64,000 nucleotides of DNA from Pseudonocardia sp. T1-2H (GTDB lineage Bacteria > Actinomycetota > Actinomycetes > Mycobacteriales > Pseudonocardiaceae). The notes below the pieces were generated by a model that made no database searches, was not told the origin of the DNA, and saw only the letters and a list, made by a program, of their open reading frames with translations. Position numbers and translations under genes: made by a program. Each line of letters starts with the position of its first letter. The first letter of the stretch is position 1. Shown here piece by piece: positions 1 to 64,000 of the stretch. The stretch lies in NCBI RefSeq assembly GCF_038039215.1, contig NZ_JBBPCL010000001.1:372001-436000 (forward strand), read 5' to 3'.

Positions 1-1512
1 GCCGGTCAGGCGGGGCTTCCCAGGTGTGCACCGGCTCGTTCGCCTCGGACATCGCCACGTACCGCTCGAGCATCCCCAGCAGCGCCTTCTCCCGGCTCGC
101 GCCCCGGTTCTCCAGGGCGGCGACCGTGTCCAGCTGCCAGGCGGCCGACGTGCGATGGAGGACGCAGCGCCGCTCGATGACGTTGAGGTAGCGGTCGCGG
201 ACCGCCGCGCCGACCCCCCAGCGCGTCAGACCCTCGTGGGCCAGGGGGAGCAGCTTGCGCAGGGTCAGCTCGTCCGGCCGGATCCATCCGGTGCCGGGCC
301 AGTAGAGCGGGGCCTCCATGCCGTGCTTGGCGGCCGTCGTGAAGTTCTCCTCGGCCGCCTGGAAGGACATCGACTGCCAGAGCGGCTCGTCCGCTTCCAC
401 CAGCACGCGGAGCAGGCCGTAGAAGAACAGCGCGTTCGCGACCATGTCGACGGCGGTGGGCCCGGACGGCAGCACGCGGTTCTCCAGCCGGATGTGCGGC
501 TGCCCGTCCGCGACGTCGTAGACCGGGCGGTTCCAGCGCCAGATCGTCCCGTTGTGCAGCTTGAGCTCCTCGAGCTCCGGGACGTCGCCGGCGCGCAGCA
601 CCGCCATCGGGTCCGTGTCCCCGGCCATCGGCATGATCCCGGGGAAGTACCGGGCGTTCTCGGTGAACAGGTCCAGCACGGAACCGATCCAGCGCTCGCC
701 GAACCACACCCGGGGCCGGACGCCCTGGTTCCGCAGCTCGACCGACCGCACGTCGCAGGCCTGCTTGAACAGGGGGATCCGGGTCTCGGCCCAGAGCCGG
801 CGGCCGAGCAGGAACGGCGAGTTCGCGGCGAGCCCGAGCTGGACGCCCGCGAGGCACTGCGCAGCGTTCCAGTAGGCCGGGAACTCCGCGGGCGAGAGCT
901 GCAGGTGCAGCTGCATCGACGTGCACGCCGCCTCGGCGACGATGGACTCGTAGTCCGCCGAGAAGCGCTCCGGCGGGATGGCGTGCAGGTTCGCCGGATC
1001 GTCGCCCGCGATCTCGATGTGGATCGGCTCGCCGCGCGCGCTCAGGACCTGCTCGTTCAGCACTCTGTAACGTCGGTCACTCGACAGCGACTCGGGCACC
1101 ATGTGCCGTGTCTGCAGCGTGGGGAGGATGCCGATCATCACCACCTGCGAACCGCAGTCGCTGGCCTTCGCCCGGGCCACCGCCAGGTTGTCCAGGAGCT
1201 CGTGTTCGAGATGCCGCCACTGATCACCCGGCAGTGGGCGCGGGGGAGGTTGAGCTCGAGGTTCCAGCGGCCGAGCTCGGTCTGGAACTCCGAGGCCCCG
1301 ATGGCGTTCAGGACGTCCTGGCCGGTCATCGCGGGGGAGAGGTCGTCGTCGACCAGGTTCAGCTCGACCTCGATCCCGGTCATGGGATCGTCCTCGGCGA
1401 ACGGGTGCTCCCGCAGCATCGTGGCCAACGCTTCCAGGCACCGTTGCACCTTGGCCCGATATCGCTGGCGTTCCCGTCGACTGAACCGGGTCCGGTCGAC
1501 GTCCTGGCCCAT
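1..1512 (-). CDS. Glutamate-cysteine ligase family protein (GCS2-like), 3' end beyond window, one frameshift
   Basis: ATP-dependent carboxylate-amine ligase of the glutamate-cysteine ligase type, about 500 residues; only the C-terminal end is cut by the window edge. The N-terminus (MGQDVDRTRFSRRER) reads well from 1512, with the typical MTGIEVELNLVD and ELGRWNLELN segments. It then runs out of frame near 1242-1246, where a run of five G on the + strand would restore the frame if it were six: LNLPPRPLPGDQWRHLEHEL then continues into the long second part with MIGILPTL and the HLQLSPAEFPAYWNAAQ segment. The second part is open to base 1. A one-base loss in a homopolymer explains everything, so I treat the gene as intact. 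It is distinct from the YbdK-type paralogue at 44963-46051. The exact substrate cannot be read from the sequence. Confidence 0.75.
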
Positions 1513-1689
1513 GCGTGAGCTGCCTCCTTGCTTCCGGGTGTCCGGCCTCCGACACCGGCCTGACCGGCCCCGGTCGGGCGGTTACCCACCGTGTCACATC
1601 GCCGAGCGGTCCGGTACCGGCTGAAAGGGCTACCCCGCGCGACGAGCGGCGGCCGACCTGGGCCGATCGGCACCTGGGATCATCAACTC

Positions 1690-2502
1690 GTGGCCACCAT
1701 CACCGCGATCCGGGACCCAGCGGACCCCCGGCTGGACGACTACCGGGACCTCACCGTCGCCGACCGGCGACCGGACCGGCCCGGCGGCCGCGGGATCGTC
1801 ATCGCCGAGGGGGTCGTCGTGGTGCGCCGGCTGATCGACTCGCCCTATCCGGTGCGCTCCCTGCTCGGCGTCCCGCGGCGGCTCGCCGAGCTCGAGGAGG
1901 ACCTCGCCGCGCTCGACGTCCCGGCCTACGAGGCGGACGCGGACACCATGGCGACGACGGTCGGCTTCCACCTCAACCGCGGCGTGCTCGCCGTGGCGGA
2001 CCGGGCCGAGGCGCCGGACGTCGCCGCGCTGGCGCGCACCGCGCGGGTCCTGGCCGTCTGCGAGGGCGTCAACGACCACGAGAACCTCGGCTCGCTGTTC
2101 CGCAACGCCGCGGCCCTGGGCGTCGACGGGATCCTGCTCGGCCCACGCTGCTCGGACCCGCTCTACCGGCGCAGCGTCCGCGTCTCCATGGGGCACGTCC
2201 TGCGGGTGCCGTTCGCGACGATGCCCGAGCCCTGGCCCGCGTCGCTGGACGTCCTGCGGCAGGCCGGGCTGCGCGTCGCGGCGCTCACCCCGGCCGCGGA
2301 CGCGGTGCCGCTCTCCGCCGCCGGCCTGTCCGGCGAACGGGTGGCATTGCTCGTCGGCGCGGAGGGCCCGGGGCTCAGCACGGAGGCGCTACAGGCCGCT
2401 GACCTGCGGGTGAAGATCCCGATGGCCTCCGGGGTCGACTCTCTCAATGTCGCAACGGCCGCCGCGGTGGCCTTCCATGCAGTGGCGCCTTCCGTAACCT
2501 GA
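1690..2502 (+). CDS. SpoU/TrmH-family RNA 2'-O-methyltransferase
   Basis: SAM-dependent 2'-O-ribose methyltransferase of the SPOUT fold, acting on rRNA or tRNA. From the GTG at 1690 it gives 270 residues. The N-terminal substrate-binding part has IAEGVVVVRRLIDS, followed by the knot: NDHENLGSLFRNAAALGVDGILL (motif 1 with the NxGxxxR arginine), VALLVGAEGPGLS (motif 2) and IPMASGVDSLNVATAAAVAFH (motif 3 with SLNV). An open frame extends upstream to 1591, but similarity begins at about ATITAIRDPADPRL, which supports the GTG; there is no strong Shine-Dalgarno sequence. It is followed after four bases by the DUF2537 gene, the same neighbour as in mycobacteria (Rv0881-Rv0882). The target nucleotide is unknown. 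Confidence 0.85.
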   Translation: MATITAIRDPADPRLDDYRDLTVADRRPDRPGGRGIVIAEGVVVVRRLIDSPYPVRSLLGVPRRLAELEEDLAALDVPAYEADADTMATTVGFHLNRGVLAVADRAEAPDVAALARTARVLAVCEGVNDHENLGSLFRNAAALGVDGILLGPRCSDPLYRRSVRVSMGHVLRVPFATMPEPWPASLDVLRQAGLRVAALTPAADAVPLSAAGLSGERVALLVGAEGPGLSTEALQAADLRVKIPMASGVDSLNVATAAAVAFHAVAPSVT

Positions 2503-2506
2503 GAGC

Positions 2507-3088
2507 GTGCACCTCGCTGATGGGGGACAGGTGGTGCTCGGCGACAAGCGGCCGGGCGACTCGGTGCTGCCCTCGGAACTCGAGGACTCGCTGCGCGAAT
2601 GGGGCGCCGTCGCGTCGACCGTCGCGCTGCAGGCGGGGCCGGTCGAGCAAGACCTCGTCCGACGGCGGGGCCGCCAGCTCGCGGGCCGCGTCTCGGACGT
2701 CCTGGGCCGGCCCGTCGAGTACGTGGATCCGGTGACCGGCGGGATCGACGTCGTCCACGGGCCGAACACGGGCCCGCTCGCCGGGCTCCCGCTCGTCGCG
2801 GAGCATCGGCTGCGGGCGGAGTCCGCGGAGCCCACCCCCTGGGCGACGGGCCTGACGGTCGCGGCGTTCTTCGCCGTCCTGGCCGCGGTCGGGGACATCG
2901 CGCTGAGCCGGGCGTTCGGGGCGGCCTTCGGCGCGCTGTGGGTGCCGGCGAACGTGATGGTGGTGCTCGGCCTGGCCCCGTCGCTGTGGCTCGCGCGGCG
3001 GATGCCGTTCTGGCGCTGGATCGCGCTGGGGACGGCGGTCGGACTAGGGGCGGCCTGGGTCTGCCTGATCCTCACCGCGCTCCTCTGA
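2507..3088 (+). CDS. DUF2537 family membrane protein
   Basis: A 193-residue protein from a GTG at 2507, in an apparent operon with the upstream rRNA methylase. The first 115 residues are soluble; the C-terminal 75 form two or three membrane segments (LTVAAFFAVLAAVGDIAL, ALWVPANVMVVLGLAPSLWL and WIALGTAVGLGAAWVCLIL). The family is known as DUF2537, is restricted to actinobacteria and usually sits beside sepH and serC, as here. No catalytic motif is visible and no function is assigned. Confidence 0.8.
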   Translation: MHLADGGQVVLGDKRPGDSVLPSELEDSLREWGAVASTVALQAGPVEQDLVRRRGRQLAGRVSDVLGRPVEYVDPVTGGIDVVHGPNTGPLAGLPLVAEHRLRAESAEPTPWATGLTVAAFFAVLAAVGDIALSRAFGAAFGALWVPANVMVVLGLAPSLWLARRMPFWRWIALGTAVGLGAAWVCLILTALL

Positions 3089-3450
3089 GCGCCCCTGGCC
3101 GCCTGCCGTGCGCTGACGCGACGGCCCGGCCGACCTACGGGCTCCCCATGAGGTGCCGGGCTCGCCTCGCCGAGTTCCGGACGCGACGAGCGCAACGAGA
3201 TCAGCGGGTCGAACCACCGCTCGTGGGCGACGCGATCCGGGCTTGGTCGGCGCCTGCGGTACCGGGCGGCCACAACGGCCCGGTCTGGTCTGTATCGCGG
3301 ACCGTGAGCAACTCGTGCTGATCACCGTTTCAGGCCCCTGACGGGCCGTCCGTGGCCGGTGAGGGGGTGCCGGCGGCGATCAGGCCTGCTCGAGGTCCGG
3401 ACAGCACTCGACCCGCGCTCCGGGGTCGGAACGCGGGTCGGGCGGGTGGT
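3089..3450. other. Intergenic stretch between convergent genes, no gene seen
   Basis: About 360 bases between the ends of the DUF2537 gene and sepH. Reading both strands I see no convincing ORF, RNA gene or strong T-tailed terminator. There are only short imperfect GC inverted repeats around 3330-3360. Confidence 0.5.
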
Positions 3451-5140
3451 TCAGCGCTGGCCGCGGACGCCCAGCAGGACCTCGTCCCAGGAGGGCATGA
3501 CGGGCTTGCCCTTCTTGGTCCGCTTGGGGGGCGGGGCCTGCTCAGCCGCGGGCTTCTCGGCCGCGGCAGGCTTCGACGTCGGGGCTGCGGTGCTCGGGGT
3601 CTTGGTAGCAGGGGTCTCGGCGGCAGGGGTCTCGACAGCAGGGACCTCGGGGGCCGGGGACGGCTTGGCCGGAGTGCCGGACGCCGGAGCCGGCTTCGCC
3701 TGGGCCTCGGTGGCAGGGGCCTCGGTGGCAGGGGCCTCGGCGGCAGGGGCCTCGGCGGCAGGGACCTCGGCGGCAGGGGTGTCGGTGGCAGGGGTGTCGG
3801 TGGCAGGGCCCGCCTCGGCCGCGGCCGCAGTTGCCTGCTCGGAGCGGCTCGTCGTTGCCGGTGCTCCCGCTGATCCGGTCGCGGCTGCCCGGGTCGGCTC
3901 GGAGCCCGTCACCGCGGTCGGCTCGGAGCCGGTCGGCGCGGCCGGCTCGGGGCCGGTCTCCGCCGCCGGGGTCGACGCCGAGCCGGCTGTGGCCGCCGTA
4001 GCCCCTTCGGAGGTCGTCCCTGCCGGAGCCGTCTCGGAACCGGTGGCCGCTGAAGGAGCCGACTCGGGAGCTCGCCGCCGCGGAGGGCTTCTCTCCCGGA
4101 GCCGGGTCGGCCTCCGAGAGGTCCGGCGGAACGCCCGCAGGCTCGGCCACCGGCCGATCGCCCGTCGCCGTCGCAGCCGGATGGTCGCCCGCCGCGGAAG
4201 TGTCAGCCGGCTGAGCACTGGAGGAGGAGCCGCCGGCGGGCTGATCCCTCTGCGCCGCCTCGTTCTCCGCGTCCACGGCACCCGTGGGTGCCGCCCGGTT
4301 CCAGGCCGGCGCTCCCGCGGCCTCGTCCGGCTCCTCCACCGGCGCCGGCTCCGGCTCCGGGCGGCGCGGCGGCTGCGGGCGCCGCTGCTCCGGCGCGACG
4401 GACCGCGAACGGGTGTCCGAGCCGCCCAGCGGGCGCTCGCGCACGCCCATGCCGGAGGCGGCGCGAACCATCTCGGCCCGCGCCTGCTCGGACTGCCGGC
4501 GGTCCTGCTCCTCCTCGGAGCGGGCGATGTCGATCACGGGTCCGACGGTGCGCAGCGGGCGTTGCGGCAGGCCCTCGACCAGGTCGGAGGCGTGCTCGTC
4601 GAGCGCGGTGACCGTGCCGCCGTGCGCCCCGGGCTGGAACGTCCAGTGCGCCCGGATGTCCGACCGGCCCGCCCGCCAGCTGAGCGCGACGACCCACTTG
4701 CCGTCCTCGCCCTTCCAGGAGTCCCAGTCCGCCTCGGTGTGGTCCTGCCCGCGGAGCCCGAAGGTGTGCGCGACGGTCTCGCCGAGGGTGCGGACGTCCG
4801 GCCCGTCGCTCCGTACGGGGTGCGCGGCCCGGGCGACCTCGGCCGTCCGGGTGCGCTCCAGCAGCACCGGGTAGGCGAAGCGCTCGATCTTCTGGGCGGG
4901 TACCCCGGCGGCCGAGGCAACCTGCTCCACGGACGCCCCGGCCCGGATCCGGGCTTGGATCTCACGTGGTCGCAACTGGCTCTCCAACTCGATCGCGATC
5001 TGTCCGAGCCGGGTGAGGTCACCGCGCGCGGCGGCCCGCAACTGCTCGTCGGCCGGGACCGTGAAGCGTTCGCGGCGCCCGGGGTCCTCGAGGACGACCG
5101 AACCGTCCTCGGTGATCCCGACGACCCGCAACGCCCGCAT
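3451..5140 (-). CDS. sepH: Cell-division regulator SepH, frameshifted in its linker
   Basis: SepH interacts with FtsZ and promotes septum assembly in actinobacteria. The N-terminal DUF3071 domain reads cleanly from the ATG at 5140, preceded by GGGGAGG: MRALRVVGITEDGSVVLED, then LRPREIQARIRAG (helix-turn-helix-like), IERFAYPVLLERTRTAEVA and SWKGEDGKWVV. A long Pro/Ala/Glu linker follows. Near 4070-4085 the frame changes; the downstream half in the other frame is Ala/Pro/Thr/Glu-rich and ends in KPVMPSWDEVLLGVRGQR, which matches the conserved basic SepH tail (PSWDEI motif). In the first frame the same DNA gives an implausible Cys/Arg repeat. The net shift is one extra or two missing bases. Gene order with serC matches mycobacteria (Rv0883c-Rv0884c). 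Confidence 0.85.
3704..3810 (-). repeat. 15-bp tandem repeats encoding (P/A)-A-T/A-E-A/V in the SepH linker
   Basis: About seven head-to-tail copies of a 15-bp unit (TCGGYGGCAGGGGYC on the + strand) encode Ala-Thr/Ala-Glu-Ala/Val-Pro pentapeptides in the disordered SepH linker. The period is a multiple of three, so copy-number change would leave the frame intact. Confidence 0.8.
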
Positions 5141-5433
5141 CGAGGCCTCCCCGCTGTCTCACGTCCCCGTCCGGGTGACGGTAGATGCCGATCCGTGTCC
5201 GACGGGTGAGGCGCGCCGGGACCGGATTCCCCTGGTGAACGGGGTATATCCGGCCTGCGACGCGTCCGGCTCCACCGGCGTTCGGCAGAGAGTTGCACGG
5301 AGTCGACCACTTGGTAAAGCCGAGATCCATGTTACGGATGTGACTACAGTGCGTCACCCCCCTCCGGATCACGGACCGGATACGACGGCGGCCGGGCCGC
5401 TCGAAGGCAGACCCGGCCGCGTCGAGGGGTGCG

Positions 5434-6627
<1,194 letters not shown>

Positions 6628-7610
6628 TCAGGCGCTCGCCGGCACCCGGAACGACCGCCGGTAGGCGAGGGGCGACATCCCGATCGCCGCGTGCAGGTGC
6701 TGGCGCAGCGACGCCGTGCTGCCGAAGCCCGCGCGGGCGGCGATCCCCTCGACGGGCAGGTCCGTCGTCTCCAGCAGGCGGCGGGCCAGTTCCACGCGGC
6801 GGGTGGTGAGCCAGCGGCCGGGGCTGAGGCCCGTCTCGGCGCGGAAGCGGCGGGTGAAGGTCCGGACGCTCATCGCGGACCGGGCCGCGAGCTCGTCGAG
6901 GGAGAGGGGTTCGGCGAGGTGCTCCAGCGCCCAGGTGCGCGCCGCCGCGGTGCTCGCGCCCGCCGGCTCCGGCACGGGCTGCTCGACGAACTGGGACTGC
7001 CCGCCTTCCCGCCACGGCGCGACGACGCTGCGCCGGGCGACCGTGGCGGCGACCTCCGCGCCGTGGTCGCGCCGGACGAGGTGCAGCAGCAGGTCGATCC
7101 CGGCGGCGTTGCCCGCGGAGGTGAGCACGTCCCCGTCGTCGACGAACAGGACGTCCGGGTCCAGCTCGACCTGCGGGTACAGCGCCCGGAACCGGTCGGT
7201 GTGCAGCCAGTGCGTGGTGGCGGGGCGGCCGTCGAGCAGGCCCGCGGCCGCGAGGACGAACGCGCCGGTGCAGATCGAGACCACCCGGCCGCGCTCCGCC
7301 GCGTCCCGCAGGACGCCGGCGAGCTCGGCGAGATCGACCCGTCGTCCATCTGCGGGCCGCCGTTGTGCCCGGGGACGATCAGCGTCTGCGCGGTCCCGAC
7401 GATCTCCGGCCCGTGTTCGGGCAGCACCGAGTAGCCGGCGGACGTGCGGACCGGGCCGCCGTCGAGGGTCGTGACCCGGACCCGGTAGAGCGGTGCACCG
7501 TCGGGCCCCGCCGCGCTGCCCAGCAGCCTGTGGGGCAGCCCCAGCTCGAACGCGATCACTCCCGGCAGCGCCAGCACCGCGACCTCGTGACGTGATGCGC
7601 GCCTCGGCAT
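6628..7610 (-). CDS. GlxA-type transcriptional regulator (DJ-1/PfpI + AraC), frameshifted
   Basis: Two-domain regulator. Starting at ATG 7610 (MPRRASRHEVAVLALPG), the first part is a DJ-1/PfpI-like amidase-fold domain (FELGLPHRLLG, LIVPGHNGGP). The frame breaks near 7338-7340; adding one base to the CCC run on the + strand gives DDGVDLAELAGVLRDAA and joins to VVSICTGAFVLAAAGLLDGRPATTHW, the nucleophile-elbow region of this family. The C-terminal AraC domain has two helix-turn-helices (LDELAARSAMSVRTFTRRF and VEGIAARAGFGSTASLRQHL). It is divergent from the MFS gene at 7681 with only 70 bases between, so it probably controls that transporter. The ligand is unknown. Confidence 0.85.
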
Positions 7611-7680
7611 GGCCGGATTCTTGCACAGTATGTCTGTCCGGCCACTTCCGTTGCTCGTTCGCGCCGACGATGCTGATCCG

Positions 7681-8973
7681 GTGACCGAACTCGACACCGT
7701 GGGCGTGACGCCGCGCCGGGGCCGGCGGATCCACCCGGCCTGGTGGGCCGCGGCCGCCACGTTCCTGGCCCTCATCGGCGCGGCGGGCTTCCGCTCGACG
7801 CCGGGGGTGATGGTCGAGCCCCTGAACGACGAGTTCGGCTGGTCCATCGGCACGATCTCGGTCGCGCTCGCGGTCAACCTCGCGCTGTTCGGGATCACCG
7901 CGCCGTTCGCCGCGGCGCTGATGGAGCGCTTCGGCATCCGCCGGGTGGTGGCGAGCGCGCTCGTCCTCGTCGCGCTCGGCAGCGGGCTGACCGTGTTCAT
8001 GACCGCGTCCTGGCAGCTCGTGATGCTGTGGGGCGTCGTCGTCGGGATCGGGACCGGCTCGATGGCGATGGCCCTGGTGGCGACGGTCGTCGGGCGCTGG
8101 TTCGTGGCCCGCCGCGGCCTCGTCTCCGGCATCCTGACGGCGGCGAACGCGACCGGGCAGCTGATCTTCCTGCCCGCGATCGCGCACATCGTCGCGACCG
8201 GCGGCTGGCGCGCCGCGGCGCTGACCGTCAGCGGCGCGGCACTGGTCGTCGTGCCGATCGTGCTGCTGTTCCTGCGCAACCGGCCCTCGGACGTCGGCGC
8301 GCTGCCGTACGGCGGGACCGAGGCGGACGTCGTCGAGCCGCTGCGGTCCGGCGCCGCGAAGCTCGCGATCACGACGCTCATCACCGCGGCGAGGAACCGG
8401 ACGTTCTGGCTGCTCATGGCCGGATTCTTCGTCTGCGGCGCCACGACCAACGGGCTGATCCAGTCCCACTTCGTGCCGGCCGCCCACGACCACGGCATGC
8501 CCGCCACGACGGCGGCGAGCCTGCTGGCGATCGTCGGGATCTTCGACCTGGTGGGGACGATCTTCTCCGGCTGGCTGACCGACCGGTACGACCCGCGGGT
8601 CCTGCTCGCCGCCTACTACCTGCTGCGCGGGGTGTCGCTGGCGCTGCTGCCGCCGCTGTTCGGCGCGGACGTCGACGCGAGCATCTTCGCGTTCATCATC
8701 TTCTACGGCCTGGACTGGGTGGCCACGGTGCCGCCGACGATGGCGCTGTGCCGCTCCGCGTTCGGGGCGTCCGCGCCGATCGTGTTCGGCTGGGTGTTCG
8801 CCTCGCACCAGCTGGGCGCGGCGTTCGCGGCGCTGGTCGCGGGGCTGGTGCGGGACGCCCTGGGCAGCTACGACGCCGCGTGGTTCGGCGGGGCGGTGCT
8901 CTGCGGGCTCGCGGTCGTCGCGTCCCTCGCCATCCGCAAGGCTCCGCGCAAGGTGGCGCCCGTTCCCGCCTGA
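7681..8973 (+). CDS. MFS transporter (12 TM)
   Basis: Major facilitator superfamily permease of 430 residues from GTG 7681. About twelve hydrophobic segments are visible; the loop 2-3 signature is ALMERFGIRRVV, with WLTDRYDPRVLL in the second half. It resembles the oxalate/formate-antiporter-like or monocarboxylate group (SIGTISVALAVNLALFG near the first helices), but substrate cannot be read from the sequence. It is transcribed divergently from the GlxA-type regulator, which suggests local control. A perfect palindrome follows the stop codon and may end transcription. Confidence 0.8.
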   Translation: MTELDTVGVTPRRGRRIHPAWWAAAATFLALIGAAGFRSTPGVMVEPLNDEFGWSIGTISVALAVNLALFGITAPFAAALMERFGIRRVVASALVLVALGSGLTVFMTASWQLVMLWGVVVGIGTGSMAMALVATVVGRWFVARRGLVSGILTAANATGQLIFLPAIAHIVATGGWRAAALTVSGAALVVVPIVLLFLRNRPSDVGALPYGGTEADVVEPLRSGAAKLAITTLITAARNRTFWLLMAGFFVCGATTNGLIQSHFVPAAHDHGMPATTAASLLAIVGIFDLVGTIFSGWLTDRYDPRVLLAAYYLLRGVSLALLPPLFGADVDASIFAFIIFYGLDWVATVPPTMALCRSAFGASAPIVFGWVFASHQLGAAFAALVAGLVRDALGSYDAAWFGGAVLCGLAVVASLAIRKAPRKVAPVPA

Positions 8974-8994
8974 ATATGCAGGTCAGGTGGGGTC

Positions 8995-9034
8995 GTGCGC
9001 GTGGAACCTCGCTAGAACGAGGTTCCACGCGCAC
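8995..9034. repeat. Perfect 17-bp palindrome, dispersed element copy A
   Basis: Arms GTGCGCGTGGAACCTCG (8995-9011) and CGAGGTTCCACGCGCAC (9018-9034) pair perfectly around a CTAGAA loop. It lies between the convergent MFS gene and citA and could act as a two-way terminator. The 20-base core AACCTCGCTAGAACGAGGTT is identical, on the opposite strand, to the core of the element at 60004-60045, while the outer arms differ by paired substitutions. Confidence 0.85.
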
Positions 9035-9038
9035 AGGG

Positions 9039-10181
9039 TCAGCCGGAGACCAGGTCCCAGCCCTCGACGTCCTGCGGCTTCCGCGGGCCCGGGCCGATGT
9101 ACTGTGCGGACGGCCGGACCAGCTTGTTCTCCAGCTTCTGCTCCACGATGTGCGCGGACCAGCCCGCCGTGCGGGCGCTGGTGAACATCGCCGGCATCAT
9201 GTGCGGCGGGACCTGGGCGAAGTCCAGGATCACCGCGGCCCAGAACTCGACGTTCGTCTCGATCGGGTGGTCCGGGCGGCGCTCGCGCAGGATCGACAGC
9301 GCGGCACGCTCGAGCCCGGCGGCCACCTCGAAGCGCGGGGCGTTCAGCTCCTGGCAGGTGCGGCGCAGCACGCGGGCCCGGGGGTCCTCGGCCCGGTAGA
9401 CCCGGTGCCCGAAGCCCATGAGCTTCTCCTTGCGGTCCAGGATGCCCTTGACCAGCGCCTCCGGGTCCCCGGTCCGCTCCACCTCGGCGATCATCGGCAG
9501 CACCCGGGCCGGCGCGCCGCCGTGCAGCGGGCCGGACATGGCGCCGATCGCCCCGGACAGGGACGCCGCGACGTCCGCGCCGGTGGACGCGATGACCCGC
9601 GCGGTGAACGTCGAGGCGTTCATGCCGTGCTCGGCCGCGGAGACCCAGTAGGCGTCGATGGCCCGCACGTGGGCGGGGTCCGGCTCGCCGCGCCAGCGCA
9701 CCATGAACCGTTCGGTGATCGTCTTCGCCTCGTCGATCCGCGCCTGCGGCACGGCCGGGACGCCGATCCCGCGGGCGGACTGCGCGACGTAGGACAGCGC
9801 CATCACCGAGGCCCGGGCCAGCTGGTCCCGCGCCTCCTCGACGGAGGTGTCCAGCAGCGGCTGGTACCCCCAGTGCGGTGCCAGCATGGCCAGCGCGGCC
9901 TGGACGTCGACGCGCACGTCGCCGGTGTGCACGGGGATGGGGAACGGCTCCGCCGGCGGCAGGCCCGGCCCGAACCGGCCGTCGACGAGCAGCGCCCAGA
10001 CGTTGCCGAAGGACACCGTCCCGACCAGGTCCTCGATGTCGACACCGCGATAGCGCAGGGCACCCCCGTCCTTGTCCGGCTCGGCGATCTGCGTGCGGAA
10101 CGCGACGTGTCCCTCGAGGCCGGACTTGAAGCCCGGCGGCGGCGGGGGCACGTCGTGTGCGTCGGGGACGGACACCGGCAT
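9039..10181 (-). CDS. citA: Citrate synthase 2 (CitA type)
   Basis: Citrate synthase-fold enzyme of 380 residues condensing acetyl-CoA with oxaloacetate or a related 2-oxoacid. Motifs seen: ALRYRGVDIEDLVG near the N-terminus, AEHGMNASTFTARV, GPLHGGAPARVL (catalytic histidine loop) and [15 protein letters not shown], then ETNVEFWAAVIL near the C-terminus. It matches the second mycobacterial synthase CitA (Rv0889c) better than GltA. It is divergent from pdxH. A second, GltA-type synthase lies 2.6 kb downstream, so one of the two may serve methylcitrate synthesis; the sequence alone does not decide. Confidence 0.85.
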   Translation of the reverse strand: MPVSVPDAHDVPPPPPGFKSGLEGHVAFRTQIAEPDKDGGALRYRGVDIEDLVGTVSFGNVWALLVDGRFGPGLPPAEPFPIPVHTGDVRVDVQAALAMLAPHWGYQPLLDTSVEEARDQLARASVMALSYVAQSARGIGVPAVPQARIDEAKTITERFMVRWRGEPDPAHVRAIDAYWVSAAEHGMNASTFTARVIASTGADVAASLSGAIGAMSGPLHGGAPARVLPMIAEVERTGDPEALVKGILDRKEKLMGFGHRVYRAEDPRARVLRRTCQELNAPRFEVAAGLERAALSILRERRPDHPIETNVEFWAAVILDFAQVPPHMMPAMFTSARTAGWSAHIVEQKLENKLVRPSAQYIGPGPRKPQDVEGWDLVSG

Positions 10182-10337
10182 CTCCTCTGATCCAGGTGGT
10201 TTTCGCCGTCACCCTCCCGTCCACCCGCACGTCGCACAACGGTGCGTCCGGGTGGGCTCTGTCACCGGACCCGTTCGGAGGGTGGTCGCCGCGTCGAGCG
10301 CGACCTAGCGTCGAAGCCCCCACGAGGAGGTGTGCGA

Positions 10338-11000
10338 ATGACGGTTCCCACGCAGAATCCGCTGTCCGCCATGCGCGTCGACTACCGGAGCGGCGAGCTC
10401 GACGTCGACGTGCTCGCGCCGACCTGGCACGAGCAGCTGACCGTCTGGCTGGCGGAGGCGCAGGCGGCCGGGCTGCCCGAGGCGAACGCGATGGTGCTGG
10501 CCACGGCGGACCTCGAGGGCCACCCGTCCTCGCGCACCGTCCTGTGCAAGGGCCTCGACGAGCGTGGCGTCGTCTTCTACACCAACTACACCTCGGCCAA
10601 GAGCCACGACCTGCGCCGCTCGCGCTTCGCGTCGGTGACGTTCCCCTGGTACGGCCTGCAGCGGCAGGTCCACCTGCGGGGCCGGGTGGAGCAGGCGAGC
10701 GCTGCGGAGGCCGACGCCTACTGGGCCAGCCGCCCCCGTGGTTCGCAGCTGGGGGCGTGGGCGTCCGCCCAGTCCGTCACGGTCCACGACCGCAACGTCC
10801 TCGACGACGCGCTCGAGAGCATCACCCGGCGGTTCGCGGACACCGAGGCCATCCCGCGGCCTCCGCACTGGGGCGGCTGGCGGCTGCTCCCGGACGAGGT
10901 CGAGTTCTGGCAGGGCCGCACGAACCGGATGCACGACCGGCTGCGCTTCGTCGGGAATCGGGACGACCGCACCTGGCGGGTCGTCCGGCTCGCGCCCTGA
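10338..11000 (+). CDS. pdxH: Pyridoxine/pyridoxamine 5'-phosphate oxidase
   Basis: FMN enzyme producing pyridoxal 5'-phosphate. It is 220 residues from ATG 10338, with GAGGAGG seven bases upstream. Typical segments are EANAMVLATADLEGHPSSRTVLCKG (FMN and substrate contacts), GVVFYTNYTSAKSHDL, VHLRGRVEQ, YWASRPRGSQLGAWAS and the C-terminal EFWQGRTNRMHDRL plus WRVVRLAP tail, which is complete and diagnostic. It is likely monocistronic or reads on into the MFS gene 52 bases downstream. Confidence 0.95.
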   Translation: MTVPTQNPLSAMRVDYRSGELDVDVLAPTWHEQLTVWLAEAQAAGLPEANAMVLATADLEGHPSSRTVLCKGLDERGVVFYTNYTSAKSHDLRRSRFASVTFPWYGLQRQVHLRGRVEQASAAEADAYWASRPRGSQLGAWASAQSVTVHDRNVLDDALESITRRFADTEAIPRPPHWGGWRLLPDEVEFWQGRTNRMHDRLRFVGNRDDRTWRVVRLAP

Positions 11001-11051
11001 CCGTCCACGCGGGGGCGCCCGGCGTGGGTCCCTTCTGGTAATCCTGGGGAC

Positions 11052-12569
11052 GTGACAGTCCCTGGTGGTCCACCGCCGGACCAGCCGACCGATCCGCTGC
11101 GGACCGGCGGGGAACCCCCCACGCGGCCCACCCGGGACCCGGCGGCGGATCCGGCGACCGTGGAGAACCGGGCCCGGGGGAACCCGGCGGCCGAGCCGCC
11201 GACCGTGCGTGCACCCCTCGGGGAGGGGCGCACGGTCCGCGGCCCGCACGACGAGGGCCGCACCCGCGAGGTGCGCACCGAGGCCATCCCGGTCGGCCCC
11301 ACCCGGCGGATGGTCACCGCTGTCCGCGGCACCTTCGCGGACACCACACCGCTGCAGACCCCGGCCTACCGCAGGCTCTGGCTGGCCGGGGTCGTGACGA
11401 CGGTCGGCGCGCAGCTCTCGGTCGTCGCCGTCCCGACGCAGATCTACGCCATGACGAACTCGTCCGGCTACGTCGGCCTGACCGGCCTCTTCGGGCTGGT
11501 CCCGCTGATCGTCTTCGGGCTCTGGGGCGGGGCGATCGCGGACGCCGTGGACCGGCGCACGATGCTGCTGGTCACCGGCGCCGGGATCGCCGTCACGTCG
11601 CTGGCGCTGTGGGTCGTCGCGGCGTCCGGCGTGGGCAGCGTCTGGGTCGTCCTCTGCCTGTTCTCGGTGCAGTCGGCGATGCTCGCGATGAACCAGCCCG
11701 TCCGCAGCGCGGTGATCCCGCGGCTGCTCCCGGCCGTCCAGCTGCCGGCGGCCAACGCGCTGAACATGACGGTCATGCAGGTCGGCTCGATCGCCGGCCC
11801 GCTGCTGGCGGGCGTGCTGATCCCGGTGATCGGGCTCGGCACGCTCTACCTGCTCGACGCGATCTTCCTGCTGACGACCCTCTGGGCCACCTGGAAGCTG
11901 CCGTCCATACCGCCGCTGGACGCCGAGCCCGGCGTGCGCCGCAAGGCCGGGTTCCGCGAGGTCGTCGACGGGTTCCGCTACGTCTCGACGCAGAAGATCC
12001 TGCTGGTCTCGTTCCTGGTGGACCTGATCGCGATGGGCTTCGGGATGCCGCGCGTGCTGTTCCCGGAGCTGGCGGAGACCCGGTTCGGGGACCCGCCCGG
12101 CGGCGGGTTCGCCCTCGGCCTGCTGTTCGCGGCGGTGCCGATCGGGATGGTCGCGGCCGGCGTGCTGTCCGGCTGGCTGCAGAAGGTCCGACGCCAGGGG
12201 GTCGCGGTCACCGTGGCCGTCTGCGTCTGGGGCCTCGGCGTGGCCTTCTTCGGCCTGACGAACTCGCTGTGGCTCGCGGTGCTCGCGCTGGCGGTCGCCG
12301 GGGCCGGCGACCTGGTCAGCTCGGTCTACCGGAACTCGATGCTGCAGACCGTCGCGACGGACGAGATGCGCGGCCGGATGCAGGGCGTCTTCCTGGTCGT
12401 CGTGGCCGGCGGCCCCCGGCTGGCGGACATGTGGCACGGCTGGGCCGCGGAGGGCGTGGGCGCCGGTGCGGCGGCGACGATCGGCGGCGTCGCCGTGGTC
12501 GTCGTCGTGATCGCCGTGGTGTTCCGGTTCGCCGCGTTCTGGCGCTACGTGGGCCCCCGCGGCGGGTGA
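11052..12569 (+). CDS. MFS exporter (EntS-like, MFS_3)
   Basis: A 505-residue major facilitator transporter from GTG 11052. It has an unusual hydrophilic N-terminal extension of about 95 residues, rich in Pro, Arg and Glu (PTRPTRDPAADPATVENR), followed by TPLQTPAYRRLWLAGVVTTVG, the start of an EntS/MFS_3-type domain. Twelve membrane segments are visible, with ADAVDRRTMLLVTG and GRMQGVFLVVVAGG as typical loops. EntS relatives export siderophores or drugs; no siderophore genes are nearby, so the substrate is open. Confidence 0.8.
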   Translation: MTVPGGPPPDQPTDPLRTGGEPPTRPTRDPAADPATVENRARGNPAAEPPTVRAPLGEGRTVRGPHDEGRTREVRTEAIPVGPTRRMVTAVRGTFADTTPLQTPAYRRLWLAGVVTTVGAQLSVVAVPTQIYAMTNSSGYVGLTGLFGLVPLIVFGLWGGAIADAVDRRTMLLVTGAGIAVTSLALWVVAASGVGSVWVVLCLFSVQSAMLAMNQPVRSAVIPRLLPAVQLPAANALNMTVMQVGSIAGPLLAGVLIPVIGLGTLYLLDAIFLLTTLWATWKLPSIPPLDAEPGVRRKAGFREVVDGFRYVSTQKILLVSFLVDLIAMGFGMPRVLFPELAETRFGDPPGGGFALGLLFAAVPIGMVAAGVLSGWLQKVRRQGVAVTVAVCVWGLGVAFFGLTNSLWLAVLALAVAGAGDLVSSVYRNSMLQTVATDEMRGRMQGVFLVVVAGGPRLADMWHGWAAEGVGAGAAATIGGVAVVVVVIAVVFRFAAFWRYVGPRGG

Positions 12570-12656
12570 TCGGGACCGGTCGTCGTCCCGTCTGGCAGCC
12601 AGCGGATGCCGGACCGCGGAACCCGGACGACGATGGGCGCAGGCCCGTGTCGTGGA

Positions 12657-12792
12657 CGGTAAGAGGCCATCGCGGCGTGATCCTTACCGCGTCCGGGACG
12701 TGATGCGTAACGCCCTGGGCGACGGAGGGGCCTCGGAGCACTAGCGTTGTGTACAACCGAGATAACTGACGAGTGTGAGAGGGAACCTCCAC
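12657..12792. promoter_or_regulatory. Upstream region of gltA with two inverted repeats
   Basis: The non-coding region before gltA holds CGGTAAG (12657-12663) facing CTTACCG (12683-12689), and GTTGT-GT-ACAAC (12746-12757) about 35 bases before the start codon. Either may be an operator or overlap the promoter. The gltA start is preceded by GAGAGGGAACC. No regulator is identified. Confidence 0.4.
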
Positions 12793-14099
12793 ATGGCTGA
12801 CGAGTCCGCCGGAAGCGACACCGCCGTCCTGAAGTACCCGGGCGGCGAGCACGAGATGGCCATCAAGGCGCCGACGGAGGGTGCTTCGGCAGTCGACGTG
12901 AGCAAGATCCTCGCGAAGACGGGGATGACGACGTTCGACCCCGGGTTCACGAGCACCGCGGCCTGCGCCTCGGCCATCACCTACATCGACGGCGACGCAG
13001 GGATCCTGCGTTACCGCGGTTACCCCATCGACCAGCTGGCCGAGAAGAGCAGCTTCCTGGAGGTCAGCTACCTGCTGATCTACGGCGAGCTGCCCACGGC
13101 GGCCGAGCTCGAGCGATTCACCAACGACATCAGCCGGCACACGCTGCTGCACGAGGACCTCAAGGGCTTCTTCGACGGCTTCCCCGGGACGCGCACCCGA
13201 TGCCGGTGCTGTCCTCCGCGGTCAGCGCGCTGTCGACCTTCTACCAGGACGCCCTGGACCCGTTCGACAAGGACGCGGTCGAGCTCTCCACCGTCCGGCT
13301 CATGGCGAAGGTCTTCACGATCGCCGCCTACGCCTACAAGAAGTCCGTGGGCCAGCCGTTCCTCTACCCGGACAACTCGCTCGGCCTGGTCGAGAACTTC
13401 CTGCGGATGACGTTCGGCTTCCCGGCCGAGCCGTACGAGGTGGACCCGGCCATCGCGAAGGCCCTGGACACGCTGCTGATCCTGCACGCGGACCACGAGC
13501 AGAACTGTTCGACCTCGACGGTCCGGCTCGTCGGCTCGTCGCAGGCGAACCTGTTCGCGTCGATCTCCGCGGGTGTGAACGCCCTGTTCGGCCCGCTGCA
13601 CGGCGGCGCGAACCAGGCCGTGCTGGAGATGCTCACCCGGATCAAGGACGTCGAGGACGGCAACGTCGACGCGTTCGTCGAGCGGGTGAAGAACAAGGAG
13701 AAGGGCGCGAAGCTGATGGGCTTCGGGCACCGGGTCTACAAGAACTACGACCCGCGCGCGAAGATCGTCAAGCAGAACGCGGACGAGGTGCTCAAGAACC
13801 TCGGTGTCACGGACCCGCTGCTGGACATCGCCATGCGGCTGGAGGAGAAGGCGCTGGCGGACGACTACTTCGTCGAGCGCAAGCTCTACCCGAACGTCGA
13901 CTTCTACACCGGCGTGATCTACCGGGCCATGGGCTTCCCGACCAAGATGTTCACGGTCCTGTTCGCGCTCGGCCGGCTCCCCGGCTGGATCGCGCACTGG
14001 CGGGAGATGATGGACGACCCGCAGAACAAGATCGGCCGCCCGCGCCAGCTCTACGTCGGCGCGACCGAGCGCAAGTACACCGGCATCAGCGAGCGCTGA
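12793..14099 (+). CDS. gltA: Citrate synthase (GltA), one frameshift
   Basis: Type II citrate synthase of the TCA cycle, about 434 residues when the frame is repaired. The first part ([51 protein letters not shown]) reads to the run CCCC at 13182-13185. One more C gives [23 protein letters not shown] and joins the second frame: [35 protein letters not shown] (catalytic His) and [16 protein letters not shown] (second His), then the catalytic-Asp region [16 protein letters not shown]. As the main citrate synthase gene it is unlikely to be dead, so the shift is probably an error. A strong terminator follows. Confidence 0.92.
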
Positions 14100-14122
14100 G
14101 CCATCTGCACCACGCACGTCGA

Positions 14123-14153
14123 CGGGGCGGGCCCACCGGGCCCGCCCCGTTTT
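14123..14153 (+). terminator. Intrinsic terminator of gltA
   Basis: Perfect 12-bp stem CGGGGCGGGCCC / GGGCCCGCCCCG with a 3-base loop, followed by TTTT, 24 bases after the gltA stop codon. Confidence 0.88.
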
Positions 14154-14224
14154 CGCGGTCCTCGGCCCGGGCGCTACCGGAGATTCGCCGCGCGTCCTGC
14201 GGGAGCAGTGGTTAGCGTCGTCGG

Positions 14225-15637
14225 ATGGCCGACCCCGGGCAGAGCGCCGTCGTCTGGTTCCGTCGCGACCTCAGGGTCGGTGACCAGCCCATCTTCCTCG
14301 CCGCCGCCAACGCGGCGGACTCCGCGCTCGCGCTGTTCGTCCTGGACCCGGCCCTGCTGGGCCCCGCCGGAGCCGCGCGGCTGAACTTCCTCTTCGGCAC
14401 CCTGCGCGAGCTCGACGACGCCCTCGACGGCCGGTTGCTCGTGGTCAGGGGCGAGCCCGCGGACGTCGTCCCCCGGGTCGCGGAGGCGGTGCGGGCGGCC
14501 ACCGTGCACGTCGCCGCGGACTTCGGGCCCTACGGCAGCAGGCGGGACGAGGCCGTCGAGCAGGCCCTCGCCGCGGACGGCCGCGAGCTCGTCCGCACCG
14601 GCTCCCCGTACGCCGTCGCACCGGGCCGCGTCCGGAAGACCGACGGCGAGCCGTTCAAGGTCTTCACCCCGTTCCGCCGCGCCTGGACCGAGCACGGCTG
14701 GCGCGCGCCGGCGGACACCGGCGCCACCACGCTGAACTGGATCGACCCGTCGTCGAAGGACGGCGGCCCGCGCGCGGTCGCGATCCCGGACGACCTCCCC
14801 GTGGACGCCGCGCTCCCCGAACCGGGAGAGAAGGCCGCGCTGCGCACGTGGCGGGACTTTCTCGCCGACGCGGGCGACAGCGGCGGGGTCGACGGGTACG
14901 GGGACGCCCGGAACCGGCCGGACCTGCCCGGGACGTCGCGCATGTCCGTCCACCTGAAGTACGGCTGCGTCCACCCGCGGACGTTGCTCGCCGACCTCGC
15001 GAACCGCCGCTCGGCCTCCGCGGACACCTACCGCACGGAGATCGCCTGGCGGGAGTTCTACGCGGACATCCTCCACCAGCGTCCGGACTCCGCGCGGAGG
15101 AACTACGACCGCGCCTTCGACGCGCTGCCGGTCGAGACCGACGCGCAGGCCCGCGCCGCGTTCGAGGCGTGGCAGGAGGGCCGCACCGGCTTCCCGATCG
15201 TCGACGCCGGCATGCGCCAGCTCCGGGCCGAGGCCTGGATGCACAACCGGGTGCGGATGATCGTCGCGTCGTTCCTGGTCAAGGACCTGCACCTGCCGTG
15301 GTGGTGGGGCGCGCGGCACTTCATGACCCTGCTCGTGGACGGCGACCTGGCCTCCAACCAGCACGGCTGGCAGTGGACCGCGGGCAGCGGCACGGACGCG
15401 TCGCCGTACTTCCGGGTGTTCAACCCGGTCACGCAGGGGGAGCGGTTCGACCCCGAGGGCGCGTACGTCCGCAGGTACGTCCCCGAGCTCGCGAGCGTCC
15501 CGGGCAGGGCCGTGCACCAGCCGTGGGCGCTGAGGGACGGGATCCCCGAGGGCTACCCGGAGCCCATCGTCGACCACAAGCAGGAACGCCAGGAGGCACT
15601 GCACCGCTACGAGAGGGTCAAGAACGCCCGCCGCTGA
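14225..15637 (+). CDS. phr: Deoxyribodipyrimidine photolyase (class I CPD type)
   Basis: Light-driven repair enzyme for cyclobutane pyrimidine dimers, 470 residues from ATG 14225. The N-terminal Rossmann-like antenna domain begins VVWFRRDLRVGDQP. The C-terminal FAD domain contains TSRMSVHLKYGCVHPR, EIAWREFYADILHQRPDSAR, FPIVDAGMRQLRAEAWMHNR, VKDLHLPWWWGARHFM and DGDLASNQHGWQWTAGSGTD, the hallmark FAD and DNA-lesion binding stretch, then PYFRVFNPVTQGERFDP. The tryptophans of the electron-transfer chain are in place. Antenna chromophore type cannot be told. Confidence 0.93.
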   Translation: MADPGQSAVVWFRRDLRVGDQPIFLAAANAADSALALFVLDPALLGPAGAARLNFLFGTLRELDDALDGRLLVVRGEPADVVPRVAEAVRAATVHVAADFGPYGSRRDEAVEQALAADGRELVRTGSPYAVAPGRVRKTDGEPFKVFTPFRRAWTEHGWRAPADTGATTLNWIDPSSKDGGPRAVAIPDDLPVDAALPEPGEKAALRTWRDFLADAGDSGGVDGYGDARNRPDLPGTSRMSVHLKYGCVHPRTLLADLANRRSASADTYRTEIAWREFYADILHQRPDSARRNYDRAFDALPVETDAQARAAFEAWQEGRTGFPIVDAGMRQLRAEAWMHNRVRMIVASFLVKDLHLPWWWGARHFMTLLVDGDLASNQHGWQWTAGSGTDASPYFRVFNPVTQGERFDPEGAYVRRYVPELASVPGRAVHQPWALRDGIPEGYPEPIVDHKQERQEALHRYERVKNARR

Positions 15638-15693
15638 CGGCCGGGTGCCCGGGTCCTAGTCTTCGGCCCACCGGACGAGGGAAGGCGCGGGAC

Positions 15694-15996
15694 ATGGCGG
15701 AGCGGAATCGCGGTCGAGGGCGGGTGGTGCTCGCGGTCGTGGCCGCCGGTGGTGCGGGCGTCGCCTTCTGGAGGCGCAGCGTCGCGGGCAGGGGAGCGCA
15801 CGTCTCGGACGTCTTCCAGGCCGAGGTCCCGGCGCGGGCCAGGGTCGACGCCGTTCCCGACCCGGCCGACCCGGCCGGGTCGGCGGGACCCGCGGCCGAG
15901 CCGAAGCCCCTGACCGCGCCCGAGGAGCGGCCCCGCGGCGGGTTCGCTCCGGAGCCCGCGAAGCCGGCGGCCCTGTTCGACCCCGATCGCACCTAG
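15694..15996 (+). CDS. Small membrane-anchored protein of unknown function
   Basis: A 100-residue ORF from ATG 15694 with CGAGGGAAGG upstream. There is one N-terminal hydrophobic segment (VVLAVVAAGGAGVAFW) followed by an acidic, Pro/Ala-rich tail (VPDPADPAGSAGPAAEPKP). Codon use is strongly GC3-biased like its neighbours. It resembles the many short 'DLW-39-like' or hypothetical single-pass proteins of actinobacteria. No function can be given. Confidence 0.6.
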   Translation: MAERNRGRGRVVLAVVAAGGAGVAFWRRSVAGRGAHVSDVFQAEVPARARVDAVPDPADPAGSAGPAAEPKPLTAPEERPRGGFAPEPAKPAALFDPDRT

Positions 15997-16149
15997 CGTC
16001 CGCCGCTCGCGTGGCTCGAGCGTCGCAGATCGCCGCTCGAGCCGCTCGAGCGCCGGTGGTCAGGTCTTCCCGACCTGCCACCGCGGCGCCACCCTCAGTG
16101 ACACGGGATCGCCAGACTGCGCCGAGGGCACCGACGGAGAGGGGGCCCG

Positions 16150-17955
16150 ATGCAGGGGAGCCGAGCCGGCCACGTCGTCGTGTGCGGAACCGGCGCCGTC
16201 GGGGTGCGGACGATCGAGCAGTTGCACGCGGCCGGCGTCGAGGTCGTCGCCGTCGAGGCGGGCGACGAGCCGGGCCGCGGCACCGAACGCCTGCTCGAGG
16301 CGTGGGGCGTCCCCCGGGTCCCCGGCCGGCCCCGCGAGGCGCTCGCCGCGGCCGCGGCGACCCGCGCCTCGGCGGTGGTCGTGGTTCCGGAGGACGATCT
16401 GGCCGCCACGGAGACCGCGCTGCTGGTCCACCGGCACGCCCCCGAGGTGCGGCTCATCGTGCGGATCGCGAACTCGGCGGTGGGCCGCGCGCTCGCCGAG
16501 GTGGCCGGGCCGGGGAGCGTCCTGGACGTCGCCGCGCTGTCCGCCCCGTCGATCGTCGAGGCCTGTCTCGGGATCCGGCCGCACCCCGTGCAGCTGGCCG
16601 GGCAGGAGTTCGTCGTCGCCCGGTCGGCCGCGCCGAGGCCGGGGACCCTGCGCGAGCTGTACGGCGACCTCGCCCCGATCGCGGCCGGCGACGGGGACCG
16701 CGAGGTGGTGTGCCCCGGCCGCGACCACCGCGTCGAGGCCGGCGAGCCGGTCGGCCTGATCGGCACGGCCGCGCAGTTCGCGGCGTCCGGCGCGGGGGCG
16801 CTCGCCGAGCCGGTGCGGGCGGGGCGTTCCGTGGGCGCCCGGTCCGCGGGGGTGGCGCGGGCCGTCGAGCGGGACGAGGAGGGCGGCCGGGCGGGCCTGC
16901 TCTCCGTCCTGCGGATCCTGCTCGCCGAGGCCGAACGGCCGTTGCGGGTGACCGCTCTCGTGCTGCTCGGGGTGTTCGTCCTGTCCGTCCTCGTCCTGCA
17001 CGCCGGCTACCTGAAGGCGAACGGCGCGCACATGACCTGGGTCGACGCCGTCTACTTCACGGTCGAGACCATCGGCACCGTCGGCTACGGGGACTTCTCG
17101 TTCGCCGAGCAGCAGACGTGGCTGCGGGTCTACGCCATCGGGATGATGTTCGGCGGCGTCGTGCTCGCCGCGGTCCTCTTCTCGCTGCTCACCCAGATGC
17201 TCGTCAGCAGCAGCATCGAGCGGTCCGTCGGGCGGCGCCGGCTGGGCTCGATGAAGGGCCACGTGATCGTCGTCGGGCTGGGCGCCGTCGGGATCGGGGT
17301 GCTGGAAGGGCTGCTCGCGGCCGGGGCGCGGCCCGTCGTCCTGGAACGGGACCCGCGCAACCGGCACCTGCCTCGGGCCCGCGAGCTGGGCGTCCCCGTG
17401 CTGACCGGGGACGCGACCGACGCCGCCGTCCTCGCCTCGGTCAACATCGAGACCGGGCTCGCCGTGCGGGACCGGCTCGGCGGGCGCTGGGCGGACGTCC
17501 CGGTGGTCCTGCGGATCTTCGACCGGGACCTCTCCGAAGCGGTCGAGGACGGCTTCGACTTCCGGTACGTCCGCTCCACCGCCGCGCTGGCCTCACCGTG
17601 GTTCGTGGGCGCGGCGCTCGGCCTGGACGTCCTCGGCACCTTCTACGTGGACCGGACGCCGTTCATGATCGGCCGGATCGCGGTGACGGCGGGCAGCGGC
17701 CTCGACGGGCTGGCGATGGGTGAGCTCTCCGCCCGGACCCGGGTCGTGGCGCTGCTCCGCGCGGGCGCCACGGACCCCGAGTTCCCGCCGCGCCGCGGCA
17801 CCCGCTTCGGCCTCGGGGACGACGCGTACGTCGTGGGCCCGTACGAGGAGCTGCTGGCGCTGCTCCGCCAGGCCCAGATCCGGCGGAACGACGCCGGGTC
17901 ACCGCCCGGGACGGATCAGTCCCCGCCGTCGGACGTCGGCATCGAGATGCCGTAG
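16150..17955 (+). CDS. Potassium channel with RCK domains flanking the pore
   Basis: A 601-residue K+-channel protein with the domain order RCK (1-190), linker, two membrane helices with pore loop, RCK (about 365-600). The first Rossmann domain has VVVCGTGAVGVRTIEQL (GxGxxG), and the second has VIVVGLGAVGIGVLEGL with EARDP-like acidic end VVLERDP. The pore at about residues 300-312 reads VETIGTVGYGDFS, the canonical selectivity filter, between TALVLLGVFVLSVLVLHAG and IGMMFGGVVLAAVLFSLL. The second RCK lacks a short stretch after GDATDAAVLAS compared with the first, where VVVVPEDDLAATETALLVHR is complete. Conductance is probably gated by nucleotide or ion binding to the RCK domains. Its 3' end overlaps the convergent regulator gene by 40 bases. 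Confidence 0.85.
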   Translation: MQGSRAGHVVVCGTGAVGVRTIEQLHAAGVEVVAVEAGDEPGRGTERLLEAWGVPRVPGRPREALAAAAATRASAVVVVPEDDLAATETALLVHRHAPEVRLIVRIANSAVGRALAEVAGPGSVLDVAALSAPSIVEACLGIRPHPVQLAGQEFVVARSAAPRPGTLRELYGDLAPIAAGDGDREVVCPGRDHRVEAGEPVGLIGTAAQFAASGAGALAEPVRAGRSVGARSAGVARAVERDEEGGRAGLLSVLRILLAEAERPLRVTALVLLGVFVLSVLVLHAGYLKANGAHMTWVDAVYFTVETIGTVGYGDFSFAEQQTWLRVYAIGMMFGGVVLAAVLFSLLTQMLVSSSIERSVGRRRLGSMKGHVIVVGLGAVGIGVLEGLLAAGARPVVLERDPRNRHLPRARELGVPVLTGDATDAAVLASVNIETGLAVRDRLGGRWADVPVVLRIFDRDLSEAVEDGFDFRYVRSTAALASPWFVGAALGLDVLGTFYVDRTPFMIGRIAVTAGSGLDGLAMGELSARTRVVALLRAGATDPEFPPRRGTRFGLGDDAYVVGPYEELLALLRQAQIRRNDAGSPPGTDQSPPSDVGIEMP

Positions 17956-19794
17956 CCGCGGATCTTGCGGTAGATCGTGGCCCGGGACATCCCCAGCCGC
18001 CGTGCCGCCTCGGCCTTGTTGCCGTCCGTGTCCAGCAGCGCGTCCACGATCGCGTCGCACTCGATCGCCTCCAGCGGCGTGAGCACCCGGCGGGTGATCG
18101 CCCGGGTCTCGGGCGGCAGGTCCTCCGGCCGCACGGTCCCCGTCCGCCGGCGCGCGACGACCTTGCGCAGCACCTGGTAGAGCTGCTCGACGTTGCCGGG
18201 CCAGCGGTTGCGCATCAGCACCCGCATCGCCTCGGGCGAGCACACCAGCTCCGCCCCGCGGGTCAGCCGGGCCAGCAGGTACGGCACCAGCTCGGCGACG
18301 TCCTCGATGTGGTGGCGCAGCGGCGGCACCTCGATGGTGCGCGGGAAGCGGTCCAGCAGGGTGCGGAGCTCGGGCGAGTCCTCCAGGACCCCGGCGCGGG
18401 ACCGCGTCGCCACGACCCACTGCCGTTCCAGCTCCGGGGACTCGCGGTGCGGTTCCAGCGCGTCGGCCAGCGCCTGCGCACCGTCGGGCGGCAGGGTGTC
18501 CACGTTGCGGAGCACCAGCGTCCCGCCCCCGGTGGCGAGCTCGTCCACGACCTCACCGATCCAGCGCGGGCTGTAGGACGCGGCGTCGAGCACCCGCACG
18601 TGACCGGCGGGGGAGTGCTTCTGGTGGGTGGCGCGGGCCAGCGTCGTCCGCCCGGATCCGGGCTCGCCCTCCAGGACCAGCCACTCGTTCATCCGGAAGT
18701 GCCGGTCGACGGTCTGCGCGCACTTCGTCCACAGCGCCCCGGACCCGACGGCGGCGGGCAGGGCGGCCCCGATGGCGTGCGCGGTCGGCCGGTGCGCCAC
18801 GGGCTCCCGGGACACCAGCTGGACCTGCAGCACGCCGCCGGAGAGGCCGCCCTCGGTCCAGCTCGGCCGGCAGGTGACCCGTGCGGTCGCCCCGCTGGGC
18901 AGGTCGACGATCAGCTGCCGGCGGCGCCCGGTGCGGATTGCCTCGGTGGCGTCGGCGAGCAGCGGGACCTGGTCGCCCGGGTCGATCAGCTCGCGGGCCC
19001 GGTCGTTCATCATCAGCAGGTCGTCGCTGACGGCGAGCACGGCGCCGCGGTTGCGCCGGCAGGCGGCCAGGTAGTCGTGGAGCAGGGTGAGCTCGCGCCG
19101 ACCGGAACGCTCCAGGAGCGTCTCCTCGATGCGCCGCGCGAGCGTCGTCGCCGTCGCGATCATCAGGGCGTTCGCCTCGCGTCGCCAGCAGGTCAGGTCG
19201 ATGACGCCGAGCGTCTTGCCCGTGACGGGGTGCCGGATCGGGACCCCGGCGCACGCCAGGTCCTCGAGGTGCTCGACGTAGTGCTCGTGGCCGAAGACCT
19301 GCGTCGCGCAGCGGCCCTCCAGCGCGGTGCCGATGCCGTTGGTGCCCACGTAGCGCTCGGCGTAGCTGAAGCCCGGCGCGAGCCAGACCCGGTCCAGGTG
19401 CTGGCGCAGCGCGGAGTCCCCGGTCCGGCGCTCCAGGACCACGCCGTCGTCGTCGCAGAGGATGACGCTGACGGGCTCGGTCGTGAACTGGTCCGCCACC
19501 TCGTCGACGATCGGGCGGGCCGCGCGCATCAGCGGGGTGTCCGTCTCGTCGTCCGTCTCGTACGGGAAGCTCGAGGTGGTCCGCCGCGACCGAGAACTGC
19601 TTCGACCGCGTCCAGGACGCGAGGATCGGCGGGCGCACGAGGCCGGGCTCGAGCGGCTCGTCACCGAGGAACAGGTCCCGCGCGAGGGCGATCCGCTGCG
19701 CGCTGCTCTTCGACGGCGCGACGAGGTCGCCGCCCGGGTCGTCGTGGTGAGGGGACGGCGCGTGGGGGTGCGTCTGTTCAGGCGGGTAGACCAA
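17916..19794 (-). CDS. mimR: AcoR-type (GAF/AAA+/Fis) activator of the monooxygenase operon, frameshifted
   Basis: Enhancer-binding-protein-like activator, about 625 residues. A TTG start at 19794 with GAGGAGGG eight bases upstream gives MVYPPEQ, then SAQRIALARDLFLGDEPLEPGLVRPPILASW. The frame breaks at 19564-19566; removing one base of the GGG run (+ strand) joins ADHLELP to YETDDETDTPLM. The GAF-like sensor has YAERYVGTNGIGTALEG and the metal-type ACAGVPIRHPVTG. The AAA+ domain keeps Walker A (EGEPGSGRTTLA) but has no GAFTGA sigma-54 loop. A Fis helix-turn-helix ends the protein (KAEAARRLGMSRATIYRKI). Position and type match mimR of mycobacterial mimABCD clusters, so it probably activates the divergent monooxygenase genes. 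Confidence 0.85.
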
Positions 19795-20109
19795 CCGGTT
19801 GCCCTCCTCGGAGCAGCTGTGGTCCGCGTTGTCGCGGCAGCCGGCATCGATCCGGACGGTACCGCCCGGACGCGTCGAAGAATAGGCCCGGTGTCAATGC
19901 CGGGAACCGCTCACCGTCTCATATTGAGACCGCAGGTCAGCGGCCTCGGGGGTGTGATTCCGAGCACGAGAAGGACCGTGTCGACGACGCGCGGAGCCGG
20001 CACTCACCGGCCCCGGACGCCCGAGACGCGGACCGACTCGGTCCGACCGCCAACCGGGGGCGCCCGCGCCGGCCGCGGTAGGGACATCCCACCACCGTGA
20101 GGAGACGAC
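19795..20109. promoter_or_regulatory. Divergent control region between the activator gene and the monooxygenase operon
   Basis: 315 non-coding bases hold both divergent promoters. The clearest element is the palindrome at 19916-19930. I see no convincing -24/-12 sigma-54 promoter (no GG-N10-GC with flanking TGGCAC/TTGC), in line with the missing GAFTGA loop in the activator. The monooxygenase start codon is preceded by GAGGAGACGAC. Confidence 0.6.
19916..19930. promoter_or_regulatory. Candidate operator GTCTCA-TAT-TGAGAC
   Basis: Perfect 6-bp inverted repeat with a 3-base centre in the divergent promoter region, about 180 bases before the monooxygenase start and 120 before the activator start. 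It is the most AT-rich spot in the region. A Fis-type dimer could bind it. Confidence 0.6.
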
Positions 20110-21762
20110 GTGAGTCGGCAGAGTCTGGCGAAGGCTCACCAGAAGATCCAGGAACTCGCCTGGGAGCCGCAGTACCACGAGCCGTACATGAAGTACGGAA
20201 CCGACTACACCTTCCGCAAGGCTTCGAAGAAGGACCCGCTCAAGCAGGTGCTGCGGTCCTACTTCCCCATGCAGGAGGAGAAGGACCACCGCGTCTACGG
20301 TGCGTCCGACGGAGCGATCCGCGGGAACATGTTCCGCCAGGTCCAGGAGCGTTGGCTGGAGTGGCAGAAGCTGTTCCTGTCCATCATCCCGTTGCCGGAG
20401 ATCTCGGCGGCGCGGTCGATGCCGATGCTGTTCCACGTGGTTCCCAACCCGGAGCTGCACAACGGCCAGGCGATCCAGATGATCGACGAGGTACGGCACT
20501 CGACGATCCAGCAGAACCTCAAGCGCCTGTACATGAACAACTACATCGACCCGGCGGGCTTCAACAACAGCCTGCGCAACTTCCAGAGCGACTACTGCGG
20601 CACCATCGGCCGGCAGTTCGCCGAGGGGTTCATCACCGGTGACGCGATCACCGCGGCCAGCATCTACCTGACGATCGTCGCCGAGACGGCGTTCACGAAC
20701 ACGCTGTTCGTGGCCATGCCGGCCGAGGCCGCGGCGAACGGGGACTACCTGCTGCCCACGGTGTTCCACTCGGTCCAGTCCGACGAGTCGCGCCACATCT
20801 CCAACGGCTACGCCACGCTGCTGATGGCGCTGTCGGACGAGGACAACCGCCAGCTGCTCGAGCGCGACCTGCGCTACGCGTGGTGGAACAACCACCGCGT
20901 GGTGGACGCCGCCATCGGCACGTTCATCGAGTACGGCACCAAGGACCGGCGTAAGGACCGCGAGTCCTACGCCGAGATGTGGCGTCGCTGGATCTACGAC
21001 GACTACTACCGTTCCTACCTCGTCCCGCTCGAGAAGTACGGTCTGGTCATTCCTCATGACCTGATCGAGGAGTCCTGGAACCAGATCTGGAACAAGGGCT
21101 ACGTCCACGAGGTCGCGCAGTTCTTCGCCACCGGTTGGCTCGCCAACTACTGGCGCATCGACGCGATGACCGACGACGACTTCGAGTGGTTCGAGTACAA
21201 GTACCCGGGTTGGTACGACAAGTACGGCGCCTGGTGGGAGAACTACTCCCGCCTCGCCAAGCCGAACGGGCACAACCCGATCGTGTTCGAGGACGTCGAC
21301 TACGTCTACCCGGCCCGGTGCTGGACCTGCATGGTCCCGTGCCTGGTCCGCGAGGACATGGTCACCGCCGAGATCGACGGCATGCACCGGACGTACTGCC
21401 ACGAGGTCTGTCGCTGGACGGACGTCGAGGCCTTCCGGGGCACCTACCAGGGTCGCGAGACCCCGAACATGGGTCGTCTCGTCGGCAAGCGCGAGTGGGA
21501 GACGCTCTACCACGGCTGGAACTGGGCCGACGTCGTCTCCGACATGGGCTTCGTCCGCGACGACGGCAAGACCATGACGGCCCAGCCCCACCTCGACTTG
21601 GACCCCAAGAAGATGTGGACGCTGGACCACATGCGGCGGTGCCCCCCGCTGCAGAGCCCGAACGTGTTGTTCAACGAGATGAGCGACGCCGACCGCGCCG
21701 CTTACGTCGCTGACTACAACCGCCAGGGTCCCGCCGGACGCCCGGCGCCCTCGAGCGCCTGA
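20110..21762 (+). CDS. prmA: Soluble di-iron monooxygenase, hydroxylase alpha subunit (propane monooxygenase/MimA type)
   Basis: Large catalytic subunit of a group-5 soluble di-iron monooxygenase, 550 residues from a GTG at 20110 (GAGGAGACGAC upstream). All six carboxylate and histidine ligands are visible: E97 ([11 protein letters not shown]), E127 and H130 (MIDEVRH), E192 ([11 protein letters not shown]), and E226 and H229 (QSDESRH). The N-terminus [10 protein letters not shown] and [19 protein letters not shown] are typical of PrmA/Mim[10 protein letters not shown] cysteine cluster lies near residue 405. These enzymes hydroxylate propane, acetone, phenol or cyclic ethers; [11 protein letters not shown] differs from the sequence I expect in propane enzymes, so the substrate is open. 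It heads a four-gene operon in the order alpha, reductase, beta, coupling protein. Confidence 0.93.
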
Positions 21763-21889
21763 GCGCGGGTCAGGCGAGGGGGGAGGGTCGGGTCCTCCGG
21801 TCCTCCCCCCGCCCCAACCGTGCCCTTCTCGGCACGGCCCGCGTTCGCGTGCCCCAATCCGACCCGCGCCCGGAATGAGGTGCTCTCCC

Positions 21890-22945
21890 TTGGGAGACAA
21901 ACACGTCGTACGGTTCGAACCCGTCGGCATCGAGATCGAGGTCGACGAGGACCAGACCATCCTCCGTGCGGCCGCCGAGCAGGGCGTGCAGCTCATGCAC
22001 GGCTGCAAGGAGGGCCAGTGCGCCGCCTGCAAGTCCTTCGTCCTCGAGGGTGAGGACATCGAGCTCGACAGCTACTCGACCTTCGCCCTCCCGGACTACG
22101 AGAAGGAGGAGGGCTCGACGCTTCTGTGCCGGGCCCACGCCTACGAGGACCTCACCATCGAGCTCCTCAACTACGACGAGGAGATCATCCGTTCCGGCCT
22201 GCCGCTGCGGAAGGGCACCGTGGAGGTCCTCGCGAACGACGAGGTCACCCACGACATGCGACACCTGCGGGTGAAGCTGCGCGAGCCGGACGAGATCAAG
22301 TTCTTCCCCGGCCAGTACATGGACTTCATGGTCCCCGGTACCGACCAGAGTCGCTCGTTCTCGATGGCCAACACGCCGAACCGGGACGGCGAGTTCGAGT
22401 TCGTCATCAAGATCTACCCGGACGGCCTGTTCTCCGAGTTCCTCGCCAATAAGGTCCAGGTCGGGGACATGCTCGAGGTCGAGGCCCCGTTCGGCACCTT
22501 CACGCTCCGGGAGAACCGGACGTCGAACATCATCTTCGTCGGCGGCGGTGCGGGCATGGCGCCCGTGCTCGGCCTGCTGAGGTCGATGGCCGAGCGCAAC
22601 GTCGAGCGCACGGCGACCTTCTACTACGGGGCCCGCACCGCGCGGGACCTGTGCTTCGAGGAGGAGCTGCGCGCGCTCGCCGAGAAGCTCCCCGGCTTCC
22701 GCTACATCCCGGCGCTCTCCGAGCCCGCCGAGGGTCAGCCGTGGGAGGGACACACGGGCCTCGTCACGGACGTGGTCAAGGCCAACGAATCCACATTGGA
22801 GGGAGCAGACGCCTACGTCTGCGGTCCGCCGCCGATGGTGGACGCGGCGATCGCGACGCTGAGCGCGCTCGGTGTGCGCGAGGAGAACATCTTCTACGAC
22901 AAGTTCACCACCACCGGTGAATCGGAAGGCGAGGACGGGCAGTGA
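21890..22945 (+). CDS. prmB: Monooxygenase reductase (2Fe-2S, FAD, NADH)
   Basis: Electron-transfer component feeding the di-iron hydroxylase, 351 residues. The N-terminal plant-type ferredoxin has C39, C44, C47 (HGCKEGQCAACKSF) and C80 (LLCRAH). The FAD domain has RSFSMANTP, and the NAD domain GGGAGMAPVLGLLRSM and YVCGPPPMVDAAI. I prefer the TTG at 21890 (MGDKHVVRFEPVG), which matches the family N-terminus, over the in-frame ATG at 21875, which has no ribosome site. The stop overlaps the start of the beta subunit gene (GTGA), indicating translational coupling. It lies 127 bases after the alpha gene, a gap with only a GC-rich inverted repeat near 21775-21815. Confidence 0.9.
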   Translation: MGDKHVVRFEPVGIEIEVDEDQTILRAAAEQGVQLMHGCKEGQCAACKSFVLEGEDIELDSYSTFALPDYEKEEGSTLLCRAHAYEDLTIELLNYDEEIIRSGLPLRKGTVEVLANDEVTHDMRHLRVKLREPDEIKFFPGQYMDFMVPGTDQSRSFSMANTPNRDGEFEFVIKIYPDGLFSEFLANKVQVGDMLEVEAPFGTFTLRENRTSNIIFVGGGAGMAPVLGLLRSMAERNVERTATFYYGARTARDLCFEEELRALAEKLPGFRYIPALSEPAEGQPWEGHTGLVTDVVKANESTLEGADAYVCGPPPMVDAAIATLSALGVREENIFYDKFTTTGESEGEDGQ

Positions 22946-24145
22946 CCACCACGGAATCCACGTCAGCAGCTGAGTCCGCACAGCCGGAACGCAGCGTCCC
23001 GAAACCCGTCTTCACCGACGCGGAGGCCGGCGCACGCACGTTCCCCGACTCGGGCGCAAGCGCCCGCCGCTACAACTACTACAAGCCGGCGAAGCGCAAG
23101 CAGACTCACTACGAGGACGTCACGGTCGACGTCCAGCCGGACCCGCGGCACTACCTGTCGCAGGGCTGGATCTACGGGTTCGCGGACGGCACCGCGGGAT
23201 ACCCGCTGACCTGGACGAAGCTCAAGGCGTGGGGCGTGGACCGGCCGGACCCCGAGCGCTTCCCCGGCTCCGGGGGCAAGGGCTACGAGTGGCCCGCCCA
23301 CGGCTGGCACGAGTTCCGTGACCCCAACGAGGAGTGGGAACTCACCTTCTACCGGTACAACGCCAACGTCGTCCGGCAGGTCAACCAGAACATCGAGAAC
23401 GCCCGCAACGCCAAGGCGTTCGCGCAGTGGACGCCGAACTGGATCCAGTTCGTCGAGCGCAACGTCGGCGCGTGGATGCACATCGAGCACATCCTCGGCC
23501 TTTACGTCTTCGCCGCGTGCAACCGCTCCGGCCCGACGAACATGCACAACACCGCGATGGCGGTGAACAGCATGCACAAGATCCGGTTCGCGCAGGACCT
23601 CGCGCTCTACAACCTCACGCTGACCGAGGAGGTCGAGGGCTTCGACGGCTCCGCGCACCTCGACGCGTGGAACAACGACGCCGAGTGGCAGGGCGTCCGC
23701 AAGGTCTGCGAGGCGATCACCGCCGTCGACGACGACTGGGGCGAGTCCATCTTCGCCGCGAACGTCGTGTTCGAGCCCCTGCTGGGTGAGCCTTCCGCTC
23801 CCAGCTGGTGATGCAGGCGGCCGCCGGCAACGGCGACTTCGTGACCCCGACCGTCATGGGTGCCGCCGAGTACGACTACGCCCAGCGCGACCTGCGCTGG
23901 ACCCAGGTCTGCTTCGGCCCGCTCACCCAGGACAAGGAGTTCGCGGCCCACAACAAGGAGCTCATGCAGGGCTGGCTGTCGCACTGGGTGCCCCAGGCGA
24001 TCGAGGCGGCCCGCACGCTCCAGCCCATCTGGTCGATGCCGGACGCGAAGCCCCCGCGCTTCGAGGACAGCCTCGACCACGCCAAGAACCGGTTCGCCGG
24101 AATCGTGACGGACCTCGGACTGGAGATCCCGAAGGAGCTGAACCA

Positions 24146-24149
<4 letters not shown>
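22942..24149 (+). CDS. prmC: Soluble di-iron monooxygenase, hydroxylase beta subunit, one frameshift
   Basis: Structural beta subunit of the hydroxylase, with a ferritin-like fold and no iron ligands, about 400 residues after repair. It starts at GTG 22942, overlapping the reductase stop. ARRYNYYKPAKRKQTHYEDVTVDVQPDP, WTPNWIQFVERNVGAWMHIEHILGLYVF and MHNTAMAVNSMHKIRFAQDLALYNL are characteristic. At 23791 the frame is lost (false stop at 23809-23811); one extra base there gives VFEPLLGELFRSQLVMQAAA and continues in the second frame to PTVMGAAEYDYAQRDL and the C-terminus EIPKELNQ. The coupling protein gene overlaps its end. Confidence 0.9.
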
Positions 24150-26354
<2,205 letters not shown>

Positions 26355-26374
26355 CCGCTCCGGAGATCACCCCG

Positions 26375-26409
26375 CGAGTCGGGGTATCGCGGTCGCCGAG
26401 TCGGGGTAT
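26375..26409 (+). promoter_or_regulatory. Two direct repeats CGAGTCGGGGTAT, 22 bp apart
   Basis: Identical 13-base copies at 26375-26387 and 26397-26409 lie between the chaperonin stop and the amidohydrolase start. A 22-bp period puts both on the same face of the helix, as expected for a pair of activator or repressor sites, and points to separate control of the amidohydrolase gene. Confidence 0.55.
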
Positions 26410-26438
26410 TCAGTAGGCCCGAACGGGGAGGTCCAGCC

Positions 26439-27555
26439 GTGTACGTGCACGACGGCGAGCGCTACCTGGTCGTCGACGCGCAGGTGCACGCCTGGGACGG
26501 CAGCGCGGCGAACCAGGCCTGCCCGGCCGGCGAGCAGTTCGTCGCCGATCTCCACCACCGCCACCGGGTCCTCGACCGCAGGCCACGCCCGCTTCCCGCC
26601 GACGAGTTCGAACGCGTCGGGGAGCGGGCGTTGGTCACGGACGTGTTCGGCTACGGGCACGTGGACCGCGCGGTGCTGCAGCCCCTCGGCCTGGGCGAGC
26701 TCTTCGTGCTCGGGTTCAGCCCGTCGGCCTGGCACGCCGAGCTGGCCGAGCCCCTGGGCGGGCGGCTCGTCGTCACCGGTGAGCTTCGATCCCGGTGCGG
26801 ACCGCGGCGTCTCCCGCGGCCTGACGGCCTGGGTGCGCCGGGACTCGTTGCGCGGGTTCGCGCTGGTCTCGGGCCGGCGCCCGGAGACGAGGATGGCGCT
26901 CGCCGAGTCGTGGATGCGCCGGGCACTGGCCCGGGGCGAGCAGGCGGGCGCGGGCGTCGTGCACATCGGGGTGGGGCCGGTGGCGCACCCGCCGCCCGGC
27001 GCGCCCGCCTGGGCCCATGCCGGCGTGCCCGATCGTCCGGCCCGCGCCGCCGGCCGGGCCCGCTGGCCGAGCTGGGCCGAGCCGGTCCGCGCCGGTTCCG
27101 CGCTGCCGGTCCGGGCCCGCAACGCCCGCCCGCTCCCCGCGGGCGGGTTCGACGCCACGGAGCTCCGGGTGCTCGCCGCCGCGCTGCCCCGGGTGAGGTT
27201 CGTCCTCGGCTCGGGCTGCCTGCCGACGGGGGTGCTGTGCCGGCTGGCGCGGCTGTCGAACGTGAACGTGCTGCTCACCGACGTCCTGGTGGCGATGCGG
27301 ACCCATGCGGGGGAGGCAGGTCCGGCCCTCGACGCGCTGCTGGCCGCGTTCGGCCCCGGGCGGCTCCTGTTCGGCAGCGGCTACCCGCTGGTGCGGCCGC
27401 AACGGCTGGTCGGCGAGGCGGTCGCCGCGCTGCGGGAGCGGGGCCTGGAACCGGGCGACGTCCAGGCCGTCATGGGGGCGAACGCGGCGGGCCTGTACCG
27501 GATCCCGGTGCCGGACGCGCTCGTCCTCGGTGGCCAGGCGGCGCGCGCCCGGTGA
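26439..27555 (+). CDS. Divergent amidohydrolase-like protein, metal site apparently lost, frameshifted
   Basis: About 370 residues from GTG 26439 with GGGGAGG upstream. The N-terminus YLVVDAQVHAWDGSAANQ corresponds to the D-S-H-M-H-Y-W-D start of the amidohydrolase_2 proteins found in prm/mim clusters, but the first metal histidine is Gln. The frame shifts near 26779-26785 (one extra base); VVTG then joins SFDPGADRGVSRG. Downstream, VVHIGVGPVAHPPP replaces the IHVHKGPT metal loop, and the end LFGSGYPLVRPQRLVGEAV plus ANAAGLYRIPVP keeps the family fold. I infer an inactive or repurposed homologue. The Arg/Ala-rich middle is unusual. Confidence 0.6.
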
Positions 27556-27564
27556 GGCACCTGA

Positions 27565-27591
27565 CGGCCCGGGCTCCGCGAGCCCGGGCCG
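27565..27591. terminator. Bidirectional hairpin between convergent genes
   Basis: Perfect 12-bp stem CGGCCCGGGCTC / GAGCCCGGGCCG with loop CGC, ten bases after the amidohydrolase stop and just downstream of the convergent MHS transporter gene. It has no T tract. Confidence 0.7.
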
Positions 27592-27604
27592 GCGCGGGTG
27601 AGGG

Positions 27605-29011
27605 TCAGCCGCTGGTCTTCTCGCCGTCCGTGGGGCTCGCGCCGGCGTCCGCCCCGACCGGTTCCCCGTCGGACACGTACTTGTCGGTGCCGGGGATGTT
27701 CGTCGGATGCTGGATCGAGAGCCTCGCCGTCTCCGGCATGATCAGGATCGGCACGATCGCGATCGCCGCCGCGGCCATCAGGTAGTACGCCGGGATCAGG
27801 TCGTTGCCGGTGCCCGCGATCAGCGCGGAGACGATCAGCGGCGCGGTGCCACCGAAGGCTGCGGTGGACGTCGAGTAACCGATCGAGAAGCCGCCGTAGC
27901 GGTTCCGGGTCGGGAACATCGCGGGCAGCGCCGAACCGATCGTGCCCAGCATCAGCAGCAGCAGACCGCCGAGGATCACCATGCCGACGATCACCGGGAA
28001 CACGCTCTTCATGCCCAGGAGCAGGAACGCCGGGACGGAGAGGACGAAGTACCCCACGGCGGACGTCATCAGCAACGGCTTGCGGCCCACCCGGTCCGAC
28101 AGCGCGCCGACCGGGCCGATCAGGCCCATCATCACGATCATGACGCCGATCAGGATGAGCAGCGCCTCGGTGTCGCTGATCTCCAGCACCTGCGTCAGGT
28201 ACGTCGGCATGTAGGTCAGCAGCATGTAGTCCGCGACGTTGAGCAGCACCACGAACCCGACGAGCTGCAGGATCTGCGGCCAGACGTTGGCGAGGACCTC
28301 CTTGAACGGCGACGCCGTCGTGGAGCCCGCGGCCTCCGCGGCCTGGAACGCAGGGGTGTCCTCCAGCCTGCTCCGCAGCCAGAAGCCGACCAGGCCCAGC
28401 GGACCGGCGATCAGGAACGGGATCCGCCAGCCCCAGCTGTTCAGGTCCTCCTCGGAGAGCCCGAGCTGGACCGCGGTGGCCAGGCCGGCACCGAGAACGG
28501 TGCCGAACAGCGTGCCGAACTCGAGGAACGAGCCCCAGAACCCGCGCCGCCTGTCCGGCGCGTACTCGGCGATGAACGTCGCCGCGCCGCCGTACTCGCC
28601 ACCCGTCGAGAAGCCCTGCACCAGCCGGCAGACCAGCAGCAGGATGGGTGCCCAGATCCCGATCGAGGCGTAGCTCGGGATCAGGCCGACGCAGAACGTC
28701 GCGCCGGACATCAGCAGGATCGTCACCGCGAGGACCTGGCGCCGGCCGAACCGGTCGCCCAGCGGCCCGAGCACGATCCCGCCGAGCGGGCGCAGCACGA
28801 ACGGGATCGCGATCCCCGCGAACACGAGGATCGTCGCCGCCGCGGGACTCGCCTCCGGGAAGAAGACGAATGCGATGACGGTGGCCAGGTAACCGTAGAT
28901 CCCGTAGTCGAACCACTCGATCGCGTTGCCCATCGCCGCGCCGGCGACGGCCCTGCGCACGGTCTTCTCGTCGGGCTGCTCGACTTTCGTATCGGTGCTG
29001 GCTTCGCTCAT
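27605..29011 (-). CDS. MHS-family metabolite:H+ symporter
   Basis: Major facilitator of the metabolite:H+ symporter (ProP/ShiA-like) group, 468 residues from ATG 29011; a GTG at 29014 is also possible. Diagnostic segments: GNAIEWFDYGIYGYLATVIAFVFFP (helix 1, typical of the group), LRPLGGIVLGPLGDRFGRRQVL (loop 2-3), VCRLVQGFSTGGEYGGAATFIAEYAP and GSFLEFGTLFGTVLGAGL. Members import proline, betaine, dicarboxylates or aromatic acids. Being convergent with the monooxygenase locus it is only a candidate partner; its substrate is unknown. Confidence 0.88.
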   Translation of the reverse strand: MSEASTDTKVEQPDEKTVRRAVAGAAMGNAIEWFDYGIYGYLATVIAFVFFPEASPAAATILVFAGIAIPFVLRPLGGIVLGPLGDRFGRRQVLAVTILLMSGATFCVGLIPSYASIGIWAPILLLVCRLVQGFSTGGEYGGAATFIAEYAPDRRRGFWGSFLEFGTLFGTVLGAGLATAVQLGLSEEDLNSWGWRIPFLIAGPLGLVGFWLRSRLEDTPAFQAAEAAGSTTASPFKEVLANVWPQILQLVGFVVLLNVADYMLLTYMPTYLTQVLEISDTEALLILIGVMIVMMGLIGPVGALSDRVGRKPLLMTSAVGYFVLSVPAFLLLGMKSVFPVIVGMVILGGLLLLMLGTIGSALPAMFPTRNRYGGFSIGYSTSTAAFGGTAPLIVSALIAGTGNDLIPAYYLMAAAAIAIVPILIMPETARLSIQHPTNIPGTDKYVSDGEPVGADAGASPTDGEKTSG

Positions 29012-29079
29012 CACGCCCCCTGGCTCGGTTGGTCGACCACGCTAGACGGGCGTTGCCGGGGCCGCAGGATGTGACCCGT

Positions 29080-30165
29080 TCACCCGGCCGGACTAGTCCC
29101 TCCAGCCGAGTGCCGATCGGGCCAACCGCCACTGACGGGCCGCAAGCCCGCGACCCCCGCGCTCCACACGTAGGTCCAGCACACCTCGCCTGTCTCCGGC
29201 ACCACCGCCCGGACGCGGACGTACTGCGGTCCCTCGTAGGCGTCGAGCCGGGGGAGCAGGGCGGCCGGGTCCCGGACCGGGACCGTCCAGCCGGGCACGC
29301 CCGGTCCGGGTTCCCGCAGCATGGCGGGGTAGCCGAAGCCGGTGTCCAGCAGCGTCCCGGGCAGCGCGGCCCGCTGCGGTTCACCGGCCAGTTCGGGGGC
29401 GAGGAGCCCCCACGCCCGTCCGCCCGGCTGCAGCGACCCGTAGACGAACAGCCGCGCCGGCCAGTCCTCCGGCGCGGGGTTCCCCTCGACGGTCGTGGCG
29501 TCCAGCCCGTCGCCCGGGCCGGGTTCGCCCGCCAGCGCCCGCGCCGCGCTCTGGCCGACGGCCGAGCAGGGCACTCTCGCCCCGTCGACCAGCAGCGGGC
29601 GCCGGATCTCGGCCCGGCCCAGGTAGGCGAGGACGTCGTCGAGCACCGCGCCGTCCTCGGTCGTCACCGTGCCGGTGTGCAGCCGCGCGAGCCGGTAGCG
29701 GCCGGACCCGCGGCCCTCGCACACGTCCAGGACGTCCAGCTGCCGCCTGGTCGCGAACCACACCGAGTGCTCCTCGCGCGTCCCGGGCGCGGCCGCGAGG
29801 ACCGCCGGCCGCTGGTCGTCGACGACGCGCAGGCCGTGCGCCCACACCGCCGAGACGTCCTCGGTGCGCGCCCGCAGCACCACGACCGGCCCGCGCAGCC
29901 CGAGCTCGCGCCGCAGCCAGCTGATCTTCGACGGGTTGCGGTTCGACCCGTAGGTCAGCACCGGCATGCGCCCGGCCAGCGTCGGCGATTCCCGCTCGGC
30001 CAGCCAGGCGTCGAGGTCCGTGCCGTCCCCGCCGGTGCGCCAGCCCGAGCGGGCCGACGCGTCGTGGACCAGCGGGTACCCGGCGCCGTCGTCGTGCACG
30101 TAGGACGTGGGCGGCACCGCTCCCGGGTACGGGACCGCGGGGTACGCCGCGTCCGGCCACGTCAT
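29080..30165 (-). CDS. Tandem gamma-glutamylcyclotransferase-fold protein
   Basis: A 361-residue protein from ATG 30165 with GGAGGGACC upstream. Two YGS-type motifs are visible: PVLTYGSNRNPSKISWL at about residue 70 with HSVWFATRRQLDVLDVCEG after it, and RLFVYGSLQPGGRAWGLLAPE at about 250 followed by GTLLDTGFGYPAML and LPRLDAYEGPQYVRVRAVV with the catalytic-type acidic E. So two GGCT/AIG2 domains appear fused. The C-terminal half looks like an active cyclotransferase; the N-terminal one lacks the classic YEG glutamate context but has DVCEG. Substrate is unknown. It is divergent from mtnA. Confidence 0.7.
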   Translation of the reverse strand: MTWPDAAYPAVPYPGAVPPTSYVHDDGAGYPLVHDASARSGWRTGGDGTDLDAWLAERESPTLAGRMPVLTYGSNRNPSKISWLRRELGLRGPVVVLRARTEDVSAVWAHGLRVVDDQRPAVLAAAPGTREEHSVWFATRRQLDVLDVCEGRGSGRYRLARLHTGTVTTEDGAVLDDVLAYLGRAEIRRPLLVDGARVPCSAVGQSAARALAGEPGPGDGLDATTVEGNPAPEDWPARLFVYGSLQPGGRAWGLLAPELAGEPQRAALPGTLLDTGFGYPAMLREPGPGVPGWTVPVRDPAALLPRLDAYEGPQYVRVRAVVPETGEVCWTYVWSAGVAGLRPVSGGWPDRHSAGGTSPAG

Positions 30166-30248
30166 CGAGCGGTCCCTCCGGGAGATCGGGCGGGAAGAAC
30201 CGGCGAATCCTCGCACGACGGCCCGGACCGACCGGTTACGGTCGGCAG

Positions 30249-31211
30249 GTGTTGCCTCGAACGATCGACTGGCGGGACGGGGCGATCACCCTCGTCGACC
30301 AGACCGCGCTCCCCGAGCTCCGGACCGTCACGATCGGGACGGTCGAGGAGCTGGTCGAGGCGATCCGCGGGCTGGTGGTGCGGGGTGCGCCGGCGCTCGG
30401 CGTGGCCGGGGCCCTCGGGGTCGCGCTGGCCGCCCGGACGCTCGACGGAGCCGCCCTCGCCGCCGCGGCCGAGCGGATCGCCGCCGCCCGGCCCACCGCC
30501 GTCAACCTTCGGTGGGCGGTGGAGCGGGCCCTCGCGGCCGGGCCCGACGGCGCGCTCGCCGAGGCCCTCGCGATCCGGGACGCGGACATCGCCTCCTGCC
30601 ACGCGATCGGCCGCCGGGGCGCGGACCTGCTGGCGGAGCTCTGCGAGCCGCGGCCGTTGCGCATCCACACGCACTGCAACGCCGGGGCGCTGGCCTGCGT
30701 CGAGTGGGGCACGGCGCTCGGGGTGGTCCGGGACCTGCACGCGGACGGCCGGCTGGAACTGGTGGTCGCGGACGAGACCCGGCCGTTGCTGCAGGGCTCG
30801 CGGATCACCGCCGTGGAGCTCGCCGAGCTGGGGGTACCGCACCGGATGGTCGTCGACGGGGCGGCGGCCTCGATCGTCGCGCGGGGGCTGGTGGACGCGG
30901 TGGTCGTCGGCGCGGACCGGATCGCCGCGAACGGGGACGTCGCCAACAAGATCGGCACGTATCCGCTCGCGCTCGCCGCGGCCCGGGCCGGGATCCCGTT
31001 CCTGGTCGCGGCGCCCGAGTCGACCGTCGACCCCGCGACCGCGGACGGCACGCAGATCGAGATCGAGGAACGCGCGGGAGACGAGGTACTGGCCCTCGGC
31101 GGCCGGCGGACGGCCCCCGCCGGCGCCGACGCCTGGAACCCGGCCTTCGACGTGACGCCGGCGGATCTGGTGACGGCGATCGTGACCGAGGAGCGGACCT
31201 GGCGGCCATGA
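30249..31211 (+). CDS. mtnA: Methylthioribose-1-phosphate isomerase
   Basis: Aldose-ketose isomerase of the methionine salvage pathway, converting 5-methylthioribose-1-phosphate to the ribulose form; 320 residues from GTG 30249. The family marks are VVRGAPALGVAGALGVALA, LRWAVERAL, HTHCNAGALACVEWGTALGVV (catalytic Cys region), ADETRPLLQGSRITA, VVVGADRIAANGDVANKIGTYPLA (catalytic Asp) and VAAPESTVD. No other salvage gene (mtnB, C, D, K) is near. Its stop overlaps the ATG of the MFS gene, so the two are translationally coupled. Confidence 0.92.
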   Translation: MLPRTIDWRDGAITLVDQTALPELRTVTIGTVEELVEAIRGLVVRGAPALGVAGALGVALAARTLDGAALAAAAERIAAARPTAVNLRWAVERALAAGPDGALAEALAIRDADIASCHAIGRRGADLLAELCEPRPLRIHTHCNAGALACVEWGTALGVVRDLHADGRLELVVADETRPLLQGSRITAVELAELGVPHRMVVDGAAASIVARGLVDAVVVGADRIAANGDVANKIGTYPLALAAARAGIPFLVAAPESTVDPATADGTQIEIEERAGDEVLALGGRRTAPAGADAWNPAFDVTPADLVTAIVTEERTWRP

Positions 31212-32362
31212 GGTCCCCGGCCTTCCGGCTCGTCCTGGCGGCCACGGTGCTCGGGTTCGGCGGGTACGCGCTGCTGCTGCCGGTCGTCCCGCTGTGGGTG
31301 GCACGCGGCGGGTCCGGCGAGTTCGGTGCGGGCGTGACGACCGGTGTGCTGATGGCCGCCACCGTCGCCACCCAGCTCGCCGTCCCCGCGCTGCTGCGCC
31401 GGTTCGGGCACCGGACGGTGCTCGCGGCCGGACTGCTGCTGCTCGGCGCGCCGACGCCGCTGCTGCTGCTCTCCCCGGACCTGCCGCCGGTGCTGGCCCT
31501 CTCGGCGGTCCGGGGGCTCGGGTTCGGGCTGCTCACGGTGGCGGGCAGCGCGGTCGTCGCCGAGCTGGTGCCGCCCGCCGAGCACGGCCGCGCGTCCGCC
31601 CGGTACGGGTACGCCGTCGGGATCCCGCAGCTCGCGTTGCTGCCCGCGGGCGTCGCCGTCGTCGACCTCGTGGGGTTCGACGGCGTCTTCCTCGCCGCCG
31701 GGATCGCGCCGCTGGCCGGACTGGTGTGCGTGGCGTTCCTGCGGACGGGCGCGGCCCGGGCCGCCGAACCGCACCCCGCCGCGCCGACAGCAGGCCCCGA
31801 CGTAACGTTCCGACGCCGGGCGGTCGCCCCGGTGCTCGCGATGCTGGCCTGCTCCATCGCCCAGGGCGGGATCGTGACGTTCCTGCCGCTCGTCGCGCCC
31901 GGCTCGCTCGTCGCGGTGCCGTTCGCCCTCTTCGGGACGGCGCTGGGCGGCCTGCTCGGGCGCGGCCTGGCCGGGGAGATCGTGGACCGTCGCGGCGAGG
32001 CCGGGCGGCTGCTGCCGGTCGGCGCGGCGATCGCGGCGGCGGGGATGGTCGGCGAGGTCGTCGCGGCGGGAGGCGGCTCCCCGGTGCTGCTGGTCGGCGG
32101 CGCGGCGCTCGTCGGGATCGGGTTCGGGTTGGTGCAGAACGATGCGCTCGTCGCCCTGTTCGCGGCGGGCGGGGCCGGGCGCTACGGCACCGCGAGCGCG
32201 GTGTGGAACATCGCCTACGACGCCGGGACGGGCGTGGGCGCGACCGGGCTCGGCGCCGTCGCGGAGCCCTACGGCTTCCGCGCGGCGTTCGGCCTGGCCG
32301 CCGCGGTGCTGTTCCTGGCGATCCCGTTCACCTCGCGGGTCGTGCGCGGGAAACGTTGCTGA
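31208..32362 (+). CDS. MFS transporter coupled to mtnA
   Basis: A 384-residue major facilitator, ATG 31208 overlapping the mtnA stop (ATGA). Twelve hydrophobic segments are visible, starting LVLAATVLGFGGYALLLPVVPLW, with LLRRFGHRTVLAAGLL and GEIVDRRGEAGRLL as the loops after helices 2 and 8. It resembles arabinose/drug-efflux type MFS proteins. Tight coupling to mtnA suggests a role with methylthio-sugars or nucleosides, but that is inference. Confidence 0.8.
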   Translation: MRSPAFRLVLAATVLGFGGYALLLPVVPLWVARGGSGEFGAGVTTGVLMAATVATQLAVPALLRRFGHRTVLAAGLLLLGAPTPLLLLSPDLPPVLALSAVRGLGFGLLTVAGSAVVAELVPPAEHGRASARYGYAVGIPQLALLPAGVAVVDLVGFDGVFLAAGIAPLAGLVCVAFLRTGAARAAEPHPAAPTAGPDVTFRRRAVAPVLAMLACSIAQGGIVTFLPLVAPGSLVAVPFALFGTALGGLLGRGLAGEIVDRRGEAGRLLPVGAAIAAAGMVGEVVAAGGGSPVLLVGGAALVGIGFGLVQNDALVALFAAGGAGRYGTASAVWNIAYDAGTGVGATGLGAVAEPYGFRAAFGLAAAVLFLAIPFTSRVVRGKRC

Positions 32363-32379
32363 AGCGGCGTTTCCCGCGC
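32344..32379. terminator. Hairpin at the end of the MFS gene (shares arms with the dispersed palindrome)
   Basis: GCGCGGGAAACG (32344-32355, partly inside the last codons) pairs perfectly with CGTTTCCCGCGC (32368-32379) around a 12-base loop. It lies between convergent genes. The arm GTGCGCGGGAAAC is the same as in the element at 60004-60045. Confidence 0.65.
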
Positions 32380-32385
32380 CCAGGG

Positions 32386-33021
32386 CTAGTGCCCCCTCGC
32401 GATCCACTCCTCGAGGTGGGGGGCCTCGACACCGATGGTGGTCGAGTCCCCGTGCCCGGTCCGGACGGTCGTGTCCCCGGGCAGGGTGAGCAGGGTGCTC
32501 CGGATCGAGTCGATGATCGTGTCGAAGCTCGAGTAGGACCGCCCGGTCGCCCCGGGACCCCCGTTGAAGAGGGTGTCGCCGGTGAACACGGTGCCCAGCT
32601 CGGGCGCGTAGAGGCACGTCGAGCCGGGCGAGTGGCCGGGGGTGACCATGGCGCGCAGCTCGATGCCGCCCGCCGTGATCACCTGGCCGTCGGTGAGCTC
32701 CTGGTCCGGCGTGCGGTCCGGGTGGGTCATCTCCCACAGCGGCGCCTCGGCCGGGTTGAGCAGGATCGGCGCGTTGAACATGTCCGCCAGGCGCGGCGCC
32801 TGGTTGACGTGGTCGTCGTGGGCGTGGGTGCACACGACGGCGACGACGCGGCGTCCGCCGATCGCGGCGGCGATCTTCTCCGGGTCGTGCGCGGCGTCGA
32901 TGACGACGACCTCGTTCTCGTCACCGACCACCCAGACGTTGTTGTCGACGTCCCAGGTGCCCCCGTCCAGGGAGAACGTGCCGGAGGTGACGACGTGGTC
33001 GACGGGTCCGGGCGGGGTCAC
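32386..33021 (-). CDS. Metallo-beta-lactamase-fold hydrolase partner of MscR
   Basis: A 211-residue MBL-fold protein from GTG 33021, overlapping the mscR stop (GTGA). The metal-binding motif [11 protein letters not shown] is intact, followed by [15 protein letters not shown] (H) and [16 protein letters not shown] (D), then [10 protein letters not shown] near the end. This gene regularly follows mscR in actinobacteria (as Rv2260 after Rv2259) and probably acts in mycothiol-linked formaldehyde detoxification, for example as an S-formylmycothiol thioesterase, by analogy with glyoxalase II. That activity is inferred. Confidence 0.85.
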
Positions 33022-34104
33022 AGGACCACCACCGAACGCAGCACGTCACCGCGGTGCATCTTCTCGAAGGCGGACTCGATGTCGTCGAGCCCGATCTCCT
33101 CGGAGACGAACTTCTCCAGCGGCAGCCGGCCCTGCAGGTGCAGGTCGACCAGCGCCGGGAAGTCCCGGCTCGGCAGGCAGTCCCCGTACCAGGACGACTT
33201 CAGCGACCCGCCCCGGCCGAAGTACTCGATCAGCGGGATCTCCGGGGCGACCATGTCCGGGGTCGGGACTCCGACCAGGACGACGGTGCCCGCGAGGTCC
33301 CGGGCGAAGAAGGCCTGCTTCCAGGTCTCCGGGCGGCCGACCGCGTCGACGACGACGTCCGCGCCGAACCCGCCGGTGGCCTCCTTGATCGCCTCGACCG
33401 GGTCGGTCTCGGCGGCGTTGACGGTGTGCGTGGCGCCGAAGCCCTTGGCCCACTCCAGCTTCCGCGGGTCCCGGTCCACGGCGATGATCGTGGTCGCACC
33501 GGCGAGCTCGGCGCCGGCGATGGCCGCGTCACCGACCCCGCCGCAGCCGATGACGGCGATCGAGTCCCCGCGGCCCACGCCGCCGGTGTTGATCGCCGCG
33601 CCGATCCCGGCCATCACCCCGCACCCGAGCAGCCCCGCGACCTGCGGCTTCGCAGCCGGGTTCACCTTGGTGCACTGCCCGGCGGCGACGAGGGTCTTCT
33701 CGGCGAACGCGCCGATCCCCAGCGCGGGGGTAGGCCTGGCCCGACTTGAGCGTCATCTTCTGCTTGGCGTTGTGGGTATTGAAGCAGTACCAGGGCTTGC
33801 CCTTGCGGCACGCGCGGCACTGCCCGCAGACGGCGCGCCAGTTCAGGATGACGAAGTCCCCCGGCGCGACCTCGGTGACACCCTCGCCGACGGACTCGAC
33901 GATCCCGGCGGCCTCGTGGCCCAGCAGGAACGGGAACTCGTCGTTGATCCCGCCCTCGCGGTAGTGCAGGTCGGTGTGACAGACGCCGCACGCCTGGATC
34001 TGCACGACGGCCTCGCCCGGCCCCGGATCCGGGATCACGATCGTCTCGACGGAGACCGGCTTGCCCTTGCTGTGCGCGACGACTCCGCGGACCTCTTGTG
34101 CCAT
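33018..34104 (-). CDS. mscR: S-(hydroxymethyl)mycothiol dehydrogenase, one frameshift
   Basis: Zinc-dependent medium-chain alcohol dehydrogenase oxidising the formaldehyde-mycothiol adduct and also acting as S-nitrosomycothiol reductase. From ATG 34104: [46 protein letters not shown] (catalytic zinc) and [15 protein letters not shown] (structural zinc). The frame is lost at 33726-33730; removing one G from the five-G run gives [23 protein letters not shown] and joins the second frame with [35 protein letters not shown] (NAD) and the C-terminus [20 protein letters not shown]. It is the first gene of a two-gene operon and supports a mycothiol-using host. Confidence 0.9.
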
Positions 34105-34120
34105 TACCGTTCCACTCCAG

Positions 34121-34465
34121 TCATCTCGTCGGTGAGTGCCGTGCGCTCGTCCGCACGACAGTCGGGTCGATCCTGCCCTGTCCCCGAGAGCCTTCCATGC
34201 GCGTCCCGCCATGTCGTGCGGCGGACGGGGCGGATCCCTTCGGGCCCGGGGCGGCTCCTCCACCAGCCCCGACGGCGTCCACGGAACGGATCCAGATGCC
34301 GTTGCGGGTACGCCCGAGGTCCAGCGTCATCGGATCGAGGCACTGGTCCCGCCTGCGGTGGGTGTCGAAGAGCGACACGTCGTCGAACACCTGGGAGCAG
34401 CCACCGGTGCGGGCACAGCAATGAGCCCGATCGGCGCCCACCCAGGCGTAACCGCAGCAGGACAT
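34121..34465 (-). CDS. Small Cys/His protein resembling FDXHR-type zinc-binding proteins
   Basis: A 114-residue ORF from ATG 34465 (an in-frame GTG lies five codons upstream). The N-terminal half has [15 protein letters not shown], then [15 protein letters not shown] and GIWIR. This spacing of Cys and His pairs matches the short FDxHR-type zinc-binding proteins common in actinobacteria and their phages. The C-terminal 50 residues are Gly/Arg/Ala-rich without visible features and may be partly out of frame. It ends only 17 bases before mscR starts, on the same strand. No function is known. Confidence 0.55.
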
Positions 34466-34672
34466 CCGGATGAGCTCCACGGCGGAAGAGGCTACGTGCC
34501 GCCCCCGACAGCCGCGCGCACGGTGATCGCCCCCGGGATGCCGGGGGGATCTCCCTACTTCATCCCGGGGGTGATCACGCGCAGGTGTAGGGCGTACTCG
34601 ATCGTCCCGAGGCCGTGGCCGCGGCACAGTTCTCCTCAACAAGGAACCACCCGAAACCCCGAGGAGCACGCG
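34466..34672. promoter_or_regulatory. Divergent intergenic region with a long hairpin
   Basis: About 200 bases between the Cys/His protein gene and the His/Asp-rich gene. The only clear structure is the inverted repeat at 34523-34578. CCCCGAGGAGC just before 34673 is the ribosome site of the downstream gene. Confidence 0.5.
34523..34578. repeat. 18-bp inverted repeat (one mismatch) upstream of the His/Asp-rich gene
   Basis: GTGATCGCCCCCGGGATG (34523-34540) faces CATCCCGGGGGTGATCAC (34561-34578) across a 20-base loop, with one mismatch, which as RNA would be a G-U-type pair. It lies about 95 bases before the start codon, so it may be an operator or a leader hairpin. Confidence 0.7.
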
Positions 34673-34945
34673 ATGTCGGACTTCAAGAGCCACCACAACA
34701 GCAACCACCACAACGACAACCACCACGGCAACGAGCACCACGACAGCCACGACTGGGACAAGAACAGCCACGAGGACAAGCGCTGGGACGAGGACCACGG
34801 CTGGAAGGACCACGACTGGAACGACAAGCACTCCAACGACTGGGACGACAAGGGCTGGGACGACAAGAACTGGGACGACAAGGGTCACGAGCACCACGAG
34901 GACCACTCCTCCCACGACTACAGCCACCAGTCCGTCCACCACTGA
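34673..34945 (+). CDS. His/Asp/Trp-rich repeat protein of 90 residues
   Basis: Starts at ATG 34673 after CGAGGAGC. By my count 21 of 90 residues are His and about 20 are Asp, with seven Trp and many Asn, Lys and Ser; there are no Cys and almost no aliphatic residues. The N-terminal part is His-pair rich (SHHNSNHHNDNHHGNEHH); the middle is a degenerate repeat around W-D-D-K-(G/N) (WDDKGWDDKNWDDKG); the end returns to His pairs (GHEHHEDHSSHDYSHQSVHH). There is no signal peptide and no membrane segment. Such composition suggests binding of Ni, Zn, Cu or Co, or a desiccation-type disordered protein. I do not recognise a family. Codon third positions are strongly C-biased, so it reads as a real gene. 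Confidence 0.75.
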   Translation: MSDFKSHHNSNHHNDNHHGNEHHDSHDWDKNSHEDKRWDEDHGWKDHDWNDKHSNDWDDKGWDDKNWDDKGHEHHEDHSSHDYSHQSVHH

Positions 34946-35115
34946 CCGGGGGACGCACAGGCCCGTCCCGGGGGATCACGGCCGGCTCACGAGATCACTC
35001 GTGGGCCGGCCGTTCCTCTTCCGCCCCGGGCGTCCCTCGCCTAACCTCCCCCTGCGATGGTCGGCCGGCTCCGCCGCGTCCGGGCGCGCCTCGTCGCAGC
35101 CGGAGGAGGAATCGG

Positions 35116-36276
35116 TTGGCCGCCTCGCAGGACCCCGTGCGCCACCCCGTCGACCAGGCGCTGGATCTGCTGGGCAGCGCGCTCGCCGGGGCCGAGGCGA
35201 ACGACCGGCCGGATCTGCGCGAGCGGCTCGACGCCGCCCGCCGGGCGCTCACCACGGCCCGCACGGACGGGGCCCGGGTCGGGGCGCTGCGGGCCACGGC
35301 GACGGAGCTCTGCCGGGCGCTGGACTCGCTCGCGTCGGATCTGCGGTACCGGCGTGAGGTCCTCGCCGATCCCGCCCGCGCAGGCCGCCTGCGCGCCGAA
35401 CTGGCCCGCGCCCGGCAGCGCGCGGAACGGGCCCGCGGCCTGTCCCGCGAGTGGCCGCAGATCCTCGGCGACGGGTTCGCGGGCCTGACCTCGGACAGCG
35501 AGTTCGCGCTGCGCACCCGCTCCCGCGGCGTGCTCGCCGAGGCGGAGCGGGCCCTCGGGACCCACGATCCGGCGAAGGACGCCGAGCGGCTCGCCGACGA
35601 GCTGCGCGAGCGGCTGGTCGCCGAGGCCGAGCAGACCTATGCCGGGGTGCGTGAGGGTGTCCGGTCCGTCGCGGACCGGCTGACGGAGGTGCTCGAGCTC
35701 CCCGCGCCGCTGCCCGTCCCGGACCTGCCGCTGCAGCCGGCGAGCGAGCTAGTGGCCGGGTTGTCCGATCAGCGGCCCTCCGGGGCCGGGCGCACCCCGA
35801 TCCCCGCCCGGCTGCTCACCGTCGTCATGCCGTCCTACGGCGGGATCATGATGGCTGTCGTGGGCACGCGCCTGCTCGGGCTCCAGGTGCCCGGCTGGGC
35901 GCTGGCGGTGGGGGCCGTGGTCGGCGCGCTGGCCCTGGGGGGTGCCGCGCTCAGCGGCGAGCGCAAACGGGGCCTGGACCGGCGGCGCGGTGAGGCCCGC
36001 ACGGCAGTGCGGGGGATGGTAGACGAGTTCCAGATGGCGCTGGCCAAACAGGTCCGGGACGCGACGCGCACGGCGAACACACACCTCCGCCGGGACACGA
36101 CCGCCGCGGCCATCCGGATGGAGGAGGACGCGGCGGCGCAGGTCGCGTCCGCCAAGGCCGCGGTCGACGGGCTGGCGCGTGTCCCCGCGGACGTCGCGGA
36201 CGTCGACGACGACATCGCGACCGTGCGCGACCTGCGCCGCCGGGCCGACGCGCTGAACCCCAGGTTTCCCGGCTGA
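35116..36276 (+). CDS. Dynamin-like protein lacking a GTPase domain
   Basis: A 386-residue protein from TTG 35116, with GGAGGAGGA six bases upstream. It is mostly helical and charged, with RARQRAERARGLSREWPQILGDGFAGLTSD followed by RTRSRGVLAEAERAL, which resembles the stalk of actinobacterial IniA-type dynamin-like proteins. A central hydrophobic hairpin, GGIMMAVVGTRLLGLQVPGW and ALAVGAVVGALALGGAAL, is followed by a helical C-terminus (VDEFQMALAKQVRDATRTANTHLRRD). No P-loop (GxxxxGKS) or other G motif is present, and the start is well supported, so it is not a fragment of a longer local ORF. It could partner a true dynamin elsewhere. Confidence 0.6.
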   Translation: MAASQDPVRHPVDQALDLLGSALAGAEANDRPDLRERLDAARRALTTARTDGARVGALRATATELCRALDSLASDLRYRREVLADPARAGRLRAELARARQRAERARGLSREWPQILGDGFAGLTSDSEFALRTRSRGVLAEAERALGTHDPAKDAERLADELRERLVAEAEQTYAGVREGVRSVADRLTEVLELPAPLPVPDLPLQPASELVAGLSDQRPSGAGRTPIPARLLTVVMPSYGGIMMAVVGTRLLGLQVPGWALAVGAVVGALALGGAALSGERKRGLDRRRGEARTAVRGMVDEFQMALAKQVRDATRTANTHLRRDTTAAAIRMEEDAAAQVASAKAAVDGLARVPADVADVDDDIATVRDLRRRADALNPRFPG

Positions 36277-36282
36277 CCGCGA

Positions 36283-36315
36283 GCCCGGTGGGAGGGCCGG
36301 ACACCCCCACCGGGC
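36283..36315. terminator. Hairpin between convergent genes
   Basis: GCCCGGTGGG (36283-36292) pairs perfectly with CCCACCGGGC (36306-36315) between the dynamin-like gene and the convergent clpP. Confidence 0.7.
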
Positions 36316-36321
36316 ACGACG

Positions 36322-36969
36322 TCACTTCACGAGCGAGAGCTTGCGACTCTGGATGAGCTCGTCGACGATCCCGTACTCGACCGCCTCGGTGGCGGTGAGG
36401 ATCCGGTCCCGGTCGATGTCGGCGTGGACCTGCTCGGGGGTGCGGCCCGTGTGCCGGGCGAGCGCCTGCTCCATCTGTGTGCGGATCCGGGTGATCTCCT
36501 TGGCCTGGATCTCCAGGTCCGAGACCTGCCCGCGGAACCCGCCCATCGACGGCTGGTGGATCAGCACCCGAGCGTTCGGCACGGCCAGCCGGCGCCCGGG
36601 CGTCCCCGCGGCCAGCAGTACGGCTGCGGCGGACGCGGCCTGGCCGAGGCAGACCGTCTGGATGTCCGGCCGGACGAACTGCATCGTGTCGTAGATCGCC
36701 ATCAGCGACGTGAACGAGCCGCCGGGCGAGTTGATGTAGATGCTGATCTCACGATCCGGGTCCATGGACTCGAGCGTGAGCAGCTGCGCCATGACGTCGT
36801 TCGCGGACGCGTCGTCGATCTGCACGCCGAGGAAGATGATGCGTTCCTCGAAGAGCTTGCTGTACGGGTTGGTCTCCTGCGTGCCGTTGCTCGTGCGCTC
36901 GACGAACGAGGGCAGCACGTAGCGCGACTGCGGCATCTGGGTCGACTGGGGCCTCGAATAACCGCTCAC
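36322..36969 (-). CDS. clpP: ATP-dependent Clp protease proteolytic subunit (second of the pair)
   Basis: Serine peptidase subunit of 215 residues from a GTG at 36969, which overlaps the stop of the upstream clpP (GTGA). Sequence: [74 protein letters not shown] with catalytic S113, LIHQPSMGG with H138, and [23 protein letters not shown] with the catalytic Asp. The triad is complete. Paired clpP genes form mixed ClpP1P2 rings in actinobacteria. This pair is without clpX nearby, so it may be an additional clpP3-clpP4-like pair rather than the essential one. Confidence 0.92.
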
Positions 36970-37547
36970 TGCGGCGTCACCTCTCCTGCGCGTGCGACCA
37001 CCTGGTCCACGAAACCGTATGCCAGGGCCTCCTGCGCGGAGAACCACCGGTCCCTGTCGAAGTCCGCCATGATCCGTTCCGGGGTCTGGCCCGTGTGCTC
37101 GGCGATCAACCCCGCCATCTCCTCCTTGTGCCGGCGGAACAGCTCCGCCTGGATCGCGATGTCCGACTCGCTGCCGCCCACGCCCGCGGACGGCTGGTGC
37201 ATCAGGATCTTCGTATGGGGCAACGCGTAGCGCTTGCCCGGCGTTCCGGCCGACAGCAGGAACTGCCCCATCGAGGCGGCCATCCCCAGCGCGTAGGTGG
37301 CGACGTCGCACGGGATGAAGCGCATCGTGTCGAAGACGGCCATCCCGTCCGGCACCGAGCCGCCCGGCGAGTTGATGTAGAGCGAGATGTCCGCGGCCGG
37401 ATCCTCGGCGGCCAGCAGCAGCATCTGGCCGGCGATCCGGTTGGCGATCGCGGCGTCGACCTCCTGGCCGAGCACGACGATCCGGTGCCGCAGCAGGCGC
37501 TCGAAGACGGAGTCGGCGAGGTCGGCGGTCGGGGCTGGGGTGGGCAT
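36966..37547 (-). CDS. clpP: ATP-dependent Clp protease proteolytic subunit (first of the pair)
   Basis: A 193-residue ClpP from ATG 37547. The oxyanion and catalytic regions are present: [41 protein letters not shown] with S92, and [11 protein letters not shown] with H117, then [23 protein letters not shown]. It is translationally coupled to the second clpP. Heterotetradecamer formation between the two products is the likely state. Confidence 0.92.
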
Positions 37548-37611
37548 CGGAGGCTCCTGACGGTGTCGGATCCTGCTGTCCCCACCGACGCTAGGCAGGC
37601 CCGTGCGCGTC

Positions 37612-37646
37612 CGTGGCCCGATTCGCTCCTGGCGAATCGGGCCACG
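37612..37646 (-). terminator. Perfect hairpin after the membrane-protein gene
   Basis: CGTGGCCCGATTCG and CGAATCGGGCCACG (37612-37625 and 37633-37646) pair perfectly over at least 14 bp with a short loop, about 35 bases past the stop of the gene ending at 37680 and before the clpP promoter. Confidence 0.75.
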
Positions 37647-37679
37647 CTGCCGACCTGGGGCGCTTCGCCGAGGGTGAAC

Positions 37680-38645
37680 TCAGGCGGACCCGAGCCGCGG
37701 TGCGTGCCGGAGTGCGCGGACCGAGCCGGCAGCCGTTCCGGCGACGATCAGCCCGAAGACGGACACCGTCAGCGCGTCCGGCGCCACGATGGACTGCCCG
37801 CGCAGCGCCTGCCAGGTGAGGAGCGCCAGCACGGCGGCGAGACCGACGACGGCGACCCCGACGAGGCCGCGGCGCACCTCCGGGCTCCGCAGGACGGCGA
37901 CGCGCACCGCCAGAAGCTCGAGCGCGACCAGGACCAGCGGGATCGCCTGCAGCGCGTGCATGCCCACGAAGTGCGGGATCCGCAGGTCCCCGCCGCCGGT
38001 GCTCCAGCCGAGCAGCGGGAGTCCCGGGCCGCCGTCCGCGAGCCCGACGGTGTGGGCCCCGACGATCCCGGTGGCCCCCGCCATCTGCGCGGCGGTCGGG
38101 GACGTCATCAGGAAGCCCAGCGCCATCCCGACGACGGCGAGCACCGCTCCGGCCCGGATCGCCCGGGCACGGGCCGGATCGAGCCGGCGGACCCGGAAGA
38201 GCTGCGCCGTCACGTAAAGCGTCGCGATCCAGACGCCGGCGATGGAGAGGCCCATTGCGCTCCACAGCGCGGCGTTGAGCGCGGTGGTGGTGTTGAAGTG
38301 GCTGGTCTCGCCCCGGACCACCTGGGTCACGATGATCACCATCTCGACACCGAGCATCGTGGCCGCGACGGTGCCGGCCCGGTGCCCGAGGCGGGATGCC
38401 CGGCCCGGGAGCGCGTCGCGGACCACCGCGATCAACCACGCCCAGGTCACTGCGTAGATCAGGACCGAGATCGCGAACTTGGTGGGCTTGTCCCAGATCG
38501 GCAGGCCGGTGAGGACCCGCTCGTCGGCGACAATGCCGACGATCCCGGCGACGGTCAGCGCGGCCATCGCAGCGGCCAGGGCCATCAGTGGGCGGTGCCA
38601 GCCGAAGGCGGTGCGGAGGGCGGACGACGTGCCGGTGGTGGTCAT
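37680..38645 (-). CDS. Polytopic membrane protein of unknown function
   Basis: A 321-residue integral membrane protein from ATG 38645, whose start overlaps the stop of the MerR-type gene (ATGA). About eight hydrophobic segments are visible, for example LMALAAAMAALTVAGIVGIV, ATMLGVEMVIIVTQVV and IPLVLVALELLAVRVAVL. Conserved-looking polar spots are LPIWDKPTKFAIS, VRGETSHFNTTTALN and IPHFVGMHALQ, with buried His residues that could bind heme or metal. It has no known catalytic motif. The coupling suggests the MerR protein controls it. Confidence 0.7.
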   Translation of the reverse strand: MTTTGTSSALRTAFGWHRPLMALAAAMAALTVAGIVGIVADERVLTGLPIWDKPTKFAISVLIYAVTWAWLIAVVRDALPGRASRLGHRAGTVAATMLGVEMVIIVTQVVRGETSHFNTTTALNAALWSAMGLSIAGVWIATLYVTAQLFRVRRLDPARARAIRAGAVLAVVGMALGFLMTSPTAAQMAGATGIVGAHTVGLADGGPGLPLLGWSTGGGDLRIPHFVGMHALQAIPLVLVALELLAVRVAVLRSPEVRRGLVGVAVVGLAAVLALLTWQALRGQSIVAPDALTVSVFGLIVAGTAAGSVRALRHAPRLGSA

Positions 38646-39292
38646 GGGGTCTCCGGAGGAGGAGGGGCGAACCGGGTGGCGGACACGTGCTCTTGCGCGA
38701 GCCGGCGCAGGGCGGCGAGCAGGTGGTCCCCGAGGACCGTGCCGACGAGTGCGGTCTCGGCGCGGGCGTCCCGGTCGGAGACCGCGGAGACCGTGTCCAG
38801 GTCCGCCTCCGCGACCAGCTCGACGGCCCGGACATAGGCGTCGAGCACCGTGGCCAGCCGTTCGCCGCCGACGCGGTGCATCGCCGCCAGGACGTCGACC
38901 GCCGCGTCCCGGGCGGACGCGTCCGCCGAGACCCGCCAGCCCCGCGCGTCGACGACGCGGCCGATCTCGGCTTCCGCCTGCGCCCGGTACTCGTCGTGCT
39001 CGCCGGCGCCGGCGCCGGGGGTGACCGTCCCGACAGTGGCGCCGAGCATCTGGTGCAGCGGGACGTCCGGGTCGTCGATCGCGGCGAGGACCTTGCGGAC
39101 CGCGGAGATCGACAGGCCGCCGACGTCGACGAGCGTGCGGATCAGGGTCAGCCGGCGGACGTGCGCCTGCCCGTAGCTGGCCTGGTTCGCCGAGGTCGTG
39201 GTCTCGCCGCGGGGGAGGAGACCCTCGCGGAGGTAGTACTTGATCGTCGCGACCGGGACTCCTGCCGCGGTGCTCAGCTCGGACACCCGCAT
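38642..39292 (-). CDS. MerR-family transcriptional regulator
   Basis: A 216-residue regulator from ATG 39292. The N-terminal winged helix is MRVSELSTAAGVPVATIKYYLREGLLPRG, followed by YGQAHVRRLTLIRTLVDVGGLSISAVRKVLA, all typical MerR. The C-terminal 120 residues are an alpha-helical effector domain (VDVLAAMHRVGGERLATVLDAYVRAVEL) without Cys, so it is not a metal-thiol sensor. It forms a two-gene operon with the membrane protein downstream. A palindrome lies 14 bases before the start codon. Confidence 0.85.
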   Translation of the reverse strand: MRVSELSTAAGVPVATIKYYLREGLLPRGETTTSANQASYGQAHVRRLTLIRTLVDVGGLSISAVRKVLAAIDDPDVPLHQMLGATVGTVTPGAGAGEHDEYRAQAEAEIGRVVDARGWRVSADASARDAAVDVLAAMHRVGGERLATVLDAYVRAVELVAEADLDTVSAVSDRDARAETALVGTVLGDHLLAALRRLAQEHVSATRFAPPPPETP

Positions 39293-39305
39293 GGCGGATA
39301 CCTTA

Positions 39306-39318
39306 ACTATCGGATAGT
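39306..39318. promoter_or_regulatory. Palindrome ACTATCGGATAGT before the MerR gene
   Basis: ACTATC and GATAGT face each other around a single G, immediately upstream of the MerR start, in an AT-richer patch. It is a likely autoregulatory operator overlapping the promoter. Confidence 0.6.
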
Positions 39319-39437
39319 GCCGGTGTCCACTCTCCGTGCAACCGCAACGACCTCCCCCTGCGGTATGGACCCACAACGCGCAGATCAGGCCTCGTCATGA
39401 GCGTTGTGGAGCCATGGCGCGGGAAGGGGTGGAGGGG

Positions 39438-39863
39438 TCAGGCGGGAAGGTCGCGGAGCGGGTCGCCCAGGGCCTTCATGATCAGGTCCGGGATCTCGCG
39501 TTTGCCCGAGCCGTCCACCGCGATCACCACGTAGACGGTCCGGCCCAGGCAGGTGACGGCGTAGGACTCGCCCGAGTGCCTCCGCACCTCGAAGTCGAGG
39601 GCGAAGCTGGTGCGTCCGATCCGGGACGTCGAGACCGCGATCCGCACGTCGTCGCCCCAGCCGATGCCGGCCTTCCAGTCGATCTCCGAGCGGACGAGCT
39701 GGACGTCGTAGCCCGCGTCCGTCATGGACTTGTAGGGGAGCCCCCGGTCGGCGAGGAACGCGGTCATCGCATCGTCGAAGTACGCGAGGTACCAGCCGTT
39801 GAAGACGACGCCCTGCTGGTCGACCTCCAGGTAGCGGACGTTGACCGGGTGTGTGAAGGTCAT
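39438..39863 (-). CDS. Acyl-CoA thioesterase (4HBT/hotdog fold)
   Basis: A 141-residue hotdog-fold protein from ATG 39863. VRYLEVDQQGVVFNGWYLAYFDDAMTAFL carries the catalytic Asp-containing motif of the 4-hydroxybenzoyl-CoA thioesterase/YbgC group (D15-x-x-G), and IGRTSFALDFEVRR is the central strand. It would hydrolyse short- or medium-chain or aryl-CoA thioesters. It is on the same strand as the MerR regulator and fadA-type genes are divergent nearby, which fits acyl-CoA metabolism. Confidence 0.85.
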   Translation of the reverse strand: MTFTHPVNVRYLEVDQQGVVFNGWYLAYFDDAMTAFLADRGLPYKSMTDAGYDVQLVRSEIDWKAGIGWGDDVRIAVSTSRIGRTSFALDFEVRRHSGESYAVTCLGRTVYVVIAVDGSGKREIPDLIMKALGDPLRDLPA

Positions 39864-39906
39864 GCGCGGACCCTACGAGGCCTTCGACGGGACGGGCGCG
39901 TCCGGC

Positions 39907-40656
39907 TCAGCCCGCCGCGTCGTCGGGCTCCTTCTCGGTGTCCACCCGCTCGCGGATGTTCCGGTTCACCGCCCGCCCGAACGCCGTCACGACGCCCTGC
40001 ACGGTCACCGGCTTGAGGTGCGACAGCGCCGCGGCGAGGCGGGTCCGCTCCTCGGCCGGGCGACCCGCGTCCCGGTAGGGCTGCAGGACCTGGTCCTGGA
40101 ACAGCTTCATCAGGTCCTCCGCCAGCGCGGCCGTGTGCTGCTCGATCACCTCGTGCGAGCGCTGCCAGAAGGCCGCGGGCAGGCCGTAGGCCAGGGAGTC
40201 CAGCCCGGCGGCCAGCGCGCCGGGGCCCTGCAGGCGCACCCGGCCGTCGTCGAGATGCTGCACGACACCGAACGCCACCAGCTTCTCGACGTCCGCGTCG
40301 TCGAGCACGCGGCCGGCCCGCCGGTCCAGCTCCGCGCGCTCGACCTCCTCGAGCGGCTCCGGCGCCCAGGGGGTGAGCAGCGCGAGCTGCAGCGCCAGCT
40401 CCTCGGGGCCGGCCGAGTGCGGCACCCGTTCGAGGTGACGTTCGATCGCCGACAGGGTGAATCCCAGGGCCGACAGCTCGCCGACGAGCTGGAGCCGGGC
40501 GATGTGGTCCGGCCCGTACAGACCCGTGCGCCCGCGCAGCCGCGGCGGCGGGAGCAGCCCACGACCTGAGTAGAAGCGGATGTTCCGGACCGTGACGCCG
40601 GTGCGCTCGGCCAGCTGGTCGATCGTCAGCAGCTCGGCCGTCGGCTCGGGGTCCAT
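39907..40656 (-). CDS. MerR-family regulator divergent from fadAB
   Basis: A 249-residue MerR-type protein. LLTIDQLAERTGVTVRNIRFYSGRGLLPPPRLRGRTGLYG is the winged-helix DNA-binding region and DHIARLQLVGELSALGFTLSAIERHLERV follows. The C-terminal 150 residues are helical with VRLQGPGALAAGLDSLAYGLPA, without metal-binding cysteines, so the ligand is probably an organic molecule such as an acyl-CoA. It is divergent from fadA with 121 bases between, and close to the thioesterase gene. Confidence 0.82.
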   Translation of the reverse strand: MDPEPTAELLTIDQLAERTGVTVRNIRFYSGRGLLPPPRLRGRTGLYGPDHIARLQLVGELSALGFTLSAIERHLERVPHSAGPEELALQLALLTPWAPEPLEEVERAELDRRAGRVLDDADVEKLVAFGVVQHLDDGRVRLQGPGALAAGLDSLAYGLPAAFWQRSHEVIEQHTAALAEDLMKLFQDQVLQPYRDAGRPAEERTRLAAALSHLKPVTVQGVVTAFGRAVNRNIRERVDTEKEPDDAAG

Positions 40657-40678
40657 GGGGGCCAGGCTACGACATTCC

Positions 40679-40713
40679 TTGACCTATGTGACAGTGCTGC
40701 TGTAACAAATAGG
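40679..40713. promoter_or_regulatory. Interrupted palindrome and TTGACC box between MerR and fadA
   Basis: CCTATGTGACAG (40683-40694) faces CTGTAACAAATAGG (40700-40713): arms agree as CCTAT-TG-CAG against CTG-CA-ATAGG with single-base gaps. TTGACC at 40679 could be a -35 box for fadA. Long spacing between -35 and a weak -10 would fit a MerR-activated promoter. Confidence 0.5.
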
Positions 40714-40777
40714 TAGGGGCCACGGGCGCCGCTGTCGCGGTGCCCGGTCGGTCCGCCGACGCAGACGAGAGGTTCGC

Positions 40778-41998
<1,221 letters not shown>

Positions 41999-42003
41999 GG
42001 GGA

Positions 42004-44169
42004 ATGGCAGTGACCGAGAAGGCAGTCCGCTGGGAGAAGGACTCCGACGGGATCGCGATCGTCACGCTCGACGACCCGGGCCGCAGCGCCAACACGATGA
42101 ACGACCGCTACAAGGCGGGCATGGACGCCGTCCTCGCCGAGCTCGAGGCGGCGAAGGACGAGATCTCCGGTGTGATCATCACCTCCGCGAAGAAGACCTT
42201 CTTCGCCGGCGGTGACCTGGATGCGCTGGTCAAGGCGACGGCCGAGGACGCCCCGGCGGTGTTCGAGAACGTCACCGAGGTCAAGGCGCAGCTGCGCCGG
42301 CTGGAGACGTTCGGCAAGCCCGTCGTCGCGGCGATGAACGGCACCGCGCTCGGCGGCGGCCTGGAGATCGGCCTGGCGACGCACCACCGCATCGGCCTCG
42401 ACGCGAAGGGTGTGGTCTACGGCCTGCCCGAGGTCACCCTGGGCCTGCTCCCCGGTGGCGGCGGCGTCACCCGGATCACCCGCATGCTGGGCATTGCGAA
42501 CGGCTTCATGCAGGTCCTCGCGCAGGGCCAGCGGCACAAGCCGGCCAAGGCCCTGGAGATCGGGATCGTCGACGAGCTCGCGTCGACCCCCGAGGAGATG
42601 CTGCAGAAGGCGAAGGCCTGGATCGCCGCGAACCCGGAGGCCAAGCAGCCCTGGGACACCCCCGGCTACAAGATCCCCGGCGGCACCCCGGCCAGCCCGA
42701 AGCTCGCCGCGATCCTGCCGGCGTTCCCCGCGAACCTGCGCAAGCAGCTCAAGGGCGCGCCGATGCCGGCCCCGCGCAACATCCTCTCGGCCGCGGTCGA
42801 GGGCGCCCAGGTGGACTTCGACACCGCGCTGCGGATCGAGGGCCGTTACTTCGTCGACCTGGTCACCGGCCAGGTCTCGACGAACATGACCAAGGCGTTC
42901 TTCTTCGACCTGCAGGCCATCAACGGCGGCAAGTCCCGCCCGGACGGCCACGAGAAGTACACGCCGCGCAAGGTCGCGGTCCTCGGCGCCGGGATGATGG
43001 GTGCGGGCATCGCCTACGTCTGCGCGCAGTCCGGCTGGGAGGTCGTGCTCAAGGACGTCTCTCTGGAGGCGGCCCGAAAGGGCAAGGCGTACTCCGAGGG
43101 CCTGGTCGCCAAGGGGGTCAAGCGGGGCAAGGTCACCGCGGAGAAGGGTGAGGCGCTGCTCGGGCTCATCACCCCGACCGACGACTACAACGACCTCGCG
43201 GGCTGCGACATCGTCATCGAGGCCGTCTTCGAGTCCGTCGCGCTCAAGCAGGAGGTCTTCCGCGAGGCGATGAAGGTCGTCGACCCGGACGCGCTGCTGT
43301 GCTCGAACACCTCCACCCTTCCGATCACCGAGCTCGCCGCGGGCATCGACCGGCCCGCGGACTTCATCGGCCTGCACTTCTTCTCGCCGGTGGACAAGAT
43401 GCCGCTCGTGGAGATCATCCGCGGTGAGCAGACCTCGGACGCCACGCTGGCCAAGGCCTTCGACGTGACGCTCGGGATCCGCAAGACCCCGATCGTCGTC
43501 AACGACTCCCGCGGCTTCTTCACCAGCCGGGTCATCGGGACGTTCATCAACGAGGGCATCGCGATGCTCGCCGAGGGCATCGACCCGCAGACCATCGAGC
43601 AGGCGTCGGCGCAGGCCGGTTACCCCGCACCGGTGCTGCAGCTGATGGACGAGCTCACGCTCACCCTGCCGCAGAAGATCCGCAAGGAGACCCAGGCGGG
43701 GGTCGAGGCGGCCGGGCAGACCTGGACCCCGCACCCGGCCGACGTGATCGTGGACCGGATGGTCGACGAGTTCGGCCGCAAGGGGAAGAGCACCGGCGCC
43801 GGGTTCTACGACTACGTCGACGGCAAGCGGGCCGGCCTCTGGCCGGGGCTGCGGGAGAACTTCAAGGCGACGAACCACGACGTCGACCTGAAGGAGCTCT
43901 CGGAGCGGATGCTCGTCATCGAGTCGCTGGAGACGGTGCGCTGCTTCGACGAGGGCGTGCTCACGACGACCGCGGACGCCAACATCGGCTCGATCTTCGG
44001 CATCGGCTACCCGGCCTGGACCGGCGGGGTCATGCAGTACATCGAGGGCTTCGACGGCGGCGTGGCCGGCTTCGTCGCCCGCGCCGACGAGTTCGCGCAG
44101 AAGTACGGCGCCCGCTTCGAGGTCCCGGCGTCGCTCCGCGCCCGGGCCACGGAGACCGCCGCGGCGTAG
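42004..44169 (+). CDS. fadB: Fused enoyl-CoA hydratase / 3-hydroxyacyl-CoA dehydrogenase
   Basis: A 721-residue multifunctional beta-oxidation subunit from ATG 42004. Residues 1-300 are a crotonase domain: [34 protein letters not shown] (oxyanion hole) and [20 protein letters not shown] with catalytic Glu. From about 320, [22 protein letters not shown] starts the NAD-binding 3-hydroxyacyl-CoA dehydrogenase, with [13 protein letters not shown] and [18 protein letters not shown] (catalytic His). The C-terminal domain ends in GFYDYVDGK and [19 protein letters not shown]. It pairs with the thiolase just upstream. Confidence 0.95.
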
Positions 44170-44188
44170 CGGCTCCCGGCTGATCGCC

Positions 44189-44237
44189 CACGAACGGCAC
44201 TTTCGCTCACCAGATCCGAGCGAGAGTGCCGTTCGTG
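44189..44237 (+). terminator. 20-bp hairpin after fadB
   Basis: CACGAACGGCACTTTCGCTC (44189-44208) and GAGCGAGAGTGCCGTTCGTG (44218-44237) pair over 20 bp with one mismatch and a 9-base loop. A related but weaker hairpin is at 51596-51645. Confidence 0.75.
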
Positions 44238-44316
44238 CGTTCTGCGGGGGTTGCCTCCACGTGCGGACTCTCACGGAAAGCGGTTTCGGATCGGACGTTT
44301 CGGGCACGATCGGGGT

Positions 44317-44943
44317 GTGGCCGACTGGATTTTCTCGATCGTCGACCGTCTCGGTGCCCCCGGGGTGGGGTTCCTGATCTTCCTGGAGAACGTGATCCCG
44401 CCCATCCCCTCCGAGCTGATCCTGCCGCTGGCCGGGTTCCGGGCGCGGCTGGGGACGCTGGACCTGTGGTGGGTCTGGCCGGCCGCGACAGCGGGGTCCG
44501 TACTGGGCGCGCTCGTCCTCTACGCGGTCGGGGCGCTGCTCGGCTACGAGCGCGTGTACGCGCTGTCCGGCAAGCGCTGGTTCATCCTCTCCAGCCAGAA
44601 GGACCTCGAACGCGGCCGCTCCCTCATGGAGTCCCACGGCGGCAAGATCGTCCTGCTGGGCCGGTGCGTGCCGCTGATCCGCAGCATCGTCTCCATCCCG
44701 GCAGGGCTCGCGCGGATGCCGCTGTGGCGGTTCACGGCGCTGACCGCGATCGGCAGCGGTGTCTGGAACGCCGTGTTCATCGGCCTGGGCTGGTACCTGG
44801 GGGAGAACTGGGACCAGGTCGAGGGCGCGATGGGCCCGGCCTCGTACGTGGTCCTCGCGCTCGTGCTCGTGGGGGTCGCGTGGCTGGTGGTGCGGCGCCT
44901 GCGGGCCCGCAACGGCTACGTGGGCACGCACCGCGCACCCTGA
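44317..44943 (+). CDS. DedA-family membrane protein
   Basis: A 208-residue DedA/SNARE-associated-type membrane protein from GTG 44317. Characteristic parts: [23 protein letters not shown] (re-entrant loop with conserved E), [20 protein letters not shown] and [34 protein letters not shown] with the conserved R and proline-rich G-x-x-P motif. DedA proteins act as lipid transporters (undecaprenyl phosphate or polyprenyl-lipid recycling) and influence membrane potential. The specific substrate here is not known. Confidence 0.88.
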
Positions 44944-44962
44944 GCCGCGGGGCGCGGTCCGC

Positions 44963-46051
44963 TCAGGTCGCCCGCGCCGCCTCGGCGACCACCGCGGCCA
45001 GGTCCCCCTCGTGCCCGGCCACCTCGCGTTGCATCCGGGACCCCGTACCCCGGTCCAGCACCGCGCCCAGGAGCACCCGCACGTCGTCGAGGTCCCCGGC
45101 GTCCTCCAACGCCTCCCGCACGTGTCCGACCAGCGCGTCGAGCACCTCGGCGGCCGGCGCCGGACGCCACGCCCCGGGCAGCAGGAGATCCTCCTCGACC
45201 CCGGATCGGGCGGCACGCCAGGACGCCAGCCGCAGCACCTCGGTCCGGACGTCGTCCGCCGGGACGCCCGCGCGCCAGTCTCGTGCCGCCGTCTCGACCA
45301 GCGCGCGGACGAGCGCGGCGAGCAGCACCGCGTCGTCCGGGTCCAGGCAGACGTCCGCCACCCGGATCTCGACGGTCGGGTGCTGCGCGGAGAGCCGGGC
45401 GTCGAGGTAGAGCATCGCCTCGTCCAGGATCGTGCCCGTGCCGAGCATCTCGTCGACGACCGCGCGGTAGCCGGCGGCCGACCCGAACGTCTGGTACCCG
45501 CCCGCGGACGGCCAGCGCTGCCAGACCTCGCCGCGGAAGCTCGCGTACCCCGAGTCCCGGCCCTGCCAGAACGGCGAGTTGCCCGTCACGGCGAGCAGCG
45601 GTGCGAGCCAGGGCCGGATCCGGTCCAGGACGGCGACGCCCTCCTCGTCCCCGTCGACCGCGACGTGCACGTGGCACCCGCAGGTCAGCTGTTCGTCGAC
45701 GGTCATGCCGAAGCGCTCGGCCAGCGCCCGGTACCGCGGCGTCGGCGACACCGACGGCTCGACGGCCAGGGGTGACGTCGCCAGCGCGGCCACCGCGACC
45801 CCGACGGCGCCGGCGGCCTCCCGGGCCGCGGCGCGGGCCGTCCGCAGCTCCTTGCCCAGCTCGGTGAGGGTGCGGACCGGCCGGGTGCCGGTCTCGATCT
45901 GCTCGTTCTGCAGTTCGCCGGTGAGCTCCTCGGTCTCGCCGTCGGGTTCGTCCGCCGACCGGAGGACCGCGCCCGCGAGGGCCACCGGCCGTCCCGTCTC
46001 GGGGTTCACCAGCAGGAACTCCTCCTCGACACCGACCGTTCGCACCAGCAT
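44963..46051 (-). CDS. YbdK-type carboxylate-amine ligase (glutamate-cysteine ligase family)
   Basis: A 362-residue enzyme from ATG 46051. [23 protein letters not shown] is the start of the YbdK family (metal-binding E cluster), with [41 protein letters not shown] (metal His) and [48 protein letters not shown] at the end. Members form gamma-glutamyl-amine bonds weakly; physiological substrate is unclear. It is a second, distinct GCS-type protein in the window, and its 3' end is convergent with dedA. Confidence 0.9.
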
Positions 46052-46141
46052 GCGGGCAGTATCACCGGAGGATCGGAGTTGCCGTGAGCCGGGAGGTCGG
46101 TCACGATTCCCGGTCGGCGACGAACGGATGGAGACCACCGC

Positions 46142-46951
46142 GTGACCACGGAGCAGGAGTGGGCGAACGACCGGGAACGGTTCGTCGCGGAATGGGAACC
46201 GGCTCTCGCCGACGGCCCCGCCCGAGGCATGGACCGGCCGGGTCCCGGGCCGCTCGCGCAGCAGTTCGTCGTGCTGTCCGAGGCGTTGCTGTCCGCGGAC
46301 ACCGTCGCGGAGGTGCTCGAGCGGGTCGTCCGCGCCACCACGGAGATCGTCCCCGGTGCCGATCTCGTCAGCGTGACGATGCGGGACCCCGACGACGGCT
46401 TCCGCACCCCCGTCGAGACGGATCCGCTCGCGACCAGGCTCGACGAGCTGCAGTACGAGATGGACGAGGGCCCGTGCGTCGCGGCGACCCGCAAGGAGGG
46501 CCTCGGGCTCGTCTTCAAGCGGGACCTCGCGGCCGCGCCGGACTTCCCGCGGTACGGGCCCGCGGCCGCCGAGCTGGGGGTGCGCAGCGTGCTCGCCGTC
46601 GGGCTGTTCCCGCAGGGTGACGCGCCGCGGATGGGGGCGCTGAACCTGTACTCGATGTCGGCCGGTGGGCTCGACGACGCGGACCGCGACGTCGCGTTGG
46701 TCCTGGCCGCACACGCGTCGACGGCCCTGGCCGCCACCGAGGCCTGCTCGGCCGCGGACCTGGAAGCCGCCCAGCTGCGGACCGCGCTGCAGAGCCGGGA
46801 CGTGATCGGCCAGGCCAAGGGCATCCTGATGGAACGCCGCGGGATCTCGGCGGCGGAGGCCTTCGACGTCCTGCGCGCGGCCTCCCAGTCCCTCAACGTC
46901 AAGCTGGCGACGATCGCGGAGACGCTGGTCAGCCGCCGCGCGGATCTCTGA
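46142..46951 (+). CDS. GAF-ANTAR RNA-binding antiterminator
   Basis: A 269-residue regulator from GTG 46142. A GAF domain (LAQQFVVLSEALLSADTVAEVLERVVRATTEIVPGAD, YEMDEGPCVAATRKEG) is followed by the ANTAR domain with ALQSRDVIGQAKGILMERRGISAAEAFDVLRAASQSLNVKLATIAE, including conserved A, RG and small-residue positions. It should bind dual-hexaloop RNA motifs to prevent termination after sensing a ligand or light through GAF. It is divergent from the YbdK-type gene, and its targets are not visible. Confidence 0.9.
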   Translation: MTTEQEWANDRERFVAEWEPALADGPARGMDRPGPGPLAQQFVVLSEALLSADTVAEVLERVVRATTEIVPGADLVSVTMRDPDDGFRTPVETDPLATRLDELQYEMDEGPCVAATRKEGLGLVFKRDLAAAPDFPRYGPAAAELGVRSVLAVGLFPQGDAPRMGALNLYSMSAGGLDDADRDVALVLAAHASTALAATEACSAADLEAAQLRTALQSRDVIGQAKGILMERRGISAAEAFDVLRAASQSLNVKLATIAETLVSRRADL

Positions 46952-47047
46952 CACCTCTTCTCGGACCGGATGTCGAGCGCGACGGTCCGGCTCCGACCAC
47001 TGCGTGACGGCGGCCGCCCGGGCCGCCCACCCACCGGGGAGACCGCC

Positions 47048-47612
47048 ATGCGGAAGATCGTGCACTTCGTCCACACCTCGCTCGACGGGTTCGTCGAGGG
47101 CCCGAAGGGCGAGTTCGACTGGCCGCTGATGGGGCCGGAGCTTCTCCGCCTACTCCTTCGGGCTCGACGAGCGCGCGACCACGCTCCTCTACGGTCGGGT
47201 GGTCTGGGAGATGATGGCGTCCTTCTGGCCGCATGCCGAGTCGATGTCCGACGACCCGCACGATCTGGCGTACGCGCCGAAGTGGCGGGTGATGCCGAAG
47301 GTCGTCGCGTCCCGGACCCTTCAGAGCGCGGAGCACGGCGCCCGGGTGATCGGCCGGGACCTCGCGGCGGAGGTCGCCGAGCTCAGGGCCGGGCCCGGCG
47401 GGGACATCCTGCTCATGGGCGGGTCCGGGCTCGCGGCGAGCCTGATGGGTCTCGGCCTCGTCGAGGAGGTGCACGTGGGCGTGCACCCCGTCGTCCTCGG
47501 CGGCGGGAAGCCGTTCCTGCCGCCGGCCGAGGGCAGCCGGTACACGCTGCGGCTCGAGGAGTCCCGCGTCTGCGACGGCCAGGTGGTCGTCTCCCGCTAC
47601 CGGCCCGCCTGA
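47048..47612 (+). CDS. RibD-C/dihydrofolate reductase-like protein, frameshifted
   Basis: About 187 residues after repair. ATG 47048 starts MRKIVHFVHTSLDGFVEGPKGEFDWPLMGPEL; near 47137-47142 the frame changes (two bases missing or one extra) to FSAYSFGLDERATTLLYGRVVWEMMASFWP, followed by PKVVASRTLQ, GDILLMGGSGLAASLMGLGLVEEVHVGVHPVVLGGGKPFL and a final beta strand. This is the YwjB/YyaP-like RibD C-terminal domain found in many actinobacteria, with NADPH-binding fold. Substrate is unknown. Confidence 0.8.
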
Positions 47613-47745
47613 ACGATCCCGACCAGCTGCCCGAGCCGTTCGGCCTCACCGGGCGCGCCGCGCGGATCCGTGGGGCTCTGGGCTCCGCCGCCGCCCGGGT
47701 GTGACAGCCTGATCCCCGGTTTCCGGATCGAGGAGCGCAGAGAAG

Positions 47746-47898
47746 ATGATCCGCAACGCGAGCTTCGCCGTCACGGTGGACCTCCCCGACGAGGCCGCCT
47801 ACCGCGCCTACGACCTCGACGCGGAGCACAACCGGGTGCGCGCCGAGCTCTTCGCGCCGATCCGGGAGCGCGTCGACCGGATCCGGTTCCGGATCTGA
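47746..47898 (+). CDS. 50-residue conserved-looking small protein
   Basis: A short ORF, ATG 47746 to TGA 47898, reading MIRNASFAVTVDLPDEAAYR then AYDLDAEHNRVRAELFAPIR and ERVDRIRFRI. GGAGCGCAGAGAAG precedes it. It is acidic/basic balanced with alternating beta-strand pattern at the start and an amphipathic helix at the end. It ends nine bases before the ABC ATPase gene, so it may share its transcript. Codon use is GC3-rich as in neighbours. No family is recognised. Confidence 0.45.
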   Translation: MIRNASFAVTVDLPDEAAYRAYDLDAEHNRVRAELFAPIRERVDRIRFRI

Positions 47899-47907
47899 TC
47901 CGCCCCG

Positions 47908-48765
47908 GTGCCGGTACGACCGGGGGCGCTGCGCCTCGAGGCGGTCAGGAAGAGCTACCGCGGCGCCCCCGAGGTGCTCGCCGGGGTGGACCTCGCGGTC
48001 GCGCCGCGGGAGATCGTGGTCGTCGCGGGCCCCAACGGCTCCGGCAAGTCGACGCTGCTGCGGATCGCCGCGGGATGTTCGCGGCCCACCTCCGGCCGGG
48101 TGCGGGGCCGGGCGCCGGTCGTCGGGTACCTGCCGGACCGGTTCCCGGCCCAGCTGCGGATGCCGGCCGCGGTCTACCTGCGGCACCTCGCCGCGCTGCA
48201 CCGGGAGAACGCCGCCGCGGCGGCGGAGTCGGCGGACGAGCTGCTCGAGGCGCTCGGCTTCGTCGGGTCGACGCGCATGCCGATGTCCGGGCTGTCCAAG
48301 GGAAACGCGCAGAAGGTCGGCCTGGCCCAGGCCCTGTGCTGCAGCGCCGGCCTCCTCGTCCTCGACGAGCCGTGGTCCGGCCTCGACGCCCCGGCCGCCC
48401 AGGTGCTGCTCGGCCGGGTCGCCGCGGCCGCCGCGGACGGCGCGTCGGTGCTGGTGACGGACCACACGGGTTCGGCGTCGGCGCTGCCCGGGACCCGGCA
48501 CCTGCGGCTGCAGGACGGCGAGCTGCGGCCCGCGCCACCGCAGGCGAGCGGGCCGGCTCCGCTCGTCGTCGTCGAGCTGTGGTGTCCGGTGGACCCCGCC
48601 GACGCCGCGGCCGCGCTCGCCCCGTTCGTCCGGGCGTCACCGGCGGGCGACCGGCTGATCCTGCACGTCCCGGTCGGGCGCAGCGACGCCCTGCTGCGCG
48701 CTGCGCTCGACCTCGGCTGCTCGGTCCTCTCGGTCGTGCCCGCGGCCCCGGACGCGCCGCGATGA
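47908..48765 (+). CDS. ABC transporter ATP-binding protein
   Basis: A 285-residue nucleotide-binding subunit from GTG 47908. Walker A is AGPNGSGKSTLLRIAAG, the signature appears as LSKGNAQKVGLAQAL (LSKGN instead of LSGGQ), and Walker B is LLVLDEPWSGLD, with VLVTDHTGSAS as the switch His. The C-terminal 80 residues form an extra domain (VVELWCPVDPADAAAALAP) as in exporter ATPases of the antibiotic-resistance type. It overlaps the permease gene (ATGA). Confidence 0.88.
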   Translation: MPVRPGALRLEAVRKSYRGAPEVLAGVDLAVAPREIVVVAGPNGSGKSTLLRIAAGCSRPTSGRVRGRAPVVGYLPDRFPAQLRMPAAVYLRHLAALHRENAAAAAESADELLEALGFVGSTRMPMSGLSKGNAQKVGLAQALCCSAGLLVLDEPWSGLDAPAAQVLLGRVAAAAADGASVLVTDHTGSASALPGTRHLRLQDGELRPAPPQASGPAPLVVVELWCPVDPADAAAALAPFVRASPAGDRLILHVPVGRSDALLRAALDLGCSVLSVVPAAPDAPR

Positions 48766-49409
48766 GAGCCGTCGCGGTCGCCCGGTTCCTGCTGGCGGAC
48801 GCCATCCGGTCCCAGCGCGTCCTGATCCCCGTCTTCCTGCACGCCGCGGTCCTCGCGGTGCTGTTCGGGGGCGACCCCGGCCCGCTCCCGGCGCCCTGGG
48901 CCGCGTCCGCGCTCGCCCTCTACCCGATCGCCGCGTGGCTCGCGCTGACCGTCGCCAACACCGAGGACCCGGTGCAGCGCACCGTGACCGTCGCCGCCGC
49001 GGGCGGGCACCTTCCCGTCGCCGCCGGGACGCTGCTCCTCGCGCTGGCCGGCGACGTGGTGCTCTCGCTGCTGTCCGTGGTGTGGCCGGTCGTCGCGACC
49101 GGCTATCCGCACCCGCCGGGCGTCCTGGTGGAGGGTTTCCTCGGCCATCTCGCGTGTGCGAGCACCGGCACGGCCGTCGGGCTGCTCTGCGCCCGGCCGG
49201 TCATCGGCAGGATCGGGTGGTCCCTGATGGTGGCCGTGTTCGTGGTCGTGGTGACCGGGGTGCAGCCGTGGCTGCCGCCCGTCGGCACGTCCGTGGCGGC
49301 CCTCGAAGCCGGCGCCGGTACCTCGCCCGTGGCGTTCGGAGCGCTCCTCGGGCTGGTGCTCGCGGGGGCTGCGGCGGGCGTCAGCGCTGCCGTCGCTCGC
49401 CGATCCTGA
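48762..49409 (+). CDS. ABC transporter permease
   Basis: A 215-residue permease from ATG 48762, coupled to the ATPase. About six membrane segments are visible (VLIPVFLHAAVLAVLFGG, AASALALYPIAAWLALTVAN, GTLLLALAGDVVLSLLSVVWPVV, IGWSLMVAVFVVVVTGVQPWL, GALLGLVLAGAAAGVSAAVA). It forms a minimal ABC-2-like exporter with the upstream ATPase. Substrate is unknown. Confidence 0.78.
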   Translation: MRAVAVARFLLADAIRSQRVLIPVFLHAAVLAVLFGGDPGPLPAPWAASALALYPIAAWLALTVANTEDPVQRTVTVAAAGGHLPVAAGTLLLALAGDVVLSLLSVVWPVVATGYPHPPGVLVEGFLGHLACASTGTAVGLLCARPVIGRIGWSLMVAVFVVVVTGVQPWLPPVGTSVAALEAGAGTSPVAFGALLGLVLAGAAAGVSAAVARRS

Positions 49410-49450
49410 CTCTCTGACCTGCACTTTTCCGGTCTCACGCGATTTCCCGG

Positions 49451-49489
49451 TTGACACGGGCCTTCATTGGTTACATGGTTAGTTACATG
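49451..49489 (+). promoter_or_regulatory. Promoter with perfect -35 TTGACA and two GTTACATG repeats
   Basis: TTGACA at 49451-49456 is a perfect sigma-70-type -35 hexamer. GTTACATG occurs at 49470-49477 and 49482-49489, 12 bp apart, in an AT-rich patch where the -10 should be. The repeats are probably the binding site of the adjacent GntR-type regulator, which would cover the promoter. Confidence 0.7.
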
Positions 49490-49530
49490 AGTAATGAACC
49501 GACGGACTGGGGCAGGGCGGGGCGGTCGCC

Positions 49531-49896
49531 GTGAGGGACGACGGGAGGCCGCTTTTCCTGCAGGTCGCCGAGCAGATCGAGAAGCTCGATCATCGACGGG
49601 TCGCTGCCGGAGGAGGGCCAGGTCCCGTCGACCAACGAGCTGGCCGCGTTCCATCGGATCAATCCGGCCACCGCCGCCAAGGGCGTGAACCAACTGGTGG
49701 CCGACGGGGTGCTCTACAAGAGACGGGGATCGGGATGTTCGTCAGCTCCGGTGCGCGGACACAGCTGCTGGAACGGCGACGCGACGAGTTCGCGCGGCAG
49801 TTCATCGGCCCACTGCTGGCGGAGGCCCACAGGCTCGGGATGGACACCGAGCAGCTCAAGAAGATGATCGACGTCTGGGGGGACGAGAAGGCATGA
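49531..49896 (+). CDS. GntR-family (YtrA-type) repressor, two compensating frameshifts
   Basis: A 121-codon regulator from GTG 49531 with GGGCGGGG upstream. It starts VRDDGRPLFLQVAEQIE, then shifts near 49585 into SIIDGSLPEEGQVPSTNELA, AFHRINPATAAKGVNQLVADGVLYK (winged helix: the two-helix GntR motif and wing), and shifts back near 49729 (one G missing from GGGG) to GIGMFVSSGARTQLLERRRDEFARQFIGPLLAEA. The outer parts share one frame because the shifts cancel. The short C-terminal helix pair is typical of the YtrA subfamily, which controls ABC exporters. It overlaps the ATPase gene by an ATGA. Confidence 0.85.
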   Translation: MRDDGRPLFLQVAEQIEKLDHRRVAAGGGPGPVDQRAGRVPSDQSGHRRQGREPTGGRRGALQETGIGMFVSSGARTQLLERRRDEFARQFIGPLLAEAHRLGMDTEQLKKMIDVWGDEKA

Positions 49897-50810
49897 GCGC
49901 GATCAGGATGCGCCACGTCACGAAGTGCTACGGCAGCTTCACCGCGCTCGACGACGTGAGCGTCGAGCTCGAGGAGAACACCGTCCACGGGCTGCTCGGC
50001 CGCAACGGCGCGGGCAAGACCACCATCATGCAGATCCTGACGGGCCAGGGGTTCGAGAGCTCCGGCGAGGTCGAGGTCTTCGGTGAGCACCCGTACGAGA
50101 ACCCGCGCGTGCTGGACCGGGTCTGCTTCATCCGGGAGGCGCAGAAGTACCCGGACACCTTCGCGGTGAAGCACGCGCTGGCGGCCGCGGCACTGCTGTT
50201 CCCGAACTGGGATCAGGCCTTCGCGAACTCGCTGGTCGAGGAGTTCGGGCTGCCACGCAAGCGGACGGTCAAGAAGCTCTCCCGCGGCCAGCTCTCGGCC
50301 GTCGGCGTGATCATCGGGCTCGCGTCCCGGGCGCCGCTGACCTTCTTCGACGAGCCCTACCTGGGTCTCGACGCCGTCGCGCGGCAGCTGTTCTACGACC
50401 GGCTGCTCGCGGACTACGCCGAGCATCCGCGGACGATCGTGCTCTCGACACATCTGATCGACGAGGTCAGCGACCTGATCGAGCACGTCGTCGTGATCGA
50501 CGGGGGCCGGATCTTGATCGACGAGGACTCCGAGGTCCTGCGCAGCCAGGCCGTCACCGTGACCGGCCCGGCGGCGGCGGTCGAGGCGTTCGCGTCCGGC
50601 CACACCGAGCTGCACCGGGAGAAGCTGGGGGGCTTCCTCCGCGTCACGCTCAGCGGCGCCACGCCGGAACCGGAGCTGCGTTCCGCCGGGCTCCGGTTCG
50701 AGCCGGTGTCGTTGCAGCAGCTCGTCGTCCGCACGACCCAGCAGGCCGCCGGACCCGAGCTGGTCAGCGCCTCCACCAACCACAACCACCGGAAGGAGGT
50801 GTCGCGATGA
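49893..50810 (+). CDS. ABC transporter ATP-binding protein under GntR control
   Basis: A 305-residue ATPase from ATG 49893 (ATGA with gntR). Walker A GLLGRNGAGKTTIMQILTG, signature LSRGQLSAVGVIIGLAS, Walker B PLTFFDEPYLGLD and switch VLSTHLIDEV are present. The FGEHPYENPRVLDRVCFIREAQKYPDTF segment matches the YtrB-like or BcrA-like antibiotic-efflux ATPases. The C-terminal 70 residues have a His-containing tail (STNHNHRKEVSR). It works with the downstream permease. Confidence 0.9.
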   Translation: MSAIRMRHVTKCYGSFTALDDVSVELEENTVHGLLGRNGAGKTTIMQILTGQGFESSGEVEVFGEHPYENPRVLDRVCFIREAQKYPDTFAVKHALAAAALLFPNWDQAFANSLVEEFGLPRKRTVKKLSRGQLSAVGVIIGLASRAPLTFFDEPYLGLDAVARQLFYDRLLADYAEHPRTIVLSTHLIDEVSDLIEHVVVIDGGRILIDEDSEVLRSQAVTVTGPAAAVEAFASGHTELHREKLGGFLRVTLSGATPEPELRSAGLRFEPVSLQQLVVRTTQQAAGPELVSASTNHNHRKEVSR

Positions 50811-51547
50811 GTGTCGCGCTCGCTCCCGCTCCGGCCCGGCACAAGCCGCTGGGCCGAGCGGTGAAGGTCGCCCGGATCCAGACCGCCAACCTGCCGATCC
50901 AGCTGGGGATGCCCTGGCTGATCCTCGGCATCGCTTTCGCCGTCAACCTGGTGATCTTCGCGCTCGTCCCGGACCCGCCGGCCGGCGAGCCCAAGGTCAC
51001 GGGCGCCATCCTGTCGATCTACATCTTCATGCTGATCGCGCACCTGCAGTCGATGACCCAGGTCTTCCCGTTCGCCCTCGGGCTCAGCGTGACCAGGCGG
51101 GACTTCTTCACCGGGACGTCGCTGCTGATCGTCGCGCAGTCGCTCGTGCAGGGGATCCTGCTGACGATCCTGCTCGCCGTCGAGCGGGCGACCGGGGGCT
51201 GGGGGATGGGCCTGCACTTCTTCGGGGTGCCGTTCCTGGTGCAGGACGACTGGTTCCTGCAGGTGGTCGCCTACACCGTGCCGTTCCTGCTGGTGTCCTT
51301 CGCCAGCATCTTCGCGGGCACCGTCTACAAGCGATGGGGCCAGCTCGGGATGTACGTGCTGTCGATCGGGTCGCTGGTGCTGGGGGGTGTGGCGGTCGTG
51401 ATCATCACCTGGCAGCAGGCCTGGGGCGCGGTCGGCCGGTTCTTCGCCGACACCTCGGCGCTCATGCTGCTCGCCGGATACCCGCTGGTCCTCAGCGTGC
51501 TCCTGGCTGCCGCGGGCTACCTGGTCCTGCGCAGGGCCACTCCCTGA
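50807..51547 (+). CDS. ABC transporter permease
   Basis: A 246-residue membrane protein from ATG 50807, overlapping the ATPase stop. Six hydrophobic segments: LGMPWLILGIAFAVNLVIFAL, ILSIYIFMLIAHLQSM, GTSLLIVAQSLVQGILLTIL, VAYTVPFLLVSFASIFAG, LGMYVLSIGSLVLGGVAVVI and MLLAGYPLVLSVLLAAAGYL. This is the last gene of the GntR-ATPase-permease operon, typical for cell-envelope stress or antibiotic-inducible exporters (ytr-like). A hairpin follows. Confidence 0.85.
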   Translation: MSVALAPAPARHKPLGRAVKVARIQTANLPIQLGMPWLILGIAFAVNLVIFALVPDPPAGEPKVTGAILSIYIFMLIAHLQSMTQVFPFALGLSVTRRDFFTGTSLLIVAQSLVQGILLTILLAVERATGGWGMGLHFFGVPFLVQDDWFLQVVAYTVPFLLVSFASIFAGTVYKRWGQLGMYVLSIGSLVLGGVAVVIITWQQAWGAVGRFFADTSALMLLAGYPLVLSVLLAAAGYLVLRRATP

Positions 51548-51595
51548 GGCCGTGCTCGGCGCTCGCTGGGGGGTGGGCGCCGGGCCGTGGGGAAT

Positions 51596-51645
51596 GGCAG
51601 GAAGCCGCTCTCACGCCGACACGGGGTGAGAGTGGCTTTCGTGCC
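51596..51645. terminator. Imperfect hairpin between convergent genes
   Basis: GGCAGGAAGCCGCTCTCACG (from 51596) faces GTGAGAGTGGCTTTCGTGCC (to 51645). The arms match with a few mismatches around a short loop. Arms resemble the hairpin after fadB (44189-44237). Confidence 0.55.
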
Positions 51646-51647
51646 GG

Positions 51648-52172
51648 TCAGACCGGGAGCACGAGATCGGCCTCGGCCGAGGTCAGCAGACCCTGCTCCT
51701 GGGCGGACCAGATCTCCCGGTAGGGGGCGTAGCCGGGCCAGTCCGCGCGGGCGCGCAGCCTGCGGTCCCGTTCGTCCGGCGAGCAGTCCAGCCAGATCGC
51801 CGTCCCGGTGAAAGGCCGAAGGGCCGCCGCGCCCGCCCCGCACCCCTCCAGCACGACGAAGGGTGCCGGAGCCTGCTCGCGCCACGCCTCGGAGCGGACG
51901 TTCCGCAGCCAGTCCCACGGCCGCCACCGGGCCGGCCGCCCGGACGCGAGCGGCGCCGCGATCCACTCGACGGCCAGGGGCACCGCGGCGGTGAGCCCGG
52001 CCCAACCGGGGTAGAGCTCCTCCATCGAGAGCACCGGTGCGTCGAGCGCGGTCCCGAGCTCCGCCGCGAACGACGTCTTGCCCGCCCCCGAGTACCCGTC
52101 GACCGTCACCAGGGGCCCCGGCCGGCCCTTGACGAACCCGACGACGTCCACGCGGCCCGACGCGGGAGCCAT
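51648..52172 (-). CDS. P-loop nucleoside-kinase-like protein
   Basis: A 174-residue P-loop NTPase from ATG 52172, overlapping the iclR stop (ATGA). VTVDGYSGAGKTSFAAEL is Walker A, LSMEELYPGWAGL a D/E-containing substrate loop, FVVLEGCGAGAAALRPF the B strand, and DCSPDERDRRLRARADWPGYAP a lid with arginines. It resembles uridine-kinase-like proteins annotated as (d)NMP kinase or ATP-binding proteins in actinobacteria. Coupling to the aromatic-operon regulator may be only positional. Confidence 0.7.
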   Translation of the reverse strand: MAPASGRVDVVGFVKGRPGPLVTVDGYSGAGKTSFAAELGTALDAPVLSMEELYPGWAGLTAAVPLAVEWIAAPLASGRPARWRPWDWLRNVRSEAWREQAPAPFVVLEGCGAGAAALRPFTGTAIWLDCSPDERDRRLRARADWPGYAPYREIWSAQEQGLLTSAEADLVLPV

Positions 52173-52990
52173 CAGAAGAACCCGTCCCGCGCCACCCGCG
52201 CCGGACGGGGGTCGTAGCCCAGCTCCGCGCTGATCGCGTCCGCGGTCTCCACCAGCATCGGGACGACCTCGGCCGCCAACGTCGCCGGATCCGACCGCCC
52301 CGTCGACGTCGACGACGCGAGCGCCGCCACCACCCGTCCGGACCGGTCCCGGACCGGTGCCGACGCCGAGAGCAGGCCTTCCTCGAGCTCGCCCGCGACG
52401 ATCGACCAGCCCTGCTCCCGCACCTGCGCGAGCGCCAGCCGGAGCTCGGCGGGATCGGTGACGGTCCGGGAGGTCCGGGTGTCCAGCGGGGTCTCGTCGA
52501 GGAACGCGGAGATCCGCTCGGGGCCCGCCCAGGCGAGCAGGACCCGGCCCATCGATGTCGCGTGCGCGGGCACCCGGGTCCCGACGGCCACGTTGATGCT
52601 CATGATCCGGCGCACCGGCACGCGGGCCACGTAGACGACCTCCGTGCCGTCGAGCTCGGCGAGCGACGCGGACTCGCCCGTGTGTTCCGCGAGCCGCAGC
52701 AGATGCGGCTGGGCGAGCTCGATCCGGGCGTTCGACGCCGTGTAGTGCTGCCCGATGGCGAGCACCCGGGGCGTCAGTGACCAGCGCGTTCCCTCGTTCG
52801 CGACATAGCCCAGGCGCTGCAGGGTCAGCAGCAGCCGGCGCACCGCCGGGCGGGAGAGCCCGGTGGCCGCGGCCAGCTCGGCGAGCGTCGGGTTGGTCAG
52901 GTCCTCGTCGAACGCCAGCAACACGGCGAAGCCGCGTTCCAGGCTCTGGACGTAGTCCCGCTCGCTCCCCTCCATGGTCACCCGGCCCAT
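52172..52990 (-). CDS. IclR-family regulator (PcaR/CatR type) of the aromatic operon
   Basis: A 272-residue IclR protein. DYVQSLERGFAVLLAFDEDLTNPTLAELAAATGLSRPAVRRLLLTLQRLGYVAN is the winged helix of the Pca/Cat subfamily, and the effector domain has SLAELDGTEVVYVARVP, INVAVGTRVPAHATSMGRVLLA and VREQGWSIVAGELEEGLLSASAPVRD, typical of aromatic-acid or muconate binding. Start is ATG 52990 or, less likely, ATG 52975. It is divergent from the phenol/catechol operon with two palindromes between; I infer it activates or represses that operon with phenol, catechol or cis,cis-muconate as signal. Confidence 0.88.
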   Translation of the reverse strand: MGRVTMEGSERDYVQSLERGFAVLLAFDEDLTNPTLAELAAATGLSRPAVRRLLLTLQRLGYVANEGTRWSLTPRVLAIGQHYTASNARIELAQPHLLRLAEHTGESASLAELDGTEVVYVARVPVRRIMSINVAVGTRVPAHATSMGRVLLAWAGPERISAFLDETPLDTRTSRTVTDPAELRLALAQVREQGWSIVAGELEEGLLSASAPVRDRSGRVVAALASSTSTGRSDPATLAAEVVPMLVETADAISAELGYDPRPARVARDGFF

Positions 52991-53058
52991 CCTTCCGCAT
53001 GCTTCCCGAAACCGGGTCTTGACCCAGCGTCACCGCCTGAGGCACCCTCTGGCACGGT

Positions 53059-53093
53059 GAACGCATAGCGTTCAATAAGTACGCATAGCGTAC
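53059..53093. promoter_or_regulatory. Tandem 15-bp palindromes, candidate IclR operators
   Basis: GAACGCATAGCGTTC (53059-53073) and GTACGCATAGCGTAC (53079-53093) are each perfect apart from the ATA centre, share ACGCATAGCGT, and have centres 20 bp apart, two helical turns. They sit between iclR and the aromatic operon, ending 20 bases before ATG 53114. Confidence 0.85.
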
Positions 53094-53113
53094 ACCGCAC
53101 GGGGAGGTGCAAG

Positions 53114-53677
53114 ATGACGGTCCAGCCTCGCGAGCTCCGCGACGCGTTCGGCCGGTTCGCGACCGGCGTCACGGTCGTGACGTGCCGCAACGACGAGGGC
53201 ATGCCGCACGGCGCGACCGTCAACGCCTTCACCGCGGTGTCCCTGGAGCCCGCGCTCTGCCAGGTCACGCTGACCCGCCGGTCCAAGGCGTGCGGCTACC
53301 TCGAGGGCACGCCGTTCGCCGTCAACGTCCTGGGCGCCGGCCAGGCCGACACCGCCTGGCACTTCGCCGGCCGCCCGTCGGACCCGGGCCCGGAGTGGGC
53401 GGAGGGCCCCGCCGCACCCGTGCTCGCCGGCTCCGCCGCCGTGTACTCCTGCCGCCCCTGGCGCACCTACGACGGCGGCGACCACCTGATCGTCATCGGC
53501 GAGGTCGAGCACGTCGCCGTCACCGACGACGATCCGCTGCTCTTCTTCGCCGGCGCGTTCCGCGAGCTCGGTGCCCGCGAGACCGGCCAGCACTGGGGCG
53601 GCTCGCTCGACTGCCCCGACGCCGGCTGGTTCGACGCCACGACGACCTTCACACCGCTGCGGCCGCGCGCCGCCTGA
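53114..53677 (+). CDS. pheA2: Flavin reductase component of phenol hydroxylase
   Basis: A 187-residue NADH:flavin oxidoreductase of the HpaC/PheA2 family from ATG 53114 with GGGGAGGTG upstream. [37 protein letters not shown] and [15 protein letters not shown] are family hallmarks (flavin-binding strand and loop), with [12 protein letters not shown] and [12 protein letters not shown] at the end. It supplies reduced FAD to the oxygenase encoded next. It is the first gene of the seven-gene operon. Confidence 0.9.
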
Positions 53678-53729
53678 CCCGACCCCGTCTCCGCCTGACC
53701 CGACTCCACAGAAGCAGAAGGGCCACATC

Positions 53730-56169
<2,440 letters not shown>

Positions 56170-56206
56170 TCCCGTCCCACCCCGCAGACTCATCGAGGAG
56201 CCCGCT

Positions 56207-57430
56207 ATGACCGCTGTGCACGAAACGCCCGCCTGGATCGCCGAGATCACCATGGCCGAGCTCGAGCGCAACCCCTACCCGTTCTACGAGCGCCTGCGGA
56301 AGGAGTGCCCGGTCGCGTTCATCCCCGCACTCGGCTTCCACGTGGCCACGACCAAGGAGGCCTGCCAGGAGGTCGGCGGCAACAGCGACATCTGGGACGG
56401 CCTGATCAGCCCCGCGGGCGGGCGCACGTTCGGCCACCCGAACGTCCTCAATGCCAACGGCCCGGAGCACGATGAGCTGCGCGGCATGGTCGAGCCGTCG
56501 TTGCAGCCCGCCGAGGTGAACCGGTACGTCGAGGACCTGGTCCGCCCGATCGCGCGGCGCTACGTCGAGGCCATCGAGGACGCCGGGCGGGCCGACCTGG
56601 TCGCGCAGTTCTGCGAGCCGGTCAGCGTCCGCTCGCTGGGCGACCTGATGGGCCTGCAGTCGGTGAGCTCGGACAAGCTCCGGGAGTGGTTCCACAAGCT
56701 CAGCGTGTCGTTCACCAACGCCGGGGTCCTGGAGAACGGTGACTGGGCCAACCCCGAGGGCTTCAAGCCCGGCGACGAGGCCCGCGCGGAGATCCGCGCG
56801 GTCCTCGACCCGCTGATCGACAAGTGGATCGTCGAGCCGGACGACAGCGCGCTGTCGCACTGGCTGCACGACGGGATGCCCGAGGGCCAGGTCCGGGACC
56901 GCGAGCAGCTCTACCCCACGGTCTTCGTGTTCCTGCTCGGGGCGATGCAGGAGCCCGGCCACGCCATGGCGTCGACCATCGCGGGGCTCTGGACGAAGCC
57001 CGAGCAGTTCGAGCGCGTCGTCGACGACCCGAAGCTGATCCGGCGGGCGATCACCGAGAGCATGCGCTGGACGTCGCCGATCTGGTCCGCGGTCGCGCGG
57101 ACGAACAAGGTCGACACCACGGTCGCCGGGACGTTCCTGCCGGCCGGCTCGCTCGTGATGCTGTCCTACGGTTCGGCGAACCACGACGAGAACGACTACA
57201 ACGCGCCGTCGGAGTACGACCTCGACCGCGCGCCGGTCCCGCACCTGGCCTTCGGTGCGGGCAAGCACGCGTGCGCGGGGTCCTACTTCGCCAGCGAGGT
57301 CTGCCGGATCGGCCTCGAGGAGCTGTTCGAGGCGATCCCGAACCTCGAGCGCGACGAGGACAAGGAGATCGACTTCTGGGGCTGGGGCTTCCGGGGGCCG
57401 GTCGAGCTGCACGCCCATTGGGAGGTCTGA
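56207..57430 (+). CDS. gcoA: Cytochrome P450, guaiacol O-demethylase GcoA (CYP255A type)
   Basis: A 407-residue P450 from ATG 56207, the same length as Amycolatopsis GcoA. The heme ligand is Cys356 in [13 protein letters not shown]. The three phenylalanines that contact guaiacol in GcoA (F75, F169, F395) all fall at the same residue numbers here: [19 protein letters not shown] and [11 protein letters not shown]. The I helix is [14 protein letters not shown] with the unusual E-P-G-H instead of AGxxT, a GcoA trait. Stretches such as [25 protein letters not shown] and [14 protein letters not shown] agree. It demethylates guaiacol to catechol plus formaldehyde. The reductase gene follows two bases after the stop. 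Confidence 0.93.
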
Positions 57431-57432
57431 GG

Positions 57433-58483
57433 GTGGCCGGTCACTCCGTCCGTCTCAAGACCCTCGGGGCCGAGACGCTCTGCGGCGCCGACCAGCCGGT
57501 CCTCGACGCCTTCCTCCGCGAGAACGTGTGGCTCCCGCACGGCTGCGCCCAGGGCACCTGCGGCAGCTGCAAGCTGCGGGTGATCGAGGGCGAGGTCGAC
57601 CACGGGGCGGCACCCGAGTTCACCCTGACCGCCGACGAGCGTGCGCAGGGGCTGGCGCTCGCGTGCCAGGCCCGGCCGCGCAGCGACCTGCTCGTCGAGC
57701 CGCTGGCGGACATCGCCGACGACGGGGTGGTGCGGCATCCGCTGCGCGACGTCGTCGGCACGGTCGCCGAGCTGACCGACATCGCCCGCGGGACGCGGCG
57801 GCTGGTGATCGACCTCGACGAGCCGATCCCGTTCACGGCGGGGCAGTACGTCGAGCTCACGGTCCCCGGCACCGAGCTCCGCCGGCAGTACTCGATGGCG
57901 AACCCGCCGTCGGAGACCTCGCGCCTGGAGCTGCACGTCCGGCACACCCCGGGCGGCGCCGCGACCGACGGTTGGATCTTCGCCGGGATGACGGTCGGGG
58001 ACAGGGTGGACGTCCGGGGGCCCCTCGGGGTCTTCGGCGTCGGCCGGCCGCAGGACGAACCCGCGATCCTGATCGCCGGTGGGACCGGGCTGGCGCCGAT
58101 GAAGTCGATCGTGCTGGCCGCGCTGGCCGAGGGCCTCGTCCCGGAGATCTGGCTCTACCACGGTGGCCGCACCGAGGCCGACCTCTACGACGGGGACGTC
58201 TTCCGGGAAGCTCGAGGAACGGCACCCGAACTTCCACTACCGGCCGTGCCTGTCGGAGCAGGAGTGGGACGGCGCATCCGGGCTCGTCACCGACGTCGTG
58301 CTCGCGGAGTTCACGAGCTGCAAGGGGATGTCGGCCTACCTGTGCGGGCCGCCCGCGATGGTCGAGGCCGGTGCGAAGGCGTTGAAGCGCCGCCGGATGG
58401 CCCCTCGGCTGATCTTCAAGGAGGAGTTCACCGACACCTCCGACCTGCTGGGTCCGTCGACCGCCGAGGAGGAAGCCCCGTGA
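57433..58483 (+). CDS. gcoB: GcoB reductase (2Fe-2S, FAD, NADH), one frameshift
   Basis: Three-domain reductase of about 349 residues from GTG 57433. The N-terminal ferredoxin has HGCAQGTCGSCKLRV plus LACQARP (four Cys), the FAD domain has RRQYSMANPPSE, and NAD domain LIAGGTGLAPMKSIVL. This ferredoxin-first order is that of GcoB. The frame breaks at 58205-58207; dropping one G from GGG gives DVFRKLEERHPNFHYRPCL, then AYLCGPPAMVEAGAKAL and the C-terminus. The second part would otherwise be lost, so the shift is probably an error. It reduces GcoA in the only known two-protein P450 system of this type. The stop overlaps catB (GTGA). Confidence 0.9.
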
Positions 58484-59601
58484 GCGACCTGCGGATCGAC
58501 CGCGTCGAGACCGTGCTGCTCGACATCCCTCTGCGCCGCCCGCACCGCTTCGCGCGGGTCGGCATGGAGGCCCAGCCGGTGCTCTACGTGTTCGTCCGCA
58601 CCGCGGGTGGCGTCACCGGGGTCGGCGAGGGCGTCGTGCCCGGCGGCCCCTGGTGGGGCGGCGAGTCCGTGGAGACGATGCAGCTGATCGTCGAGCGGTA
58701 CGTCGCGCCGGTGCTCGTGGGGCGCCGGGTGGACGACATCCACGCGCTGCTGCGGGACGTCACGGACGTCGTCGGGGCGAACCTGTTCGCGAAGGCCGCG
58801 GTCGAGGTCGCGCTGCACGACGCCTGGGCCCGCTGCCTCGACGTCCCGGTGCACACGCTGCTCGGCGGGCTCGCCCGGACGTCCATCCCGGTGACCTGGG
58901 CGCTCGGCACCGAGTCCGCGACCGTCGTCATCGAGGAGGCGCTCGGCAAGCTCGACGCCGGGCTGCACCACTCGTTCAAGCTGAAGATGGGGGCGCAGGA
59001 TCCGGCCGCCGACGTCGCCCGGATCTGCGCCGTCGCCGAGAAGCTGAGCGGGGTCGCGGGCGTGCGGGTGGACATCAACGCCCGCTGGGACCGGCTGACC
59101 TCGCTGACGCACCTGCCGACACTGGCCGAGGCCGGCGTCGAGATGATCGAGCAGCCGGTGCCCGGCACGGAGATCGAGACCCTCGCCGAGATCAACGCCG
59201 CACTGCCGATCCCGGTGATGGCGGACGAGACCCTCCGCACGCCGTCGGACGCCCTGCGGGTCGCGCGGCTGCGGGCGGCGGACATCTTCGCCGTCAAGAC
59301 CACCAAGTGCGGAGGCCTGCGGGCGAGCATGGAGATCGCCGCGATCGGGGCTGCGGCGGGGATCCCCACGCACGGCGCGACGTCGATCGAGTCGCCCGTC
59401 GGCACGGCCGCGTCGCTGCACTTCGCCTGCGCCGCGCCGGGGGTGACCTGGGGGAGCGAGCTGTTCGGGCCGTTGCTGATGGCCGAGGAGATGCTCGTCG
59501 AGCCCCTGCACTACGCAGATGGTGAACTGCACCTGCCCGAAGGTCCCGGCCTCGGGATCGAGCTCGACCCGGACAAGATCCGGGCCTTCCGGAGGGACTG
59601 A
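58480..59601 (+). CDS. catB: Muconate cycloisomerase
   Basis: Enolase-superfamily lactonising enzyme of 373 residues from GTG 58480, overlapping gcoB. It turns cis,cis-muconate into (+)-muconolactone. Motifs: ETVLLDIPLRRPHRFA, TDVVGANLFAKAAVEVALHDAWAR, FKLKMGAQDPAADV with the K-x-K base (LKLK position), VRVDINARWDR (metal Asp), EQPVPGTEIETL (metal Glu), MADETLRTPSDAL (metal), VKTTKCGGLRAS (second base Lys) and GATSIESPVGTAASLH. Lys and metal residues are in place. Sugar-acid dehydratases can look alike, but the operon supports CatB. Confidence 0.92.
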   Translation: MSDLRIDRVETVLLDIPLRRPHRFARVGMEAQPVLYVFVRTAGGVTGVGEGVVPGGPWWGGESVETMQLIVERYVAPVLVGRRVDDIHALLRDVTDVVGANLFAKAAVEVALHDAWARCLDVPVHTLLGGLARTSIPVTWALGTESATVVIEEALGKLDAGLHHSFKLKMGAQDPAADVARICAVAEKLSGVAGVRVDINARWDRLTSLTHLPTLAEAGVEMIEQPVPGTEIETLAEINAALPIPVMADETLRTPSDALRVARLRAADIFAVKTTKCGGLRASMEIAAIGAAAGIPTHGATSIESPVGTAASLHFACAAPGVTWGSELFGPLLMAEEMLVEPLHYADGELHLPEGPGLGIELDPDKIRAFRRD

Positions 59602-59604
59602 ACC

Positions 59605-59880
59605 ATGCTCTTCCACGTGAAGATGGACGTCGCGATCCCGCTCGACCTGGACCCGGACGTCCGGGCGGAGACCCTCGCGCGGGAGAAGGCGTACTCCCAG
59701 GACCTGCAGCGACAGGGCAAGTGGGCGCACATCTGGCGGATCGTCGGGCAGTACTCGAACATCAGCGTCTTCGACGTCGAGTCCACCGACGAGCTCCACC
59801 AGCTCCTCTGGAACCTCCCGCTCTTCCCGTACATGACCATCGAGGTCACCCCGCTCTGCCCGCATCCGTCCGCCGTGTGA
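59605..59880 (+). CDS. catC: Muconolactone delta-isomerase
   Basis: A 91-residue small isomerase from ATG 59605, only three bases after catB. MLFHVKMDVAIPLDLDPDVRAETLAREK and YSQDLQRQGKWAHIWRIVGQYSNISVFDVESTDELHQLLWNLPLFPYMTIEVTPL are typical, with the conserved LP-x-x-P-Y/F-M motif. It isomerises muconolactone to 3-oxoadipate enol-lactone. It is the last gene of the operon; no pcaD, pcaI or pcaF is in the window, so the pathway continues elsewhere. Confidence 0.95.
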   Translation: MLFHVKMDVAIPLDLDPDVRAETLAREKAYSQDLQRQGKWAHIWRIVGQYSNISVFDVESTDELHQLLWNLPLFPYMTIEVTPLCPHPSAV

Positions 59881-60118
59881 GCGGCCCGTGACCACCACGG
59901 GGCGGACGCAGTGCTCGTCCACCCGGGTCCGCACGCTCCTGGCTGCCGGGGACGTCGCGGGCGCCGCGCGCGTCCTGGGCCGTTTCCACAGGTCGACCGG
60001 GGTTGTGCGCGGGAAACCTCGTTCTAGCGAGGTTTCCCGCGCACAGGGGCCGCCGGGCGGCTGTTCGTGGAACCTGGGCGAGCGTCCGGACCGTCACCGT
60101 CGATTACCTGGAGCGCCT
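59881..60118. other. Intergenic region with the palindrome copy B
   Basis: 237 bases between catC and the SnoaL gene. The palindrome at 60004-60045 is the only clear feature and may end the aromatic operon. A short in-frame open stretch from 59888 is not convincing as coding. Confidence 0.5.
60004..60045. repeat. Perfect 18-bp palindrome, dispersed element copy B
   Basis: TGTGCGCGGGAAACCTCG (60004-60021) and CGAGGTTTCCCGCGCACA (60028-60045) pair perfectly around TTCTAG. Read on the minus strand, its core AACCTCGCTAGAACGAGGTT equals copy A (8995-9034), while arm bases differ pairwise. Confidence 0.85.
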
Positions 60119-60571
60119 GTGAACACACTGGAAGATCGTCTGCGCCGGCTCGAGGACCTGGAGGCCATCCGTGCCCTCGACGCCCGCTACACCCGGGTCC
60201 TGGACGCGAACGACTGGGACGGCCTGATGGACTGTTTCACCCCGGACGGCGAGTTCCACGGCCTGGACCACGCCAAGGGCCACGACGAGCTGCGGCCCTT
60301 CTTCGCGGGGCTCGCCGCGGGCGGCCTCACCGAGTTCTGGCACCACGTCTCGAACCTGGAGATCGACCTCGACGGGGACACCGCGCGGCTGCGCTCGCTG
60401 CTGTGGCAGCCGTGTGTGCAGAACGGCGAACCGTACGTCGCGGCAGGCCGGTACACGGACGTGGTGGTCCGGGACGGCGGGCAGTGGCGCTACCGCTCCC
60501 GCACGATCGACTTCTCCTACTTCGTCCCGCTCGCCCAGGGCTGGAAGCCCGGGGCGGCGACCCGTCCGTAG
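60119..60571 (+). CDS. SnoaL/NTF2-like protein
   Basis: A 150-residue NTF2-fold protein from GTG 60119. MNTLEDRLRRLEDLEAIRALDARYTRVLDANDWDGLMDCFTPDGEF is the usual SnoaL_4 start (helix, then D/W/F motif), with WHHVSNLEIDLDGDTARLRSLLWQ and GRYTDVVVRDGGQWRYRSRTIDF at the end. Such proteins are ring hydrolases, isomerases or dehydratases, or only bind. It may belong to aromatic metabolism by position, but a palindrome separates it from catC. Confidence 0.82.
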   Translation: MNTLEDRLRRLEDLEAIRALDARYTRVLDANDWDGLMDCFTPDGEFHGLDHAKGHDELRPFFAGLAAGGLTEFWHHVSNLEIDLDGDTARLRSLLWQPCVQNGEPYVAAGRYTDVVVRDGGQWRYRSRTIDFSYFVPLAQGWKPGAATRP

Positions 60572-60614
60572 GCGCCCGGCCGGACCTCGTCCCGCAGCCG
60601 CGAGGCATTTCCCG

Positions 60615-61769
60615 TCAGGGATCGACGCAGACGAGACCCCACGGCACGTCGTCGACCCGGGTCATGACGAGCGTCGCGCGCCGCGAGCCGGACAGCTTCA
60701 GCTTGCGGTGCACCGCGTCCACGTCTCCGGCGAGGCCCCGGCGCCGGATGTCGACGGAGCCGACGTCCAGGTCCCGCAACAGCGCCGGCAGCCTCTTCTG
60801 GTTCCACGGGCGCGTGTCGATCACCCGCAGCGTCCGGGCGAAGGGCGTCTCGACGAGCCGGTCCGTGCTCAGGAACGCGATCCGGTCGTCGATCTTCCAG
60901 GCGCCGATCCGGCGGGCGAGCTCCTCCACCGCACCCGCCCGGGTGACTGCGGGGGAGGGGTCGAGCAGGTACTCGCCCGGTTCCCGCACGTCGACGGCCT
61001 CCCCCTCGAGCGCGACGAGGGTGTGCCCGCCGGGCAGCAGCGTGGCTCGCGCCCCGGCCGTCGCCAGGGCGGGGGACCAGGCCACCGCCTCCTTCAGGTC
61101 ACGGTCGACGGCCACGAACTCAAGCTCCCAACCCGCCGGCACCGCGTCGTGGGGCAGGCCCGGGGCGGCCTTGATCCCCATGCGCTCGACGGGCAACGCC
61201 GTGCACCAGTCGAGCGGCGGCTCGCTCTCCCCGGTCCGGAGCCGGCCGCGTCCGGTGCGCCGGGCCGGGTCCACGAAGACCGCGTCGGCGGCGGAGAGGG
61301 GGGCCTCCCGGACGTCGGACAGCAGCGTCGTCACGTTCGCGCCGACGCCGTAGACCTCCGCGTTCCGCCGGGCCATCCACAGGTGCACGGGATCGAGGTC
61401 CACGGCCAGGACGTGCCGGTCCGCGGCGAGGGCGACGAGGTCCCCGCCGATCCCGCAGCACAGCTCCACCAGGTTCGAGGTCCCGGCGAAGCGCGGGGCC
61501 CGATGCCGGGCGACGACCTCCGCGGACGCCTGCTCCCAGCCCGCGCGGGTGAGGAACATGTCCGCGGCCCGGTCGAACTTCGCGGCGGCCCGGTACCGGA
61601 GCGCCTGCTGCCCCAGCGCGTCGACGACCAGCTGCGCGGGGTACCGCGTGCGGAGCTCGGTCCCGAGGCGCAGGGCCTCGGCCCCGGAGACGTCCCGCCC
61701 GCGCAGCTCGCGCAGGAGCGCCTGCCCCTCGGGGGTGAGCAACGCGTCGTAGCGGTCGAGCTCGGTCAT
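60615..61769 (-). CDS. Class I SAM-dependent methyltransferase with THUMP-like C-terminal domain
   Basis: A 384-residue protein from ATG 61769. RAGWEQASAEVVARHRAPRFAGTSNLVELCCGIGGDLVALA is the SAM-binding motif, and HVLAVDLDPVHLWMARRNAEVYG, DAVFVDPARRTGRGRL (DPAR/DPPR catalytic-type motif) and PGLPHDAVPAGWELEFV follow. The C-terminal 130 residues carry the THUMP-like fold with GVDVGSVDIRRRG-like motif (VGSVDIRRRGLAGDVDAVHRKL). It probably methylates RNA. The start overlaps the stop of the lysozyme-like gene upstream (ATGA). Confidence 0.85.
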   Translation of the reverse strand: MTELDRYDALLTPEGQALLRELRGRDVSGAEALRLGTELRTRYPAQLVVDALGQQALRYRAAAKFDRAADMFLTRAGWEQASAEVVARHRAPRFAGTSNLVELCCGIGGDLVALAADRHVLAVDLDPVHLWMARRNAEVYGVGANVTTLLSDVREAPLSAADAVFVDPARRTGRGRLRTGESEPPLDWCTALPVERMGIKAAPGLPHDAVPAGWELEFVAVDRDLKEAVAWSPALATAGARATLLPGGHTLVALEGEAVDVREPGEYLLDPSPAVTRAGAVEELARRIGAWKIDDRIAFLSTDRLVETPFARTLRVIDTRPWNQKRLPALLRDLDVGSVDIRRRGLAGDVDAVHRKLKLSGSRRATLVMTRVDDVPWGLVCVDP

Positions 61770-62563
61770 GGCGCCTCGGCCTGCGCCCGGTGCAGGGTCA
61801 GCAGCGCGTCCGGGGCGCCGGTCCGTTCCCACGTCCCGGAGTCGGCCGTCCAGGTCCGCCCGTCGAAGCCGACCCGGTCCAGGCCGAGCCGGCCGGAGTG
61901 CGCGACCAGCCAGCTCGCGATCGCCCAGCCCCGGACCGCGGGCTGCGGACCGCTGAGCTTCGCGGAACCGAGCTCGCGGGCGGCGAGCGAGGCGACGTCC
62001 TGACCGGGCACGGCGAGCGTGATGTCCTGGCAGCGCAGCGCCGCCTGCTGCTCGCCGGTCAGGGCGGAGGCGGCGGCGCGGGCCTGGGTCTCCCACTGCG
62101 CGTAGGCGGCGGGCGCCGCGGAGCGCTGGACGAGCTGCGCCGCCTCGGTGACGCTGACGTCCTGCCAGTTCGGCAGGGTGTGCAGCCTGGAGTAGAACGC
62201 CTGCGCGGCATGGACGGGGTCGGTGACCTGCGCGTAGGTTCCCCAGCCCTGGCTCGGGCGCTGCTGGAACAGGCCCGCGGAGTCCCGGTCCCCGCCGGGC
62301 AGGTTCCGCAGCCGGGACTCCTGCATCGCGGTCGCGATCGCCACGGTGACGGCGTGGTTCGGCATCCCCTCGGCGATCCCGACGGCCGCGATCGTCGCGG
62401 CGTTGTCCGTCTGCTCGAGGGTGAAGGTGAGCTGCCGGCCTGTCTCGGCCTCGGTCACCACGCATCCGGGGGTGGGCCTGGTGTTCGTCCACCAGAGAAC
62501 CCCGCCGACGACCAGCGCGACGGCCGCCGCGAACGCCAGCACGCACCCGACCGCCCGACCCAC
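61766..62563 (-). CDS. Secreted lysozyme-like/lytic transglycosylase-type protein
   Basis: About 265 residues. A single N-terminal membrane anchor or signal (AVGCVLAFAAAVALVVGGVLWW) is followed by an extracytoplasmic domain: TDNAATIAAVGIAEGMPNHAVTVAIATAMQESRLRNLPGGDRDSAGLFQQRPSQGWGTYAQVTDPVHAAQAFY, with AMQESRLRN resembling a lytic-transglycosylase Glu region and SAGLFQQRP the following turn. Similar actinobacterial proteins are often annotated as 'heavy metal transporter'. I take GTG 62563 as start; an in-frame GTG at 62617 is also possible. Peptidoglycan remodelling is inferred. Confidence 0.7.
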   Translation of the reverse strand: MGRAVGCVLAFAAAVALVVGGVLWWTNTRPTPGCVVTEAETGRQLTFTLEQTDNAATIAAVGIAEGMPNHAVTVAIATAMQESRLRNLPGGDRDSAGLFQQRPSQGWGTYAQVTDPVHAAQAFYSRLHTLPNWQDVSVTEAAQLVQRSAAPAAYAQWETQARAAASALTGEQQAALRCQDITLAVPGQDVASLAARELGSAKLSGPQPAVRGWAIASWLVAHSGRLGLDRVGFDGRTWTADSGTWERTGAPDALLTLHRAQAEAP

Positions 62564-62674
62564 GCGTCCATCCTGCCCGACCGGCCGAGCGGGCTCGGCA
62601 GACGCCCGCTCGCGCACAGGTCCGCGTGCTCCCGCACAGGTTCCGACCTGTGCGCCGACCCGTGAACCTGTGCG

Positions 62675-63060
62675 TCAGCGGGGCAGGTACTCGCTGAGCT
62701 CGACCAGGTTCCGGTCCGGGTCCCGGACGTAGACGCTGCGGATCGGGCCGGTCGCGCCCGTCCGCTCGATCGGGCCCTCCTCGACCGGGACGCCGGCGGC
62801 GATGAGGTCCGCCACGACGTCGTCGAGCGGGCCTTCGACGATCAGGCACAGGTCGGCCGAGCCGGGCAGGGGCGCCGCCGCGTGGGGGCGGGGCGACCGG
62901 CCGAGTCGTGCAGGTTGATCTTGCTGGTCCCGAAGCGGAGAGCTCGCCGTCCGTCGCCGAACGTCTGCGCCTCCATACCGAGGACGTCCCGGTAGAACGC
63001 GATGGTCGCGTCGAGATCCGCGACGGTGAGGACGAGGTGGTCGAGCCGGTCGATCCGCAT
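62675..63060 (-). CDS. VOC (glyoxalase-like) protein, one frameshift
   Basis: About 128 residues from ATG 63060: MRIDRLDHLVLTVADLDATIAFYRDVLGMEAQTFGDGRRALRFGTSKINLHDSAG is a VOC start with the metal His (DHLVL). The frame is lost in the G-rich run 62884-62893; one more base gives RPHAAAPLPGSADLCLIVEGPLDDVVADLIAAGVPVEEGP and IRSVYVRDPDRNLVELSEY, with the metal Glu in NLVELSEY. Close to the virulence-factor or fosfomycin-thiol-transferase-like VOC group; function unknown. Confidence 0.82.
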
Positions 63061-63238
63061 GCCGTGAGTCTCCCAGGCGCCGCCACCCTTGCTCATATCG
63101 TGAGCCTCTGCCCATAATGTGAGCCGCGGGGCCGCTCGCGTGAGGGCACCGGGGCCTGAAGGGGCAGACCATCCGTGGCACCGTGAAGACCGCGATCCTG
63201 CCGCTCTCGCTGGTCGCCTGATGCACGAAGGAGACTTC
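63061..63238. other. Intergenic region before the CoA-transferase gene
   Basis: About 180 bases of divergent promoter space between the VOC gene and the CoA transferase. It contains CATATCGTGAGCCTCTGCCC and CATAATGTGAGCCGCGGGGC, two loosely similar stretches sharing CATA-TGTGAGCC about 23 bases apart, which may be operator half-sites. I see nothing else. Confidence 0.35.
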
Positions 63239-64000
63239 ATGGCCACCGACCTCCCGCTGGACGGGGTGCGCGTCCTCGAGCTCGGGAACTACATCGCCGC
63301 ACCGACGGCCGGCCGGCTCCTTGCGGACTTCGGCGCCGAGGTGATCAAGATCGAGCGGCCGCGCACCGGGGACGAGCTGCGGAACTGGCGCCTCTACGTC
63401 GGGGACACGTCGATGCTCTACCGGACGATCAACCGGAACAAGAAGTCCGTCGTGCTGGACATGCGCACGCCCGAGGGACGCGACGCCGTGCTGGCCCTGG
63501 TGGCGCGCTCCGACGTCGTCCTGGAGAACTTCCGGCCCGGCACGCTCGAGAAGTGGGGCCTCGGCCCCGAGGAGATGAACGCCGCCAACCCCGACCTGGT
63601 CCTCACCCGGATCTCGGCGTTCGGGCAGACCGGCCCGTTGTCCGAGCGGCCCGGGTTCGCCGCGGTCGCCGAGGCGATGGGCGGTCTCCGTGAGCTGGTC
63701 GGCGAGCCGGACCGGCAGCCCGTCCGGGTCGGCGTCTCGATCGGGGACTCGATCGCCGGGCTCTACGCGGCGTTCGGCGCGATGATGGCGCTGTTCCGCC
63801 GGGAGTCCCGGCGGGGCGAGCCGCGGCCGCCGCTCGCCTCGCGCACGATCGACGTCGCGCTCAACGAGGCGGTGCTGTCCATGATGGAGTCCCTCGTCCC
63901 GGACCATCTCGCCTACGGGGTCAACCGGCAGCGGGTCGGCGGGCGGATGGAGGGCATCGCGCCCTCGAACGCCTACCCGTGCGGGGACGGCAGCAGCGTC
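63239..64000 (+). CDS. CaiB/BaiF family type III CoA transferase, truncated at the window end
   Basis: Formyl-CoA transferase-like enzyme from ATG 63239 with GAAGGAGAC upstream; 254 codons are open to the window edge. LPLDGVRVLELGNYIAAPTAGRLLADFGAEVIKIERPRTGDELRNW is the conserved start, with NRNKKSVVLDMRTPEGRDAVLALVARSDVVLENFRPGTLEKWGLGPEEM and ISAFGQTGPLSERPGFAAVAEAMGG after it. The catalytic Asp near residue 170 should be in GVSIGDSIAGLYAAFGAMMAL (ID-containing turn). It moves CoA between carboxylic acids; substrate is unknown. Confidence 0.9.
   Translation, partial: MATDLPLDGVRVLELGNYIAAPTAGRLLADFGAEVIKIERPRTGDELRNWRLYVGDTSMLYRTINRNKKSVVLDMRTPEGRDAVLALVARSDVVLENFRPGTLEKWGLGPEEMNAANPDLVLTRISAFGQTGPLSERPGFAAVAEAMGGLRELVGEPDRQPVRVGVSIGDSIAGLYAAFGAMMALFRRESRRGEPRPPLASRTIDVALNEAVLSMMESLVPDHLAYGVNRQRVGGRMEGIAPSNAYPCGDGSSV

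Follow-up and report, generated by a model that had tools for sequence, protein, structure and literature searches.

A probable operon for ortho-cleavage of catechol, fed by two entry enzymes, in Pseudonocardia sp. T1-2H

The window analysed here is a 64,000-nt stretch of the forward strand of Pseudonocardia sp. T1-2H (GCF_038039215.1, NZ_JBBPCL010000001.1, positions 372,001-436,000). It contains a row made up of a divergent iclR gene, pheA2, pheA1, catA, gcoA, gcoB, catB, catC and a SnoaL-like gene (Table 1), in which pheA2 through catC all lie on the + strand and each has a family or structure-sequence match. The gene order is genuine: coordinates and family matches agree with the order pheA2-pheA1-catA-gcoA-gcoB-catB-catC given in a preliminary description of this DNA. 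The several overlaps reported there reduce to a single one, of 4 nt, between gcoB and catB; the coordinates leave gaps of 52 nt (pheA2-pheA1), 28 nt (pheA1-catA), 37 nt (catA-gcoA), 2 nt (gcoA-gcoB) and 3 nt (catB-catC). That description mentions neither the frame change in gcoB nor the divergent iclR gene, the palindromes or the SnoaL-like gene. A consensus scan of 52900-60700 found no promoter-like or terminator-like sites, a result that decides nothing either way.

Table 1. Features of the window, with positions counted from its first nucleotide.
Feature	Coordinates	Strand	Basis
mscR, two pieces	33021-34095		
metallo-hydrolase	32386-33021		judged by eye from translation
IclR-family regulator, candidate CatR-type regulator of the operon	52172..52990	-	TIGR02431 297.8 bits, cut-off 284.75
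palindrome GAACGCATAGCGTTC, candidate operator	53059..53073	none	perfect 6-3-6 inverted repeat
palindrome GTACGCATAGCGTAC, candidate operator	53079..53093	none	perfect; centre 20 bp from first
pheA2, flavin reductase	53114..53677	+	PF01613 118.6 bits
pheA1, FAD-dependent phenol hydroxylase (HpaB type)	53730..55289	+	PF11794 and PF03241
catA, catechol 1,2-dioxygenase	55318..56169	+	TIGR02438 418.9 bits, cut-off 404.4
gcoA, P450 aromatic O-demethylase, L81/N82/V296 type	56207..57430	+	646.6 bits to GcoA 5ncb
gcoB, three-domain P450 reductase, one frame change near 58.2 kb	57433..58483	+	Fer2, FAD_binding_6, NAD_binding_1
catB, muconate cycloisomerase	58480..59601	+	TIGR02534 504.3 bits, cut-off 334.95
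catC, muconolactone isomerase	59605..59880	+	TIGR03221 146.7 bits, cut-off 130.6
SnoaL-like gene	60119..60571	+	PF13577 90 bits

The genes pheA2 and pheA1 encode a flavin reductase and an HpaB-type oxygenase that are close in sequence to a proven two-component phenol hydroxylase. PheA1 of the window shares 77.0% identity with R1CP_RS38215, the PheA1 of R. opacus 1CP, a phenol hydroxylase (PMC13101518), and scores under the cut-off of the 4-hydroxyphenylacetate model HpaB-2. CatA, CatB and CatC each exceed their curated cut-offs, as expected of an actinobacterial cat operon.

The match of GcoA to 5ncb spans residues 7-407 and includes the heme ligand Cys356. The preliminary description had pointed to Cys356, F75, F169 and F395 at their Amycolatopsis GcoA numbers, and the alignment bears this out. 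In a survey of 111 matched rows (identity 60% or more, duplicates left in), these four residues show zero variation where covered, and on this comparison they are non-diagnostic for guaiacol activity. The aromatic triad, Val241 and Gly245 of the guaiacol site are all kept in the window copy and are likewise invariant where covered. Because the cited residues never vary among close homologues, we infer the substrate of GcoA mostly from its neighbour genes. Positions 81, 82, 83 and 296 do vary among the same rows, the window copy having L, N, A and V where Amycolatopsis GcoA has I, G, V and T; we know of no requirement for the Amycolatopsis residues at these positions in guaiacol activity. In a GcoA tree that leaves out five partial rows, no single branch separates the operon-type copies from the others, and the operon label needs two changes, because two loci that keep the activator gene guaR (L016 and L136) group with the window.

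The gcoB gene is divided between two frames: the N part (284.2 bits to 5ogx) follows that of 57433, whereas the final 91 residues follow that of 58208. All three domains are present, NAD_binding_1 being split between the frames. The two parts share a frame in 87 of the 88 loci compared, the window being the sole exception. A 925-aa open reading frame at 56824-59601, in which the first gcoB frame runs into catB, was rejected as a false fusion. Programmed frameshifting and a genuine GcoB-CatB fusion are not favoured either, given the single frame of gcoB elsewhere and the excess of frame breaks in this genome.

The whole order, including the SnoaL-like gene, recurs in the Geodermatophilaceae, in Geodermatophilus ruber, Blastococcus TBT05-19 and Geodermatophilus DSM 45219 (loci L013-L015), and is found in part in L019, L061 and L070. 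Given the recurrence, a chance gene order was rejected, and because the recurrence lies in another family, it supports the row as one functional unit, with an insertion point of gcoAB that is common to the two families. Other Pseudonocardiaceae, where the preliminary description had proposed to look for the same order, contribute less than the Geodermatophilaceae: catA lies directly 5' of gcoA in one other of 41 GcoA places, the survey having covered the flanks of 41 of 57 such places, some over only 1.5 kb or up to a contig end. The nearest relative is a metagenome-assembled genome (L063) in which pheA2 and pheA1 are truncated.

The IclR-family protein fits the PcaR/PcaU/PobR model and is 59% identical to the IclR protein that adjoins catABC in three Rhodococcus loci (L045, L047, L064). 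Between iclR and pheA2 lie two perfect palindromes; the first, GAACGCATAGCGTTC, is retained in L063 with one spacer change, and the palindromes are imperfect in L013-L015. The palindrome core also occurs at four further places in the genome, whose neighbours, by eye and from translations, are not aromatic-looking. One palindrome-core place, at C1:6408374, lies 3.6 kb from a pcaD match at C1:6412003. The AraC activator GuaR adjoins gcoA (within 1.5 kb) in 56 of 77 loci, and in none of the four operon-type loci with enough upstream sequence; no GuaR-like gene was found within 7 kb in the window. By the same test GuaR is lacking in 21 of the 77 loci, and its loss is thus not unique to the operon type; one of the 21, L058, has a GuaR-like match at a partial gcoA match. 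Elsewhere in the T1-2H genome the best GuaR match is 39% identical and adjoins another P450, and it was rejected as a displaced GuaR. Because GuaR is absent beside gcoA in the window, gcoAB seems to be under the CatR-type IclR regulator.

With guaR-gcoAB of Amycolatopsis, guaR-cyp255 of R. opacus PD630 and guaRAB of Gordonia alkanivorans, the window shares a two-component P450 O-demethylase with homologous GcoA and GcoB. In loci of that type, as described in PMC9582017 and PMC12488008, gcoA is accompanied by a divergently oriented gene for the AraC activator GuaR, and catechol cleavage is encoded in an operon of its own, whereas the window has gcoAB between catA and catB. With Rhodococcus catRABC it shares an IclR gene divergent to catA, catB and catC (54-59% identity to L045, L047 and L064, with catC at 73-79%), but the Rhodococcus row has neither pheA2A1 nor gcoAB inside it. 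A module on the Pseudonocardia plasmid pLS1-1 has a divergent IclR gene, a flavin reductase, an HpaB-type hydroxylase (75.1%) and a dioxygenase in the order of the window; it lacks gcoAB, continues with genes for an adenylyltransferase-family protein and an alpha/beta hydrolase, and is flanked by transposase genes.

We believe the best reading of the locus, at a probability of roughly 0.6, to be an IclR-controlled operon for ortho-cleavage of catechol, which two entry enzymes supply, and in which the gcoB break is most likely an assembly error. PheA2 and PheA1 would hydroxylate phenol to catechol, GcoA and GcoB would O-demethylate guaiacol or a close ortho-alkoxyphenol to catechol and formaldehyde, and CatA, CatB and CatC would carry catechol to the beta-ketoadipate enol-lactone, with later steps encoded elsewhere in the genome. 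The funnel from phenol and guaiacol into catechol proposed in the preliminary description is retained here; its end point at muconolactone is not, as CatC goes one step beyond. The genes, which are tightly spaced, are probably carried on a single transcript beginning in the iclR-pheA2 interval, and the CatR-type protein would hold it down at the paired palindromes. Release may come from an intermediate of ring cleavage, for example cis,cis-muconate, to which R. opacus CatR, a repressor of the cat promoter, responds (PMC9582017). Lacking its usual activator, gcoAB would then depend on a product-driven switch. Counted against the operon model were the negative promoter scan, the imperfect palindromes of L013-L015, the GcoA tree, the truncated pheA2 and pheA1 of L063, the loss of GuaR outside the operon type, and the departures of GcoA at 296 and 81-83 from characterised GcoA.

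It is unlikely, in our view, that the P450 pair acts mainly on another ortho-substituted phenol and joined the catechol operon for that reason. In its favour are the substitutions at positions 81-83 and 296, and the GcoA branch that holds the window copy is not known to have a characterised member. Position 296 contacts vanillin in GcoA (PMC6021390). Nonetheless, the triad, V241 and G245 are kept, and the adjoining CatA, CatB and CatC handle unsubstituted catechol, the product expected from guaiacol. Quite unlikely is a gcoB that is truly broken in T1-2H, with a decaying guaiacol branch and an operon left to process phenol and other sources of catechol. The break is present in the sequence as given, and the nearest relative has suffered losses in the same operon; but gcoA and the codon pattern on either side of the break look well preserved, and frame breaks in the T1-2H assembly run at about four times those of controls in a purpose-made scan (some control loci, such as L014 and L015, being near copies of one another). 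That scan undercounts, because it missed the break in mscR, which is likewise split over two frames. The fourfold excess and the split mscR make sequencing error the likeliest source of the gcoB break; gcoB is probably intact in the living cell.

We consider it very unlikely that gcoAB is a mere neighbour, with its own promoter or simply caught inside a mobile aromatic cluster, and not co-regulated with the cat genes. The gcoAB-free module between transposase genes on pLS1-1 speaks for such mobility, as do Actinomycetospora soli and G323, in which similar genes lie close together in other orders and GuaR is kept. Against it stand the insertion point shared by two families and the catA-gcoA gap, which is 37 nt here and roughly 125 nt in both L013 and L014.

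If the operon reading is correct, a further step can be suggested, albeit tentatively: that control of the O-demethylase has shifted from sensing its substrate to sensing its product. In the absence of GuaR, gcoAB would be induced by a ring-cleavage intermediate through the CatR-type repressor, demethylation with its release of formaldehyde would run only when catechol cleavage is already under way, any catechol source would prime guaiacol use, the SnoaL-like protein would act as a hitherto unrecognised helper, and the wiring would exist in at least two actinobacterial families. The catechol funnel itself is already known; what is new is the order recurring in the Geodermatophilaceae, a GuaR-less gcoAB within a cat row, and the accompanying SnoaL-like gene. 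Lignin breakdown commonly yields guaiacol and phenol, and linking their routes to catechol cleavage is an aim of lignin engineering, to which a row found in nature that already combines the two entry enzymes with the cleavage genes offers a ready-made part. The operon also permits a test of whether product feedback can govern an aromatic demethylase when no sensor for the substrate is present, and it draws attention to the conserved SnoaL-like gene and to a GcoA branch believed to be uncharacterised.

The mscR gene and its neighbouring hydrolase, proposed earlier for disposal of the formaldehyde, do lie about 19-21 kb upstream, and no tie to the operon was found. The SnoaL-like gene accompanies the cluster in L063, L013-L016, L019, L061, L136 and L164; its start was assigned by hand, and an in-frame GTG lies further upstream at 59888. 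An EthD gene (PF07110), absent from the window, is present between gcoB and catB in L013-L015 and is shorter in L013. A plasmid search with GcoA returned three records at 60-80% identity, and the one inspected had a different, meta-type gene set as neighbours.

The genes pheA2, pheA1, catA, gcoA, gcoB, catB and catC follow one another in this order in the T1-2H assembly (G000; 7.0 Mb, 3 contigs), whose contig C1 carries the window at G000:C1:372001-436000. The preliminary description spoke of several overlaps; the gene coordinates give intergenic gaps of 52, 28, 37, 2, minus 4 and 3 nt, in gene order, and so a single overlap, between gcoB and catB. The reference matched by the N part of GcoB, 5ogx, is one that we take to be GcoB itself. 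A consensus scan found no promoter-like or terminator-like sites in 52900-60700, a result that says little in a GC-rich actinobacterium, and we believe that the genes from pheA2 to catC would be expressed as one transcript. No report of gcoAB between catA and catB was found among the titles and abstract openings of the papers listed, and we rate the order as an apparently unreported arrangement of known systems.

Features of the operon region and of the T1-2H genome (window positions, except those on contig C1)
Feature	Position	Strand	Match or remark
Hydrolase	32386-33021		identified by eye
mscR	33021-34095	-	two frames
mscR split region	33018-34263	-	resembles gcoB split
IclR gene	52172-52990	divergent	PcaR/PcaU/PobR model, over cut-off
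pheA2 to catC	53114-59880	+	seven genes
PheA2		+	flavin reductase PF01613
PheA1		+	HpaB_N/HpaB domains
CatA		+	TIGR02438, over cut-off
GcoA		+	646.6 bits to solved Amycolatopsis GcoA 5ncb
GcoB, N part		+	284.2 bits to 5ogx, labelled cytochrome P450 reductase
CatB		+	TIGR02534, over cut-off
CatC		+	TIGR03221, over cut-off
SnoaL-like gene	60119-60571		PF13577, after catC
VOC-type gene	62675-63246	-	frame switch near 62.9 kb
Second catA	C1:4378846-4379682		over cut-off
AraC regulator, P450 gene	C1:4729376-4731567		regulator 39% identical to GuaR
Single palindrome core	C1:6408374-6408384		3.6 kb from pcaD match
pcaD match	C1:6412003		over cut-off, outside operon

The full order recurs in three Geodermatophilaceae, Geodermatophilus ruber (L013), Blastococcus TBT05-19 (L014) and Geodermatophilus DSM 45219 (L015), where, unlike in the window, an EthD gene separates gcoB from catB. 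Parts of the order are found in Modestobacter MAG pieces (L019, L061, L070). At E <= 1e-150, GcoA is encoded in 11 of 112 genomes of the Blastococcus family, comprising the three full-order cases, two fragments ended by contig edges and six others with a GuaR-like gene instead. At the same threshold the window's own family has GcoA in 55 of 390 genomes, at 57 places; among the 41 with flanks seen, catA directly precedes gcoA only in T1-2H and in G335, whose locus has the same matches and spacing as that of Pseudonocardia MAG RYN_114 (L063). In G323 (L136) the order is guaR, gcoA, gcoB, catA, and in Actinomycetospora soli (L016) it is iclR, pheA2, pheA1, catA, catB, followed by an FAD synthetase gene (Pfam), with gcoAB and guaR 3.6 kb further. 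The operon label requires two changes on the 79-row GcoA tree, and the operon was therefore gained or lost repeatedly, or has moved.

Several side observations concern these neighborhoods. The SnoaL-like gene is kept beside the cluster in several genera (L063, L013-L016, L019, L061, L136), is in two pieces in L164 and has a weak (25%) match in L144. In the near-identical L063, pheA2 and pheA1 are truncated (8360-9080), by real deletion or assembly collapse. An iclR, pheA2, pheA1, catA module lies on plasmid pLS1-1 of Pseudonocardia HH130629-09 (L164), with an adenylyltransferase-family gene after it and transposase genes on either side.

In Rhodococcus opacus PD630, the AraC-type GuaR is reported to switch on the P450 promoter with guaiacol and to be needed for growth on guaiacol (PMC9582017), and in Gordonia alkanivorans guaR is described as divergent from, and adjoining, guaAB (PMC12488008). 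In the window, by contrast, GuaR is missing at gcoA. We surveyed 83 distinct GcoA loci (L014 and L015, with identical GcoA, being one entry), 77 of them with at least 1.3 kb of upstream sequence; a divergent GuaR-like gene lies within 1.5 kb of gcoA in 56 of these. The other 21 are made up of four loci of the window's operon type, three from Roseobacteraceae and 13 on a separate branch, plus L058, in which the GuaR-like match is located at a partial match to gcoA. Thus, GuaR loss is not unique to the window's operon. Within the T1-2H genome the top match to GuaR reaches 39% identity, and an AraC regulator with this identity adjoins a different P450 gene.

IclR-type CatR represses PcatA in R. 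opacus PD630, with cis,cis-muconate as the probable effector, as PMC9582017 reports. The IclR protein of the window may likewise repress the operon, with repression relieved by a cleavage intermediate. The iclR-pheA2 interval holds two perfect 6-3-6 palindromes, 20 bp centre to centre; 54 palindromes of this kind occur in the window, with three pairs no more than 40 bp apart, and only this pair shares a core. That core, ACGCAYAGCGT, has six occurrences in 7 Mb, including the two in this interval (reversed control, two). Both palindromes are kept in L063, a similar pair is present in L070, and L013-L015 have imperfect ones; GTACGCTGTGCGTAC lies between catA and the IclR gene in three Rhodococcus loci. 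A single core copy lies near the pcaD match.

PheA1 shares 77.0% identity with R1CP_RS38215 (WP_032492681), encoded on plasmid pR1CP1 of R. opacus 1CP and described as the PheA1 component of a (chloro)phenol hydroxylase; a triple pheA1 knock-out of that strain was unable to grow on phenol (PMC13101518). Guaiacol is the likely substrate of GcoA. The residues cited for this in the preliminary description (Cys356, F75, F169, F395) are present, but are not diagnostic of guaiacol activity, since they never vary where covered in 111 matched rows sharing 60% identity or more, a set that retains duplicates and own copies. Other positions vary among these rows: 81 (I 62, L 46; window L), 82 (G 62, N 27, D 18, S 1; window N), 83 (window A) and 296 (T 69, V 31, A 9; window V). 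Thr296 of GcoA is reported to hydrogen-bond to a heme propionate with guaiacol bound and to the substrate with vanillin bound (PMC6021390), and PMC6628648 lists 296 among the more variable active-site positions. A branch of support 100/99 separates the window's side of the tree, namely the window, L063, L016, L136, three Geodermatophilaceae rows, three Roseobacteraceae rows and the distant outgroup L012, from the other 68 rows, among which all T296 copies of the tree fall. The GcoA of Roseobacteraceae, members of another phylum (L017, L018, L020, with an EthD gene after gcoB), is 81% identical to that of the window, which suggests transfer between phyla.

The operon had been described as running to muconolactone; CatC is present and the route reaches its product, but muconolactone is not the end point. 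With a pcaD match elsewhere, the operon goes no further than the CatC product, and the second catA means that its CatA is not the sole catechol dioxygenase of the genome. Formaldehyde would be disposed of by a general system, for which mscR, coding for a mycothiol-dependent formaldehyde dehydrogenase, and the hydrolase are candidates; no tie between these two genes and the operon was found.

The N part of gcoB is in the frame of 57433 and the last 91 residues in that of 58208, with third-position GC switching frame near 58.2 kb. Both parts share one frame in 87 of the 88 loci where both could be placed, the window being the sole exception, and the copy in L063, the nearest relative (GcoA 98% identical), is intact. 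A real mutation in the strain is less probable than a sequencing error, which is the likeliest explanation because frame breaks are in excess in this assembly and mscR is likewise split (TIGR03451 parts of 427.1 and 232.9 bits, each below the cut-off of 512.9). A coding-score scan counted eight breaks in the window (64 kb) and 17 in other T1-2H stretches totalling 200 kb (L071-L080); G014, of the same genus, gave three in 195 kb, and the control loci L013-L069 gave 27 in 1106 kb. Pooled, this is 25/264 kb versus 30/1301 kb, a 4.1-fold excess (p = 7e-7) that persists without the window (17/200 kb; p = 7e-5) and against G014 alone (p = 0.0015). T1-2H gene calls therefore need caution, with frame breaks at about four times the rate of control genomes. 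The frame switch in the VOC-type gene has a similar look.
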